From Drouetiella hepatica Uher 2000/2452 (GTDB lineage Bacteria > Cyanobacteriota > Cyanobacteriia > Elainellales > Elainellaceae), in contig JAHHHD010000045.1 of assembly GCA_019359505.1 (NCBI GenBank), positions 1-39,290 of the forward strand: 39,290 nt of DNA, given 5' to 3'. The notes under the pieces were generated by a model. That model had not been told where the DNA came from and searched no databases. It saw nothing but the letters and a program-made list of their open reading frames with translations. The number at the start of each line of letters is the position of its first letter. Positions within the stretch are counted from its first letter, which is position 1. Of this stretch, positions 1 through 39,290 are shown one piece after another. The position numbers were made by a program, and so were the translations under genes.

Positions 1-61
1 CACCGCTTTTAACGGCTTCGATTGCTTTTTGGCGCAGGTCGTAACTGTAAGGAGCAGGCAT
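1..61 (-). mobile_element. IS630-family transposase, N-terminal fragment cut by window edge
   Basis: Reading leftward from the ATG at 59-61, the 20 visible codons give MPAPYSYDLRQKAIEAVKSG. This matches the start of the helix-turn-helix domain of IS630/Tc1-family transposases, which typically open with a Tyr-x-x-Asp-Leu-Arg motif followed by a helix rich in Lys and Ala. The rest of the gene lies outside the window, so I cannot tell whether it is intact. I did not find a terminal inverted repeat or a TA target duplication in the bases to the right. That a transposase sits exactly at the edge fits a contig broken at a multicopy insertion sequence. Confidence 0.75.
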
Positions 62-209
62 AGTTGCATCTGAACGCTTCTCTGACTCCTATAATAACGT
101 CCTAACCCGCTCTCGTAGTACCATATCTGGATGCAGCATAAATTGGCCAAGGAAATTGGAAAACCTCGTCCCAAAGCTGCTTTTATTTCCCAACAACTCT
201 AGTAAAGGA

Positions 210-530
210 GCAACCGTCTACACCGATGAGCATAGCATCTACAATTCGCTGAAGGCATGGGGCTATGAGCATGAAACCGTTTGTCATGGCTCTGGAGAAT
301 AGGCTCGTGACGACGACCAAGACGGATTTTGTGAGGTACATATCAACACTATGGAAGGATTTTGGTCACTGTTGCGTTCCTGGCTGCGTCCTCATCGGGG
401 CATCTCGCAGGAGAAATTGCCGCTCTACCTGGGCTTTTTTGAGTTTGTCCACAATGCTAGAAAACGGGGAAAAGCGTTGCTGGGAGTGCTGTTAGAAACT
501 TTACTGCCGATCTCCCCGAAACAGCTATAG
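210..530 (+). pseudogene. Decayed IS1595-family (ISXO2-like) transposase, C-terminal part with in-frame stop
   Basis: One frame from 210 to the TAG at 528-530 carries the C-terminal half of an ISXO2-like DDE transposase. YTDEHSIYN holds a catalytic Asp. NTMEGFWSLLRSWLRPHRG is the characteristic acidic/aromatic block. LYLGFFEFVHNARKRGK is the family's closing segment. The frame is interrupted by a TAG after CHGSGE and resumes at once with ARDDDQDGF, so a point mutation of a sense codon (probably Tyr TAT) explains the break. The N-terminal zinc-ribbon part is missing upstream. An open frame starting at 265 in this stretch is a different frame and not the real product. Confidence 0.8.
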
Positions 531-657
531 AGCCATTACGGTTTCTCTTGGTATCAAAGATATTATCCTCACAGTTCTAGAGCGATCGCGAAGAAACGAT
601 GAAGTTCTTTTAAGCGAAGATCTGAGAGAAGTTTATGTAGCTAAAATTAATAGAACT

Positions 658-695
658 CATAAATTATATACGTATTTACACGTAGATAATTTATG
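658..695. promoter_or_regulatory. 10-bp perfect inverted repeat upstream of the 449-aa gene
   Basis: CATAAATTAT at 658-667 is the exact reverse complement of ATAATTTATG at 686-695, separated by 18 bases that contain two ACGT cores. It lies 58 bp before the next start codon. It is AT-rich and has no following T-run, so it suits a dimeric repressor operator better than a terminator. An IS1595 end remnant is an alternative. No regulator can be named from sequence alone. Confidence 0.4.
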
Positions 696-753
696 AGGCT
701 TTGGCTCACATTCCTGATGCTCTCAGCTCAGGGTATTTATTGCGAGTGTCATC

Positions 754-2103
754 ATGATTGGGGATAAGCCAAAAATTCAGCATCCGTTGCAGCCTTTAGC
801 GGCACCCGATCGGCTACAGGTAAATCGGGTGCAAAAGAATCAGCTGAAAATCGGTGTACAAAAAGCACAGGAAGCTATTTATCAACTTTTACTAGAAGTT
901 GTCAGAACTTATTCACCTGAAGATATCCTAACGGAGTTCAGAGGGCTATTTATTCACCACACAGATACAACTAGCTTGGGTGCGCTTCCCTACTTATTTG
1001 AGATTGCTTTTTCTAATCAAGAATCAGAGTTTAGAAACACATTAAAGCGATCGTGCTATATTCTCATCAACAATTGGGAGATTAAGCGCAACTATAAATC
1101 TATCCGTGAATTAATTCATTTATTCTCAGACACAATCTTATATAAACCTACTATTTCTCCAACCTTAAAACGGCTCAGAGAATGGCTGCGTAACTTCGTC
1201 AACAGCCCGGATTTTCAAGAGCTAAAACTATTTGCGGCACGCTATGAAGATTATGAAAAACGGCATTGGGCAGAACGCTATGCATCCTATTTATTAGTTA
1301 CTCAATATACCAACTTAGATAACCCCATTGAGCAACGGCAAGCTGCTCACCATCTCTCTAGAAAACTGAAGGAAAAATTTAAGTTTGATCTGGCAATGTA
1401 CACAGCCTTGTCGCAGTGTGGCTCAGGAGTTTCTAGAGGAGGGCGATCGCTCAAAAATCCAACGGGCTTGGGCGATGAAGCTCTGCGCCTGATTAAGCGA
1501 GTCATTGCCAGACGAGGATTTTTTAGTTATCCCAATCTTGCCAATATTTTTCTAGATCAAAGCAGTAACCTACCGTATTTTGCGTTTAAACAAAGTCTAT
1601 TGGAATACCTGCTGTTTTCTGTAGAAAATCAGGAGATTACCGGATTGCTCAGGAAGCATCTCTCCGAGACGCTGCGAAATCTCTACACTGACCATAACGA
1701 GAATATTGCAGACAGGGCGCTGCTGCTGAGAACTGCTAATCGCTTGATCGATTCTCTCACCCTTGAAACCTCTGAGTCTCCTTCCCCACTGTTTGGAAAA
1801 CTACTCTCGTTAGGTAGTCCGATCGCTCTCGTAATGATTCTGCTAAAGCTGATCCTAATTTGTCCTTACGCTCGAACGCACCTGGAAATACGGATTGCTG
1901 ATTTAATTCGCTACTACGAAAAATATTCTGAGGAAGACTGTCAGTGGGTCATTCACTTTTTTGAGGTCTTCAATGTCACCCTGACTATCTTCACAGAGAA
2001 CGTTGAATATAACTTGGTAATGATGAATGCTGCTACCCCTGAATCTTCCAGAGCAGGTGCGGAAACTTATCGAATCTTTTCGCAAGCTCGCCAGAAAACT
2101 TAA
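754..2103 (+). CDS. Conserved protein of unknown function, 449 aa
   Basis: I do not recognise a named domain. The ATG at 754 follows a poor ribosome-binding region. The protein is soluble-looking and largely helical, with a charged N-terminal third and a block around residues 196-215 (HHLSRKLKEKFKFDLAMYTA) that looks like a conserved core. A low-complexity Gly/Ser/Arg linker lies at about 221-240 and one hydrophobic helix at about 355-371, which could be a buried helix or a single membrane anchor. No signal peptide is visible. It stands alone on the plus strand between IS debris and a 27-bp hairpin that separates it from msrA, so the context gives no functional hint. Length, composition and codon use look normal for this genome, and the gene is very likely real. 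Confidence 0.75.
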   Translation: MIGDKPKIQHPLQPLAAPDRLQVNRVQKNQLKIGVQKAQEAIYQLLLEVVRTYSPEDILTEFRGLFIHHTDTTSLGALPYLFEIAFSNQESEFRNTLKRSCYILINNWEIKRNYKSIRELIHLFSDTILYKPTISPTLKRLREWLRNFVNSPDFQELKLFAARYEDYEKRHWAERYASYLLVTQYTNLDNPIEQRQAAHHLSRKLKEKFKFDLAMYTALSQCGSGVSRGGRSLKNPTGLGDEALRLIKRVIARRGFFSYPNLANIFLDQSSNLPYFAFKQSLLEYLLFSVENQEITGLLRKHLSETLRNLYTDHNENIADRALLLRTANRLIDSLTLETSESPSPLFGKLLSLGSPIALVMILLKLILICPYARTHLEIRIADLIRYYEKYSEEDCQWVIHFFEVFNVTLTIFTENVEYNLVMMNAATPESSRAGAETYRIFSQARQKT

Positions 2104-2122
2104 TTTTTTGTTTAGTCCTTAA

Positions 2123-2179
2123 GAGGTAAAGATTTTTAGTGGCGTGGGCAAAGCCCACGCCACTAAAAATCTTTACCTC
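2123..2179. repeat. Perfect 27-bp hairpin between convergent genes
   Basis: Arms at 2123-2149 and 2153-2179 are exact reverse complements with an AAA loop. The outer half is AT-rich (GAGGTAAAGATTTTTAG) and the inner half GC-rich (GGCGTGGGC). It lies 20 bp after the stop of the 449-aa gene and may act as a terminator for it. The apex follows the pattern shared by many spacers in this window. Confidence 0.85.
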
Positions 2180-2198
2180 AATACCTTTGCCATTTTTT

Positions 2199-2236
2199 GA
2201 TTCACATCCTGACCTTTGAAGTGCAGGATGCGAATC
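2199..2236. terminator. Second hairpin at the 3' end of msrA
   Basis: GATTCACATCCTG (2199-2211) pairs with CAGGATGCGAATC (2224-2236) with one mismatch and a 12-base loop. It lies 26 bp beyond the msrA stop. There is no clean T-run on the msrA strand, so a terminator role is only plausible. Confidence 0.45.
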
Positions 2237-2261
2237 TTACAAACTGCCGAGCTAAAGGAAC

Positions 2262-2918
2262 TTATTGAACTGGAGAGACTTCGGGCAAACAGACCTTCGT
2301 GCCACCCAACCCACAATAGCCATTTGGATTTTTCGCCAAATACTGCTGATGGTACGCCTCAGCATAGTAGAACTCAGGAGCATCCAGAATTTCAGTCGTA
2401 ATCTTGCCATAGCCTGCTGCAGAGAGAGCCTGCTGATAGGCTTCGCGGGAGGCTTCAGCGATCGCTTTCTGCGCCTCTGAATAGGCATAGATCCCCGATC
2501 GATACTGGGTTCCCGCATCGTTGCCCTGCCGCATTCCTTGGGTAGGATCGTGGCTTTCCCAGAATACCTTTAGCAGAGCTTCGTAGCTGACGACCTTGGG
2601 ATCGAATACCACCAGCACAACTTCATTATGACCCGTCATCCCGCTACAAACTTCCTGATAGGTCGGGTTAGGGGTAATTCCTGCCGCGTAGCCTACCGCA
2701 GTGGTGAAGACTCCGGGCTGCTGCCAAAATTTCCGCTCTGCGCCCCAAAAGCAGCCCAGACCGACAACAACCTGCTCCATACCTGCGGGAAAAGGAGGTT
2801 TGAGCGGATTGCCGTTGACAAAATGTTTAGCGGGAACAGCGATCGCCTCTGTTCTACCCGGTAGCGCTTTGTCCGGCGTGGGCATCGAAGACTTCTTGCC
2901 AAGACCAAATATCGCCAT
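2262..2918 (-). CDS. msrA: Peptide-methionine (S)-S-oxide reductase MsrA
   Basis: The protein reduces the S-epimer of methionine sulfoxide in proteins, repairing oxidative damage with electrons from thioredoxin. The catalytic motif GCFWGAE is at residues 55-61, with Cys56 as nucleophile and the family's Phe-Trp pair behind it. Resolving cysteines are visible near the C-terminus (about 202 and 210, in [11 protein letters not shown]). QVVVGLG before the motif and [12 protein letters not shown] further on are typical of the family. At 218 aa the length is normal, with a roughly 45-residue leader before the core that is common in photosynthetic bacteria and shows no clear export signal. The gene stands alone, convergent with the 449-aa gene. 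Confidence 0.95.
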
Positions 2919-3043
2919 GTTGTGACCCTACTTTCAGCTTATTTTCTTCATGATAACGTAGGGTCACAACGGAGTATGAGAGCAGGCTGAGCTTAACTTA
3001 AGAAAGTCGCTTGTCAAGTTTAAGGCAATAGTATTTTCCCAAT

Positions 3044-3085
3044 GATTTTTAGGGGGTGCGGACTTTGCCCACACCCCCTAAAATC
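3044..3085. repeat. Imperfect hairpin downstream of the DUF6918-like gene
   Basis: GATTTTTAGGGGGTG pairs with CACCCCCTAAAATC with one bulged base, enclosing GCGGACTTTGCC. It is a less perfect member of the spacer hairpin family and lies 25 bp beyond the stop of the leftward gene ending at 3110, where it could terminate transcription. Confidence 0.6.
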
Positions 3086-3109
3086 ACTATCTTTTGAAAA
3101 CTAATGGAT

Positions 3110-3541
3110 TTAGGCGTAAGTGTCTAAGATTTTAGCTAAGCCTGGAACGGCTTCTTCTACATCACTTTTGACTGATTTACGGAACTTGCCATAGGAAGAG
3201 CGGATGATGCCATTCTTTGACTTTTCAATCTTGGTATCTGTGATGCTGAGCAGCATATCGGCTGTGCGGGAGCGATTTTGCGTTAAGTGTTGCACAGGAT
3301 CGCCTGACTGAATGCCTTCATCCCACATAGGGTCAAGCGCAGTTAAGGCTTCTGGCAAAAGCCTTTGAATCGCACCTGAAACGTAGCTAGGTTCAATGCC
3401 TTTGACAACGCCATAGGCCGCCTTTAGCGCCAGTCCAGAAATTCCGCCTTTCGCAGCAACCTGCTCGTCGATCAATTTGGCACAGTCTTTTGCCAAGCTG
3501 ACTTGGGTTGCTTCATCACGAGCTTTATCACGGAGTGCCAT
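3110..3541 (-). CDS. DUF6918-like conserved protein, 143 aa
   Basis: The start is taken at the inner ATG (3541), which has GAGAAG about 7 bases upstream; the longer frame from 3589 has no such signal. The product begins MALRDKARDEA. The segment GGISGLALKAAYGVVKGIEP, then LLPEALTALDPMWDEG, then LLSITDTKIEKS resemble the small helical DUF6918 proteins I know from actinobacteria and cyanobacteria. Those have the same order of a Ser-Gly-x-Ala helix, a Leu-Pro-x-Phe/Ala-x-x-Leu-x-Pro helix and a final helix ending in a Leu-rich motif. No catalytic residues, signal peptide or membrane segment are visible and the role of the family is unknown to me. It is monocistronic, flanked by a hairpin and by the argG promoter region. 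Confidence 0.7.
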   Translation of the reverse strand: MALRDKARDEATQVSLAKDCAKLIDEQVAAKGGISGLALKAAYGVVKGIEPSYVSGAIQRLLPEALTALDPMWDEGIQSGDPVQHLTQNRSRTADMLLSITDTKIEKSKNGIIRSSYGKFRKSVKSDVEEAVPGLAKILDTYA

Positions 3542-3869
3542 ACTAATTCTTCTCAAGATTGACTTGTGGTAATTCCTGATTATTAGCAAGCTTCGCTGAT
3601 ATTCAAGTCTTTGACTCTATTTTTCGACATTACTTAACAAGAGTATAAATTTTTCTTTATGGTCTACAGTTTCTGAGTTTGTCTGAGTACACTACACCCC
3701 ACTTCTCAATCTGTACAAATTCAGACAGGATTTTAATGAGGTTTAGCTAGATAATAAGACCTCCGGTTTGGTGCCAGCGAGATACAGTCGCTACCCAGTT
3801 CCAGAGTTATGGATTCAAAATTACAGTTTATCCCCTCAAAGGCTGCGTCCGCAGGAAGGAATACTTCGT

Positions 3870-5114
3870 ATGAAAGCACAAGATTTGAAAGGAAAAACGA
3901 TTGCCTTCGCGGGTTCAGGCGGCTTAGACAGCTGCACGATTACCCGGTGGCTTGCCGATCAGGGTGTTCAGGTGGTGTGCTTTACCGCCGACTTGGGGCA
4001 GCCTGACGAAGATGATACTGAGGCAATACGTCAGCGAATGCTGCAAGCTGGAGCGATCGATTTTGTGCTGCTGCCCTGCAAAGAGGCGATCGCGGCGATC
4101 GGGTTACAGGTGATTCAAGCCCAAGCCTGCTATGAGGGGCGCTATTGGAATACGACAGGTATTGCCCGATGCGTGCTGACCAAGGCGATGGTTCAGGAGA
4201 TGCAGAAGCGCGGACTCACCGTTTTTAGCCACGGAGCCACAGGGCGCGGCAATGATCAGGTGCGGTTTCAGCTCATCACCAATATGCTGGCACCTGAGTT
4301 TGAGGTGTATGCTCCTTGGCGCGATGAGTCGTTTCTGGCTCGGTTTCCAGGTCGCAGCGAAATGATTGACTTTTGCCAGGAGAAAGGGCTTTCGATCACT
4401 GCTTCTAAGGACAAGCCCTATTCTACGGACGCAAACCTGCTGGGGCTAACCCACGAATCGGGGATGCTGGAAGCCCTGACGACCCCGGCGCACTTCGTCA
4501 AGCCAATTATGGGCTGCTATCCCCAAGATGCGCCTGATGTAGCCGAAGAATTTACCGTCACCTTTGAGCAGGGTTGCCCGGTGAAGGTCAATGGCAAGCC
4601 TGTGAGTTTGCTGGAGGCGCTTGTTGAGGCGAATGCGATCGGCGGTAAACTCGGCATTGGCATTGGAACGCACCTCGTAGAAAACCGTTTTGTCGGCATT
4701 AAATCGCGCGGAGTCTATGAGAGTCCGGGGGTAGAGATACTGGGTACTTGCTATGCCTTGCTGCTGCAATTAATTCTCGATCGCCGTGCCCGTGAGTTCT
4801 ACGACCAGCTTTCGCTGCTAATTGCCAAACAAATCTATCAAGGCTATTGGTACGATCTAGCGACCCAGATGGCGCTGCAAGCCATTGAAAAAACGGCGCG
4901 GCTAGCGAGTGGGACGATCAGTGTTTCCCTCTACAAGGGTACAATTTCTTTTGTCTCGGCTGATCACGCTCCTCACTCGCTCTACTCTGAGGAAAATGCC
5001 TCTATGGAAGGTGTGGGCGACTATAGCCATGCCGATTCTGAGGGCTTGCTACGGGTATTTGGAGTTAGTGCGCGGGTTTTGGCCACTAGCGGTCAAGTTA
5101 CAATGGATACCTAG
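3870..5114 (+). CDS. argG: Argininosuccinate synthase, E. coli-like type
   Basis: The enzyme joins citrulline and aspartate with ATP to make argininosuccinate, the penultimate step of arginine synthesis. The inner ATG at 3870 is chosen because AGGAAGGA lies 9 bases upstream; the frame remains open to a GTG at 3768 with no ribosome site. The 414-aa product has the PP-loop AGSGGLDSC at residues 14-22, TADLGQPDEDD at 39-49, HGATGRGNDQVRF (citrulline/aspartate binding region), YSTDANLLGLTHE and IMGCYPQDAP. TADLGQPDEDD and YSTDANLLGLTHE match the long E. coli form (TANLGQPDEED, YSTDSNMLGATHE) rather than the roughly 400-aa form usual in cyanobacteria. It has no arginine-pathway neighbour. It could be the sole ArgG acquired by transfer, or a second copy serving another citrulline- or amidino-transfer route. 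Confidence 0.88.
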   Translation: MKAQDLKGKTIAFAGSGGLDSCTITRWLADQGVQVVCFTADLGQPDEDDTEAIRQRMLQAGAIDFVLLPCKEAIAAIGLQVIQAQACYEGRYWNTTGIARCVLTKAMVQEMQKRGLTVFSHGATGRGNDQVRFQLITNMLAPEFEVYAPWRDESFLARFPGRSEMIDFCQEKGLSITASKDKPYSTDANLLGLTHESGMLEALTTPAHFVKPIMGCYPQDAPDVAEEFTVTFEQGCPVKVNGKPVSLLEALVEANAIGGKLGIGIGTHLVENRFVGIKSRGVYESPGVEILGTCYALLLQLILDRRAREFYDQLSLLIAKQIYQGYWYDLATQMALQAIEKTARLASGTISVSLYKGTISFVSADHAPHSLYSEENASMEGVGDYSHADSEGLLRVFGVSARVLATSGQVTMDT

Positions 5115-5125
5115 GGCAACGCAAA

Positions 5126-5193
5126 GGTATGGCAACCGCCAAGGCGGTTAGGGCGGGGACATTTTTGGTGGGGGCGCAAAGCGTCCCCACCAA
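5126..5193 (+). repeat. Composite palindromic element: GGCAACCGCC module plus hairpin
   Basis: Two modules lie side by side. At 5126-5150 is a 25-bp module whose core AACCGCC-AA-GGCGGTT is a 7-bp palindrome. At 5165-5193 is TTGGTGGGGGCGC, loop AAA, GCGTCCCCACCAA (one G-T pair). The first module recurs in reverse orientation at 16080-16104 with one base changed, again next to a hairpin containing GGTGGGGCGC. This indicates a dispersed repeat. Confidence 0.75.
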
Positions 5194-5199
5194 TAGTTC

Positions 5200-5234
5200 A
5201 ATAAAAAAGGGGCGCAGTGCGCCCCTTTTTTATT
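5200..5234. terminator. Bidirectional intrinsic terminator between argG and vipp1
   Basis: Perfect 16-bp arms (AATAAAAAAGGGGCGC and its complement) enclose an AGT loop. The GC-rich stem is flanked by an A-run and a T-run on both strands, so it serves both convergent genes: argG ends 85 bp to the left and vipp1 ends 13 bp to the right. Confidence 0.9.
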
Positions 5235-5247
5235 GCTCCTCAAGGTT

Positions 5248-6024
5248 TTAGAGCTGATCTAGCTGAGTTTTCAAAGCCTCTAGTTCGGCATCTACCGCTG
5301 CGTCCTTGGGCGCATTTGCTGGCGCAGCAGTCTGCTGGGCAGGCAGCTGAGCTTGCTGGGTAGAACCAGTCAAGAGCTGAGCCTTCATGGCTTCTAGTTC
5401 ATCATCTACATTGCTGCCAGATTCTAGCTGCGCAAACTGGCTCTCTAGATCGGCTCCAGCCAGTTCTGCTGCTGCCTCAGAGCGGGCTTCCATTTGCAGA
5501 ACCTTATCTTCCATGCGCTCGAATGCCGACATGGCGCTGCCAGTCCCCAGGTTGCCCACGGTTTTTTGAAGCTGCTCAGTTGCTTTTGCGGCTTGCGCTC
5601 TAGCTTTGAGCATATCTTTCTTCGTTTTCGCTTCAGAAATCTTGCCTTCTAAAGCGATGAGGTTGCGCTTGAGAGTGTCTACGGTGCCGCTCTGCTGATC
5701 GAGCTGAGCCTTGAGTGCCCCGGCAGTTTCAGATTGCACCTTTTTGCGATTTAGCGCCTCGCGGGCTAGGGTTTCGTCGCTTTTTTGCAGCGCCAGACGT
5801 GCCCGCTGCTCCCAGTTGTTGGCTTCAGACTGTGCCTGGTTGTGCTGCTGCTGCATCCGCTTTTGGCTGGCGATCGCTGTGGCTACAGCCATACGCAACT
5901 GCACCAGGTCTTCCTGCATGTCAATGATTGCCTGTTCAAGAATCTTTTCAGGATCTTCAGCAGCGCTAACGGCAGAATTGAGGTTTGCCCGAACCACTCG
6001 GCTTACGCGATCAAATAGTCCCAT
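5248..6024 (-). CDS. vipp1: Vipp1/IM30, PspA-family membrane-remodelling protein
   Basis: Vipp1 is an ESCRT-III-like protein that forms rings and rods on the inner and thylakoid membranes and is needed for thylakoid maintenance in cyanobacteria and plastids. The N-terminus MGLFDRVSRVVRANLNSAVSAAEDPEKILEQ is the family's amphipathic helix and first coiled coil, and IIDMQEDLVQLRMAVA follows. Long Ala/Gln/Lys-rich helices fill residues 30-190. After about 220 residues there is a Gln/Ala/Pro linker (QLPAQQTAAPANAP) and a final helix VDAELEALKTQLDQL. This extra C-terminal helix distinguishes Vipp1 from PspA, and the 258-aa length fits Vipp1. AAGGA lies about 11 bases before the ATG. The gene is monocistronic with 263 bp upstream, as expected for its own promoter. 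Confidence 0.93.
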   Translation of the reverse strand: MGLFDRVSRVVRANLNSAVSAAEDPEKILEQAIIDMQEDLVQLRMAVATAIASQKRMQQQHNQAQSEANNWEQRARLALQKSDETLAREALNRKKVQSETAGALKAQLDQQSGTVDTLKRNLIALEGKISEAKTKKDMLKARAQAAKATEQLQKTVGNLGTGSAMSAFERMEDKVLQMEARSEAAAELAGADLESQFAQLESGSNVDDELEAMKAQLLTGSTQQAQLPAQQTAAPANAPKDAAVDAELEALKTQLDQL

Positions 6025-6287
6025 GACTCTGTTTTTCCTTTCGGCGTGTACAAGATAAGTAGCCAGAAACTCGGAGGAATTAACTTTAAGCCTGCTCAGA
6101 CGAGCTGCAACAGGGATCTCTTGTCAACTTCTTAGCACATCTCTAGCGCCAACTCCAGAAACTAGGAATTAAGTTTACGGCAATGGCTTCAGCTCTGCCT
6201 TTATTGTAGTTGGGCTTGACAGGTCTGCGTAATAGGCAGATGAGTCTTCGATCGCCCTAGGTCTTCTAAATACTCACGACCTGAAGA

Positions 6288-7178
6288 CTAGCGATCGGTC
6301 TCAATCTGCAAAACCCAATCTCGGATCAGCTGATTCACCTGATCGGGCACTTCGTCATGGGGACAATGTCCGGCTTGCAGGTAATGCTCCGTCAACTGAG
6401 GGTAAAACTGCCGAAACACAGCGCCACGCGATCGCGCATTCATCCAGGGATCGCCATCTCCCCACAGCATCAGCAGAGGACAGGTCATCTGTTGCAGCAG
6501 CACATCATTTTTTTCGCCGCCTTGAGGAGATTTGAAGACAGACGCAAAAACCGTGGACGCGCCCGGATCGCAGGAGGGGCGATAGATATCCTCCACCAGC
6601 TCATCTGTGACAGCACTCTGATCTAGGTAGACGCGTTCCAACGTCTGGCGAATCATAGATTTTTGCCGCACATACTGAAACAGCAGCCAGCTAGGTAAGG
6701 GGAAAAGAATCAGCGATCGCACTGCTTCAAACATTGCCTTGCGTAGGGGATTTGGCTCTGGCTCTGGCGCTGAGGGGGTAAACGACCCGGCACAGTTGAG
6801 CAAAATTAGACCTGCGGCCGATGAACCCTGCGCCGCTAAGCAAAGCGAGGCGTAGCCGCCTAGAGAGTTTCCGGCAAGTACCGCAGGTCGTCCAATCACT
6901 TGAGCAATAAAATCTTGGAGCTGGTCGCGCCACAGATCGCCGCTGTACTGAACATCTGCTTTAGCCGATCGCCCAAAGCCCAACAAATCGATCGCCCACA
7001 CCTCAAAGTCTTGACTCAATCCGGCAATATTTTTCTTCCAGTGATCGGTCGATGCGCCAAAGCCATGCACCAACAGCAAAGGCGGTCGGTCGGTCTGCCG
7101 TCCTGCTTTAACGTAATAGATAGAGTGACCTTGCCACTGCCAGTAGTCTGCTGTCGTCGGGGCGATCGCCGTTTGCAT
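6288..7178 (-). CDS. Alpha/beta-fold hydrolase
   Basis: The 296-aa product has an alpha/beta hydrolase layout. LLLVHGFGAS forms the oxyanion-hole region, GNSLGG (about residues 106-111) carries the nucleophilic Ser, LLMLWGDGDPW the acidic residue, and AGHCPHDE the catalytic His. A cap insertion rich in Arg and aromatics (RSLILFPLPSWLLFQYVRQKS) lies between. It resembles the cyanobacterial/plastid hydrolases annotated as pheophytinase-like or haloperoxidase-like, but the substrate cannot be read from sequence. No signal peptide is seen. The ATG at 7178 is preferred; a TTG two codons earlier is possible. A 22-bp hairpin lies in the divergent spacer to the right, and vipp1 follows downstream in the same direction, 263 bp away, so the two are probably separate units. 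Confidence 0.85.
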   Translation of the reverse strand: MQTAIAPTTADYWQWQGHSIYYVKAGRQTDRPPLLLVHGFGASTDHWKKNIAGLSQDFEVWAIDLLGFGRSAKADVQYSGDLWRDQLQDFIAQVIGRPAVLAGNSLGGYASLCLAAQGSSAAGLILLNCAGSFTPSAPEPEPNPLRKAMFEAVRSLILFPLPSWLLFQYVRQKSMIRQTLERVYLDQSAVTDELVEDIYRPSCDPGASTVFASVFKSPQGGEKNDVLLQQMTCPLLMLWGDGDPWMNARSRGAVFRQFYPQLTEHYLQAGHCPHDEVPDQVNQLIRDWVLQIETDR

Positions 7179-7281
7179 AGCCAATATATCTCTAGCGTGA
7201 GGTTACAGCGTGAGGGTATTTGTGAAGTAATGTTGAGTATCCTAGCGCAAAGCGATGAGCGACATGGCTTAATCGGGGATG

Positions 7282-7328
7282 AGTTTTGGTGAGAGAAGGG
7301 CGCAGAGCGCCCTTCTCTCACCAAAACT
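7282..7328. repeat. Perfect 22-bp hairpin in a divergent spacer
   Basis: Arms 7282-7303 and 7307-7328 are exact complements with an AGA loop and apex GGGCGC-AGA-GCGCCC. It sits between divergently transcribed genes, 40 bp before the rightward start, where a simple terminator role makes little sense. It may lie in a leader or promoter. Confidence 0.85.
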
Positions 7329-7367
7329 AAAATCAGCAGCGCCCGGTTAGCCGTTTCTCAATTTCTT

Positions 7368-8753
7368 ATGCTCTCTCAATCTTCTAGGAATTTGCAGCGC
7401 CCAACTCGACCCAGCCGATCGAGCCTTTGGTTTGAGCGGATCATGGCGATCGTTGTCCTGCTCAATCTGCTGCTGGTGTTGTTTGACCTCAGCTACATTC
7501 CCTGGCGAGATTTCTACTTGCGGCAGCTGCCTCAATTTACAGTTTGGTATGGAGAAAATCTGAAAGGCATTGAACCCCACCGCTCAACTGAAACCTATCT
7601 GAGAACGGTGCAAAGACTAGAAAATCAGGTGGCTGCTACGGGGCTACAATCTTCCGAGAGCGAGGTGCTGCTAACGAGCCTGCGATCGCTCAGCGCCGAA
7701 ATGGTGGACGAAAATCCGTTTGAGGGATCTGGAAAGTCGGGCACGCTGGAGCGAATTAAGCGCCGGATGCGCGATCAAGTCAATATCGATTCTTCTAAAC
7801 AAGCCTTTGCCGTCTTTTGGAGTCCAGAATATCTGAGGCAGACAGGCTGGAACGAGGCGATCGCCTTCTTTGACAGCCGCATTTCCCCCTTGATAGCCAC
7901 CAACTACTATCGCGGCATTGACGAGACGGGGGAGCCGATCGATCGCTTTTGGCTGATTGACATTGGATTTATCGCTCTGTTCGCCTTAGAGCTTTTGGCA
8001 AGAACCTTCTACCTCAGCCGTCGTAGAAGAATTAGAGGGAGAACAACCTGGCTTGATGCACTGGTGTGGCGCTGGTATGACCTGCTGCTGCTGCTGCCGT
8101 TTTGGCGGTGGCTGCGCATCATTCCTGTGATCACTCGATTTCATCAAGCAAGGCTGATCAACTTAAATTCGCTCAATACCAGCGTGAGTCATGGGTTCGT
8201 CTCTGCCTTTGCCACAGAGATTACCGAAGCCGTGGTGCTGCAAGTCATGGATCAGGTGCAAGAGCTGCTGCGGCAGGGTGCGATCGCGCGTTGGCTGATC
8301 AATCCGCAGGGCGGCAGGAAATACATTGATCTCAACGGCATTAATGAAGGGGAGGCGATCGCCAAGCATTTGACCACCTTGATGGTCGATCAGGTGTTGC
8401 CGCAAGTCAAACCTGACCTGGATGCAATGATGCAGCATATCCTGACCCGCATTCTCAACACCTCGCCCCTCTACGCCGGACTGCAACACTTTCCTGGAGC
8501 CAGTCAAATCTCTAGCCGCATCACCCAACAGATCGTCACTGATGCCACCCAAAATACTCAGCAGGCGCTCAAGTCTGCCTTGGAGGACGAGGTGGGCGCA
8601 AAGCTGTTTGCTCGGCTGATAACTCACTTGGGCACAGCATTCCAAACCGAGATCCAGAAGAACAGGGCGATCGATGAAATTCAGACTTTGGCGATCGCCC
8701 TGCTAGAAGAAGTCAAAATCAATTACGTCAAGCAAAGCGAACAGCTTGAGTAG
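7368..8753 (+). CDS. Membrane protein with voltage-sensor-like segment, 461 aa, function unknown
   Basis: A Leu/Val-rich helix spans about residues 26-42. A soluble stretch of about 150 residues follows, with a coiled-coil-like segment near 74-112. Then come two membrane helices at about 194-215 and 232-248. The second region reads DIGFIALFALELLARTFY, then an Arg cluster, then TWLDALVWRWYDLLLLLPFWRWLRIIPVITRFHQ. This arrangement (acidic residue in a helix, Arg cluster, Trp-Leu-Asp, then a helix ending in spaced Arg) resembles S2 to S4 of voltage-gated channels. No pore helix or selectivity filter follows. The C-terminal 200 residues are soluble and helical. I would call it a conserved integral membrane protein and hold the channel link as inference only. 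The ATG at 7368 gives the full first helix. Confidence 0.7.
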   Translation: MLSQSSRNLQRPTRPSRSSLWFERIMAIVVLLNLLLVLFDLSYIPWRDFYLRQLPQFTVWYGENLKGIEPHRSTETYLRTVQRLENQVAATGLQSSESEVLLTSLRSLSAEMVDENPFEGSGKSGTLERIKRRMRDQVNIDSSKQAFAVFWSPEYLRQTGWNEAIAFFDSRISPLIATNYYRGIDETGEPIDRFWLIDIGFIALFALELLARTFYLSRRRRIRGRTTWLDALVWRWYDLLLLLPFWRWLRIIPVITRFHQARLINLNSLNTSVSHGFVSAFATEITEAVVLQVMDQVQELLRQGAIARWLINPQGGRKYIDLNGINEGEAIAKHLTTLMVDQVLPQVKPDLDAMMQHILTRILNTSPLYAGLQHFPGASQISSRITQQIVTDATQNTQQALKSALEDEVGAKLFARLITHLGTAFQTEIQKNRAIDEIQTLAIALLEEVKINYVKQSEQLE

Positions 8754-8798
8754 GCTCGGCGATTTCGGTTCTAGAACGCTCTTGATGCAATTGACGCT

Positions 8799-9830
8799 CT
8801 AAGTTAAGCCGTTCAAAATCAGCTCCCCTGAACCTGCGATCACTTCACCGATCGCTCCAGCCGCCAAATTCTGGGACTCAAAGAAAGCGATCGTTGGGTC
8901 AATTTGATCCGGCGGCACAATCAGGACAAAGCCTACGCCCATATTGAACGTGTTGAACATCTCCAAGGGGCTGACGTTCCCCTGCTCTGCCAGCCATGTA
9001 AAAATCGGCGGCGTTGTCCAGCAGCGCACGTCTATCTGGATAGATTGATCCATACCGAGACATCGGGGCAGATTTTCGGGTAAGCCGCCACCCGTGATGT
9101 GCGCCATACCGTGAATCTCTAACCCTGCCTGACGAGCCGCCAAAACGGGCTTGACGTAAATTTGCGTTGGGGTAAGCAAGGTTTCCCCTAGAGACCTGCC
9201 GCCGAGCTGAGGAGGACAATCGCTTAACTCGCTGCCCGACATTTCCACAATTTTGCGCACCAAGCTGTAGCCGTTGCTGTGGATGCCCTGACTGGCAAGG
9301 GCGATCGCCACATCGCCGACCTGCACCCGCGTGCCGTCTATAATCTGGCTTTTCTCAACGATGCCGACACAGAAGCCCGCCAGATCATACTCTCCCGGCT
9401 GATAAAATCCTGGCATTTCTGCCGTTTCGCCGCCCAGCAAAGAACAGCCCGACAGCCGACAGCCCTCAGCAATGCCCGTGACCACCTGCGCCAGCTGGTC
9501 GGCATTCAGCTTGCCCGTCGCCAAGTAATCTAGGAAAAACAGCGGCTCAGCTCCAGAGGTGAGTACGTCGTTGACGCACATGGCGACCAGATCGATGCCG
9601 ACTGTGTCATGGCGATCGCACTGCTGAGCCAGCATTAGCTTTGTGCCTACGCCATCGGTTCCTGACACCAACACAGGCTCGTGGTAGCCGCTAGGCAACT
9701 GAAATAAACCGCTAAAGCCTCCCAATTTGCCCAAAACTTCGGGGCGATGGGTGCTTTCGACCGCATCTCGAATTTTTCGGACGAAGGCGCGCCCTGCTTC
9801 CACATCTACGCCAGCTTGCTTGTAATCCAT
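8799..9830 (-). CDS. purM: Phosphoribosylformylglycinamidine cyclo-ligase (AIR synthetase)
   Basis: PurM closes the imidazole ring, converting FGAM to AIR with ATP in de novo purine synthesis. The product begins [20 protein letters not shown], as in most bacterial Pur[12 protein letters not shown] (ATP/FGAM binding loop), [34 protein letters not shown] and [13 protein letters not shown] are all family signatures. At 343 aa it is full length. It stands apart from other pur genes, which is usual in cyanobacteria. It is convergent with the membrane-protein gene (45 bp between stops) and divergent from mazF (54 bp between starts), so the two share one short promoter region. Confidence 0.97.
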
Positions 9831-9884
9831 AGGTCTATCTCTATCTATCGGACGTATTATGAATGAAAATAGTGAATTAAAACG

Positions 9885-10205
9885 ATGATCAAGCGTTTTG
9901 ACGTGTATTTGGTCAATCTTGATCCGACTGTGGGTAACGAAATCCAGAAAACCCGTCCCTGTTTGGTCATTTCGCCCGACGAAATGAATCGCTTCATCTC
10001 CACCGTGATTGTCGCACCCATGACCACCGCAGGACGAGATTACCCCACTCGCGTCACCTGTCGCTTTCAGGGAAAAGAGGGGCAGGTTGTGTTAGACCAA
10101 ATCCGCACCGTAGACAAAACTCGCCTCGTCAAGCGTTTAGGGCATATTAGCTCAGCTACTCAAAAGAAAGTGCTGGCGATTCTAGCAGAGTTGTTTGCAG
10201 AGTAG
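9885..10205 (+). CDS. mazF: MazF/PemK-family endoribonuclease toxin
   Basis: The 106-aa product is a complete MazF fold. [26 protein letters not shown] covers the first strands with the conserved Gly-x-Glu and Arg-Pro, VIVAPMTT holds the catalytic Thr strand, and [16 protein letters not shown] is the conserved dimer strand. MazF toxins cleave single-stranded RNA at short motifs, inhibit translation, and are normally neutralised by a MazE antitoxin encoded just upstream. Here no antitoxin gene is present: only a 9-codon frame (9859-9888, MNENSELKR) ends in an ATGA overlap with this start, and the frame is closed further upstream by a TAA at 9823. The start has weak ribosome-site support and may rely on translational coupling to the mini-frame. 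Confidence 0.88.
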
Positions 10206-10330
10206 CGCGATCGCCTCAACCTCCAAACTGCCAATACCTGCGCTTCCAGAGCCATTTAAGCCCGTTTAAACTTTCAAGGCGGTATTAGTTCTCAATAGCG
10301 TCAGTAAATCGCAAAGTCTTCCTATTTTTC

Positions 10331-10410
10331 CTAAAAGCTGGATTTCCAAGGCTCGGAGCACCTTGGAAATCCAGCTTTTAGGGTTTTGTGGCGCGCGCCT
10401 CAAAACCCTA
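10331..10410. repeat. Twin hairpin element, copy 1
   Basis: The first hairpin has 21-bp perfect arms (10331-10351 and 10361-10381) around CTCGGAGCA. The second is TAGGGTTTTG / CAAAACCCTA (10379-10410) around a GC-rich loop. The element, with about 35 bp of upstream sequence (AAATCGCAAAGTCTTCC), recurs at 39163-39255. It lies between the convergent mazF and the 336-aa gene and may terminate both. Confidence 0.85.
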
Positions 10411-10432
10411 ATTTACGATCTACTGAACGTGA

Positions 10433-11443
10433 TTAACCAGGGTTATCTAGGGACGGTACTTCTTTCACAAGCCAGCCCTGAGCTTCTAGGCTGGCAATTT
10501 CTTGTGCCCGCTCATCGGCAAACTGATTGACGGCTTGTAGCTCGATCGGGAACCGCTGTAGCAGTTCGGCAGCAGACACATGGTAGGAAAATGTTATCTT
10601 TCCTAGCGGCAGCAGAGACTTAATGGCGGCTATTCCATTGTGAGTCAGGCTGACCTGATACAAAGGCGGTAGCTGTGAAAAATCTTTGCGTGCCAGCGTT
10701 TTGCCATGAGAATCTAGCAAAAATGCAGACAAATTGGTGAGCTGTGCCGTTTTGTCCTGCTGACTTTCGATCGTCACAATCAAATTTGGCTCCTGAGCAT
10801 GGGTAATGGCGGCATCATAAGATAGTGTTAAATGAATATCATTGCCGCCCTCTTGCTGCGAGACTAAGTTGCCGTCAGCATCATGCTCTCGGCTGTATCC
10901 TTCGCCTTGCCATACCCCCTGCCAAACATAGCGCTGAGGCGCGATCGGATTTGCCAACACATCTGCTAGATCGATCGCGGTGACGTAGGGCGATCGCGTC
11001 CCATCTAACGAGTCAGGCAGAATCAACTCATCAGACTCTTCAGAGCGGGGGCGATCGATCGATTTTTGAGTTGCGATCGTCTGAGTTGCGATCGTCTGAG
11101 TTGCAACATAAGCCGTCACACCTTCTGAAACCTGAACCGCTTTCCAGCCTGCCGGAGCAGCAATTTTGGTAGTGGAAATCTTATTAGCAGACTGGTTAGC
11201 AGCAGGCTGATTAGCAGCAGATCGAATATTCTGAGACAAGACTGGAATCTCGTTAAAAACTTGTTCTAAATGAGATGAATGCTGAGAGGATGACGAGTTA
11301 GACTGCTTCGTCAAATATGAGTCTTTTATTTTAGCCATGTTGTACTGGTCGATCGTGATTAGAGAGGCGATCGCGCTCATAATTCCAACACAAAGTAGCC
11401 AACTCTCTAGAGAAAGCGGTTTAAAGTATTTGACAGGCAGCAT
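10433..11443 (-). CDS. Membrane-anchored protein of unknown function, 336 aa
   Basis: I do not recognise a domain. Residues 15-31 (WLLCVGIMSAIASLITI) form one hydrophobic helix after a short positively charged tail, so the protein is probably anchored with the rest outside the cytoplasm. Residues 40-100 are low-complexity Ser/Gln/Asn. The segment ATQTIATQTIATQ is encoded by a 15-bp direct repeat (11068-11107) built around the HIP1-like core GCGATCGT, showing a tandem duplication inside the gene. The C-terminal half (WQGVWQGEGYSREHDADG onward) has beta-rich character and includes NDIHLTLSYDAAI and NLIVTIESQQDKT. AGGA lies about 10 bases before the ATG. It is convergent with mazF and has a 777-bp spacer upstream. 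Confidence 0.7.
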   Translation of the reverse strand: MLPVKYFKPLSLESWLLCVGIMSAIASLITIDQYNMAKIKDSYLTKQSNSSSSQHSSHLEQVFNEIPVLSQNIRSAANQPAANQSANKISTTKIAAPAGWKAVQVSEGVTAYVATQTIATQTIATQKSIDRPRSEESDELILPDSLDGTRSPYVTAIDLADVLANPIAPQRYVWQGVWQGEGYSREHDADGNLVSQQEGGNDIHLTLSYDAAITHAQEPNLIVTIESQQDKTAQLTNLSAFLLDSHGKTLARKDFSQLPPLYQVSLTHNGIAAIKSLLPLGKITFSYHVSAAELLQRFPIELQAVNQFADERAQEIASLEAQGWLVKEVPSLDNPG

Positions 11444-12220
11444 AGCTAAAAAATCCTGAGCAATGATGAATTAAAGTTGAAACAGGCTTTGATGTAGAGT
11501 TTCGATTTGAGAAATTGGTAAGGGAATCTAGAACCAGCCAAAATAAGCCGGAAATCGATGAAAGCGATCGAATATTTGCAGCAGATTTTGTGGCGAATGT
11601 CGTGAGCAAAGTGGGCTAGAGCTTTGATGACTTCATTCGCTATATCTGTTAGCTAGCTTCAGCAGATCGCAAAGCTTACACTCGATTTCCCAACCCTTAA
11701 AAGGGGGGGCAGAACTCAAAGTCCCTCTTTGTTAAGGAGGATCAAACACTCTCAAGAATTTTCACTTTTTGAGTCTATTGTGATTAAGAAACAGGCTTAA
11801 ACCTGACCAGATTAATGAGGTCTTAAACATAAGGTAATAGATGCCAAAGAAGTTTCAAATACCACGAGCGGGTACTCTTGTTTAGGCAGTACTTGTTTAG
11901 GCAGCACTGGAAAGCTAAAACGCTCCCTGTCTATTTAGACAGGTCAAGCAAATTGGGCGAACCCACTCATCGATCGCCCTAAAGCTTCGCCTGTCTTTAA
12001 GATTAGACTTCTCAGTTTTGTGTCTGGAGATACGATCGCGCTGATGCTCAAATTCTATGGTGCAGGGGTTAGAGCCTTACATCGTATGCACTTTACGTCG
12101 TATGCACTTTACGCCGCAATCATACGTCGCAGTCACTTTACGTCATAGCTGCTTTGAGTTATGGTGTCTGCGGCGATCGCAACATTTTCTTTCTGCACCA
12201 TCCAAACGAAAGGTTAGCCC
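11444..12220. other. 777-bp non-coding spacer with small repeats
   Basis: No convincing gene is seen. The stretch holds CCCTTAAAAGGG near 11695 and a CCCTCTTT...AAGGAGG hairpin-like pair after it, reminiscent of degenerate cyanobacterial spacer repeats. A direct repeat of TTGTTTAGGCAG occurs at about 11879-11906. A hairpin CCTGTCT-ATTT-AGACAGG lies at 11926-11943. The 16-bp tandem array at 12078-12154 is listed separately. Promoters for both divergent neighbours must lie here. Confidence 0.6.
12078..12154 (+). promoter_or_regulatory. 16-bp tandem repeats upstream of the flavoprotein gene
   Basis: Five head-to-tail units follow the pattern TACRTCGTATGCACTT. Units 1 (12078), 2 (12094), 4 (12123) and 5 (12139) are 16 bp and unit 3 (12110) is 13 bp. 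Units 1 and 2 differ by one base and later units diverge. The array ends 66 bp before the ATG at 12221. The spacing of about 1.5 helical turns and the position suggest cooperative binding sites for a regulator, but a neutral short tandem duplication is also possible. Confidence 0.6.
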
Positions 12221-13504
12221 ATGAATATGCATTATTCCGTCGCGGTTGTAGGAGGAGGTCAAGCGGGTCTATCCATGAGCTATTGCTTGAAAGAGCGAGG
12301 TCTAGACCACATTATTTTTGAAAAAAACAAGATTGGATATGCCTGGAGTTCCAAGCGTTGGGACACTTTTTGTCTCGTCACGCCGAACTGGCAATGTCGG
12401 CTACCGGGGTATCACTACTCTGGCGCCGATCCCAATGGCTTTATGCAGAGAGATGAAATTGTTCAATACATCGAAGCCTACGCCGCATCCTTTGACCCGC
12501 CCTTGAAAGAAGGCGTTGAAGTTCTGAAAGTTCGCAAAAACGAGGCTGAGGGAGTTTTTGAAATTGCGACTTCGATTGGCGACTTCACCGCCGATCAGGT
12601 TGTGATTGCAGTCGGGGGCTACCATACTCCGAAGCTTCCAACCTTAGCGGCACGATTTCCTGAAGCGATCGTGCAACTTCACTCTTCCGAATATAAAAAT
12701 CCGCAGTCGCTTCCCGACAAAGCCGTTCTCGTGGTGGGCACAGGACAGTCAGGCTGCCAAATTGCTGAAGATCTACACCTTGCCGGAAAGCAGGTTCATC
12801 TCTGCGTCGGTGGTGCACCGCGATCGCCCCGTCGATATCGCGGCAAAGATGTGGTGGACTGGCTCGATCAAATGGGCTACTATGACCTGTCGATCGATGA
12901 CCATCCTCAAAAGGAGAAGGCACGCAGCAACACCAATCACTACGTTACCGGACGAGGCGGCGGACGCGAGATCGACCTGCGGCAGTTTGCTCTGGAAGGA
13001 ATGCAGCTTTACGGCAAGCTGAAGCAGGTCAGCGGCAGCCAGCTGGAGTTTTCACCAAACCTGAAGCAAAACCTAGATCAGGCGGATGCAGTTGCCGAAA
13101 ACATTAAGAAGAGCATTGACGGCTTCATTGAAAAGAACCAAATTCAGGCACCTACGGAATCTCCTTATCAGCCCGTTTGGCAGCCTGAAACAGAGCCGCT
13201 GACGCTGGATTATGAGCAAGCAAATATTGGAGCCATCATCTGGAGCACAGGCTACCAATCCGACTTTAGCTGGGTCGAGGTGCCCGTGTTTGACGGCAGA
13301 GGCTACCCCGGTCACGATCGCGGGGTTACTGGCGTACGCGGACTTTACTTTCTAGGTCTTCCCTGGCTCTATACTTGGGGTTCAGGGCGATTCTCAGGCG
13401 TGGCGAGAGATGCGACTTACCTAGCCGACACGATCGCCGCCAAAAGAAAAGTTGCCTACACCAACTCCTGGAACGTCGTCAATGAGTTTTTGCTGGGGTC
13501 ATAG
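12221..13504 (+). CDS. MSMEG_0569-family flavin-dependent oxidoreductase
   Basis: An FAD/NAD(P)H flavoprotein of the class B monooxygenase type. The FAD-binding motif VVGGGQAGLS is at about residues 9-18, the NADPH-binding motif VVGTGQSGCQIAED at about 172-185, and the ATG-like motif IWSTGYQSD near the end. WDTFCLVTPNWQCRLPGYHY, GKDVVDWLDQMGYYD and NTNHYVTGRGGGREIDLR match the MSMEG_0569 family, normally found beside Nit1 nitrilase, an N-acetyltransferase (MSMEG_0567/Sll0786) and radical-SAM genes in nitrogen-responsive loci. None of those genes is here, so its substrate is open; N-hydroxylation or a related oxidation is inferred. AAAGG precedes the ATG. The 427-aa length is normal for the family. 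A tandem repeat array upstream may regulate it, and a 23-bp hairpin follows the stop. Confidence 0.85.
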   Translation: MNMHYSVAVVGGGQAGLSMSYCLKERGLDHIIFEKNKIGYAWSSKRWDTFCLVTPNWQCRLPGYHYSGADPNGFMQRDEIVQYIEAYAASFDPPLKEGVEVLKVRKNEAEGVFEIATSIGDFTADQVVIAVGGYHTPKLPTLAARFPEAIVQLHSSEYKNPQSLPDKAVLVVGTGQSGCQIAEDLHLAGKQVHLCVGGAPRSPRRYRGKDVVDWLDQMGYYDLSIDDHPQKEKARSNTNHYVTGRGGGREIDLRQFALEGMQLYGKLKQVSGSQLEFSPNLKQNLDQADAVAENIKKSIDGFIEKNQIQAPTESPYQPVWQPETEPLTLDYEQANIGAIIWSTGYQSDFSWVEVPVFDGRGYPGHDRGVTGVRGLYFLGLPWLYTWGSGRFSGVARDATYLADTIAAKRKVAYTNSWNVVNEFLLGS

Positions 13505-13522
13505 TTATTAACCCGGTAATTA

Positions 13523-13571
13523 AAGATTTTTGTTGTGAGGCGAGCGAAGCTCGCCTCACAACAAAAATCTT
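13523..13571. repeat. Perfect 23-bp hairpin with GCGAAGC apex
   Basis: Arms 13523-13545 and 13549-13571 are exact complements with a GAA loop, so the apex reads GAGC-GAA-GCTC. It lies between convergent genes (18 bp after one stop, 30 bp from the other) and probably terminates both. GCGAAGC is a known, unusually stable DNA mini-hairpin. Confidence 0.85.
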
Positions 13572-13600
13572 CCAATAATGCACTCTCAATTATTGCCAAG

Positions 13601-15931
13601 TTAATGAGGTGTAGCGTTGGGGGGAGTCGGTGGGCACCAAAACAAATTTTTGCTAGACACCCCCAGCGAGTCCAGAATTCCCCGCATTACTTCGGTGCAG
13701 TACAGCCAATGCCCCAGATCTTCATACATGCGATCGGGGTTGAACTCGAAATCATAGTGCAGCACGTGAGCCAGATCGGAAAACTCATCAGAAGATTGGG
13801 GAGAGAGCAGCAGCAAGCGAAACGGTTTTCCCTGACAGTGTTTTTCTAGCTTGTAGGCGAGATCTATGACGCCTCCCCGATCGGCAATGCCCGTGCGAAC
13901 GAACAGAGCCTGGTCACAGTTTTGTAGGGTGTACCAGAATCGCTCAGCCCGTGCCGAATAGCGAACGCGCATCCGCTCATGAACGGCAGACATATCTTCC
14001 TGCGGGTGATCAGTGTCCTCGACCTCATGGGCAAAAGATAACCCTGTCCATCTGCTGTGATAGACTCTGCCTGCGTCCGGACTGTAGTGCAAGAAGGCGG
14101 GATTCCACATGTCATAAAAACGGCTTTCGATCATGTCGGCAACGTCGGCAATTTGCGTGGTGCGCGTCAGATCAAATGGAAAAGCAGGGCCGTCATACTC
14201 CATCTTGTACAGCATCATCCGCACCGCACAGCGATCGCCCAGGGGAATGATAGCCACACGGCTAATGTCCGATAGGCTGCATTTGTATTGAAACAGCATT
14301 GCGGACTTCGGTGAGACTTTCACCCGACTCTCCAATCCATGACGACCAATCATCAGCGTCCGAAAGGGGGCATCTGGATACAGCGGGTCGGTGTATACTC
14401 CGGCTGGCAAGGCTTTTAAGGCGCTCCGCACCTCTCGCCACATGGGATGGACATTGAACTCCTGGTCTGATTCGTTAACCATCCAGAGATGATGTTCGTC
14501 TGCTCTTAAGATCCCTAGATTTCCGTCATAGAACAGCAAATCTGAGTTGTGGGGTGAAAAGAGATCGAACGCAGAGGTATATTTCAGATCGCTACCGGGA
14601 GGAATCGTGAGAGTCGTTTCGATCGTGCCATCTTCCTGCACGGCAAAGAAGGGAAGCGTCTCTGGCTGAGCCTGTCTTGCGCCCTGCTTTGCGCCCTGCT
14701 CTGCAATGTAGAGTCCCGGACTCAACCGAGCCTGACGTAGCGCTTCTTGAAGTTCCTGCCAGTAGGGAGCAATGCTGTAGCTGTAGGGCGATGCATTCGT
14801 AATCCGTAGCTGCTTCTCCTTGATCCAGGCAGAAATCTGAAAACCTGCCGAATCTTGGTAAATAGCAGTTTCAGGCTGCTGCCAGCGCTGTTTTTCTGCG
14901 GCTAATTCTGTTTTGTCGATCTGGAAAAGGCTCAAGTCGATCGCCTGATACATGAGGCGATGCCCTCGGCTATTGGGGTGAGCCGGATCAAACGATAGTC
15001 CTTCTCGCCATTGCCCCTGTCCATCATCTAGCGCCGTCAACCAATCCAGGACAGGAACCCCCCAAGTTAGCATCCGGCTATGGGTATCTCGTAACAGCCA
15101 ATTGTGTTCTGGAGCGTAGTCGCCATGGGGATAGACGCTGCCCAACACTGGACTAGCTCCTAGCTGCCGTGTCATCTTTACTAACTGCTGTAAGCCACTT
15201 TCAAACCGTCGCTGCACGGCTCGTCGCTCGTGAGGAGGACAGTAGGCAAAGCCTTCGTTGCCCAGCGATAGGGCAATAATGATGATATCAGGCTGTTCGG
15301 GTAGAACGACAGACGGAAACCGCTTGATGGTTCTGCTCACCGTTGCTCCGACCTCAGAGACATTCACGAGTTGGTGCCCATACTTTTCCTGGAGGCTTTG
15401 ACCCAAACGTTCTACCCAACCTCGTAGCAGCCAAGCTTTGTGACCGACTGCAACAGAACTCCCAATCACAACAATTTTTAGACCTTCAGGTTGTAATTCT
15501 GCAAATCTGTCTCCTGCGAACCTGTCGTAGTTTAAGGGCAACCCGCTTACCGCCGCCTCGTCCGCCGCCGCCTCGATATATCCAAACGGGTAAGGCTGCC
15601 CATAACCAAAGGAGCCATCATCTACAACAACAGTCTTGGATTGAAGGTCAGAGTCGATCGGCACCCAGCGGTTTGCCCCCAGCGATTCCCACTGCGCTTC
15701 GCCATCGACAGACAGACGCACATACCTGTATTCCAATCTCTGACCATCAGGAGATGTCAGAGATTGCTGAAAATCGATCGCTGACTCCATCCACCAAAGC
15801 GGGTAAAGATCCGCACTGGTGTAGAGTCGAATAGATTTCGCTAAGTCCCACTGACCTAGTTCAGACGTAGAGCCAACCAGAGCAATGGATTCACCCATCT
15901 GCGTTTCCGCCCTAATCTGGAATCGATACAT
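13601..15931 (-). CDS. Three-domain fusion: CBM20-like, SGNH hydrolase, DUF1796 putative cysteine peptidase
   Basis: Three parts are visible in 776 aa. Residues 1-105 look like a starch-binding CBM20 module (YRFQIRAET, VGSTSELGQWD, YRYV, WESLGANRWV). Residues 150-335 form an SGNH/GDSL-type hydrolase: VVIGSSVAVG (GSS for GDS, near 157-159), GNEG for block III (224-227) and DPAHPN with Asp315 and His318. Residues about 560-770 match DUF1796, a putative papain-like cysteine peptidase (IPLGDRCAVRMMLYK with Cys568, PAFPFDL, SFAHEVED with His635). About 220 residues of repeated Trp/Pro-rich segments link the last two. No signal peptide is seen, so it may act in the cytoplasm, perhaps on glycogen-bound or polysaccharide substrates (inference). 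Neighbours give no help. Confidence 0.75.
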   Translation of the reverse strand: MYRFQIRAETQMGESIALVGSTSELGQWDLAKSIRLYTSADLYPLWWMESAIDFQQSLTSPDGQRLEYRYVRLSVDGEAQWESLGANRWVPIDSDLQSKTVVVDDGSFGYGQPYPFGYIEAAADEAAVSGLPLNYDRFAGDRFAELQPEGLKIVVIGSSVAVGHKAWLLRGWVERLGQSLQEKYGHQLVNVSEVGATVSRTIKRFPSVVLPEQPDIIIIALSLGNEGFAYCPPHERRAVQRRFESGLQQLVKMTRQLGASPVLGSVYPHGDYAPEHNWLLRDTHSRMLTWGVPVLDWLTALDDGQGQWREGLSFDPAHPNSRGHRLMYQAIDLSLFQIDKTELAAEKQRWQQPETAIYQDSAGFQISAWIKEKQLRITNASPYSYSIAPYWQELQEALRQARLSPGLYIAEQGAKQGARQAQPETLPFFAVQEDGTIETTLTIPPGSDLKYTSAFDLFSPHNSDLLFYDGNLGILRADEHHLWMVNESDQEFNVHPMWREVRSALKALPAGVYTDPLYPDAPFRTLMIGRHGLESRVKVSPKSAMLFQYKCSLSDISRVAIIPLGDRCAVRMMLYKMEYDGPAFPFDLTRTTQIADVADMIESRFYDMWNPAFLHYSPDAGRVYHSRWTGLSFAHEVEDTDHPQEDMSAVHERMRVRYSARAERFWYTLQNCDQALFVRTGIADRGGVIDLAYKLEKHCQGKPFRLLLLSPQSSDEFSDLAHVLHYDFEFNPDRMYEDLGHWLYCTEVMRGILDSLGVSSKNLFWCPPTPPNATPH

Positions 15932-16232
15932 AGGTTTTTCCCTAGCTTAGAAGGACGGGCGCTATTAATTTCAAAAATTCATCCCCAGACTAAGCTGTGC
16001 CGAAAAACGATAGAGCTGTTGCCAGTTTGCTCTGGAAATTCATGGTGGGGCGCTTCGCGCCCCACCATGAATTTTCCGTTAACCGCGTTGGCGGTTGCCA
16101 TACCGGATGAGCTTGACCGTATCACGTAAAGCTCTGGAGATCTGTCTTGGAGATAACCTTGCAATCGGCAGGTTGTGCGATCGTTCCAAAATCGCCCTAT
16201 TATATCGATGTAGTTTGCATGGAGAGAGCCTG
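15932..16232. other. Divergent spacer between the fusion gene and ureC
   Basis: This 301-bp spacer holds the composite repeat at 16036-16104. To its right is a plausible ureC promoter region containing TATTAT at about 16198-16203. I looked for an NtcA-type GTA-N8-TAC site, which would fit nitrogen control of urease, and did not find one. Confidence 0.5.
16036..16104 (-). repeat. Composite palindromic element, second copy
   Basis: An 18-bp perfect hairpin (16036-16053 and 16057-16074, loop TTC, so GAA on the other strand) is followed at 16080-16104 by the reverse complement of the 25-bp module found at 5126-5150, with one base changed (GCGTTGGC for GCCTTGGC). Both copies have the same order of module and GGTGGGG-type hairpin, which supports one element in opposite orientations. 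Confidence 0.8.
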
Positions 16233-17942
16233 ATGGGTTATCGCATGGATCGCCGCGCCTATGCCGACACGTTTGGAGTTACGGTGGGCGATCGCCTCCG
16301 CCTCGCCGACACGAACCTGATCATTGAAGTGGAGCAGGACCATACCACTTACGGCGACGAGGTGAAGTTTGGCGGCGGTAAGGTGATTCGGGACGGCATG
16401 GGGCAATCGCCGATTACCAACGCCGAGGGCGCAGTCGATGCCGTGATCACCAATGCGCTGATTCTAGACTGGTGGGGCATTGTCAAAGCTGATGTGGGCA
16501 TCAAGGACGGCAGAATCGCCGCCATTGGCAAAGCGGGCAATCCCTACATTCAGGACAATGTGAATATTATTATCGGACCTGGCACCGAGGCGATCGCCGG
16601 AGAAGGGATGATCTTGACGGCGGGCGGCGTGGATACCCATATTCACTTTATCTGTCCGCAGCAAATTGAAGTGGCGATCGCCTCTGGCGTAACGACCCTG
16701 ATTGGCGGCGGCACAGGTCCTGCGGCTGGTACCTATGCCACCACCTGTACCCCAGGCCCCTGGAACATTTACCGAATGCTGCAAGCTGCCGATGCTTTCC
16801 CGATTAACATTGGTTTTTCTGGCAAAGGCAACTCAGCACAGCCGGAAGCGCTGGTGGAACAGGTGGAAGCAGGCGTGATTGGCTTAAAACTCCACGAAGA
16901 CTGGGGCACTACCCCTGCCAATATTGACACCTGCCTCAGCGTTGCCGATGAATATGATGTGCAGGTTGCCATCCACACCGACACCCTCAACGAAGCCGGA
17001 TTTGTAGAAAATACGATCGCCGCCTTCAAAAATCGGGTGATTCACACCTACCACACGGAAGGAGCGGGAGGCGGACATGCACCAGATATCATTAAAGTCT
17101 GTGGGGAAGTTAACGTCTTGCCTTCTTCCACAAATCCCACCCGCCCTTACACCGTCAACACGCTAGAAGAACACTTGGATATGCTGATGGTTTGCCACCA
17201 TCTCGATCGCAATATTCCTGAAGATGTTGCCTTTGCCGAATCGCGCATCCGACGAGAAACGATCGCCGCCGAGGACATCCTGCACGATCTGGGAGCCTTC
17301 AGCATGATCTCCTCCGATTCGCAAGCCATGGGGCGGATCGGCGAAGTGATCATCCGCACTTGGCAGACCGGACACAAAATGAAAGAGCAGCGGGGGGCGT
17401 TGCCTCAAGATAGCGATCGCAACGACAACACCCGCGCCAAGCGATACGTTGCCAAGTACACGATCAACCCTGCGATTACCCACGGCATTGCTAACCATGT
17501 TGGCTCGGTGGAGGTGGGCAAACTCGCTGACCTGTGCCTCTGGCGACCTGCCATGTTTGGGGTCAAACCCGAAACGGTGATTAAGGGCGGTCTCATTGCC
17601 TGGGCGCAGATGGGAGACGCCAACGCCAGTATCCCCACGCCCCAGCCTGTGCATATGCGACCCATGTTTGGCAGCTATGGTGGGGCAATCCATGCCACCT
17701 CACTCACCTTCCTGTCTCAGGCGGCGATCGCCAAAGGCGTTCCTGACCTGCTGAAGCTGAACAAGCGATCGGTGCCCGTTGGCAATATTCGGCAGCTCAC
17801 GAAGCGCGACATGAAGTTGAACGATGCCATGCCCCAGATGGAAGTTGATCCTGAAACCTATGAAGTTCGTGCGGATGGCGAACTGCTCACCTGTGAACCT
17901 GCAACCAGTTTGCCCATGGCACAGCGTTACTTCTTGTTCTAG
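16233..17942 (+). CDS. ureC: Urease alpha subunit
   Basis: UreC carries the dinickel centre that hydrolyses urea to ammonia and carbamate. The ATG at 16233 is chosen because GGAGAGAG lies 5-12 bases upstream and [15 protein letters not shown] is the usual start; the frame stays open further left without a signal. The 569-aa length is standard. Nickel and catalytic residues are all visible: His136 and His138 (VDTHIHF), Lys219 for carbamylation and His221 (LKLHEDWG), His248 (VAIHTD), His274 ([11 protein letters not shown]), the flap Cys321-His322 (VCHHLD) and Asp362 (SSDSQAMGR). No ureA, ureB or accessory gene is adjacent, so the other subunits must be encoded elsewhere, as in some cyanobacteria with scattered urease genes. 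A tRNA gene follows 61 bp later. Confidence 0.96.
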
Positions 17943-18003
17943 CCAATTGCTGACCGAGCAATGCTGACCATCATGAAAGTCTGCTATGATTGCAAATGCG
18001 ATC

Positions 18004-18075
18004 GGGTGACTAGCGCAATGGTAGCGCATCGGACTCTTAATCCGTTGGTTCTGGGTTCGAGTCCCAGGTCACCCA
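18004..18075 (+). tRNA. tRNA-Lys (anticodon CUU)
   Basis: The acceptor arms GGGTGAC (18004-18010) and GTCACCC (18068-18074) pair fully, with A as discriminator. The D arm is GCGC/GCGC with a short loop. The anticodon stem (TCGGA/TCCGT) has one T-T mismatch at its outer pair, and the loop CTCTTAA gives anticodon CTT, Lys. The T arm CTGGG-TTCGAGT-CCCAG is canonical. CCA is not encoded. The gene is on the same strand as ureC and could be cotranscribed, though its own promoter may lie in the 61-bp gap. Confidence 0.95.
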
Positions 18076-18161
18076 TTCTTTTGAAGTAGGTCTACAGTAA
18101 AATCGCCATCGTTGCTTCTGCAATTTGAGCATTCGAGGCAGGCAATAGCTTTGTATTCATC

Positions 18162-18884
18162 TTAAAGTCCGCCAAACCATTCGTAGCCCAAATCTTCCCA
18201 GTAGCCTTTCTTCGGGTAAAGCTGCTTAGTCAACGTAATTTCAGTCACCCATTTGCTCTGCTTGTAGCCGAGTTTAATCGGAGAAGCCAGTCGCAGCGGC
18301 GCACCGTTTTCGGGGGATAAAGGCTGACCATTCTTCTGATAGACCATTAGAGTTTGTGGATGCATCGAAGAGACTAAATCCCAGCTCTCATAATAGCCAT
18401 CTGCCGACTTGAAGTAGACATACTTTGCGCCTTCCTTGGGTCTTGCCAATGCAATTAGATCGCGTAGCGGCACGCCACCCCACTGAACGATCGCTGCCCA
18501 GCCCTCGACACAAACATGCCGAATTACCATAGAGGTAGAAGGCATCTTTTGCAGTTCGGCAAGGCTGAGGGTAAAAGAATGATTGACATCGCCGTTGACC
18601 GTCAGTAGGTAAGCTTGAGGGTCAATCTTTGGCGTACCTTGAAAAGAGTTGATCAGCAGCGCCTCTGGCTCGATCGCACTTACTGGAAAGTTGGGAATCA
18701 GCTTCTGGGGATTGAGCAGCAGTTCCTCAACGCTCTGATTGATAGGCTCAAACGTCTTAAACACAACATCGTCATACAGGGTGGAGGCACAGCCACCCAG
18801 CACTAATCCTAGACCTGAAAGACCAGATAGCTGAAGCAGACGACGACGAGACAAAAAGCGATCGGAAACTGAAGGGAGTTCCAC
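18162..18884 (-). CDS. YedY/sulfite-oxidase-family molybdopterin oxidoreductase, lipoprotein
   Basis: The start is placed at the GTG at 18884, preceded by GAGG at 6 bases. The product (240 aa) has a twin-arginine stretch SRRRLLQLSG at residues 12-21, a hydrophobic segment and a lipobox LGGC with Cys32, so it is probably exported folded by Tat and lipid-anchored. The oxidoreductase core includes YLLTVNGDV, RHVCVEGW with the molybdenum-ligand Cys125, WGGVPLRDL and the conserved PLRLASPIKLGYKQSKWV. The family includes MsrP/YedY (protein methionine-sulfoxide reduction in the periplasm) and sulfite oxidases. The usual haem-bearing membrane partner is encoded just upstream. The substrate is not determined by sequence. 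Confidence 0.85.
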   Translation of the reverse strand: MELPSVSDRFLSRRRLLQLSGLSGLGLVLGGCASTLYDDVVFKTFEPINQSVEELLLNPQKLIPNFPVSAIEPEALLINSFQGTPKIDPQAYLLTVNGDVNHSFTLSLAELQKMPSTSMVIRHVCVEGWAAIVQWGGVPLRDLIALARPKEGAKYVYFKSADGYYESWDLVSSMHPQTLMVYQKNGQPLSPENGAPLRLASPIKLGYKQSKWVTEITLTKQLYPKKGYWEDLGYEWFGGL

Positions 18885-18940
18885 AAAATACCTCAATTAA
18901 AATACTTCAATCTTATTAAGATTAACAACCGCTCAGCAAC

Positions 18941-19552
18941 TTACCAAAACATTGAATTAACCAGCCGCAAGCCACCGACTCTGAGCGCCATGAAAGAATG
19001 GACGATAGAAAACAACATCACCGTAGGAACGCTGATAAAGTGAATGACTCGTAGAGCTTGCCAGCTACCGAACAGATCTACAATCCAGTGAAACTGAGCG
19101 GGCTTGTACATACCCAGCCCCGTGAAGATCGCCAGCAGCAAAATGGGAATCACTGCGGTGTATAGCACCCGATGCCAAGCATATGCCTTGCGTTTGGGGT
19201 TACTCCCTTTTTGCAGCACCTTCAGATCTGCTTCGCTAGCAAACCGTCGTTTCCAACGTCGAGACACCAAAATATATAAACCGTACCATAGCAAGTTCAG
19301 GGCAAAGAACCACATAGCCGCAAAATGCCAATGTCTACCGCCTGCCAGCCAACCGCCTAGCGTCACCAAAGGCGGAAAACGCCAGCCGCCCCGTCCGCCA
19401 AACACGGGATTGGCGTTGTAGATTTGCAGACCGCTGGTAATCATCAGCAGCAAGCTAACGATGTTGACCCAGTGAAACACTTTGGAGAGGATAGTCTGAT
19501 GGGGAACCGGAGGCGATTTCGATCGCTTTGCAGGAGCAGGTGAGGAAGTCAT
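18941..19552 (-). CDS. Cytochrome b-type membrane protein
   Basis: The ATG at 19552 is preferred, 26 bp after the stop of the upstream gene; the frame extends to a TTG at 19615 but that would overlap it. The 203-aa product has four membrane helices. Histidines are placed as in the cytochrome b561/formate-dehydrogenase gamma-type fold: His27 (VFHWVN), His76 (RHWHFAAMW), His171 (VIHFISVP) and His185 (IVHSFMAL). It probably passes electrons across the membrane to the molybdoenzyme encoded next, as MsrQ does for MsrP, although the sequence is closer to b561-type cytochromes. The segment YNANPVFGGRGGWRFPP after helix 1 lies outside the membrane. Confidence 0.82.
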   Translation of the reverse strand: MTSSPAPAKRSKSPPVPHQTILSKVFHWVNIVSLLLMITSGLQIYNANPVFGGRGGWRFPPLVTLGGWLAGGRHWHFAAMWFFALNLLWYGLYILVSRRWKRRFASEADLKVLQKGSNPKRKAYAWHRVLYTAVIPILLLAIFTGLGMYKPAQFHWIVDLFGSWQALRVIHFISVPTVMLFSIVHSFMALRVGGLRLVNSMFW

Positions 19553-19578
19553 ATCAGGATGGGGATGAGTGTGGGAGT

Positions 19579-20295
19579 TCAGAGGGGGAGAGGGGGAAAA
19601 AGAGGCGCTAGCCAAAGCTGAATTTTGATATCCCAGCCGAGGAGAATAGCGATCGCTGTTCCGGCAAGCAGAAATCCGCCAATGCGCTGTAACAGGTTGC
19701 TATGGGGGCGTAAGCTCAGCAACCGCCGACTCACATAGCGTCCACCATAGGCGATCGCCAACAGGGGCAATCCTGTCCCTATTCCAAAGAGCAGCAGAAG
19801 CACAAATGCCGATCCAACCTGATGTTGCACTGCTGCTAAAACTAGGATACTGCCTAGCACAGGTCCTGCACAGGGTGTCCATAGCAAGCCGAGCTGTGTG
19901 CCTAGCCAAAACTCGCCGATTAGCCCTACAGGCTCCTTTGTTCGCTGGGTTATGGGTAGCTTGGGCAGCAGGCTGAAGAGCCGATAGCTTCCCTGCGGGA
20001 AAATGGCTAGTAGACCTAGAGTGAGCAACAGCACGATCGCCACATTTCGCAACAGCGTGACGAGTCCGGTCAACCAGCTCGCAGTGATACCCAATAGACT
20101 GCCCACAAAGGCGAATCCGCAAATTAGCCCTGCCACCAGCACCACAGGAGCCAGCTTGTGAGATTGAAGCGATCGCCCTACTAAGAGGGGCACGATCGGC
20201 AGAACGCAAGGGGATAGCACAGTCAACACACCGCCCAAAAACGCCAGCCCACCAGACAGAGGCGAGAGAGCTAGGGAAGATACAGCAAGAATCAT
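19579..20295 (-). CDS. CcdA/DsbD-like transmembrane thiol-disulfide transporter
   Basis: The 238-aa protein has about six membrane helices. The first pair of cysteine motifs is typical of CcdA: LSPCVLPIVPLL (Cys30) and LLWTPCAGPVLG (Cys142), each with the Pro-Cys or Cys-x-x-Pro surroundings that form the redox-active pair. These proteins carry reducing equivalents from cytoplasmic thioredoxin to extracytoplasmic thiol proteins. The ATG overlaps the stop of the upstream thioredoxin-like gene by four bases (20292-20295), which indicates translational coupling and a direct donor/acceptor partnership. Confidence 0.88.
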   Translation of the reverse strand: MILAVSSLALSPLSGGLAFLGGVLTVLSPCVLPIVPLLVGRSLQSHKLAPVVLVAGLICGFAFVGSLLGITASWLTGLVTLLRNVAIVLLLTLGLLAIFPQGSYRLFSLLPKLPITQRTKEPVGLIGEFWLGTQLGLLWTPCAGPVLGSILVLAAVQHQVGSAFVLLLLFGIGTGLPLLAIAYGGRYVSRRLLSLRPHSNLLQRIGGFLLAGTAIAILLGWDIKIQLWLAPLFPPLPL

Positions 20296-20945
20296 TGCCC
20301 AGCTGCCAGTAGCTGTTGGATCAGAGCTTCGGTTTCTGCGTAGGCTCCTTCTCCAATATGGTCATAGCGGAGCTGTCCCTGACGATCGCCCAAAAATAGA
20401 TGCGGCCAGTATTGATTTTGGTATGCTTTCCAGGTCTTGAAATCGTTATCTACAGCGATCGGGTAAGTGATTTTAGCTTGCTCTAAGGCGTTCTGGATGT
20501 TGCCAATATCTCGCTCAAAGGGAAATTCTGGCGTTTGAACGCCCACGATTCTAAGTCCTTGGGAAGCATACTTTTGATGCCATTCCACTAAGTAGGGCAA
20601 GGTTCGCTGACAGTTGATACAGGAAAATGTCCAGAACTGTACCATGACCACGTTGCCCTTGAGTCCGGCGATCGTCAGCGGCTCAGAATTTAGCCATTGC
20701 TGAATGCCTTGAAACTCAGGCAGAATTCCTCTAGCGGGGGGCAGATTGGCGGCAGACAGTTGAGCCACCTCAGCCGGGGACAGATTGACCGAACTGGTTC
20801 GTCCAGATTTAGCTTGTGCCGCATCTGGCTCACGATTAAAGTAGTGAATTCCGGCTGCTGCTGCTGCACCCAATGCCCCAACACCCAAGTATCTCAGAAC
20901 TTTACGTCGATTGGGAGGATCGGAATTTGCCCAGTCGTCTTTCAT
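20292..20945 (-). CDS. Membrane-anchored TlpA/ResA-like thioredoxin
   Basis: The ATG at 20945 follows AGGTGA at 6 bases, so it is preferred to the GTG three codons earlier. The N-terminus PNRRKVLRYLGVGALGAAAAAG is a twin-arginine-like signal or anchor. The thioredoxin domain starts near residue 80: NVVMVQFWTFSCINCQRTLPYL has the redox motif Cys109-Ile-Asn-Cys112, followed by LRIVGVQTPEFPFERD and YPIAVDNDFKTWKAYQNQYWPHLFL with the cis-Pro strand. The WTFSCINCQR version is typical of DipZ/TlpA-type partners of CcdA. It is the first gene of the leftward four-gene cluster, which it likely supplies with reducing or isomerase activity outside the cytoplasm. Confidence 0.88.
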   Translation of the reverse strand: MKDDWANSDPPNRRKVLRYLGVGALGAAAAAGIHYFNREPDAAQAKSGRTSSVNLSPAEVAQLSAANLPPARGILPEFQGIQQWLNSEPLTIAGLKGNVVMVQFWTFSCINCQRTLPYLVEWHQKYASQGLRIVGVQTPEFPFERDIGNIQNALEQAKITYPIAVDNDFKTWKAYQNQYWPHLFLGDRQGQLRYDHIGEGAYAETEALIQQLLAAGQ

Positions 20946-21081
20946 AATATTCACCTGAATAAATAGATCGTTAGTAATGAGAAGTAATGAGAAATTAGCC
21001 TCTGTTCCCTCCGGGAGCCTAAGTTTTACCTAAGCTCCCACCGTCTGTTTTAAGCAGTATGCGCCTTTGGCTCAAACTTGA

Positions 21082-21327
21082 TTACTTCGCTGGGGTTTGC
21101 TGCATTGCGTCGCCTTTATTCATGGCATCGCCTTTATTCATGGCGTCGCCCTTGTTCATGGCATCGCCTTGGTTCATTGCGTCGCCTTTGTTCATAGCGT
21201 CGGCCGGACTCTGCATTGCATCAGGAGAAGCGGGTGCAGGCTGAGACGTGGTAGCATCTGTTGAGCAAGCAGACAAACTGACGACAAGCGCCAAACCAGC
21301 TACCAAGCCAAGCATTTTCTGATTCAT
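21082..21327 (-). CDS. Small lipoprotein with hexapeptide repeats (MxKDx-like)
   Basis: The inner ATG at 21327 is chosen because GGAGAA lies 7 bases upstream. The 81-aa product has a lipoprotein signal (MLGLVAGLALVVSLSAC, Cys21). A Thr/Pro/Ser stretch follows, then repeats of Asp-Ala-Met-Asn-Lys-Gly to near the end, encoded by 18-bp DNA repeats (21103-21210). It resembles the MXKDX-type repeat proteins of unknown role but with a hexa- rather than pentapeptide period. Met-rich repeats in the envelope could buffer oxidants or bind Cu(I). That idea is inference, though a thioredoxin/CcdA/YedY-like methionine-repair-type cluster lies directly downstream on the same strand. Confidence 0.75.
   Translation of the reverse strand: MNQKMLGLVAGLALVVSLSACSTDATTSQPAPASPDAMQSPADAMNKGDAMNQGDAMNKGDAMNKGDAMNKGDAMQQTPAK
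21103..21210. repeat. Six 18-bp tandem repeats within the lipoprotein gene
   Basis: Units follow CATGGCATCGCCTTTATT with third-position-type changes between copies (for example GCATCG/GCGTCG, TTTATT/CTTGTT). The last unit is degenerate. Silent divergence with a conserved hexapeptide shows selection on the protein rather than a recent expansion. Confidence 0.85.
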
Positions 21328-21613
21328 TATTTTTTCTCCAAAATAGTGGGTTAAGCGGCACAATAAGCTGAGTAATCTTGCCGTCAGCACGACATTGCCC
21401 AAAAATCTGCTAGTCGTAACCTCAGCGAATCTTAAAGGCATGAGCAGTGCGCGACTCCGACAATTCACAGTATTGGCGGATAACCTGAGAGGCAGCTTAA
21501 TGACGCATAAGAAAACTCAATCTTGTGCTGTTAATCTCAACTTATTGAATCCTTAACTCATTCGATTCCAGAGTTCTTCTAAGATACTGGCATCTTCACC
21601 TGAGCGAGGTTTT

Positions 21614-22852
21614 ATGAGACAGTATCCTGACGAAGCTGAGCAATACATTGCCAAATTCACAGCTTCTTTATTGAGGCGGCGCAGTTTTTTGAAGTGGTGC
21701 GCTGCCTTTAGTACAGGCGCTCTCATCACCCAAGTTGCCTCTTGCACTCAGTCTACGACTTCTACTTCATCGCCCAGCTCTAGCATGTCTCCTGGTTCTA
21801 ACATGGCTTCTGGAGCTAGCCCCACTACAGGCGAGCTGCCCGTGACGATCGCCATGGAGGAACTAATCGCTAAGGCAAAACAAGAAGGACAGCTCCGCGC
21901 CTACGGAATGCCGCCCGATTGGGCAAACTGGAAAGGCTGCTTTGACAGTCTAAAGACGAAGTATGGTATCACCAGCATCTATGAACCAGAGGGCGGTTTA
22001 TCTTCTGCTGAGGAAGTGCAGAAGTTTTTGGCAGAAGTGAACAAGCCTGTGGGCGACATCGCCGATGTGGGAATTCTGTTCGGCCCTGAAGCCAAGGCAA
22101 AGGGAGCAACGGCGGCTTACAAGGTGTCTCGCTGGGCAGATATTCCAGACAATCTCAAAGATCCGGATGGACACTGGGCTTCTAACTACGGCGGCGTTTT
22201 GGCGTTTGCCGTGAATCCTAAAAAAGCGGGATCGGTGCCAAAATCCTGGGCAGAACTGCTGTCAGGCAATTTTTCTAACATGGTGGCGATCAACGGCGAT
22301 CCGCGCCAGTCGAACAGTGCGTTACTGGCAGTAATCACGGCAGCTTATGCCAACGGCGGCAGCATTGATGATATCGAGAAAGGTGTAGATGCCTTTGCCA
22401 AGCTGAAAAAGCAGGGCAACTTTACCCCAGCGAAAGCCGACACGGCTGGTTTGCAGTCGGGTGAGGTCGGCATTGCCATCAAACCTGATTTCTTGGGGCT
22501 GACCGATCGCGACAAGTTTGCAGGCAATCCCAAAATTGAGGTGGTGATTCCCGAAGACGGTGCCGTCGCCACTAGCTATGCGCAAATCATCAACCGAGTG
22601 GCGCCCCATCCCTACACGGCTCGTCTCTTCCAGGAGTACATCTTCTCAGATGAGGGTCAGCTAGAGATGCTGAAGGGCTATGTGCGTCCTACATTGATTG
22701 ACAAACTGACGATTCCGGCGGACATCAAAGCCAAGCTGCCCGATGCGGCGCAGTACAAAAAAGTAGTTCCGGCGATCGTTGATACCCAAAAGCTGGAAGC
22801 CGCTAAGAAAATCGTCACCGAGCAATGGGGGCCGAAGGTTCTGGGGCAGTAG
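21614..22852 (+). CDS. ABC importer substrate-binding lipoprotein
   Basis: The 412-aa product has a twin-arginine motif RRRSFLK (residues 21-27), a hydrophobic segment and a lipobox VASC (Cys44), so it is a Tat-exported lipoprotein. A Ser/Pro/Met linker precedes the binding domain, which reads as a family 1/AfuA-like protein (COG1840/PotD neighbourhood): GQLRAYGMPPDWANWKG, IADVGILFGPEAKAKG, NYGGVLAFAVNPKKAG, MVAINGDPRQSNSAL and LFQEYIFSDEGQ. Such proteins bind iron(III), polyamines, phosphonates or similar solutes. The paired tyrosines of ferric-binding proteins are not obvious, so the substrate is left open. GAGG precedes the ATG. It is the first gene of a complete importer operon. Confidence 0.85.
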   Translation: MRQYPDEAEQYIAKFTASLLRRRSFLKWCAAFSTGALITQVASCTQSTTSTSSPSSSMSPGSNMASGASPTTGELPVTIAMEELIAKAKQEGQLRAYGMPPDWANWKGCFDSLKTKYGITSIYEPEGGLSSAEEVQKFLAEVNKPVGDIADVGILFGPEAKAKGATAAYKVSRWADIPDNLKDPDGHWASNYGGVLAFAVNPKKAGSVPKSWAELLSGNFSNMVAINGDPRQSNSALLAVITAAYANGGSIDDIEKGVDAFAKLKKQGNFTPAKADTAGLQSGEVGIAIKPDFLGLTDRDKFAGNPKIEVVIPEDGAVATSYAQIINRVAPHPYTARLFQEYIFSDEGQLEMLKGYVRPTLIDKLTIPADIKAKLPDAAQYKKVVPAIVDTQKLEAAKKIVTEQWGPKVLGQ

Positions 22853-22858
22853 AGGGGA

Positions 22859-23031
22859 TGAGGGGAGAGGGTGGATGGGTGGATGGGTAGATGGGTGAAT
22901 GAGGAGAAAGGGTGGATGAGGGGATGAATAACTTTCCCTCTCCCTGATCTATCTTTTCTCCCAATCTACTCCCCCACCCATCCACTCCTCTACCCATCCA
23001 CTCCCCCACCCATCCACCCTATCCCCCAACT
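22859..23031. repeat. G-rich short tandem repeats and their inverted counterpart
   Basis: The left part (22866-22924) is built from GGATGGGT-like 7-8-bp units. The right part (22970-23026) is their approximate reverse complement (CCCACCCATCCACTC). Transcribed, the two would form a long imperfect stem between the binding-protein gene and the first permease, and could lower downstream expression so that binding protein exceeds permease. This is also a strong strand-composition asymmetry. Confidence 0.75.
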
Positions 23032-23075
23032 CTCTTCTAGGCATTAACGCATCCTGTTGCTCTATAGGTATCCTT

Positions 23076-23951
23076 ATGAGTCTGGCAATCAAACCAACCC
23101 GATCGTTTTGGGTACGCTATCCCTGGGTTTCTACGGCGCTAGGACTGGCTCCCATGGCGATCGGGTTGATTGCATTCTTGGTGCTGCCGATTCTGCTGAT
23201 GGTGGTTAGCTCTTTTCAGACCGATCAGGGCTGGTCGCTGAACAATTACTGGGGCACCATGCGCGGCGAGTATCTGCGGGCATTTTCCACAACGCTACAG
23301 ATTTCTCTGGTGACGGCGGTCTTAGGCGGGGTGCTGGGCACTTTGACAGCGATCGCCCTTGCTTGGGGAACTTCTAGCCCTAACAATGGTTTGCTGACTC
23401 TGGCGAGTGTGGCGGCGAACTGGGGCGGGGTGCCTTTGGCATTTGCCATGATCGCCACGGTGGGAAATTCAGGCTGGGTGACAGAACTGTTACGGGCGAG
23501 CGGCTTTGACCTGTATAAGCAGGGTTTCACCATTTACGGCAACCTGGGGTTAATTCTTACCTACACCTATTTCCAGTGGCCGCTGATGTTGCTGCTGATG
23601 TTGCCCTCGGTACAGCGGTTTCGGCAGCAGTGGCGCGAAGCTGCCGAGAGCTTGGGAGCAACCAACGGTCAGTTCTGGCGCTGGGTGGCGATTCCAATTT
23701 TGATGCCTTCCATAATTGGCGGTATGGCGCTGCTGTTTGCCAATGCCTTTGGTGCCCAGGCGACTGCCTTCGCGTTAGCAGGAGGAGCGCTGAATCTCAT
23801 CACGATCAAGATTACCTTTCTAGTGAAGGGGCAAACGGACTTTAACCCCGGTCTGGCAAATGCCCTTGCCGTTGAGATGACTGTGGTGCTGGCGATCGCC
23901 GTCATCATTTACCAGATCACCAATCAACGTGCCCGTCGCTGGATGAGGTGA
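23076..23951 (+). CDS. ABC importer permease 1
   Basis: The 291-aa integral membrane protein has about six helices of the PotB/CysT/ThiP type. Its first helix is IGLIAFLVLPILLMVVSSF. The cytoplasmic EAA loop is seen as EAAESLGATNGQFWRWVAIPILMPSI, which docks with the ATPase. The start follows AGGTATCC. It is the first of two permeases, and the pair would form a heterodimer. A 117-bp spacer with an imperfect inverted repeat (23965-24020) separates it from permease 2, but both read in the same direction and belong to one operon. Confidence 0.9.
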   Translation: MSLAIKPTRSFWVRYPWVSTALGLAPMAIGLIAFLVLPILLMVVSSFQTDQGWSLNNYWGTMRGEYLRAFSTTLQISLVTAVLGGVLGTLTAIALAWGTSSPNNGLLTLASVAANWGGVPLAFAMIATVGNSGWVTELLRASGFDLYKQGFTIYGNLGLILTYTYFQWPLMLLLMLPSVQRFRQQWREAAESLGATNGQFWRWVAIPILMPSIIGGMALLFANAFGAQATAFALAGGALNLITIKITFLVKGQTDFNPGLANALAVEMTVVLAIAVIIYQITNQRARRWMR

Positions 23952-23964
23952 TGTTCTAGACGGG

Positions 23965-24020
23965 GTTGATTTTTTATTGATCTTCTAAAGAGAGTGCCGC
24001 GCTCCTTTCATAAAATCAAC
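23965..24020. repeat. Imperfect hairpin between permease genes
   Basis: GTTGATTTTT (23965-23974) pairs with TAAAATCAAC (24011-24020) and encloses AAAGAGAGTGCCGCGCTCCTTT, which pairs partly. On the reverse strand the apex reads AGCGCGGCACT, close to the shared pattern, so it looks like a decayed member of the family. Confidence 0.5.
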
Positions 24021-24068
24021 AGCCCACTTGAGACACCGCCGCTAGATGAAATAGCATAGGTCAAACCC

Positions 24069-24887
24069 ATGACGATCGCGCCTCTGACTTCCCCACCTGC
24101 TCACGCTCCTGCTCAGACTGCCGATCGCCCCAAGAAGGGCACTTGGAGGCTGGTGCTAATCGCGGCGCTGTTGATCTATATTTTTATTCCAATCGTGGGT
24201 CTGTTGCGGTTTAGCACTCGTGCCGCTAACGGCATCAGCTTTCAGTTTTATCGAGATGCCTTTGCTGACCCTTCGTTCTACAGCTTCTTGGGTAACTCGC
24301 TGTTTGCCGGACTGTGGACGATCGCCATTACCCTCACCCTTACCACCTTTACGCTGTACTGGGCATACCTGAAGGCGCGTTGGCTGCTGCCGCTGATGGA
24401 AATGCTGTCGCTACTACCGTTTGTGGTACCTGCTGTAACGCTGGGTATTGGCTTAATTCAGGTATTTACTACGCCGCCTTTGGCGCTGACGGGTACGCCA
24501 CAGCTCTTGATTGGAGCCTATGCGATCGTCACTTTACCTTTTGCCTACCGCGCCGTTGAGAATAGCCTTCAGGGAGCCAATGTCTTAACCCTGACAGAAG
24601 CCGCCGAGAGCTTAGGAGCAAGCTGGTGGAGAATCTTTATTGAGATCATTTTGCCCTGTGTCTGGTCGGGGGTGATTAGCGGTGGGCTGCTGGTATTTTC
24701 CTTTGTGTTTGGCGAGTTCACTCTGGCGCTATTTCTCGTCGGCTCTTCCTACCAAACCTTTCCTCTTTACATTCAACAGCTTTACTCCTATCAGCCTCAA
24801 TATTCGGTAGTAATGTCGTTACTTTCTTTCGTTGCGACTTGGCTGGCGGCATGGCTGCTCGTGGTTTTTACTCGCGGAAAAAATTAG
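24069..24887 (+). CDS. ABC importer permease 2
   Basis: The 272-aa membrane protein has about six helices of the PotC/CysW type. The EAA loop is TEAAESLGASWWRIFIEIILPCVWSG. Its first helix is VLIAALLIYIFIPIVGLL and the last is FVATWLAAWLLVVF. The N-terminus is Pro/Ala-rich. It pairs with permease 1 (same length class and same loop signature). The ATPase gene starts 51 bp downstream. Confidence 0.9.
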   Translation: MTIAPLTSPPAHAPAQTADRPKKGTWRLVLIAALLIYIFIPIVGLLRFSTRAANGISFQFYRDAFADPSFYSFLGNSLFAGLWTIAITLTLTTFTLYWAYLKARWLLPLMEMLSLLPFVVPAVTLGIGLIQVFTTPPLALTGTPQLLIGAYAIVTLPFAYRAVENSLQGANVLTLTEAAESLGASWWRIFIEIILPCVWSGVISGGLLVFSFVFGEFTLALFLVGSSYQTFPLYIQQLYSYQPQYSVVMSLLSFVATWLAAWLLVVFTRGKN

Positions 24888-24938
24888 TGCTTGCTGTATT
24901 TATCTCTCTTTGTTCTTTAGCTTTCACCCTTTACCGCT

Positions 24939-26072
24939 ATGTCCTATCTAGAGCTGGTTCATCTCTTCAAATCCTACGGATCTGTCATGGCGGTACAGGA
25001 TGTTAATCTTCAGATTCCTGCTGGAGAATTTATTTCGCTGCTAGGACCTTCCGGGTGCGGCAAAACAACGATTCTCCGAATGATTGCTGGATTTGAAAAA
25101 ACAACGGGCGGCTCCATTCTTCTGGAAGGACAGGACATCACCCACATCCCAGCAAACCGTCGAGATATGGGCATGGTGTTTCAGTCCTACAGCCTATTTC
25201 CCCACATGACGGCAGGGCAAAATATCGCCTTTGGGTTGCGGGTGAAGCGGTTGTCTCATGGGCAACAGCGGATTCGTGTCCATGAAATGCTGGAGCTGGT
25301 GGGACTTTCGGGGATGGGCGATCGCTATCCCCATCAGATGTCGGGTGGACAGCAGCAGCGGGTTGCCTTGGCGCGCGCCTTAGCCATTTCGCCTCGGCTG
25401 CTGCTGCTGGATGAGCCGCTCTCTGCTCTGGATGCCAAGGTACGCTTACAGTTGAGAAATGAAATTCGCCGGATTCAGCAGCAGTTGGATATCACCACGC
25501 TGTTTGTGACGCACGATCAGGAAGAGGCACTGTCCATTTCCGATCGCGTCGTTGTCATGTCCCAAGGACGTATCGATCAGGCGGGCACTCCTGAAGAAAT
25601 CTATCTCACCCCAAGCACTGCCTTTACTGCCTCCTTTATTGGTGCGATGAATCAGATTCCGGGAGTTTGGGAAGGGGAACAGGTGCGAGTTTCAGCCCAC
25701 CCTAATACGCAAATCCCCGATGAGTTTTTGCGAACTCAAACGATGGAGATATCTAACGGCACAAATGTTTTGGTGCTGGTGCGTCCTGAAAGCATCACGG
25801 TTCTTAGGCCAGAGGATTCAATACCCGCAGATTACAACCTGCTAAGCGGGTTGGTGACGAGCCGGATTTTCCTAGGTTCGGTAGTGCGGCTGTCGGTGCT
25901 GGTGGGGGAGTTTTATCTCAACGTCGATGTGCCTACGGCTCAGGCAGAGCAATTTACCTCAGGTCAGGTGGTGCAGTTAGGATTTCCTGCCGACCAGTGT
26001 CGCGTATTGGCGATCGCCCCTGCCGCTCCGCAATCTGCGCTACCCCACAAACAGGTGCGATCGGTAGTCTAG
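24939..26072 (+). CDS. ABC importer ATPase (PotA/FbpC type)
   Basis: The 377-aa protein couples ATP hydrolysis to import by the two permeases above. Walker A GPSGCGKTT is at residues 36-44, the Q-loop at FQSYSLFPHM, signature MSGGQQQR at 134-141, Walker B LLLLDEPLSALD at 154-165 and the switch His192 in VTHDQEEA. Residues about 240-360 form a TOBE-type regulatory domain (VLVRPESI, VTSRIFLGSVVRL), as in the spermidine/putrescine and iron importers. The four-gene set (binding protein, two permeases, ATPase) is complete, and the operon ends before a cluster of hairpins. Confidence 0.92.
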   Translation: MSYLELVHLFKSYGSVMAVQDVNLQIPAGEFISLLGPSGCGKTTILRMIAGFEKTTGGSILLEGQDITHIPANRRDMGMVFQSYSLFPHMTAGQNIAFGLRVKRLSHGQQRIRVHEMLELVGLSGMGDRYPHQMSGGQQQRVALARALAISPRLLLLDEPLSALDAKVRLQLRNEIRRIQQQLDITTLFVTHDQEEALSISDRVVVMSQGRIDQAGTPEEIYLTPSTAFTASFIGAMNQIPGVWEGEQVRVSAHPNTQIPDEFLRTQTMEISNGTNVLVLVRPESITVLRPEDSIPADYNLLSGLVTSRIFLGSVVRLSVLVGEFYLNVDVPTAQAEQFTSGQVVQLGFPADQCRVLAIAPAAPQSALPHKQVRSVV

Positions 26073-26113
26073 AGTTTCTAAGGTGATAGGTATAGCCATA
26101 ATCATCGGGCTTA

Positions 26114-26156
26114 GGACGTTTTTGAGGGCGCGCTCCGCGCGCCCTCAAAAACGTCC
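26114..26156. repeat. Perfect 20-bp hairpin
   Basis: Arms 26114-26133 and 26137-26156 are exact complements, with loop TCC (GGA on the reverse strand) and apex GCGCGC-TCC-GCGCGC. The sequence GGTATAGCC...TTAGGAC to its left resembles the companion module at 5126 only weakly. Confidence 0.85.
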
Positions 26157-26208
26157 CCGTTCTAACTGCTGTGAATACAGCCATAGCATTACGTAATTGA
26201 GTTAGGAT

Positions 26209-26257
26209 GAGTTATTTTTTGAGAGCCGCGCTCCGCGCGGCTCTCAAAAAATAACTC
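26209..26257. repeat. Perfect 23-bp hairpin
   Basis: Arms 26209-26231 and 26235-26257 are exact complements with loop TCC. The inner GCGCTCCGCGC is shared with the neighbouring hairpin at 26114, while the outer arms (GAGTTATTTTTTGAGAG) are wholly different. Confidence 0.85.
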
Positions 26258-26276
26258 GTTGGATCTAAGCGCGTAG

Positions 26277-26318
26277 CGCAAAATATAGCAACCGCCTTGG
26301 CAGTTGCTATATTTTGCG
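26277..26318. repeat. 20-bp hairpin related to the GGCAACCGCC module
   Basis: CGCAAAATATAGCAACCGCC pairs with its complement at 26299-26318 (one mismatch, loop TT). The inner AGCAACCGCCTTGG resembles the companion module of the composite elements, here with extended AT-rich arms. Confidence 0.75.
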
Positions 26319-26419
26319 AACTCTAACGATCGCTCTCCAGTCTTCAATGTTTCAGATAAAATGAACCACGGCTAGACCGATTTCAGCGCCTAGTTCCTGG
26401 ATGCAGTGTCTCTAAAAAT

Positions 26420-27169
26420 ATGTCTCAAAGTACCACTGAGCGATCGCCCCGCCTTTCTCAATCCAGCCCGTCCGAGCAAAACTCGGCTATTCCACAGGCA
26501 GACGTAATGGTTAGCCTAAAGCAGGTGACAAAGGTTTACACGAACGGCTGTCAAGCTCTGGCAGATGTAGACTTGAATATTCGCAAAGGAGAATTTTTGT
26601 TTATCACTGGGCCTTCTGGCTCTGGTAAATCGACTTTGCTAAAGCTGCTGTATGGCGAAGAACAGCCGACTCAAGGGACGATCGCGGTGAATGGCGATCT
26701 TGTATCCAGTTTACGCGGCAATCAGCTCTCGATGCTGCGTAGACAAATCGGCATTGTGTTTCAAGACTATAAGCTAATTCCCCGGCGTACCGTAGCCGAG
26801 AACGTGGCGTTTGTGCTGTGGGCGCAGGGTTTTACCCGCAAAGAAGTGCATCGTCGTCTGCTCCCGGCATTGAAAATGGTGGGATTGCAGCACAAAGCAG
26901 ACTGTTTCCCCGATCAGCTTTCGGGTGGCGAACAGCAGCGCGTCAGCATTGCTCGTGCCGTAGTTAACACGCCACCGTTGCTATTGGCAGATGAACCGAC
27001 CGGAAATCTTGACCCCGATAACTCCTGGCAGGTGATTAAAATCCTCAGAAAGCTAAACGCGATCGGCATTACGGTTGTGGTGACGACCCATGATGAACAG
27101 TTGGTCAGACTGTCCAACCATCCGGTGGTGCAAGTGCGAAACGGGCGGCTCTATCGCGTTCAGGCTTAG
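26420..27169 (+). CDS. ftsE: FtsE, cell-division ABC-type ATPase
   Basis: FtsE partners with the membrane protein FtsX to regulate peptidoglycan hydrolases at division. The 249-aa product has a non-conserved Ser/Gln-rich N-terminal tail of about 28 residues. The core begins VSLKQVTKVYTNGCQALADV. Walker A GPSGSGKS is at 64-71, followed by LLYGEEQPTQGTI, FQDYKLIPRRTVAENVAF (diagnostic for FtsE), signature LSGGEQQR and LLADEPTGNLDPDNSW. LolD/MacB-type ATPases are the closest alternatives, but the FQDYKLI block favours FtsE. No ftsX lies next to it; the next gene is on the other strand, 12 bp after the stop. Confidence 0.87.
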   Translation: MSQSTTERSPRLSQSSPSEQNSAIPQADVMVSLKQVTKVYTNGCQALADVDLNIRKGEFLFITGPSGSGKSTLLKLLYGEEQPTQGTIAVNGDLVSSLRGNQLSMLRRQIGIVFQDYKLIPRRTVAENVAFVLWAQGFTRKEVHRRLLPALKMVGLQHKADCFPDQLSGGEQQRVSIARAVVNTPPLLLADEPTGNLDPDNSWQVIKILRKLNAIGITVVVTTHDEQLVRLSNHPVVQVRNGRLYRVQA

Positions 27170-27181
27170 GCAATCTGCAAT

Positions 27182-27595
27182 CTATTTGCGCTGTGCCAGC
27201 CGATCGCGAATGTCAGCTAGGCGATCGCGGCTGCCTATGGGCGATCGCGGCTGCGGCAGTTCGGTGTCGGGCCAGAGAGGCAGGTCGGCACAGGGGCACT
27301 CTAGAGGCTGCACCCCAACCGACAGAATAGGAACAGGCATTTCGCACCGGGCGCAAGGGTTGATTTCCCAAGTGGGCTGCAATAGCTCACTCAAAGTCTG
27401 GTTCGTGCCCTCCAGGTAGCATTTCTCCAGATTGGATTGCAGTATTTGCGCCCAGCATTGTTCAAACTCAGGGCTGTAGCGATCGCCCTGAAGTACTGAC
27501 TTAGGCAAAAGCTCCTCAGCAGTGCCAATCTTCACTTTTCTACCCAATTGAAACCAGTGGGCAAGGTAGCGTTTGACTTGTTCAAAAGATGCCAT
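27182..27595 (-). CDS. Conserved cysteine-motif protein, 137 aa
   Basis: No named domain is recognised. The N-terminal half is helical (ASFEQVKRYLAHWFQLGRKV, then FEQCWAQILQSNLEKCYLEGT). The second half has INPCARCEMPVP followed by LECPCADLP, a Cys-x-x-Cys then Cys-x-Cys pattern that could hold a zinc ion or an iron-sulfur cluster. The C-terminal tail contains Arg/Asp repeats (SRDRLADIRDRLAQ). The DNA under that tail has HIP1-type GCGATCGC copies (27202-27252), so the tail probably grew by duplication of that octamer. It is convergent with ftsE and lies downstream of cobU on the same strand. Confidence 0.72.
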   Translation of the reverse strand: MASFEQVKRYLAHWFQLGRKVKIGTAEELLPKSVLQGDRYSPEFEQCWAQILQSNLEKCYLEGTNQTLSELLQPTWEINPCARCEMPVPILSVGVQPLECPCADLPLWPDTELPQPRSPIGSRDRLADIRDRLAQRK

Positions 27596-27710
27596 AAGCG
27601 CAAGAGGGCGTAAATTGAGGACAAATATTGCTTAGCCCTATCTATAACTTACCCGTTTTGCCCAGTTGAAATCTATAGCTAAAGTTAAGTAATTGCCTGG
27701 GGTTTCGAAA

Positions 27711-27734
27711 TTTAGATTGAATCCAAAATCTAAA
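27711..27734 (-). terminator. Weak hairpin overlapping the cobU stop
   Basis: TTTAGATT (27711-27718) pairs with AATCTAAA (27727-27734) around 8 bases. On the cobU strand it is followed by TTTCGAAACC, so any terminator function would be weak. Confidence 0.3.
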
Positions 27735-28296
27735 ACTTTAGCTCTGGTAGCGGTGTACCCAACTGGCTCAAGTTCAGCGCATATCCTCCTGTCACCAGAT
27801 AAACCGGATTGGCAATCGCCCCAATTTGCCGGATCAGCTTGCCCAAGCGATCGCGGAACAGCCGACCGATTGGGTATGCAGGAACGATTCCCCAACCCGT
27901 TTCTTCAGCCACGAAGATGACCTGAGCCTGAACTTGAGACAGGCTAAGCAAAAGCTCTTGAACCGTCTGCTGCCAATCCGATTCGCTTTGGTCTAGCAAG
28001 TTTGCCAGCCAGGTGCCCAAAGAATCCACTAACAAACATTCTGAAGGAGTTGCCGCTTGAAGCGTTGTGGTGAGGGCGATCGGCACGGTTAAAGTCTGCC
28101 AGGTTGCCGGACGACGCTGTTGATGCAAGAGAATTCGACTTTGCCATTCCAAATCTTGCGGATCGGTTTGCGCCGTTGCTACGTAAACCACCGACTTGCC
28201 CGATTGAACGGCTAGAGCTTCTGCCCACTCGCTTTTTCCAGAACGGGCGGCTCCCGTGACTAGAATAACTTGGGCGATCGGAGAGGGGAGAATCAT
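27730..28296 (-). CDS. cobU: Adenosylcobinamide kinase / adenosylcobinamide-phosphate guanylyltransferase
   Basis: CobU phosphorylates adenosylcobinamide and transfers GMP to it, in the assembly of the lower part of cobalamin or pseudocobalamin. The P-loop GAARSGKS is at residues 15-22, followed by SEWAEAL and VVYVATAQTDPQD. The conserved His is at about 58 (ILLHQQRRPATWQT), and LLVDSLGTWLANLL is the Walker B-like stretch. The end IFVAEETGWGIVPAYPIGRLFRDRLG is diagnostic for the family. The 188-aa length is normal. I looked for a cobalamin riboswitch in the 237 bp upstream and saw none; that region holds a 22-bp hairpin. Confidence 0.94.
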   Translation of the reverse strand: MILPSPIAQVILVTGAARSGKSEWAEALAVQSGKSVVYVATAQTDPQDLEWQSRILLHQQRRPATWQTLTVPIALTTTLQAATPSECLLVDSLGTWLANLLDQSESDWQQTVQELLLSLSQVQAQVIFVAEETGWGIVPAYPIGRLFRDRLGKLIRQIGAIANPVYLVTGGYALNLSQLGTPLPELKF

Positions 28297-28355
28297 AGCC
28301 TTCAGCTTTTTGCATGACTTATTAGCTTAAAACATAATCTGGCAGTGGTATTGGG

Positions 28356-28404
28356 GTAATGATTTTATGTTGTGGGGAGAAGCCCCACAACATAAAATCA
28401 TTAC
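28356..28404. repeat. Perfect 22-bp hairpin in a divergent spacer
   Basis: Arms 28356-28377 and 28383-28404 are exact complements with loop AGAAG. It lies between the divergent cobU and the 259-aa gene. The outer arm is AT-rich (GTAATGATTTTATG) and the inner arm is TTGTGGGG. Confidence 0.85.
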
Positions 28405-28533
28405 CTTTTGAGGACTACCTGTAATCTTACAGAAGAGAAGTCGTTAGAATAGGACGTAGAGAGTGCCTTTGCCAACCGTTTTGAAGTCTTGAGCCTTGAA
28501 GTTTTGATGCCTGTTGAGGGATAGGGGCGAACG

Positions 28534-29313
28534 ATGAAACCTGAACTAAAACGAATTGAGGCAACGCTAGGTCGACTCAACCTCAGTGAGGGTTTTCACC
28601 CAATTGCCCATGAGCCTCAGCTTTTTCATCCGCAGTCTATTCATTCGCAAACTGGCGATAGTCAGCTTGCCTATGTTCAATCTCATGAAATATTAGACTA
28701 TCCATCTCGACCCGCTTCAGCACAGCCCGTTTCAAGTCAAATTCCAGTTCAGGCTTTTCCAGTACAGGGCAACCCCAAAACGCTCTCTTTGCCGCGCTCG
28801 AAGCCACCCACCCTCAGCAGTCATCGCCATGCCGCCAATCCTAGTCTGGCAGCGAACTTGCTCAAAGAAATTGAGGCAAAAGTCACGGGCTGGCAGCAGG
28901 ATTTAGAGCAAATTATTCAGCAAATTCGATCGCTCTACGAAGAAGGCCCGATCGTCGAGGGTTGGCTAGAGTCTTATTCTCCTGGCACGCCGCAAATTGT
29001 GCAGCCGGATAGAGGAGCGACCCTGCGTCATGCTGAGGTTGATCAGCTCATGGACTACATCGAAGAAATTTGCAGTGCGAAACCTGCGCCCCAGGAGGAA
29101 GCGATTGGCACCCGCTATCGGCTCTGTGGCTTAGATGCAGAGGGTCAGCTTTGGTCACGCTCTTGTCCGGCACAGCAGGTTCCTTACGTAAGTTTGGCGA
29201 TCGCCCGCTACCAAAAACTGCGCATTTTGCTCGACAAAAAGCAGGTCTTAGAGAACCGCCTCCAGCAGTTGGTTCAAACCCTGACTTTACTCCACAGCCA
29301 GCTAGAAGAGTAG
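28534..29313 (+). CDS. Conserved coiled-coil protein of unknown function, 259 aa
   Basis: No known domain is recognised. AGGGG precedes the ATG. Residues 1-105 are low-complexity, rich in His, Gln, Ser and Pro. The conserved-looking part begins near 105 (ANLLKEIEAKVTGWQQDLEQ) and contains a coiled coil, a short acidic linker, GWLESYSP, a segment TRYRLCGLDAEGQLWSRSCP, and a second helix SLAIARYQKLRILLDKKQVL ending in a Leu-rich heptad pattern. It has no signal peptide or membrane helix. It lies upstream of uvrA on the same strand with a 233-bp gap that carries the uvrA SOS-box-like site, so the two are probably not one operon. Confidence 0.72.
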   Translation: MKPELKRIEATLGRLNLSEGFHPIAHEPQLFHPQSIHSQTGDSQLAYVQSHEILDYPSRPASAQPVSSQIPVQAFPVQGNPKTLSLPRSKPPTLSSHRHAANPSLAANLLKEIEAKVTGWQQDLEQIIQQIRSLYEEGPIVEGWLESYSPGTPQIVQPDRGATLRHAEVDQLMDYIEEICSAKPAPQEEAIGTRYRLCGLDAEGQLWSRSCPAQQVPYVSLAIARYQKLRILLDKKQVLENRLQQLVQTLTLLHSQLEE

Positions 29314-29369
29314 CCGCACCTTCCTTTAGCTCTAAAATTAGCCTTTGGCTTTAAATTCAGCCCTGCTCC

Positions 29370-29387
29370 TTAGGACTGATGTACTAA
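29370..29387. promoter_or_regulatory. Cyanobacterial LexA (SOS) box-like site upstream of uvrA
   Basis: TTAGGACTGATGTACTAA is a near-perfect palindrome (one mismatch per half-site pair). Its core AGGACTGATGTACT (29372-29385) matches the cyanobacterial LexA consensus RGTACNNNDGTWCB at every fixed position but one. It lies 159 bp before the uvrA ATG and about 40 bp upstream of a possible -10 (GATAAT, 29429-29434). Because uvrA is a DNA-damage gene, this is functionally plausible. Confidence 0.6.
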
Positions 29388-29546
29388 CTTGCGCGATCGC
29401 GGTATCATTGATTGCGAAATGACTGTGTGATAATTGCGGAATTCGCTAGACGTCTTGAACCGTGTCAACCAGATTTCAGATGAGTTGACGATAGAATTGT
29501 TAAGAACCATTTTTTGTAGCTCGTAGCAGCCCCCTATTGCCCCGCC

Positions 29547-32500
29547 ATGCCCAAGCGCACCGAGCCAAAGCGTAATACCTCTTCTAAAAAAGCTGAGGTC
29601 TTAAATCTAAGCCCCGATTTAGAGCAGACCTTGAACCCAGAGGTCGCTAGTGCTGAAACTCTTAACGGCAATGGTAGGGCTGCCCAATCGCGCGCTAAGC
29701 CTCAATCAAAGTCTTCTCCCAACACGATTCGTATCCGGGGAGCGCGTCAGCACAACCTGAAAAATATTGACCTAGAGCTACCCCGCGATCGCCTTATTGT
29801 ATTTACGGGAGTCTCCGGTTCAGGCAAATCCTCTCTAGCATTTGACACGATTTTTGCCGAAGGACAGCGGCGCTATGTCGAATCCCTCAGCGCCTATGCG
29901 CGGCAGTTTTTGGGGCAGGTGGACAAACCGGACGTTGACGCGATCGAGGGGTTAAGCCCAGCTATCTCTATCGATCAAAAATCGACATCCCACAACCCGC
30001 GATCGACGGTGGGTACGGTGACAGAAATCTATGACTACCTGCGGCTGCTCTACGGACGTGCTGGAGAACCGCACTGCCCCCATTGCGATCGCTCGATTGT
30101 GCCTCAGGCGCTCGATCAGATGGTCGATCAAATTATGGCGTTGGGCGATCGCACTAAGTTTCAGATTTTGGCTCCAGTCGTGCGAGGCAAGAAGGGCACC
30201 CACAAGAAAATGTTGTCTAGTCTCGCCTCTGAGGGGTTTGTGCGGGTGCGGGTAGATGGCGAAGTGCGGGAACTATCTGACTCAATCGAGCTGGAGAAAA
30301 ATCAGAGCCACAATATTGAAATTGTGGTCGATCGCCTGATCCGCAAAGATGGTATCCAGGAGCGGCTGGTGGATTCGCTCTCGACCTGCCTCAAGCGATC
30401 GGAAGGTATCGCCGTCATTGAGGTGACTCCGACCGAAGCAAGCGATAACGTCGTCCAGTTTCCTTCCCCCAATCCAGACGTGCAGCTTGCAGTCCTGTCT
30501 ACGATCGCTGCCGAACCTGCCGGACGCTACGGTCAGCCGCCTAACCCTGCTCCAGATTCGCCCAGCGATCAGCCTAAAACTTACGACCTGGTATTCTCAG
30601 AAAACTTTGCCTGTCCAGAACATGGAGCCGTGATGGAAGAGCTTTCTCCCCGGCTATTTTCCTTCAACTCGCCCTATGGTGCCTGTCCGGATTGCCATGG
30701 ATTGGGCAGCCTACGGCGGTTCTCGGCAGAGCTGGTGGTGCCCGATCCAAGTTTGCCTGTGTATGCGGCGATCGCCCCTTGGTCAGACAAGGACAATACC
30801 TACTATTTCTCGCTGCTTTATAGCGTCGGGCAGGCGTTTGGCTTTGAAATTCAGACTCCCTGGGACAAGCTGACTCCCGATCAGCAGCAGGTGGTTTTGC
30901 ATGGCTCTGATGAGAAAATCTATATTGAGTCGGACTCTCGCTACCGAGATAACAAGGGCTACCATCGCGCTTATGAGGGAGCGTTGCCCATGCTAGAGCG
31001 GCAGTACAAGGAAACCACGTCAGACCTGTACAAGCAAAAGCTGGAGCAGTATTTGATCGATCAGCCTTGCGAAGTTTGCGGAGGCGATCGCCTCAAGCCA
31101 GAGTCCCTAGCGGTGCGCATGGGGCAATATCGAATCAAGGATTTTACCAGCGCCTCAATCCGGGACTGCTTGGAGCGGGTAAATAATTTGCAGCTTTCCT
31201 CTCGCCAAGCCCAAATTGGTGAACTGGTGCTGAAGGAAATTCGGGCGCGGCTTCAGTTTTTACTGGACGTGGGGCTGGATTACCTGACGCTCGATCGCAC
31301 CGCTATGACTCTCTCTGGTGGCGAGGCTCAGCGCATTCGGCTGGCGACCCAAATTGGCGCAGGTCTGACGGGCGTGTTGTACGTCTTAGATGAACCCAGC
31401 ATTGGACTACACCAGCGAGACAACGATCGCCTGTTAAACACGCTGAACAAGCTGCGGGATTTGGGCAATACGCTGATTGTGGTGGAACATGACGAGGATA
31501 CGATCCGAGCCGCTGACTACCTGGTGGACATCGGGCCTGGAGCCGGAGTTCACGGCGGCGAAATTGTCTCTCAAGGCAGCCTAGAAGATTTGCTGAAGTG
31601 CGAGCGGTCTTTAACGGGTGCCTACCTCTCAGGACGGCGCGTGATTGATACTCCGGCTCAGCGACGGGAGGGAAATGGGCGATCGCTGCATATGCATGAT
31701 GCCCATCGCAACAATCTTCACCACCTGGATGTTGAAATTCCTCTGGGTAAGCTGGTTTCTGTCACGGGGGTTTCTGGTTCTGGCAAGTCTACGCTGGTGA
31801 ACGAGCTGCTGTTTCCGGCACTTCAGCACCATTTTGGGCACAAGATTCCCTATCCCAAAGACATGGGCGACCTGAGCGGACTCAATGCACTGGACAAGGT
31901 GATTGTGATTGACCAATCGCCGATCGGTCGGACACCGCGATCGAATCCCGCCACCTATACCGGAGTGTTTGACATTATCCGTGACCTGTTTTCTGAAACG
32001 ATCGAAGCCAAAGCCAGGGGCTATAAGCCAGGACAGTTCTCGTTTAACGTCAAGGGCGGGCGCTGTGAAGCTTGCGGTGGTCAGGGCGTGAACGTGATTG
32101 AAATGAACTTCCTGCCGGATGTCTATGTTCAGTGCGAGGTCTGCAAAGGCGCGCGCTACAACCGGGAAACCTTGCAGGTGAAGTACAAGAGCAAATCCAT
32201 TTCTGACGTTCTGAACATGACGGCAGAGGAAGCGCTGGACTTCTTTCAGAATATCCCCAAAGCCTCGGCAAGGCTGCAAACCATGGTGGATGTGGGTTTG
32301 GGCTACGTGCGGCTAGGACAAACGGCTCCAACCCTTTCGGGCGGAGAGGCTCAGCGCCTGAAGCTAGCAACGGAACTCTCACGCCGCGCCACAGGCAAAA
32401 CGCTGTATCTGATTGACGAGCCAACCACTGGACTCTCGTTCTACGATGTTCACAAGCTGCTGGACGTACTGCAACGTCTGGCAAACATGGGTAACTCGAT

Positions 32501-32696
32501 TCTAGTGATCGAACACAATCTGGACGTGATTCGCTGTGCGGACTGGGTAATTGATCTAGGTCCTGACGGCGGCGATCGCGGTGGCGAACTGGTGGCAGTT
32601 GGCACACCCGAACAGGTTGCCAAAAACGAGCGATCGCACACAGGGCGCTACCTAAAGAAAGTGTTGGCACAGCATCCACCTGCGGCAGTTTCTTAG
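29547..32696 (+). CDS. uvrA: Excinuclease ABC subunit A
   Basis: UvrA recognises bulky DNA lesions with UvrB in nucleotide excision repair. Both ATPase halves are present: Walker A GVSGSGKSS at residues 88-96 and again as GVSGSGKST in the second half, signatures LSGGEAQRIRLA and LSGGEAQRLKLA, and Walker B VLDEPS and LIDEPT. Zinc-binding pairs are seen as CPHC, CPEHG/CPDCHGLG, CEVCGG and CEACGG/CEVCKG. The 1049-aa length exceeds the usual 940-1000. There is a 58-residue charged, disordered N-terminal extension before IRIRGARQHNLKN, and a Pro/Ser-rich insertion at about 290-345 before FSENFACPEHG. No inner Met fits the standard start better. It is on its own, with an SOS-box-like site upstream. 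Confidence 0.97.
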   Translation: MPKRTEPKRNTSSKKAEVLNLSPDLEQTLNPEVASAETLNGNGRAAQSRAKPQSKSSPNTIRIRGARQHNLKNIDLELPRDRLIVFTGVSGSGKSSLAFDTIFAEGQRRYVESLSAYARQFLGQVDKPDVDAIEGLSPAISIDQKSTSHNPRSTVGTVTEIYDYLRLLYGRAGEPHCPHCDRSIVPQALDQMVDQIMALGDRTKFQILAPVVRGKKGTHKKMLSSLASEGFVRVRVDGEVRELSDSIELEKNQSHNIEIVVDRLIRKDGIQERLVDSLSTCLKRSEGIAVIEVTPTEASDNVVQFPSPNPDVQLAVLSTIAAEPAGRYGQPPNPAPDSPSDQPKTYDLVFSENFACPEHGAVMEELSPRLFSFNSPYGACPDCHGLGSLRRFSAELVVPDPSLPVYAAIAPWSDKDNTYYFSLLYSVGQAFGFEIQTPWDKLTPDQQQVVLHGSDEKIYIESDSRYRDNKGYHRAYEGALPMLERQYKETTSDLYKQKLEQYLIDQPCEVCGGDRLKPESLAVRMGQYRIKDFTSASIRDCLERVNNLQLSSRQAQIGELVLKEIRARLQFLLDVGLDYLTLDRTAMTLSGGEAQRIRLATQIGAGLTGVLYVLDEPSIGLHQRDNDRLLNTLNKLRDLGNTLIVVEHDEDTIRAADYLVDIGPGAGVHGGEIVSQGSLEDLLKCERSLTGAYLSGRRVIDTPAQRREGNGRSLHMHDAHRNNLHHLDVEIPLGKLVSVTGVSGSGKSTLVNELLFPALQHHFGHKIPYPKDMGDLSGLNALDKVIVIDQSPIGRTPRSNPATYTGVFDIIRDLFSETIEAKARGYKPGQFSFNVKGGRCEACGGQGVNVIEMNFLPDVYVQCEVCKGARYNRETLQVKYKSKSISDVLNMTAEEALDFFQNIPKASARLQTMVDVGLGYVRLGQTAPTLSGGEAQRLKLATELSRRATGKTLYLIDEPTTGLSFYDVHKLLDVLQRLANMGNSILVIEHNLDVIRCADWVIDLGPDGGDRGGELVAVGTPEQVAKNERSHTGRYLKKVLAQHPPAAVS

Positions 32697-32721
32697 AAGC
32701 TTGCGATTGCCCATCCCATTG

Positions 32722-33747
32722 TCAGAGAGCATGATTCGCCGCAGGCAAGCGAACAGGGTTAGTGTAGCGTTCACGGTACCAGTTGACGAAGCGCGGTAGC
32801 CCAACTTCAACTGGGGTGCTGGGTTGAAAACCAACATCTCGCACCAAATCATCGATATCTGCATAAGTCTCAAGCACGTCTCCCGGCTGTAGCGGCAGCA
32901 AGTTTTTCTTGGCGCTCATGCCCAGGCAATCTTCAAGCACTTCAATAAAGCGTAGAAGCTCAACGGGTTGATTATTGCCAATATTGTAAAGGCGGTATGG
33001 CGGTCGGATTGCTTCAGGATGAGCCGATGCTGCAATTATGGGAGGGCGATCGAGAACACGAATGACCCCTTCCACAATGTCATCAATGTAGGTAAAGTCG
33101 CGGCGCATTTTGCCGTAGTTATAAACCTCGATCGGGCGACCTTCGAGAATAGCCTGAGTAAATTTAAAAGCCGCCATGTCGGGTCTTCCCCATTCGCCGT
33201 AAACCGTGAAGAAACGCAGTCAGGTTGTGGGAATACCATAAAGATGGCTGTAGGTATGCGCCATTAGCTCGTTTGCTTTTTTGGTGGCGGCGTAAAGGCT
33301 AATCGGGTGATCAACATTGTCCTGCGTCGAGAAAGGCATCGTGCGGTTAGCCCCATAGACAGAGCTAGAGGAGGCGTAGACTAAATGCTGAATCTGATTT
33401 TGCCGACAGCCCTCTAGGACATTGACAAACCCAACCAGGTTGCTGTCTGCATAAGCATGAGGGTTTTTGAGCGAGTAGCGGACTCCGGCTTGGGCAGCCA
33501 GATGAATAACCCGATCGCAGGAATATTGGTTGAATAGATCGGCCATGTCTGTGCGATCGGCAATATCTAGCTTATGAAACCGAAAGTTTGAATGCGTGAG
33601 CTTTGCTAGCCGCCCGCACTTGAGATTGACATCATAGTAATCACTCAGGTTATCAATTCCAATCACCGTTTCGCCGCGCTCTAGCAGTTTTTGGCACACA
33701 TGAAAGCCAATAAAACCAGCAGCTCCGGTTACAAGAATGGGGGACAT
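32722..33747 (-). pseudogene. UDP-glucuronate 4-epimerase-like gene with one in-frame TGA
   Basis: Read leftward from the ATG at 33747 (AGGAG upstream), the frame encodes an extended short-chain dehydrogenase. It has the NAD site TGAAGFIG (7-14), ASSSSVYG, the catalytic YAATK (Tyr152, Lys156) and HLYGIPTT. Codon 176 (33220-33222) is TGA, and the same frame continues at once with LRFFTVYGEWGRPDMAAF and runs to 32722 with FTYIDDIVEG, YNIGNNQPVEL and PGDVLETYAD. The family normally has Gly before LRFFTVYG, so a single GGA to TGA change explains the break. With the stop removed the product would be 341 aa, normal for UDP-glucuronate/galacturonate epimerases of surface polysaccharide synthesis. 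No frameshift or other decay is seen, so the lesion is recent, an assembly error, or bypassed. Confidence 0.85.
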
Positions 33748-33767
33748 AAAAGACTCCTGCTCAGAAA

Positions 33768-34907
33768 CTAAATAGACCGCAAGGGAAGGTGGAAGTTGAG
33801 CGATTGTAGGATAGGAAAATGCTCGATCGCAGGATAGTGCAGAACAGTGAGCGTGTTGAAACAGAGAGAAATTCGAGGATAGTGAGTCTGAGGAAAAGCC
33901 AGGGTTTTGGCAATGAATTGTTGCAGAACAGATGTTTCAGCCATGACCAATCCCGTCACCAAAGGAGCAGGATGGGATTCTGAGGCTGAATGATTTGCAA
34001 GTGCCTGTTGCCAACCCAAGAGGCTATCGTCTGAGGCGATATGTAACTGAACGGCTTGAGGATGGTTTTGAAGCACTTTTTGAAGATTTACTTGAGCTGC
34101 ATCTGAGCTGATGCTGAAATCAATTGCGATGTCTCTCATCGCATCTACGAGTGTGGGACTAATGTCGCCAGACGGAAGCAAGATCAAACGAATGCCTTGC
34201 TTACCTTCTTTTAACTTAGGCAGCGATTCTCCTAACGAATGCGTTAAGTTCATTGCCGTTAGCGTTGCTGGACGATCAGGATGGGTAAAGATCAGCTCGC
34301 TAATACCGCAGTTTGACTGCTGTAGACAATGATGCTGCGCTGCCGGAAGCCCGATCGCCTGACTGATGAGCGCATGATTGGTGCCACCATGACTGACGAT
34401 CAGGAGGGTCTGTCCGGCATGGCGTGGCAGGACATCCTGCCAAAATTGCTGGGCGCGATCGTACAAGTCCAGCACGGGATAGCGCGGTCGCGTGGCCAGA
34501 GCCGTTGCCCCATGAGCGGCGTGATAGCCCGAAGGCTCAACCATTTGAAACTCATGCGGGCGCAGTTTCCAACAGCGATAGTCAGCAGCATATTCTTCGC
34601 GAACTGTCTTGAAAGGCATACCTTCCCATGCGGGCAGATCAATTTCACGCAGCAGGGAGCAAGTATGAATCGATGGAATTTCACGTTCCATACCTTGCAG
34701 AATGGAATCAACTGTCTGCTGAACCCGCTTGAGGGGGCTGACATAGAGTGCGTCGATCGCCACATCCCGCAGCGCTTTGCCAACTTGACGAGCCGCTATC
34801 ATTCCAGATTCTGTGAGTTCCGCAGTATCAGAACTGCCTTGATAACGCCCTTGCTCATTGAAGGTACTGCGCCCATGTCGAACTAAAATTACGCGAGTGG
34901 GTAACAT
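33768..34907 (-). CDS. Histidine phosphatase (phosphoglycerate-mutase-like), two-part protein
   Basis: The N-terminal 210 residues form a histidine phosphatase domain. [10 protein letters not shown] carries the phosphorylated His11, [11 protein letters not shown] the acid/base Glu region, and [13 protein letters not shown] the second His near 173. The remaining 165 residues (from [15 protein letters not shown]) look like a second alpha/beta unit without the RHG motif or catalytic His, possibly a degenerate duplicate with a regulatory role. Cyanobacterial relatives (Slr1124-like) act as phosphoserine phosphatases rather than mutases. Substrate assignment here is inference. GGAG precedes the ATG. 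The gene is 20 bp upstream of the epimerase and 21 bp downstream of the aldo/keto reductase, so the three are probably one operon. Confidence 0.82.
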
Positions 34908-34928
34908 GAAACCTAGTCTCCAGTGAGT

Positions 34929-35924
34929 TTAAGTAGAAATCGTCTGGGCTAAACCCTGTAGCGCATCCTGCAATGCATCCTGCAATACGACAGGTGGCTC
35001 GATCGCCTCCATCAGCTTTAGCCGTTCAACGGTCGTCAGCAGCCGATCGCCTGCCTTGGCATTGATCGCCACCTGCTCTGGCGACTTAGCTCCCGGAATG
35101 GCCACAGGCTGAATGGGATGAGAAATGGCAAACCGCAGCGCTGCTGTCACCATTTCTTCACCAGGGTGCAGGTAGGTTTTCAGGCGATCGACTTTGGCGA
35201 AATCAGCCTCCAGCCTGCTGTTGCTGGCCTCGTCTGCATACCATTCAGAGCGAACGGTGTCGGTGAAAACGGTATCTGAAGAATATTTGCCCGACAACAG
35301 CCCTTTCTTGAGAGGGCCGCGCACCAGCACGGCAATGCCATGCTCCTGGCAGTAGGGAAGAAAGTCTGCTTCTGCTTTGCGATTGAGGAGGGAATAGTCA
35401 GTTTCCACAACGCGGCAGGTGTTGTTCACGTTGAATCGCTTGAGCACTTTGAGTTTATCCGTCGAAATGCCATAGGCACGGATATAGCCCTGAGATTGCA
35501 GCAGCTCAAATCCTTCTAGATAAACGCTCGGATCTTCGATTTTGCCTTCGTGGCAGAGCAGCACATCCAGGTAATCCGTTCGCAACCGATAGAGCGAGGC
35601 GTGAACGCAAAGTCGAATCATGTCTGTCGTCGTCATGGGCACCATTTGTCCGGTGCGTCTGCCCCAGCGACCAATTTTGGTGACGAGATGAACGCGATCG
35701 CGAATACCGACCAGCGCCTTACCCAACCGCTCTTCCGATAGACCCGTCGGAATTCCATAGGACTCTGCTGTATCAAATAAGTTAATGCCCTCTTCAAAAG
35801 CTCTGCGAACGGTGGCCAATGCGATCGCCTCATCAATTTTGCCCCACTGGTTGCCAATATTCCAGGTTCCCATTCCGATCGCAGAGACGTTGAAGCCAGT
35901 GGTGCCCAGTTGTCGATACAGCAT
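34929..35924 (-). CDS. Aldo/keto reductase
   Basis: The 331-aa NADPH-dependent oxidoreductase has a TIM-barrel with the catalytic tetrad visible as Asp51 and Tyr56 (FDTAESYG), Lys83 (LVTKIGRWG) and His125 (LLCHEG). The ending VAIPGAKSPEQVAINAKA is the NADPH-binding signature. It resembles the YajO/Tas-like AKR subfamily with broad aldehyde specificity, so no substrate is named. The C-terminal tail contains a small duplication (QDALQDALQG) from a 12-bp DNA repeat (about 34965-34990). AAGGAG precedes the ATG. It is followed 21 bp downstream by the histidine phosphatase gene. Confidence 0.92.
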   Translation of the reverse strand: MLYRQLGTTGFNVSAIGMGTWNIGNQWGKIDEAIALATVRRAFEEGINLFDTAESYGIPTGLSEERLGKALVGIRDRVHLVTKIGRWGRRTGQMVPMTTTDMIRLCVHASLYRLRTDYLDVLLCHEGKIEDPSVYLEGFELLQSQGYIRAYGISTDKLKVLKRFNVNNTCRVVETDYSLLNRKAEADFLPYCQEHGIAVLVRGPLKKGLLSGKYSSDTVFTDTVRSEWYADEASNSRLEADFAKVDRLKTYLHPGEEMVTAALRFAISHPIQPVAIPGAKSPEQVAINAKAGDRLLTTVERLKLMEAIEPPVVLQDALQDALQGLAQTIST

Positions 35925-35963
35925 GATTTACTCCTTATTTTTTGGGGGGCATTGCTTAATCCG

Positions 35964-36015
35964 GCTATGAAATTTATTTTGAGAGGTGCGCGCCCCTCAA
36001 AATAAATTTCATAGC
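35964..36015. repeat. 20-bp hairpin between glycosyltransferase and aldo/keto reductase genes
   Basis: GCTATGAAATTTATTTTGAG (35964-35983) pairs exactly with 35996-36015. The centre AGGTGCGCGCCC pairs partly, matching the family's GC-rich apex with a small asymmetry. It separates two same-strand genes by terminating or attenuating transcription. Confidence 0.8.
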
Positions 36016-36081
36016 TAAAATCAGCAACGCCTTTTGGGGTTCGATACAGGTCTTGAGGTTTGAGACAAGTCTTACAGCACT

Positions 36082-37137
36082 TTAGTCTGCCAAGCCGCGC
36101 TTGTGGCGCTCAGAGACATAGTGGTTTAATCGTTTTTCCAGTACAACCAGCCGCTTCTCTAGCCATTTGCGGCTAGCTGTGCTCAGAAAATTAAACTGAT
36201 TGACGATCGGCTGAATGACTTCCTCCCGTCGCCGTCGCCCTAGCTTCTGGAGTCGCTTGACAAAGTATGTGTTCTCGACCAGATCCCATTTTTTCTGAAA
36301 GTGCAGCAGGCTCTGCCGCTCCCAAGCATCGCTCCAGCGCACCATAAAGTAGGGCAGATCCGACCATTTAAGGCTAGGTGCAGGGGGATGGGTGAGAAAA
36401 GTCACGACTGAAGCGGGTTCCAAATAGATCGTGCCCCCTGCGCGAGCAATCAGCATACAAAAGTCAAGGTACTCTTTGGTACAAGAAAACCCTTCATCGA
36501 GTAAGCCAATCTGCTCAAAAATGTCCTGGCGAACCAGCATCGAGTGAAACTCTACAAATCCAGTTGGCTGGCGCTTGAGCTGATCTTGCACCTCTGCAAC
36601 AGAGCGATTCTGAAAGTAGGTTTTTTCTGATACCTGCCATTTACCCTTGATGTCTGCCGTTTGGGGAACGCTCGGCACCCCTTGGATGAATTTAGCCAAA
36701 TCCTCCGTCGGCATATACTCGCCTCCAGCACAGTGAACGATCGTATGCACAGGGCGATATTGACACACCAGTGAACCGACTACCGTGGCTGCCGTCTCTT
36801 CAGCACAATTGACCAAAGCCGTCAGCCAGCCTGGGGCAAAAATTACGTCATTGTCTACAAACACGATATATTTGCTTGGCGTTTGCTGATTAGCCTGATT
36901 CAAGCCCAGATTTCTCGCCTGATTGGGGGAAAGAAAGCGATCGCTCCGCAACAGTTGAAAGCCTTTTTCCTTTGCTGCCGTTTTGAGATAATCTTGCAGA
37001 TCAACAGGCGAGTTATTGTCTACATAGATGAGACTGAATGGATGATGCGTGTTCTGGTAAAGACTCTCAAGCGATTCTTGGGCAAACTGAAAACGTTCAC
37101 GCGGAACGACAATGATCGTTACATCTGGACTGTACAT
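36082..37137 (-). CDS. Family 2 glycosyltransferase
   Basis: The 351-aa product has a GT-A fold. The N-terminus VTIIVVPRERFQFAQESLESLYQNT is the usual first strand and helix. SLIYVDNNSPVD and IVFVDNDVIFAPGWLTAL (metal-binding Asp-Asn-Asp near 95-97) mark the nucleotide-sugar site. EIGLLDEGFSCTKEYLDF and YLEPASVVTFLTHPP give the acceptor region. The C-terminus is basic, rich in Arg (KLGRRRREE). It follows an ABC exporter gene by 31 bp on the same strand, suggesting a cell-surface glycan or glycolipid assembled and exported together. No membrane helix is seen. Confidence 0.88.
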   Translation of the reverse strand: MYSPDVTIIVVPRERFQFAQESLESLYQNTHHPFSLIYVDNNSPVDLQDYLKTAAKEKGFQLLRSDRFLSPNQARNLGLNQANQQTPSKYIVFVDNDVIFAPGWLTALVNCAEETAATVVGSLVCQYRPVHTIVHCAGGEYMPTEDLAKFIQGVPSVPQTADIKGKWQVSEKTYFQNRSVAEVQDQLKRQPTGFVEFHSMLVRQDIFEQIGLLDEGFSCTKEYLDFCMLIARAGGTIYLEPASVVTFLTHPPAPSLKWSDLPYFMVRWSDAWERQSLLHFQKKWDLVENTYFVKRLQKLGRRRREEVIQPIVNQFNFLSTASRKWLEKRLVVLEKRLNHYVSERHKRGLAD

Positions 37138-37168
37138 AACGCCCTTTCCTATGATGTGAATTGTGCAG

Positions 37169-39046
37169 CTAAGGTTTTTGAGCTAGAGGATTTTTTTGAC
37201 TGAGTTGATCCCCGATCGCGTTCTGAATTTGGTAAAGCGCCGAGTATCGCTTTCCTAATCGCAGCAGTTCCAAATGAGTACCGCTTTCTAGAATCTTCCC
37301 GGCTTCAACGTAACAGATCAGATCGGCATCGGTGGCAGCTCTCAGATCATGAGTAATCAAAAACGTGGTACTTCCTTGGGCAAGCCGTCTGAGCGCCTCG
37401 GTGACAGCCTGCTCATTTTCGTTATCCAATCCGACGGTAGGTTCGTCAAGAATAATAATCGGCGCTTTCCGAATGGCAGCCCTAGCGATCGCAATCCGCT
37501 GGCGCTGACCTCCAGAAAGGGTAGCTCCCCGCTCACCTAGCAGCGTGTCGTAGCCCTGCGGCAAGGCAGTAATGAAATCATGGGCATTGGCCAGCTGAGC
37601 GGCAGCTTCAATCTGGGCATTGCTGGCTCCCAGGCTGCCATAGGCGATATTGTCTCGCACGCTCACCCCAAACAAAATACTGTCTTGCAGGACGACGCTG
37701 ATTTGCTGGCGCAGGGAAGCAACTTTGTAATCTCGCAGATCGCGCCCGTCAATCTGGATTTGTCCAGCCGTTGGGTCATAGAGGCGCAGGAGCAGACTCA
37801 CCAATGTCGATTTCCCGCCTCCCGATGCGCCAACCAGCGCCACTCGCTGACCTGGCTTCACCTCAAAGCTGAGATCTTGCAAAATGAGTTTTTCCGGTTC
37901 GTAGGCAAAAGAAATATTCTTGAACTTGACTCCACCCCGGAAGGGAGGTGCTGCGATCGCCCCTTTGCGATCGCGAATATCTGGGACGACATCCAACAAA
38001 TCAATAATTCGTTCGCCGGAAGCCGTTGCCTTCGAGATCATCGCCATCTGTTTGGCCAACTGACGAGTCGGGCGATAGGCTGTTTTGAGGTAATTAATAA
38101 ACACCAGTAGATCCCCGGCGGTAGCGCTGCCCTGCATCACCAGATGCACGCCTCGCCACAGCACTAGCGCCGTTGCCACAGAGACCAAAAGCTCTACAGT
38201 GCGCTGGAGTCCGGCGGAGAGTTGCTGGGTTCGCGCCACTTCTTCCAGACTTTTCTCATTCTCTTTAGAAAACATATCCTCAAGCATGGACTCTAAAGAG
38301 AGCGCCTGTACAACTTTGATGGCACCCATCGCTTCGGCAGCAGTAGCGGCCATGGCTCCCTCTCGTTTGCGCTGCTGACGAGCGATGCTGTGAATCCGCT
38401 TCGTGATTTTGACGGTTGAGATGATAAATATGGGAAAGATCGCCACTGCAATTAGCGCTAGCTCCCAATCCATAAAGAACATCACACCCACCATACCCAC
38501 AAGGGTGACTAAGTTGACAAACAGCGGTACCGCTGCGGTAACGGTCACATCTCGGAGGCGATCGATATCGCTAGTAATGCGAGTAATTAAATCACCGCCC
38601 TTAGCCCGATAGTGAAACGAAAGCGAAAGCTGTTGCAGGTGGGCATAGAGCGTTGCCCGGATTTCAGTGACAATCCGGCTGGCCGCCAGCGACATTCCTA
38701 CCATGCTGATGTAGGCTGCACCTGCTTGAATGCTAGCAACGCCTATGATCGCCAGCGCTGAGCCGATTAGCAACATATTAGGCTCAACATTTGACAGCCA
38801 AGGAATGCTGCTCGGCGTAGCGCTAGCGCCAGGGACAATAATATTGTCGAAAATTAGCTTTAGAGGCCAGGGTTCCAACAATCTGGCCAAGACTTCTACA
38901 AACAGCCCAATCACAGAGAAGGTCAGTAGCGCACCTTGCTTACGGATCTGCGGCGAAAACCGTTCTACAATTCGCCGTAGGCCAGGTAGTGCTGCCTTTA
39001 TGTCTTTGGGGCGTTGTCGCTTGGCTGGTGTTGATTCGCTGTTCAC
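37169..39046 (-). CDS. ABC exporter, fused membrane and ATPase domains (MsbA-like)
   Basis: The start is placed at the GTG at 39046 because GGAG lies 6-9 bases before it; an in-frame TTG four codons earlier would itself contain the ribosome site. The 625-aa product has six membrane helices in its first 340 residues and an ATPase domain at about 375-610 (numbered from the TTG form): Walker A GASGGGKST (410-418), signature LSGGQRQR (514-521), Walker B IIILDEPT and switch His570. It belongs to the B-type homodimeric exporters (MsbA, HlyB-like without peptidase). It is likely to flip a lipid, glycolipid or oligosaccharide, supported by the glycosyltransferase gene 31 bp downstream. Confidence 0.9.
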   Translation of the reverse strand: MNSESTPAKRQRPKDIKAALPGLRRIVERFSPQIRKQGALLTFSVIGLFVEVLARLLEPWPLKLIFDNIIVPGASATPSSIPWLSNVEPNMLLIGSALAIIGVASIQAGAAYISMVGMSLAASRIVTEIRATLYAHLQQLSLSFHYRAKGGDLITRITSDIDRLRDVTVTAAVPLFVNLVTLVGMVGVMFFMDWELALIAVAIFPIFIISTVKITKRIHSIARQQRKREGAMAATAAEAMGAIKVVQALSLESMLEDMFSKENEKSLEEVARTQQLSAGLQRTVELLVSVATALVLWRGVHLVMQGSATAGDLLVFINYLKTAYRPTRQLAKQMAMISKATASGERIIDLLDVVPDIRDRKGAIAAPPFRGGVKFKNISFAYEPEKLILQDLSFEVKPGQRVALVGASGGGKSTLVSLLLRLYDPTAGQIQIDGRDLRDYKVASLRQQISVVLQDSILFGVSVRDNIAYGSLGASNAQIEAAAQLANAHDFITALPQGYDTLLGERGATLSGGQRQRIAIARAAIRKAPIIILDEPTVGLDNENEQAVTEALRRLAQGSTTFLITHDLRAATDADLICYVEAGKILESGTHLELLRLGKRYSALYQIQNAIGDQLSQKNPLAQKP

Positions 39047-39120
39047 CGCTATCTCCAAAGGATTACAAGAGGTTTTTCTCTAACCCTAAGTTTTACAAGT
39101 TTAATTAAGCTGGCAATGAA

Positions 39121-39148
39121 CCCTTTATGAGATTAGTCTCATAAAGGG
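39121..39148. terminator. 12-bp hairpin near the right end
   Basis: CCCTTTATGAGA and TCTCATAAAGGG are exact complements with loop TTAG. It is 75 bp upstream of the exporter start and could terminate a gene lying beyond the window. Confidence 0.55.
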
Positions 39149-39162
39149 GCAAGTTGGTAAGC

Positions 39163-39255
39163 TCAGTAGACCGCAAAGTCCTCCTATTTTTTCTAAAAGC
39201 TGGATTTCAAAGGCGCGGAGCGCCTTTGAAATCCAGCTTTTAGGGTTTTGTGGGG
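39163..39255. repeat. Twin hairpin element, copy 2
   Basis: The 24-bp perfect arms (39193-39216 and 39220-39243, loop GGA) match the element at 10331. The flank ACCGCAAAGTCCTCC matches AATCGCAAAGTCTTCC there, and both continue into TAGGGTTTTGTGG. The copy ends in a 12-G run at 39252-39263 and GGGCCCC, which differs from copy 1 and looks unreliable. Confidence 0.8.
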
Positions 39256-39290
39256 GGGGGGGGCGGGCCCCAAAAAACAAAAATGCGTGA

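Follow-up and report, generated by a model that had tools for sequence, protein, structure and literature searches.

The 39,290-nt stretch of Drouetiella hepatica DNA analysed here (the window) encodes a fusion protein in which a CBM20 starch/glycogen-binding domain, an SGNH esterase domain and a DUF1796 domain are joined, and which is tied by neighbourhood and by occurrence to an acyl-CoA ligase, a connection that is new here. Because the fusion tends to travel with the gene of this small-acid-activating enzyme, the architecture and the co-occurrence suggest that the protein acylates or deacylates glycogen, the main carbon store of cyanobacteria. The reading preferred here, held tentatively and somewhat short of an even chance, is of a cytoplasmic acyl-ester enzyme docked on an alpha-glucan, probably glycogen, in which DUF1796 would carry out acyl transfer with a donor supplied in many lineages by the ligase. 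The features of the gene are as follows.

13601..15931, minus strand: whole gene, 776 aa, from ATG start to stop codon; relatives are full-length at 54-71% identity
15596..15931, minus strand: CBM20 starch/glycogen-binding domain, residues 1-112 (Pfam, 1ac0 match, Foldseek, Trp conservation)
14912..15487, minus strand: SGNH (GDSL-type) esterase domain, residues 149-340, with Ser159, Gly195, Asn225, Asp315 and His318 (Pfam, VIA-align, conservation)
15455..15457, minus strand: codon of Ser159, predicted SGNH nucleophile (81/81)
14564..14878, minus strand: first of the two middle repeats, residues 352-456, predicted to form a beta-sandwich resembling GH13 domain C; not assigned to a Pfam family
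14267..14563, minus strand: middle repeat 2, residues 457-555 (hhalign of repeat 1 against repeat 2)
13604..14266, minus strand: DUF1796 domain and conserved tail NLFWCP, residues 556-776, with Cys568, Asp587, His635 and Arg679 (Pfam, conserved residues)
14228..14230, minus strand: codon of Cys568, predicted DUF1796 nucleophile (81/81; aligns with the Cys of three Priestia DUF1796 proteins)
14027..14029, minus strand: codon of His635, predicted to pair with Cys568 in catalysis (81/81; invariant also against Priestia)

The reading frame is intact, with no internal stop, and in a Pfam scan of the whole protein CBM_20, Lipase_GDSL_2 and DUF1796 each scored over cut-off, bearing out an earlier note on this DNA that had read a carbohydrate-binding module, an SGNH unit and DUF1796 in one chain. 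The GSS, GNEG and DxxH (DPAH) blocks, Cys568 and His635 were located where that note had placed them. The best 80 of 120 relatives were all cyanobacterial and shared the identical domain order within one frame; the fusion is therefore real and not an assembly accident. It is conserved and single-copy. A strand was predicted at residues 2-7 and the CBM_20 match begins at residue 3, leaving no room for a signal peptide, whose absence had been claimed, and the protein is likely cytoplasmic. The interpretation in that note is partly supported: it stands for the order of the domains, for the folds of CBM20 and SGNH, for the likely location and for a glycogen-like glucan target, but the note had overlooked two middle domains and the ligase partner. 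No description of a CBM20-SGNH-DUF1796 fusion, no paper on DUF1796 and none combining CBM20 with SGNH was found in the papers searched.

Residue counts were taken over 81 sequences (the best 80 of 120 relatives plus the window protein), 80 of them distinct, as L076 and L078 are identical. Alignment A1 comprised 12 sequences including the window protein; it leaves out L007 and L013, where a stop interrupts the matched segment, and L016-L018, which are split or partial. Alignment A2 comprised 48 of the 81 sequences and A3-A5 comprised 25. The genome sets overlap, G029/L100, G013/L102 and G032/L093 being the same genomes.

The malonyl-CoA-synthetase-like ligase was encoded within 8 kb of the fusion at 40 of 50 Nostocales loci and 16 of 30 others. 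Where both flanks reached 8 kb it was present at 27/30 Nostocales and 7/11 other loci, against 10/30 and 3/11 for the next-best neighbour family. Among more widely sampled loci it adjoined the fusion in only 1 of 21. The class sample comprised 242 genomes, 53 of them with DUF1796; the ligase (E<=1e-80) was found in 34, all among those 53. Nineteen of the 53, the window's own genome included, had no ligase at that threshold, six candidate places per genome being scored, so that these absences are softer than those of the order sample, in which all were scored. The best ligase relative in the window genome was 32% identical, with no close ligase, and the ligase is thus not obligatory. Nineteen of the 34 ligase genomes belong to one genus, with ligases 38-41% identical that may not be orthologous; among the 15 closest cases, 3 have both genes on one contig at a great distance and 10 have them on separate contigs. 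The order sample, 27 genomes of a single family that overlaps the class sample, had the ligase in 6 of 9 fusion-bearing genomes and in none of the 18 without the fusion (Fisher p 2.8e-4). Further partners were sought around the ligase in 16 genomes; outside close relatives, nothing recurs except two broad multi-copy clusters (4 and 3 loci).

It is unlikely, in our estimate, that this link reflects inherited gene order and shared ancestry and is functionally meaningless. A single inherited arrangement would predict what was seen in Nostocales, where all 40 linked loci were convergent; the upstream and divergent arrangements come from a single locus each, the class-wide test ignores phylogeny, and both the weight of one genus and the one-family make-up of the order sample also speak for common descent. 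However, four distinct arrangements were recorded (convergent at 44 loci; downstream on the same strand at 11 and at L163; upstream on the same strand at one; divergent at L219), other neighbours were retained far less, and the closest cases co-occur in spite of their separation. The contrast within one family likewise argues against ancestry as the explanation.

The nearest solved relatives of the ligase were the MatB malonyl-CoA synthetases (4fuq, 3nyq). Against the NCBIfam malonyl-CoA synthase model PRK07514 it scored 387 bits, under the cut-off of 558; a model for acyl-CoA synthetases in general did nearly as well at 378, so that malonate is only a candidate for the acid it activates.

The immediate neighbours of the fusion in the window (urease alpha, divergently oriented, an MSMEG_0569-type flavoenzyme, PurM and others) were rejected as partners, since among 21 loci the only neighbour shared by at least three was an alpha/beta-hydrolase, present in the window and at L166 and L171. 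At one named locus, L069, two oxidoreductase genes of this neighbourhood recur. An anti-phage defence role was rejected, there being no PADLOC match, as was mobile DNA: the plasmid collection yielded no more than two pieces of SGNH and, in Priestia, three DUF1796 matches, and no phage match was obtained for the DUF1796 part.

At the N-terminus Pfam CBM_20 matched residues 3-100 (64.1 bits, cut-off 23.3, E 1e-17). The CBM20 fold assigned earlier was confirmed in sequence by 1ac0, the starch-binding domain of glucoamylase (E 4e-11), and in Foldseek by matches to the solved CBM20 domain 2z0b (prob 1.00) and to glucoamylases; by hhalign the domain is close to the CBM20 of cyanobacterial amylases (E 1e-16). 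Trp28 and Trp81 were kept in 81/81 sequences and Lys69 in 78/81, the window protein having Arg there. Aligned with 1ac0, these three correspond to binding site 1 of the Aspergillus niger CBM20. Site-1 glucan-binding residues are thus present and glucan binding is predicted; the site-2 tyrosines of the glucoamylase domain were not retained in the 81 sequences compared with 1ac0.

Pfam Lipase_GDSL_2 matched residues 155-326 (65.5 bits, cut-off 32.9, E 1.2e-17). The full Ser, Gly, Asn and Asp-x-x-His set of blocks I, II, III and V was present, with Ser159, Gly195, Asn225 and His318 in 81/81 sequences and Asp315 in 80/81. The predicted model superposed on the carbohydrate esterase PbeAcXE with a VIA-align Z of 21.9 (rmsd 2.3 A, 192 residues); the top fold matches were carbohydrate esterases and one polymer esterase, with TesA and sialate O-acetylesterase also among the matches. 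Among known folds, that modelled for the SGNH part comes closest to the carbohydrate esterases. The idea that the SGNH and DUF1796 parts are duplicated halves was rejected, as hhalign found no relation.

Residues 345-560 form an internal duplication (hhalign repeat 1 vs 2, E 2e-12) to which no Pfam family was assigned in scans of the window protein and 25 family members; hits to POLO_box (3/25 members, best E 0.039) and TyeA (4/25 members, best E 0.22) were judged chance. With the predicted model, repeat 1 matched residues 439-524 of the CGTase 3wms at a VIA-align Z of 9.1 (rmsd 2.5 A, 82 residues), where unmatched models commonly reach 7-8. All 50 VIA-align matches listed were GH13-type enzymes, many redundant, and six of them covered model residues 56-203 with GH13 C-terminal parts (Z 7.4-8.4). 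The best Foldseek match in the PDB had an E of 3e-3, none being <=0.001, and unrelated low-probability matches were intermixed. Hhalign gave a probability below 1% when the repeats were compared in sequence with 22 cyanobacterial amylase sequences over their domain-C region. The repeats, as modelled, may resemble domain C of GH13 alpha-amylases, and the tandem constitutes a newly defined domain.

Pfam DUF1796 (PF08795) matched residues 561-683 with 27 bits in the whole protein and 31 bits for the domain alone (cut-off 23). It was matched in all 25 family members scanned, with matches in relatives extending to profile position 164 of 166. Cys568, Asp587 and His635 were present in 81/81 sequences, in the order Cys, Asp, His; in alignment A6, made with the Priestia proteins, the Cys is not printed as invariant because the L048 row is too short to include it. 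This conservation argues for catalysis by DUF1796, and it bears on a rather improbable alternative, a purely hydrolytic, ligase-independent esterase whose SGNH domain strips chance acyl groups from storage glucan or maltodextrins and whose DUF1796 part serves as another domain that binds glycans or acts on glycosyl groups. A complete SGNH machinery with a carbohydrate-esterase-like fold would suit such an enzyme, as would the 19 of 53 genomes that manage without the ligase; against it also stands the finding that no ligase occurred without DUF1796 in the 242 genomes.

By sequence, no solved structure matched the DUF1796 part, and another search returned only dehydrogenases (E 1.1). In fold searches of the C-terminal fragment against the PDB, the matches listed fell on the middle repeats and none could be assigned to DUF1796; that the papain-like family is missing among them is no evidence against a papain-like fold. 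The C-terminal model did resemble viral proteins that carry the annotation (putative) papain-like cysteine peptidase, where structures and names alike are predicted. Past His635 the predicted secondary structure runs helix-strand-helix-strand-strand-helix; the papain core, as described in PMC10318531, is a helix plus a sheet and simpler. On Priestia plasmids, DUF1796 genes lie near wecB, polysaccharide and GT4 genes, and in a genome from another class of the phylum (G278) a GT8 glycosyltransferase gene follows a stand-alone DUF1796 gene by 21 bp. Since stand-alone DUF1796 genes sit among glycan-biosynthesis genes, DUF1796 seems more likely to act on a glycan than to cleave a linked protein, and a family named only by prediction gains a glycan context. 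That DUF1796 is instead a cysteine peptidase cutting glycogen-bound proteins, with SGNH acting on a lipid or protein thioester and CBM20 serving only granule targeting, fits the Pfam and plasmid label of putative cysteine peptidase, the preserved residue order, the viral resemblance and the TesA-type thioesterases among the SGNH matches, but is distinctly unlikely given the glycan gene contexts, the ligase link, the elements beyond a papain core, and the main text of PMC10318531, which names neither PF08795 nor DUF1796.

In the preferred reading of a glucan-docked acyl-ester enzyme, the N-terminal CBM20 would dock the protein on an alpha-1,4-glucan, most likely glycogen, and the SGNH domain would remove, or transfer, acyl groups of that glucan. 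The two middle modules may be spacers or additional glucan contacts. DUF1796 would be a Cys/Asp/His enzyme acting on glycans rather than proteins, its likeliest job being acyl transfer from a CoA thioester via Cys568, and in many lineages the donor would come from the ligase, whose gene lies close by or at another place in the genome. The analysis shows the domains, their conservation, the internal duplication, and the neighbourhood and co-occurrence of the ligase; from these we infer the location in the cytoplasm, glycogen as the substrate, the acyl group, the direction of reaction and the role of the Cys domain, acyl transfer by DUF1796 included. A bolder proposal, that cyanobacterial glycogen bears reversible acyl (perhaps malonyl) esters which this one protein, docked on the granule, writes with the Cys domain from CoA thioesters of a dedicated ligase and erases with SGNH, is a long shot; among the papers searched, none described glycogen that is acylated, acetylated, malonylated or succinylated. 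A protein predicted to dock on glucan, with two domains that look catalytic and a ligase that co-occurs, makes acyl modification of glycogen directly testable.

Several known systems share parts of this arrangement. The CBM20 has the sequence, fold and site-1 tryptophans of the A. niger glucoamylase domain (1ac0) and of the cyanobacterial amylase-type L020, in which Alpha-amylase and CBM_20 share one frame, whereas here it is N-terminal in a protein without an Alpha-amylase domain. PbeAcXE, Axe2, sialate O-acetylesterase and TesA show the same fold and Ser-Gly-Asn-His/Asp residues as the SGNH part, which differs in having GSS for GDS, no signal peptide and a junction to CBM20 and DUF1796. The middle repeats, predicted to be beta-sandwiches, may be like GH13 domain C (CGTase, alpha-amylase) in fold, but occur as two tandem copies without the catalytic barrel and without detected sequence similarity. 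Priestia megaterium plasmid DUF1796 proteins carry the same LGxxC...PxD...H pattern and the G278 protein the same Pfam match; these stand alone at ~200-260 aa, whereas the domain here closes a 776-aa fusion whose tail, NLFWCP, is conserved. The giant-virus proteins with the (putative) papain-like annotation (Catovirus A0A1V0SAM1 and others) are alike in predicted fold, with E 1e-6 and, over 199 columns, a TM of 0.63 normalised by target length, and stand alone at 166-327 aa. MatB (4fuq, 3nyq) has the ERYGMTE stretch in common with the ligase, which lies under the curated NCBIfam malonyl-CoA synthase cut-off. WcbI offers a works-like precedent only: PMC4104973 describes a CoA-binding polysaccharide-biosynthesis protein of a capsule pathway, with a Cys where a beta-strand ends, for which assays did not show acetyltransferase activity. 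In logic, the writing and erasing of esters envisaged in the bolder proposal would be a bacterial counterpart to plant starch phosphorylation.

The fusion gene lies on contig C79 of a 6.4 Mb genome, with the following features in the window.
13601–15931, minus strand: fusion gene, encoding 776 aa in an uninterrupted frame with an ATG start
12221–13504, plus strand: MSMEG_0569-family flavin-dependent oxidoreductase, in convergent orientation to the fusion gene (TIGR04046, 679 bits against a cut-off of 498)
10433–11443, minus strand: 336-aa frame without Pfam or NCBIfam match
7368–8753, plus strand: 461-aa frame without NCBIfam match at E 1e-5
The perfect hairpin at 16036–16074 (18-bp stem, 3-nt loop), which separates the fusion gene from that for urease alpha, is a dispersed palindromic repeat: its 21-bp core occurs 124 times in the genome of the window and 0 times in the reversed control.

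Pfam placed CBM_20 at residues 3–100, Lipase_GDSL_2 at 155–326 and DUF1796 at 561–683, each exceeding its cut-off within the one 776-aa frame, which bears out the single three-domain chain proposed in the earlier note. The fusion is a conserved family and no accident. Some match at E 0.001 was obtained in 34 of 60 genomes (the window's own counted), the weak ones being CBM20 or SGNH pieces from other proteins; at E 1e-100 or better, the whole fusion was found in 13 genomes beyond the window's, 2 of them with a stop inside the matched range, and it was matched as separate pieces in 3 more, one of which (G026) keeps a single 843-aa frame. Relatives were collected from one genome per species using two peptide patterns taken from the DUF1796 part, and the best 80 of 120, together with the window, make up the 81 sequences of the residue counts below. 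Judged by title, all 80 were cyanobacterial, and all held the entire domain order in one frame; the C-terminus was cut in one (L106). In the class-wide sample DUF1796 was present in 53/242 genomes, with one match per genome, and the frame holding it measured 739–891 aa in 50 of these, the remaining 3 being split or partial. The C-terminal domain was matched at E 1e-6 in 16/194 genomes of a phylum-wide sample, and the middle repeats at E 0.01 in 25/116 genomes, always at the fusion. In one genome met in the phylum-wide sample (G369:C3:6269010–6269308), just short, spaced-out DUF1796 remnants are present, apparently a decayed copy.

The closest solved relatives of the CBM20 domain were the starch-binding domains of glucoamylase and CGTase, and a CBM20 close to that of the fusion (hhalign E 1e-16) is carried by L020, a cyanobacterial protein that also has an Alpha-amylase domain. 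Trp28, Trp46, Trp81 and Arg88 were present in 81/81 sequences and Lys69 in 78/81, being Arg in the window. In an alignment with the Aspergillus niger glucoamylase domain (1ac0), Trp28, Lys69 and Trp81 matched the positions that we take to be site 1; the site-2 tyrosines were not kept. In the SGNH domain, Ser159, Gly195, Asn225 and His318 were found in 81/81 sequences and Asp315 in 80/81. The whole chain was modelled with AlphaFold2 (pTM 0.79, mean pLDDT 86), and the top VIA-align match to the SGNH model was the carbohydrate esterase PbeAcXE (Z 21.9, 2.3 Å, 192 residues), followed by a polyvinyl-alcohol esterase (20.4), TesA (18.9) and a sialate O-acetylesterase (16.7).

Residues 345–560, which no Pfam family fits, contain an internal duplication (345–458 versus 459–560; hhalign E 2e-12). 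A separate model of residues 352–776 (pLDDT 87, pTM 0.82) aligned with the domain C found in CGTases and amylases at Z 9.1 (2.5 Å over 82 residues), and all 50 matches listed for it were of GH13 type, many being redundant. Foldseek with this model gave E 3e-3 at best, none reaching 0.001, with unrelated low-probability rows interspersed, and sequence profiles detected no similarity of the repeats to domain C. Judged from the model, the middle repeats probably resemble GH13 domain C.

In the DUF1796 domain, Cys568, Asp587, His635 and Arg679 were conserved in 81/81 sequences; against three Priestia proteins, Asp, His and Arg were invariant and Cys aligned. Sequence searches for a solved structure of DUF1796 found none, one returning only dehydrogenases (E 1.1). 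At E ≤0.001, the viral structure library yielded 4 matches, each of them from a giant virus and annotated as (putative) papain-like cysteine peptidases, which were assigned to the DUF1796 part because of their length and coverage. In the AlphaFold2 model, strand 559–563 runs into Cys568 at the start of helix 567–576, and His635 is followed by helix 648–671, strand 674–680, helix 685–699, strands 704–709 and 723–726, and helix 739–755; these predicted elements would exceed the papain core as described in the part of PMC10318531 consulted. Beyond the last predicted helix, within residues 762–776 (window 13604–13648), the C-terminal NLFWCP was identical in 80/80 sequences reaching it and the next Pro was kept in 79; it is possibly a docking tail or active-site lid.

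Elsewhere, 2 or 3 DUF1796 copies were found on plasmids of Priestia megaterium, which are related and not independent, amid wecB, a polysaccharide biosynthesis protein, another epimerase and a GT4 glycosyltransferase, with an S8 peptidase gene also nearby. In a genome of the phylum-wide sample that falls outside the class (G278), DUF1796 stands by itself in a 260-aa frame, followed after 21 bp on the same strand by a GT8 glycosyltransferase gene and then by a pyridine-nucleotide oxidoreductase. If the cyanobacterial fusion is counted too, the separate glycan contexts number three, which is few.

When the genes flanking the fusion were clustered, an AMP-forming acyl-CoA ligase stood out as the one strong neighbour. 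Among the best 80 of 120 relatives, it lay ≤8 kb from the fusion at 40/50 Nostocales loci (orders taken from record titles, Plectonema counted among them) and 16/30 others; where both flanks reached 8 kb, the counts were 27/30 and 7/11, the next gene family reaching 10/30 and 3/11. Its orientation varied: the two genes converge at all 40 of the linked Nostocales loci and at 4 from elsewhere, whereas the ligase follows the fusion on the same strand at 11 loci and lies upstream at 1. Among 20 further loci and the window, the ligase adjoined the fusion only at L163, directly after it on the same strand (longest frames overlapping by 52 bp, matched regions approximately 25 bp apart). At L219 the two genes diverge, their frames lying 220 bp apart; the fusion copy there (6561–8731, minus strand) consists of two overlapping frames beside the intact ligase, through a true frameshift or a sequencing error. 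Class-wide, with 6 candidates per genome scored, the ligase was found at E≤1e-80 in 34/242 genomes, all 34 within the 53 having DUF1796 (p 2e-11; phylogeny is ignored, so this value is not to be relied on), and it was missing at that threshold from the window's genome and 18 other DUF1796-bearing genomes. Close ligases (>500 bits, 57–78% identity) accounted for 15 of the 34 genomes, the remaining 19 representing one genus (38–41%); of the 15, 2 have ligase and fusion side by side, 3 have them far apart on the same contig, and 10 have them on separate contigs. In an order sample of 27 genomes from a single family, overlapping the class sample and with every candidate scored, the ligase occurred in 6/9 fusion-bearing versus 0/18 other genomes (Fisher p 2.8e-4). 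Its nearest solved structures were MatB malonyl-CoA synthetases; it scored 387 against the curated malonyl-CoA synthase model, under the cut-off of 558, and nearly as much (378) against a general acyl-CoA synthetase model.

Ester chemistry on glycogen fits the fusion and ligase best, because glucan docking and a carbohydrate-esterase-like domain are combined with a Cys/His domain known from glycan clusters and a ligase making CoA thioesters. Which domain would be writer and which eraser, and which acyl group would be carried, we can only infer. Peptidase action of DUF1796, the family's label and that of its viral matches, is less likely; of the cysteine peptidase proposed earlier, the domain itself and the conserved Cys568 and His635 (81/81) stand. 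The separate families are already known, Pfam naming the single domains and NCBI annotation using the DUF1796 name; the literature searched yielded neither their combination in one protein, nor the tandem middle domain, nor the link to the ligase. For ester chemistry on glycogen, two precedents for a possible mode of action, offered as such and not as relatives, come from the parts of the sources consulted: DUF1839, a papain-like DUF with proposed acyl-CoA-dependent glycan processing (PMC10318531), and WcbI, a Cys-bearing CoA binder of a polysaccharide pathway (PMC4104973).
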